A DNA stretch of 8,189 nt from Oscillospiraceae bacterium (GTDB taxonomy: Bacteria; Bacillota_A; Clostridia; Saccharofermentanales; Saccharofermentanaceae). Below are positions 1-8,189 of this stretch, piece by piece. Within the stretch, counting starts at the first letter, position 1. Each line of letters starts with the position of its first letter. The notes below the pieces were generated by a model, which saw only the letters and a program-made list of their open reading frames with translations, did no database searches and had not been told where the DNA came from. The DNA is taken from the NCBI GenBank assembly GCA_902803365.1, contig CADCPU010000324.1, forward strand, positions 1 through 8,189, given 5' to 3'. Made by a program: the position numbers and the translations under genes.

Positions 1-3000
1 CCGTCAAGCATATCCTTGGCCTTCTTGACAAGGTCTTCGACTGTGTAGCAATCAAAGTAGCCTATCTTATAAGCCATACTCTTATGGTTGGAATAGTCAT
101 AATACCTGTTTGTTCCTTCGTGATAACTTAGGAAATAATAGATTACTTCAGTCTGTACGAATTCATTGGTATCTATTACTGCTGCTGCTATATGATTATC
201 GATCAGCAGTTTGTCTTTTAAAACGATGAATTCAATATCAACTGTTTCAAAGCCAAAATTCAATTCAGTAATGTCTAATAATGATCCGTCATCAATCTTA
301 TATTTGCCCAATAAATCCGATTCGAAAACTATATATAAGATTCCATCCTGCTCGTAGAAAGCACGAGGTCCAAGCTGACCACATTCTATCGAACTAATCT
401 CCTTATAATCCTTCAAAGAGAATATTTTTACTGTTTCCTTATTAGCCATACAAATATAATCATTGTTAATATAGGCATTTTCATATTGGAATCCGTCATC
501 GAATTCTATCGTCTTTATTTTGTTCTTTTCCATATCTAGAATATGTGCTTTACCATCTGACGTGGTAAACAACATTTTCTGTCCATCGTCAGTAATATAC
601 ATACCTCGTAACAGATCAAGCGATGAATACTCGAAATTGAGAGCATAATCCTCGAACTTCTCTGTAGCAGGATCAAAAACACGAATGCATGCATTTCTAT
701 TAGTATCTTTTACTGGATAAAAAAATCTCTCAGCAGTACAATTAACCTGAAGTGAATAAAGACTCTCATCGCAAGCATCGAATTCATCGACAACTTTACC
801 CTTATCCAGATCAAACTTCAAGATCTTCGCATCATAATCCACATTGCTGAATATATAGCAATATTCATCAACTTTTACCAATCCATAGTAATCAAAAAAT
901 GAACCATCCAGATCAAATTTGTCTATAACCTCACCGGCATTCTGATCTATAACGGTCAGTGTATAATGCTGAGTCTTATCGTCCACCGGATTTTTAATTC
1001 TTTCATAAGACTCGATCAGTAATGTATCACCATAAACATATTTGTTAATGCTCAAGCCAAGATCATCCCATTTATCTTTTTGATGACCAATGCAGGTCCA
1101 GTTCCTGTCATAAACATCATTCCTGTAACAAGTAATTATATTGTCGTTAAACTCAACTGTATATACACCATAATAATTGTAGACAGCCTTATCGATATTG
1201 TTGGAAAAGCACTGGAAAACATTGATGAATTCACCACTATCATCTGAATTGCATATACCATATTGTCCATCCGACGTTATTATCCGAGCTACAGAACTTC
1301 CACCATCATCAAAGACAGAAACTATATCATCACTGCAAATGAAAGAATTGATCACCTCTCCTGTTTCAAGATCAATATTCGCCAAATTCTTACCAACACA
1401 GTAAACGACAGAATCACTGCCTTCAGGATGATAGAATTTTCCTCTTAATCTGTTCTCAGCATAATGTTTATAATCCAGAGTCCATTTTTCCTTACAGGTC
1501 TGAGGATCGTAATTGGCAAGATAGATTGTATGCTCTCTCAAAACATTGGCCGTAGTCATACCGTAAAAATTATTGAGTGTAGATATTAAAATATTATCAT
1601 TCCCACACCATGTCAGATCCAATTCGGATTCATATACATTCTCAGCACTTATATATTCCGACGTTTCAAAATCATATACGACAAGACGATTCTCTAGTCC
1701 GGCACCACCGCTTTCCAAAGAAATCGCTACCTTCTTACCATCAGGCGATATACTTGCTTGATTTACCGATGCAAAATATTTCGTTGTCGGACTGTCAAAA
1801 TCATAGTCACTGGTATAAACCCTTTCACCGGTATTTAAGTCTATTTTAACGATGGTTCCATTGGCCAGCATGGTATAAACATAATTGTCCCTGAATTCCA
1901 ACATTCCTCCATCAAACTTGTTGCTATTGTCAGTAAACCTCGAAACATCGTCTGAATCGGTTATGTATTCAGGTACATTCTCCCATACAACTCTTCCATC
2001 CTCGGTCGATACAGCGATCATTTTCTCTTCGGTAAGAATTATCAATATATCTTCATTAGGAAATCCGAAATTCAAAAAATCTTGCGAACTAAAAGTCTCC
2101 TTATGACTATAAGTATCCCAACATTTGATATTTCCGATCTCATCTCCTCCTGCCAGATAGTATCCTTCAGACGATACTTCCAATTTTTTTATCTTACCTG
2201 ACATTGTATAATTCCACTCAGGCTTATAAGACAACGACGACAACTTCGGCATATAAGCTCCTGTTGCCTTGGTCAGAGCACGTATTCCAGATGATGTTAC
2301 AGGCATTTCAGGATTCTCTTCAGAGGGAACAGCAGCCAATGCAAGTTGCAATGCCTTTACTACCTCATCATCTTCATATAATCTTAACGATTCACTGGAA
2401 TAATATTGAGCGCGACTTCTGAGCGAATCCTCATAATGCCTTTGTACCTCTTTTTTACTGTGATACATATAAAATCCAAAACCGATCGCAGCCGCGAGCA
2501 CTGCCGAACCCACCGCAGCAGCGCGCTGGATCCTGTAGACACGGCGCCTTCTCATGAGTTCATCATATGAACAGCCAATGATCGGGGCAGCAAGCCTTGG
2601 AAGCTCTTCTTTGTCTGCTTTTCGGAAAGACATGCGATAATCGCACGATAGAGGTTCGAGAGGAACCTTGACCTTATGGACCGTACCGTTATCGTCCGTT
2701 ACTTCATGCTCCTCATAGAGCAACTCCTCAGGAATAACATCACCCGGCTCGCCGTCGCAAAGGACAGTGAGTACCCTGTTTCTCGGATGCGTCTCAAGAA
2801 AGACCTTGATCTCACGCGTTACCCATGTGGAAAGCTTCGTCCTGGTCGAACAGATAACAATAAGGTAGTCGGAATGCTCAAGCGCGTAAGAGATCGTATC
2901 CGTAAGATTACACGTGATAGGAAGTTCTTCCTTATCCCTGAAGATCCTCGTGATCTTCTTTTTGCCTGTCCTCTTGGCGATCTTTCCCGGAATGTGGAAA

Positions 3001-3089
3001 TGCTCGAGCTTGTGCTGAACACGCTCTGCGATCTTTGAATCAAGTTCCCCGTGCTTGTAAGAAATAAACGCGTCGTAATGATCTATCAT
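1..3089 (-). CDS. TIR domain - transmembrane - beta-propeller protein (3' end beyond window)
   Basis: The frame has no stop from the ATG at 3089 to position 1, giving 1029 full residues; the C-terminus lies outside. Residues 4-115 form a TIR domain: YDAFISYKH (5-13), a BB-loop-like segment FRDKEELP (50-57), DYLIVICS (74-81) and STWVTREI (87-94), where E93 sits where TIR NADases carry their catalytic glutamate. LAAPIIGCSYDELMRRRR (166-183) is followed by one membrane helix (about 190-209). A helical linker with KALQLALAAVPSEENP follows, then a propeller of about 730 residues with a WD-like IKCWD (W324), ISPDGKK (D450) and repeated D-x-x-x-G-E/K strand turns such as IDLNTGE, IDLETGE and FDLDKGK. 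The last residues, VEDLVKKAKDMLDG, resemble the C-terminal tail of bacterial WD40 proteins, so the true end is probably near. Arginines before the helix suggest TIR inside and propeller outside. Likely a sensor coupled to NAD+ cleavage or signalling; the ligand is unknown. GAGGGG lies about 10 nt before the start. Confidence 0.9.
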   Translation of the reverse strand, partial: MIDHYDAFISYKHGELDSKIAERVQHKLEHFHIPGKIAKRTGKKKITRIFRDKEELPITCNLTDTISYALEHSDYLIVICSTRTKLSTWVTREIKVFLETHPRNRVLTVLCDGEPGDVIPEELLYEEHEVTDDNGTVHKVKVPLEPLSCDYRMSFRKADKEELPRLAAPIIGCSYDELMRRRRVYRIQRAAAVGSAVLAAAIGFGFYMYHSKKEVQRHYEDSLRSRAQYYSSESLRLYEDDEVVKALQLALAAVPSEENPEMPVTSSGIRALTKATGAYMPKLSSLSYKPEWNYTMSGKIKKLEVSSEGYYLAGGDEIGNIKCWDTYSHKETFSSQDFLNFGFPNEDILIILTEEKMIAVSTEDGRVVWENVPEYITDSDDVSRFTDNSNKFDGGMLEFRDNYVYTMLANGTIVKIDLNTGERVYTSDYDFDSPTTKYFASVNQASISPDGKKVAISLESGGAGLENRLVVYDFETSEYISAENVYESELDLTWCGNDNILISTLNNFYGMTTANVLREHTIYLANYDPQTCKEKWTLDYKHYAENRLRGKFYHPEGSDSVVYCVGKNLANIDLETGEVINSFICSDDIVSVFDDGGSSVARIITSDGQYGICNSDDSGEFINVFQCFSNNIDKAVYNYYGVYTVEFNDNIITCYRNDVYDRNWTCIGHQKDKWDDLGLSINKYVYGDTLLIESYERIKNPVDDKTQHYTLTVIDQNAGEVIDKFDLDGSFFDYYGLVKVDEYCYIFSNVDYDAKILKFDLDKGKVVDEFDACDESLYSLQVNCTAERFFYPVKDTNRNACIRVFDPATEKFEDYALNFEYSSLDLLRGMYITDDGQKMLFTTSDGKAHILDMEKNKIKTIEFDDGFQYENAYINNDYICMANKETVKIFSLKDYKEISSIECGQLGPRAFYEQDGILYIVFESDLLGKYKIDDGSLLDITELNFGFETVDIEFIVLKDKLLIDNHIAAAVIDTNEFVQTEVIYYFLSYHEGTNRYYDYSNHKSMAYKIGYFDCYTVEDLVKKAKDMLD

Positions 3090-3228
3090 ATCCCAATATC
3101 CCCTCTATCAAATAACACCGCAACCTATCATATTATAACATCTATTTTATTAATTTAAAAAGGAACTGACAAGCGAAATAGGCCGGACTTTTACTTTGAT
3201 CCTGCGCCTTAAGTCGCGTCGCGCAAAA
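3090..3228. other. AT-rich gene-free leader region before the TIR gene
   Basis: This is the TIR-side part of the 466-nt gap between the TIR and peptidase genes. It holds the TIR promoter and Shine-Dalgarno sequence. Between about 3160 and 3228 I see no gene, RNA gene or further repeat unit. The stretch around 3121-3160 is much more AT-rich than the array beside it. Confidence 0.6.
3132..3159 (-). promoter_or_regulatory. Extended -10 promoter of the TIR-propeller gene
   Basis: On the minus strand TGTTATAAT carries a perfect TATAAT (3137-3132) preceded by the TGn extension. A poor -35 candidate, TTTAAA (3159-3154), lies 16 nt upstream inside a very AT-rich stretch that could act as an UP element. 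The start would be near 3125, giving a leader of about 36 nt. An extended -10 with a weak -35 fits a promoter that may need an activator. Identified by pattern only. Confidence 0.55.
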
Positions 3229-3496
3229 TGACTTCCCTGCGCCGCCACTCGAAAAGCTGCAATCATAAAATGACTCCCCAAGGTAGTCATTCCGAAAAGA
3301 CCGATTTGGTTTTGACTTCCTGAGGTAGTCATTCCAGATTTGCAGTTTTGGCTTTGGCGTCCTTAGGTAGTCATTTTAAAATGGGAGTTTGGGTTTTGAC
3401 TCCCTGATGGAGTCATTCCGAAAAGACTTCGGCTTTGACGTCCTTAGGTAGTCATTCCAAAAACGCAAAAACTCAGATGACTCCCCTGGGGCGCCA
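3229..3496. repeat. Degenerate tandem array, 42-bp period, with internal inverted repeats
   Basis: Seven units start with TGAC or a near match at 3229, 3271, 3313, 3355, 3397, 3436 and 3478. The first four and the sixth are 42 bp, the fifth is 39 bp, and the last is cut short next to the upstream gene's terminator. The best conserved core is GGTAGTCATTCC, at 3282, 3324, 3366 (ending TTTT) and 3447; the 3397 unit has GGAGTCATTCC. Together with the leading TGACTNCC it forms a short inverted repeat, perfect in the 3397 unit (TGACTCC, 5 nt, GGAGTCA). The rest of each unit varies, though GAAAAG recurs in three units. The outermost units keep TGACT-CCC but have GC-rich GCGCC in place of the core. 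No reading frame stays open across the array, so it is probably non-coding. Function unknown. Confidence 0.85.
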
Positions 3497-3511
3497 AAAC
3501 GCCGGAAGCAC

Positions 3512-3546
3512 ACAAAAACGCCTCCCCCGGATAGGAGGAGGCGTTT
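3512..3546 (-). terminator. Intrinsic terminator of the S41-type peptidase gene
   Basis: AAACGCCTCC (3516-3525) pairs perfectly with GGAGGCGTTT (3537-3546), and two more G-C pairs are possible past one mismatch. Read on the minus strand, the hairpin starts 9 nt after the peptidase stop codon and is followed directly by a T run (TTTTTGTG). This is a strong textbook terminator. It separates the peptidase transcript from the repeat array and the TIR gene. Confidence 0.88.
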
Positions 3547-3555
3547 ACTTAAGTC

Positions 3556-4521
3556 TTACTTGATCTCAGAGAGGAGCCATTCCCTGGCGGCATCGTATGC
3601 CTCTTTGGAGGTTACGGTCTCAACGTCAGGCGCGAGGCCGTCAGTCAGGATCTCCTTGCCGCTCTTGGTCACTACCGGGCCGACGACAACGTACATGACC
3701 GCGCCGTCATAAAGCATAGTCGGGTTCAAAGAGTTACAAGCTCCGGCAGTCGTGTGACCGAAGGTCCTTACGTTATCCTTGTCCTCAAATGCCACGATCG
3801 ACATCTCGGCGGCACTTACCGTATTCTCGTCCTGCAGGATCGCGATCGGGCAAGAAGGATCAGCCTTGACCGGATCTACGCTGACGGTGTATCCGCCGCC
3901 TGTTGAGGCAACTCCGTCTCGAACAGCGACCGGAGTATCAAGACCCGGAGCCCTGAAACTGAACTGAGTACCGTCATTTACAAACGGAGAGATCGCGCCC
4001 ATAGCGGCAACGATATTCATTCCGTTGATATCCCTGTAATCGAGGATCACTCCCTTAACTTCGGATTGATGTTCTTTATAGTAATCCACGACTGTATTGC
4101 TGTATTCGCGGATATTATCGGGATTAAAGATCGGCTCGAGATCCACATAGAGGATGCCGTCGGAATCAAGTGAGAGCGATGGCATGAGATCTTCTTCCTC
4201 ATATCCGACGTCTTCGGGCGGCACGATCTTGGATGAAGGACCGCCTGCGGCCTTAGCTGCTTCGTCGAGCAGCGCGTGTGCCTCGTCAAAAGTCTTGATA
4301 TCTGATGCTCTGTCCAGAATGTCGGCCTCAGTCTTTTTCCATTCATCGGTAGAAGCCAGATAGCCGTATTCGCAATACGTCATCGAAATCTTGACATATC
4401 GTGAAGCCGACGGCTTGATAATATATATGCCGTAATACGGACCGTATTTATACAAAACTGCAAATCCTACAAGAAGAAGTGTCAGGATAACTGCGCCAAT
4501 AGCAATGAGTGCCTTTTTCAT
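3556..4521 (-). CDS. Membrane-anchored S41-family (C-terminal processing type) peptidase homologue
   Basis: A 321-residue protein. The N-terminus MKKALIAIGAVILTLLLVGFAVLY is a signal anchor or uncleaved signal peptide, so the catalytic part should lie outside the membrane. The C-terminal half has the S41 fold signature: VILDYRDINGMN, a stretch SPFVNDGTQFSF, then ILQDENTVSAAEMSIVAF followed by NVRTFGHTTAG. The serine of VSAAE (residue 236) aligns with the S41 nucleophile. The lysine of the Ser-Lys dyad in Tsp/CtpA is absent at the expected place, as in tricorn-like relatives, and no PDZ domain is visible. The RDINGMN segment is less glycine-rich than the usual RGNGGG. The protein may therefore be a divergent or weak peptidase. 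The start is the ATG at 4521 because GGAGG lies 6 nt before it; a GTG at 4539 would place that site inside the gene. It appears to be transcribed alone. Confidence 0.85.
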   Translation of the reverse strand: MKKALIAIGAVILTLLLVGFAVLYKYGPYYGIYIIKPSASRYVKISMTYCEYGYLASTDEWKKTEADILDRASDIKTFDEAHALLDEAAKAAGGPSSKIVPPEDVGYEEEDLMPSLSLDSDGILYVDLEPIFNPDNIREYSNTVVDYYKEHQSEVKGVILDYRDINGMNIVAAMGAISPFVNDGTQFSFRAPGLDTPVAVRDGVASTGGGYTVSVDPVKADPSCPIAILQDENTVSAAEMSIVAFEDKDNVRTFGHTTAGACNSLNPTMLYDGAVMYVVVGPVVTKSGKEILTDGLAPDVETVTSKEAYDAAREWLLSEIK

Positions 4522-4527
4522 CGATAA

Positions 4528-4532
4528 CCTCC
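4528..4532 (-). promoter_or_regulatory. Shine-Dalgarno site fixing the S41-type gene start
   Basis: GGAGG on the minus strand lies 6 nt before the ATG at 4521. It decides between this ATG and the in-frame GTG at 4539, since the GTG would put the site inside the coding region and has no comparable site of its own. Confidence 0.8.
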
Positions 4533-4554
4533 AAAGCACACAATTCTCCGAGAC

Positions 4555-4583
4555 ATTGTATCACAGGGTCTGCGCTTTGTAAC
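4555..4583 (-). promoter_or_regulatory. Promoter of the S41-type peptidase gene
   Basis: In the 70-nt gap after the flavoprotein gene, the minus strand reads TGATACAAT (extended -10, hexamer 4560-4555), with GTTACA (4583-4578) 17 nt upstream as a -35 matching TTGACA in four of six positions. A short inverted repeat AACG-N2-CGTT overlaps the -35 side (4581-4590) and could be an operator half-site. The start would be near 4548, giving a leader of about 27 nt. Confidence 0.55.
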
Positions 4584-4591
4584 GTGCGTTA

Positions 4592-5221
4592 TCAAATAAA
4601 ATTTCTCCAGACGCGCTCTTCACCAATATCAGGCATACCGAACTTCTCTTTACCCATGGCAATGCTCTTCATAAGGAAGGTCATATTGTTTGCGAGGACG
4701 CGCATGACCTGGGTGCCTTCATTATCTGCAACAGCTTCACCCGGCTCCCAACCGTAGATGTTATTCCAGTACTGGCTGGATGCAACAGGCATATTGGAGA
4801 GCGTAAAGAACTTGTTGAGCTCGTCAAATGTAGCCGTGCAACCGGAACGCCTTGCGCTTACGACACTGGCACCGACCTTCATGGACTTATCAAAATGCGT
4901 GCTGTAGAAAAGACGCTGGATGGCGGACATGAGCGTACCGTTCGCCGAGCCGTAGTAGACAGGCGAGCCGATAACGAGGCCGTCTGCCGCTTCGAACTTG
5001 ACAGCGAGTTCATTTACGATGTCATTAAAGACGCACTTGCCGATCTCACGACACTTCTCGCAGGCTATACATCCCCTGATATCCATGCGGCCCAGAAGGA
5101 CCGTCTCGGTCTCAACGCCGTTAGCCTCAAAGACTTTGGCCATCTCATTAAGAGCGAGCGCCACGTTGCCGTGTTTCCTGGGGCTGCCGTTTAAGATCAA
5201 TACTTTGAGTTTCTTTTCCAT
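4592..5221 (-). CDS. Iron-sulfur flavoprotein (Isf-like), NAD(P)H-dependent FMN reductase family
   Basis: A 209-residue flavodoxin-fold protein. LILNGSPRKHGN (8-19) is the FMN phosphate-binding loop, and GSPVYYGSANGTLMSAIQRL is the second flavin-contact region typical of this family. Between them, CIACEKCREIGKC gives C51-x2-C54-x2-C57-x5-C63, the compact cysteine spacing that binds a [4Fe-4S] cluster in Isf of methanogens and clostridia. It should be cytoplasmic and pass electrons between a reduced carrier and FMN; the physiological acceptor is unknown, with oxygen or quinone detoxification as possibilities. The length is normal. AAAGGAG lies about 9 nt before the ATG, inside the end of the preceding YczE-like gene, whose stop is only 3 nt upstream. 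The two are therefore almost certainly translated from one message. Confidence 0.9.
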   Translation of the reverse strand: MEKKLKVLILNGSPRKHGNVALALNEMAKVFEANGVETETVLLGRMDIRGCIACEKCREIGKCVFNDIVNELAVKFEAADGLVIGSPVYYGSANGTLMSAIQRLFYSTHFDKSMKVGASVVSARRSGCTATFDELNKFFTLSNMPVASSQYWNNIYGWEPGEAVADNEGTQVMRVLANNMTFLMKSIAMGKEKFGMPDIGEERVWRNFI

Positions 5222-5224
5222 ATA

Positions 5225-5872
5225 TTAAGTCTCCTTTGCTTTTCCTTTGAGGAATGGTCTCGCGATATGAACATTGAAGAACTCTATAAGAGGTCCCATA
5301 AAAAATGCCGTTATGATAGTCCCGACTCCCGCGATCGTGATGATCTGACTAGCAGCACCGCCCGCAAGAAGGAACAGCGTCACTCCAAGGATAACACAAA
5401 CGAGATCAGTGATGATCCTGACGTACTGGAATTTACCCTTTTTCCATGTATTTACGATAATGAGAGCGACAGCGTCATAGGTTGATACACCAAGATCAGC
5501 GGTCATGTAGAATGCCGAACCGAAGCAGATTATCACTACACCGATGACAAGGCACGCAATGCGGACAGGAAGCGAGGGATCAGGGAAAATGCCCTGTAGG
5601 AATTCGTAAGTGAACTGCGTGATATAGCCCAGCAGGAAAAGATTTATGAATGTCGCTATGCCGATATAATGTCTGTCGAAAATGATCGCGAACAAGAGCA
5701 TCACCGCATTGGTAATGACGTAGAGCGTTCCAAAGCCGATGGGGACCAGCGAATCAAGACCCGCCATAAAAGACTGAAACGGATCAACACCCAAAGCCGC
5801 GATCTTGAAGATCCCGACGCTGATCGCGCATATGATAACTCCAAACAGAGACATTCCTATCCTTTTTGCCAT
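5225..5872 (-). CDS. YczE/YitT-type integral membrane protein
   Basis: A 215-residue protein with about six membrane helices (roughly 5-25, 48-66, 70-93, 103-122, 149-171, 176-199). The segment FKIAALGVDPFQSFMAGL is typical of YczE/YyaS/YitT-like proteins. The two halves look duplicated: LGVDPFQSFMAGL (27-39) and LGVSTYDAVALII (127-139) lie exactly 100 residues apart, and each follows a first helix of similar pattern. Family members are uncharacterised or have only genetic phenotypes, so no substrate can be named. The frame stays open to 6112, but I start at 5872. There AGAAGG lies 5 nt before the ATG, the longer version would overlap the HAD gene by more than 140 nt, and its extra 80 residues are hydrophilic and unlike the family. 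It is probably cotranscribed with the flavoprotein gene 3 nt downstream. Confidence 0.85.
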   Translation of the reverse strand: MAKRIGMSLFGVIICAISVGIFKIAALGVDPFQSFMAGLDSLVPIGFGTLYVITNAVMLLFAIIFDRHYIGIATFINLFLLGYITQFTYEFLQGIFPDPSLPVRIACLVIGVVIICFGSAFYMTADLGVSTYDAVALIIVNTWKKGKFQYVRIITDLVCVILGVTLFLLAGGAASQIITIAGVGTIITAFFMGPLIEFFNVHIARPFLKGKAKET

Positions 5873-5877
5873 AACAA

Positions 5878-5883
5878 CCTTCT
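5878..5883 (-). promoter_or_regulatory. Shine-Dalgarno site fixing the YczE-like gene start
   Basis: AGAAGG on the minus strand sits 5 nt before the ATG at 5872. It supports the short 215-residue form over the in-frame upstream ATG at 6112 inside the HAD gene. The 97-nt gap behind it (5873-5969) shows no convincing terminator or promoter: TCGACA at 5966-5961 resembles a -35 but has no -10 at a suitable distance. Confidence 0.65.
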
Positions 5884-5969
5884 TCCGCGGACGAACCGCT
5901 TTTATGATGCATAATGATATCGTGACTTCGAAAACGAGTCCGCTATATAACACACTTTTATGTCGATTT

Positions 5970-6791
5970 TCAGTGATTGTCTTGTGCGATAAATCGCGCG
6001 ACGCTGTCTTCGTTGTTGGAACCGAGGATGCCGGTCGCGGCCGCCTTGACTTCATCGAGGGCGTTGGACATCGCGTAAGCTTCGTCTGCGATCTCGAACA
6101 TTGGCAGGTCATTGACGGAATCTCCGAATACGACGAGCCTTTGGGCGCCCAGGCTCTCCTTGAGCTTTAATATCGCTTTGGCCTTGGTGCTGTTATCGGG
6201 ACATATCTCGAGCCAGTATTCCTCACCGTAGGTGTCCTTCTGAAATACGCACTCCCAACCTTTGTACTCGCTCATGCGGGCATAGGCATCAGTAAGCTTT
6301 TCCCTGTCGTCCACCAGGGTGACATAGCCGGGCTCTCCGTCAAACATCTCGTCCAAGGAAGACGCTGCGACCATGCGCGTGTCGTCCGCGTGCTCTTCAA
6401 CGTATTTTCGAAGACCGACAGAGATATCGCCCTCAAAATAGAACTTCTTCATGTCGTCTCCGAAGTAGGATGATACAAAGCCGCAGTGCGCAAGTTCGGG
6501 CAGGCGGGTCTTGAGGATATCGATCTCAGACGGAGTAAAGAGAGCGCGCCTGATCATGCGGCCGGTGGTGTTGTCTGCGAGGACAGTGCCGTTTCTGGAG
6601 ATGACCGGGAGCGAGAGCTTAAGGCCGCCGGTTATCTTGCGGGCGCTTTGTATGGATCTTGCCGTCGCGTATGTAAAGAGAACGCCCTTGCTGACCAACC
6701 TGTTTATTATGCTTACGGTCTCCTCGGATAAAGTCTTGTCGCTCCTCATCAGGGTTCCGTCCAGATCGGTAACATAAAGGGTGTCAGGCAT
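5970..6791 (-). CDS. Cof-type HAD-superfamily phosphatase (subfamily IIB)
   Basis: A 273-residue cytoplasmic hydrolase with all four HAD motifs. Motif I is VTDLDGTL (7-14), with D9 as nucleophile and D11 as general acid. Motif II is the threonine of TYATARS (T43). Motif III is the lysine of STKAKAI (K203), and motif IV is GDSVNDLPMF (223-232), which binds magnesium. The region between motifs II and III is the large C2 cap that defines the Cof/YbiV group and gives substrate choice, typically sugar phosphates, nucleotides or FMN. The substrate cannot be told here. The start codon overlaps the end of the preceding membrane-protein gene by 8 nt, with GAGGAG 7 nt before the ATG, so the two are translationally coupled. 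Pairing with a flavoprotein downstream makes FMN or its precursors a conceivable substrate, but this is only a guess. Confidence 0.92.
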   Translation of the reverse strand: MPDTLYVTDLDGTLMRSDKTLSEETVSIINRLVSKGVLFTYATARSIQSARKITGGLKLSLPVISRNGTVLADNTTGRMIRRALFTPSEIDILKTRLPELAHCGFVSSYFGDDMKKFYFEGDISVGLRKYVEEHADDTRMVAASSLDEMFDGEPGYVTLVDDREKLTDAYARMSEYKGWECVFQKDTYGEEYWLEICPDNSTKAKAILKLKESLGAQRLVVFGDSVNDLPMFEIADEAYAMSNALDEVKAAATGILGSNNEDSVARFIAQDNH

Positions 6792-7380
6792 TTAAAGTCT
6801 CCTCGCTCGGTAATGAATCATCGGTATAGAGCACACAGGCCATAACAAGTATGAACACATTCTCCCATATAAATACAGTATCCCAGAAGAATTGCCATTG
6901 TACTACGCCATAGGCAAAGATAAAGAAGATCGCGAAGCAGCTCGCCAAAAATGCGCATCTCCTCTTGCGTCCGGTCTCGCCCTTCATAAAGAGCACAACG
7001 AAGGAAACGGCCACCGCGAGCATCAGCGAATAGGCGAAAAAGTCATGCATATCTGAAGCAAAATAGCTCCATTCCTCATTGTAGGGAAAGATCATACAGC
7101 AGTATGCACATCCGAATATGAGGCCGTATATGACTTTGCGGTATGTCGGGATATTGATCTTCCTCAGATAGCCGTGTACAAGGCCGACTATGGGCGTAAA
7201 CGCGATGAAAAAGAAAACAGCCGTCCATGGGCGGAGAGCGATATATTTGGCCACGGTAAGACTTAAGTCGAATCTGTGGATATCAGCGATCCATGCCGAC
7301 AGCAGTACTGTCAGTATGGCCACAATATAAAGCGCCCCCGCAATGAAAAGTGGGCGCTTACCGATCATAAGTTTTCCCAT
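6784..7380 (-). CDS. Six-helix integral membrane protein of unknown function
   Basis: A 198-residue protein with about six hydrophobic segments (roughly 10-32, 47-70, 82-99, 114-132, 142-164, 168-186) and no signal peptide. I do not recognise the family with certainty. The segment IFPYNEEWSYFASDMHDFFAYSLML, with an acidic/aromatic loop followed by a histidine at the head of a helix, recalls DUF998 or Frag1/DRAM-like proteins. That is a weak resemblance. The start is supported by GGAG 7 nt before the ATG at 7380. The gene has its own likely promoter 34 nt upstream and overlaps the HAD gene by 8 nt, so it is the first gene of the downstream group. The C-terminal tail (DDSLPSEETLNA) is short and acidic. 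Confidence 0.8.
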   Translation of the reverse strand: MGKLMIGKRPLFIAGALYIVAILTVLLSAWIADIHRFDLSLTVAKYIALRPWTAVFFFIAFTPIVGLVHGYLRKINIPTYRKVIYGLIFGCAYCCMIFPYNEEWSYFASDMHDFFAYSLMLAVAVSFVVLFMKGETGRKRRCAFLASCFAIFFIFAYGVVQWQFFWDTVFIWENVFILVMACVLYTDDSLPSEETLNA

Positions 7381-7413
7381 TTTACGTCTCCGACAAAAAT
7401 AATTGACGATTCG

Positions 7414-7441
7414 ATTATACTACATCAGTCTTACTTTTCCA
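7414..7441 (-). promoter_or_regulatory. Promoter of the membrane protein-HAD gene group
   Basis: On the minus strand a perfect TATAAT (7419-7414) lies in the 50-nt gap between the GGDEF gene and the next gene. TGGAAA (7441-7436), 16 nt upstream, matches TTGACA in four of six positions and overlaps the last codons and stop of the GGDEF gene. The start would be near 7407, with a leader of about 27 nt. No terminator separates the two genes, so read-through from the GGDEF gene is also possible. Confidence 0.55.
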
Positions 7442-8189
7442 GCGTGATAACGACTTTATTCTTGCCGCTGTTCTTGCCGATGTAGAGTTTCTCGTCTGCC
7501 TCTTTTATCCAGACATCGACCGACTGACCATTCCTGTAGTCTGCGATACCCGATGTTATCGTTACATCTATCTTTTCGTTCTCGAAAACAAAATCGTACC
7601 CCTCAATGACCTTTCTGAGATTCTCGATCATCTCGAAGCCGTTCTTACTGACTTCGCCCTCGGAAAGGATCAGGAATTCCTCGCCACCCCAGCGCGAGAT
7701 CTCGCTGTTGCTGCAATTCTCCTTCATGAGCTGTGACAGGGTGCTGAGAACGTAGTCGCCGGCGTTATGACCGTAATGGTCGTTGATCTGCTTAAAGTTA
7801 TCGATATCCGACATCGTGACAAAGATCTTCTTGCCTTCTTTCACGGTCTCTTCGAGCTTCGTCATCATGAAGTGGCGGTTATAAAGACCCGTGAGACGGT
7901 CGGTATGTGCTATCGTCGTAAGCCTGTTCTCGTAGTCTCCGACCATCTTGAGCATTATGCCCGAATAAACGATCAGGAAGTAGAGAACGATCGCCGAATT
8001 CAGGAGCCAGAAAACGCCTGCGATCTCGTTACTGACATCATAGATCGGACCGTTAAATGCTGAATAGCCCGTGGCAACGACATAGCATAGAACTATAATG
8101 CCGCTTATAACAACTGCATTGACCTTGGATTTCTTGATCTTCTCGGCCATATACTCGGTATAGAAGATGATCGGGATCATGGACAGACA
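7431..8189 (-). CDS. Membrane-bound GGDEF diguanylate cyclase (5' end beyond window)
   Basis: Makes cyclic di-GMP from two GTP. Counting from the ATG at 8180, two membrane helices are visible (about 21-39 and 55-77), then a GGDEF domain from about residue 90 to the end. Its motifs are DRLTGLYNR (94-102), SDIDNFKQINDHYGHNAGD (124-142) with metal- and guanine-site residues D125, N133 and D142, the signature RWGGEEF (163-169), and ADEKLYIGKNSGKN (228-241). All active-site residues are present, so it should be active. The RxxD inhibitory site is missing: the matching positions are C156 and S159. The ATG at 8180 is probably internal, because the frame stays open to the window edge, no ribosome binding site precedes it, and it starts inside a hydrophobic segment. 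More sensory membrane helices therefore lie outside. Confidence 0.93.
   Translation of the reverse strand, partial: CLSMIPIIFYTEYMAEKIKKSKVNAVVISGIIVLCYVVATGYSAFNGPIYDVSNEIAGVFWLLNSAIVLYFLIVYSGIMLKMVGDYENRLTTIAHTDRLTGLYNRHFMMTKLEETVKEGKKIFVTMSDIDNFKQINDHYGHNAGDYVLSTLSQLMKENCSNSEISRWGGEEFLILSEGEVSKNGFEMIENLRKVIEGYDFVFENEKIDVTITSGIADYRNGQSVDVWIKEADEKLYIGKNSGKNKVVITLEK

Follow-up and report, generated by a model that had tools for sequence, protein, structure and literature searches.

A candidate membrane-spanning TIR receptor of Clostridia with a variable double-propeller sensor and a phosphodiesterase gene neighbor

The 8,189-nucleotide stretch of DNA analyzed here (the window) encodes a protein in which an N-terminal TIR domain is followed by a membrane helix, a helical linker and two tandem beta-propellers in the predicted model, and which belongs to a large family with a nearly constant TIR part, widely divergent propellers and, in relatives, a gene for a DHH/DHHA1 phosphodiesterase next door. 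The best model for these proteins is a surface receptor whose TIR domain makes an NAD-derived signal on which the phosphodiesterase acts; as a whole, we see about equal chances of this model being right or wrong. The hypervariable double propeller would bind a ligand outside the cell, and the signal would travel through the continuous membrane helix, causing the cytoplasmic TIR domains to cluster or reorient. These domains would then cleave NAD+, releasing ADPR, a cyclic ADPR form or a similar nucleotide as the signal, and the enzyme encoded next door would hydrolyze this signal, or act in a cyclic dinucleotide pathway under the control of the signal, serving as an off-switch or a responder. 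The receptor model predicts NAD+ turnover upon ligand binding, hydrolysis of the product by the partner, an outside propeller with an inside TIR domain, and exchange of the sensor between strains.

The bacterial TIR systems known to us mostly sense inside the cell. If the receptor model is correct, a TIR receptor that spans the membrane as a single protein and has an exchangeable ectodomain would extend TIR signaling to the cell surface. A broader proposal, which we put forward tentatively and consider somewhat more doubtful than probable, is that such proteins form a bacterial class of Toll-like receptors, with a constant TIR, polymorphic, exchanged ectodomains and an NAD-derived messenger erased by an adjacent, dedicated DHH phosphodiesterase, making them the TIR counterpart of receptor kinases and phosphatases. 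In the open-licence PubMed Central literature, we recognized no description of the TIR-TM-propeller architecture with a DHH/DHHA1 partner; the new points are the phosphodiesterase partner, the interchange of kinase and TIR, and the exchange of the sensor.

Architecture and occurrence of the family

The initial annotation, made from the sequence alone, had described TIR motifs near the N-terminus, one hydrophobic helix preceded by an arginine-rich stretch, and a single propeller of about 730 residues, and had proposed structure prediction as a way to count the blades. The TIR assignment was upheld by a match to PF13676 (33.4 bits against a curated cut-off of 28), which places the domain in the TIR family, and the ThsB_TIR Pfam model was matched above its cut-off as well; the helix, too, was recovered, embedded in a longer continuous helix of the model (Table 1). 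The predicted model retained the propeller fold but replaced the single propeller with two tandem ones of about eight blades each. The fold is that of a WD40-like beta-propeller, with the fold search using the whole model being mostly a test of the first propeller. The window protein, with a full length of about 1045 aa, is thus modeled as a TIR-TM-linker-double propeller protein.

Table 1. Features of the TIR-propeller gene in the window
Feature	Position	Strand	Residues	Remarks
TIR-TM-helical linker-double propeller protein	3..3089	(-)	1029 aa in window	3' end beyond window
TIR domain	2718..3077	(-)	5-124	8-115 by other delimitation
Conserved extension	2550..2717	(-)	125-180	EPLSCDYR...PRLA..IGCSYDEL
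Arginine-rich stretch	2523..2552	(-)	180-189	From sequence
Membrane helix	2463..2522	(-)	190-209	Within continuous helix 175-239 of model
Output cassette/sensor junction	2424..2486	(-)	about 202-222	GC3 change-point and identity drop
Helical linker	2241..2462	(-)	210-283	Homologous linker in kinase versions
First propeller	1110..2240	(-)	284-660	Eight-bladed, WD40-like
Second propeller	51..1109	(-)	661-1013	31 strands, probably about 8 blades
Start of conserved C-terminal helix and motif	3..50	(-)		Y.VEDL..KA...L....L...K..YG.; rest beyond window

TIR domains and beta-propellers also occur as modules in bacterial conflict systems, as described in passages of PMC7159879, but those systems are vWA/MoxR-centered and NTP-dependent, whereas a Pfam scan of the window protein matched no NTPase domain.

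A protein search returned 1568 homologs at E<=1e-3 among 7998 scored candidates. Among the matches listed, 118 of 120 homologs are 1006-1057 aa long, and where the source gives a name, it is that of a TIR domain-containing protein of Clostridia-type bacteria. Nine genome loci come from Lachnospiraceae, Saccharofermentans, Mageeibacillus and other Clostridiales assemblies, several of them named after rumen or omasum. Among 61 relatives of the genome of one locus, 36 carry a match. The 37 relatives at the head of the list account for 34 of these and the other 24 for 2, with the order of the list only assumed to reflect closeness; most of the genomes hold one or two gene copies, with four matches in one genome (G010). 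The family is large, and class-wide, a match starting within the first five profile positions was found in 29 of 291 genomes. Judging by these sequences, the TIR-TM-propeller protein is common in one group of (rumen-type) Clostridia.

Conserved output and variable sensor

Across 118 of the 120 listed homologs (P0001 and P0048 were left out for length), median identity to the window protein is 67.5% for residues 1-120 and 65% for residues 121-180, compared with 20.7% for residues 286-1000, in a set chosen by shared words, a selection that favors a conserved TIR. The window protein and P0003 share 98.9% identity over the TIR part (1-180) and 29.6% over the propeller, the latter being the lowest propeller value among 45 pairs with TIR identity of at least 95% (median 68.0, range 29.6-85.3); identity in this pair falls from 95% (181-222) to 61% (223-260). 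The G+C content at the third codon position (GC3) of the window gene is 0.545 in the first 222 codons versus 0.328 in the propeller, and this difference of 0.217 is the largest among 36 loci including the window (mean 0.064, s.d. 0.046). The GC3 change-point was placed at codon 202, with a log-likelihood gain of 18.0 against a maximum of 9.5 in 2000 permutations, every codon being considered.

Fourfold silent sites were compared in five pairs of loci. In the pair L003 and L009, 79 of 85 such sites agree within codons 1-200 and 176 of 212 within the partner gene, compared with 90 of 193 across the propeller (p 9e-15 for propeller against TIR part and 8e-15 against partner gene, Fisher test). 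The L003 propeller is 78.6% identical to that of L004 at the amino acid level versus 65.7% to that of L009, whereas the TIR part and the partner are nearer to L009 than to L004. The simplest reading is that, in this pair, the sensor was exchanged as a block; a chimera is possible because both loci are metagenome assemblies. The contrast between TIR and propeller silent sites was not seen in the other four pairs: it was reversed for L003 and L004 (p 0.03), and the three remaining pairs gave p values of 0.89, 0.26 and 0.07, with the silent sites of the TIR part near saturation too. The best explanation for these sequence patterns appears to be an output cassette that hardly changes, joined to a sensor that diverges and that recombination can replace as a block, the behavior expected when selection on a recognition module keeps changing. 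A variable, exchangeable sensor suggests a changing target, which could be a phage, a competitor, kin or a surface polymer. Hypermutation of putative antigen sensors, described for multicellular bacteria (PMC10907252), is thematically near this sensor diversity.

Membrane topology and kinase versions of the protein

Three lines of evidence, namely, charge bias, amino acid composition and the presence of the homologous linker and propeller behind a Ser/Thr kinase, favor without proving a single-pass, receptor-type protein with the propeller outside and the TIR domain inside. Lysines and arginines preceding the membrane helix outnumber those following it in 94 of 119 sequences, are equal in 20 and fewer in 5 (medians 6 and 4), such residues thus occurring after the helix as well; a further marginal hydrophobic stretch is present in 2 of the 119. 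The training set of a composition classifier comprised 322 cytosolic-like and 38 exported-like ORFs, taken from stretches of six genomes; the exported labels are crude, being rule-picked, and the genomes are mostly other than those of the 119 sequences. With a cross-validated AUC of 0.913 (sensitivity 0.82, specificity 0.91), the classifier called the propeller exported and the TIR part cytosolic in all 119 sequences (0.953 and 0.004, respectively, for the window). The propeller fold alone does not force an exported call, because six lactonase propellers, taken as cytosolic, scored 0.03-0.42 in the same classifier. Cysteine content was rejected as a topology test as it fails to separate cytosolic from exported proteins (medians 1.37% and 1.13%, respectively, and 1.55% for the propeller).

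In five genomes (L178, L179, L180, L181 and L182), a homologous linker and propeller lie behind a membrane helix that is itself preceded by a Hanks-type Ser/Thr kinase. When the entire region following the membrane helix was used as a profile, all five kinase proteins scored between E 9e-19 and 1e-24, with no match at E<=1 among 370 other targets; a linker-only profile matches all five, and a propeller-only profile four, the exception being L178. The kinase proteins carry 7-10 lysines and arginines before the helix and 2-3 after it, and two of their five propellers score below 0.5 in the composition classifier (0.41 and 0.49). That TIR and Ser/Thr kinase domains precede homologous TM-linker-propeller regions suggests that they are alternative outputs of one receptor chassis, and this domain exchange is the strongest hint for a receptor topology. 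The receptor-like arrangement raised in the initial annotation thus gained several hints, the contrast of variable sensor and constant output among them, and stops short of proof. A PP2C-type phosphatase gene lies near the kinase gene of L181, and a gene for a secreted-looking protein is found nearby in at least four of the five kinase loci.

PknD is a receptor kinase with an extracellular propeller, and the order of output, TM and propeller sensor is common to PknD-type receptor Ser/Thr kinases and the window protein, going by sections of PMC3322341. The window protein differs in that its output is a TIR domain rather than a kinase, in having two propellers of about eight blades where PknD has a single six-bladed one (same sections of PMC3322341), and in that the gene partner in its relatives is a phosphodiesterase; the receptor kinase with its phosphatase would be the analog of the TIR receptor with the DHH enzyme. 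Animal Toll and Toll-like receptors, as presented in portions of PMC7075850, likewise span the membrane once and have a cytoplasmic TIR domain, a topology that is predicted here. However, they combine an N-terminal LRR ectodomain with a C-terminal TIR, whereas the TIR domain of the window protein is N-terminal and its modeled sensor is a propeller, not leucine-rich repeats. The resemblance would be one of working, not of membership, and we saw no sign of common descent.

Partner gene, alternative readings and genomic context

The DHH/DHHA1 phosphodiesterase gene adjoins the TIR gene in 34 of the 36 TIR-positive relatives, from which we infer the same arrangement for the window's own gene, whose 3' side lies beyond the window. 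Both domains score above their cut-offs in all three partner proteins scanned, and the metal motifs are intact (the first two in 26 of 27, DHH and GGGGH in 27 of 27), identifying the partner in relatives as a DHH/DHHA1 phosphoesterase. The partner does not reach the NCBIfam cut-offs of named DHH-DHHA1 members, including the equivalog cut-off for NrnA (NF053633; 21.4 and 18.7 bits versus 350), and has no convincing match in PADLOC. It differs from phosphodiesterases of the NrnA/GdpP/Rv2837c type by about 180 extra C-terminal residues (319-498 in the partner encoded at L003:3645-5138, with others alike), which are confidently modeled and have no Pfam match; the fold search with the partner covers mostly residues 1-318 and barely this part.

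The adjacency could reflect mere common descent, with no shared function, a reading to which we assign a low probability. It is in keeping with the single clade common to both genes, a shared phylogenetic range that makes their co-occurrence statistics non-independent, and with the occurrence of the partner without a TIR match in 4 of 61 relatives (G042, G061, G063 and, at a contig edge, G011) and in G206. Class-wide, the genes are adjacent in just 10 of 18 genomes having both and lie on different contigs in the other 8; 11 class-wide genomes have a TIR-region match without the partner gene, and second TIR gene copies stand without a partner in five genomes (L005, L043, L048, L080 and L089). 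However, the other neighbors are shuffled, the next commonest family being found at 9 of 36 loci, whereas the partner has kept its place beside the TIR gene in spite of three separate switches in how the two genes are oriented to each other (inverting one gene in place would preserve adjacency by itself) and also adjoins divergent family members (G018, G045, G265 and G298). The nature of the partner also bears on whether the TIR domain is an enzyme. W89 and E93 are invariant in all 119 aligned sequences, and E93, at the glutamate position of SxWxxxE, aligns with the glutamate of the plant TIR motif WCLEEL, which we take to be the catalytic one of NADase TIRs. A non-catalytic oligomerization platform that recruits another protein and makes no nucleotide, comparable to animal Toll adaptors, would fit the weak sequence matches of the TIR to solved structures (E 0.0014 and above, 4 sequences), and the conserved extension (121-180) could be its docking surface; these invariant residues and a nucleotide-processing enzyme as gene partner make such a platform unlikely.

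Equally improbable, in our estimate, is a cytoplasmic propeller that the hydrophobic helix merely tethers to the membrane and that responds to something internal, for instance a phage protein or the state of the cell. WD40-like propellers commonly serve as scaffolds inside cells, the cysteines of the propeller are at least as many as in cytosolic proteins, and the linker is cytosolic in composition (0.07 for the window). Yet, with a cytoplasmic N-terminus and a single TM helix, the C-terminus would lie outside, barring a monotopic helix, and the charge bias, the composition and the receptor-kinase-like fusion all point outward. Bacterial TIR domains often act in abortive infection by NAD+ depletion, and an anti-phage system of this type, in which the propeller senses phage and triggers depletion, is a rather unlikely reading that the hypervariable sensor, exchanged in one pair, and the weak resemblance of the TIR part to PADLOC models (best E 1.7e-4) would suit. 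Against it, PADLOC gave no convincing match for the full window protein (one at E 0.038) or the partner, 34 of the 37 relatives at the head of the list carry the gene, and no relative was encoded in the 15 viral-contig stretches that matched a pattern, leading us to reject a phage-borne origin. Among 92 flanking proteins at 20 related loci, PADLOC matches at E<=1e-10 were few (mad3 in five; AbiEi, SngA, mad2, mad8 and PDC-S33 once each), counts with no background rate to set against, and the Pfam families shown for the flanks (25 of 64) belong for the most part to metabolism, transport and regulation, so that neither supports membership in a defense island. That nearly all of the first relatives listed carry the gene, that viral contigs yielded no relative and that most neighbors are not defense genes argues against a typical mobile defense island; the anti-phage role suggested in the initial annotation found no direct support, and the surface receptor model is accordingly not committed to phage as the ligand. 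Thoeris consists of the TIR protein ThsB and the effector ThsA. The window TIR resembles ThsB in its Pfam match, but the window protein is membrane-anchored and has its own sensor, its relatives have a DHH/DHHA1 partner, and no thsA was among the PADLOC hits (E<=1e-10) for the 92 flanking proteins, the window's downstream side being beyond view.

On the upstream side, about 4.4 tandem copies of a 42-bp unit (3281-3463) separate the TIR gene from an S41 peptidase gene. This array was rejected as a family feature, having no match in the related loci compared; the repeats upstream of L009 fall within another gene, in a coding stretch rich in repeats, and the L003 repeats resemble those of L004. 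Rfam gave no match in the window at gathering scores. Positions 3556-8189 encode, on the same strand, the S41 peptidase, an NADPH-dependent FMN reductase, a hydrophobic protein, a HAD hydrolase, a second hydrophobic protein and a GGDEF protein; neither hydrophobic protein has a Pfam match, and none of these genes looks functionally linked to the TIR gene. Phospholipid genes (phosphatidylserine decarboxylase, LPG synthase-like and CDP-alcohol transferase) recur near the TIR gene, in the flanks of L034, L035, L036, L037, L041, L045, L046 and L049. Finally, distant TIR-propeller proteins of 833 and 827 aa with clear WD40 matches are encoded at L188 and L189, where each adjoins a membrane protein of 566 or 551 aa (L188:2416-4113 and 4016-6514; L189:4199-6679 and 6683-8335). 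One of these membrane proteins has a sub-threshold SLOG match (E 0.006) and both have a weak PADLOC match to ShosA; by sequence, they are possible alternative partners that would sense a nucleotide signal.
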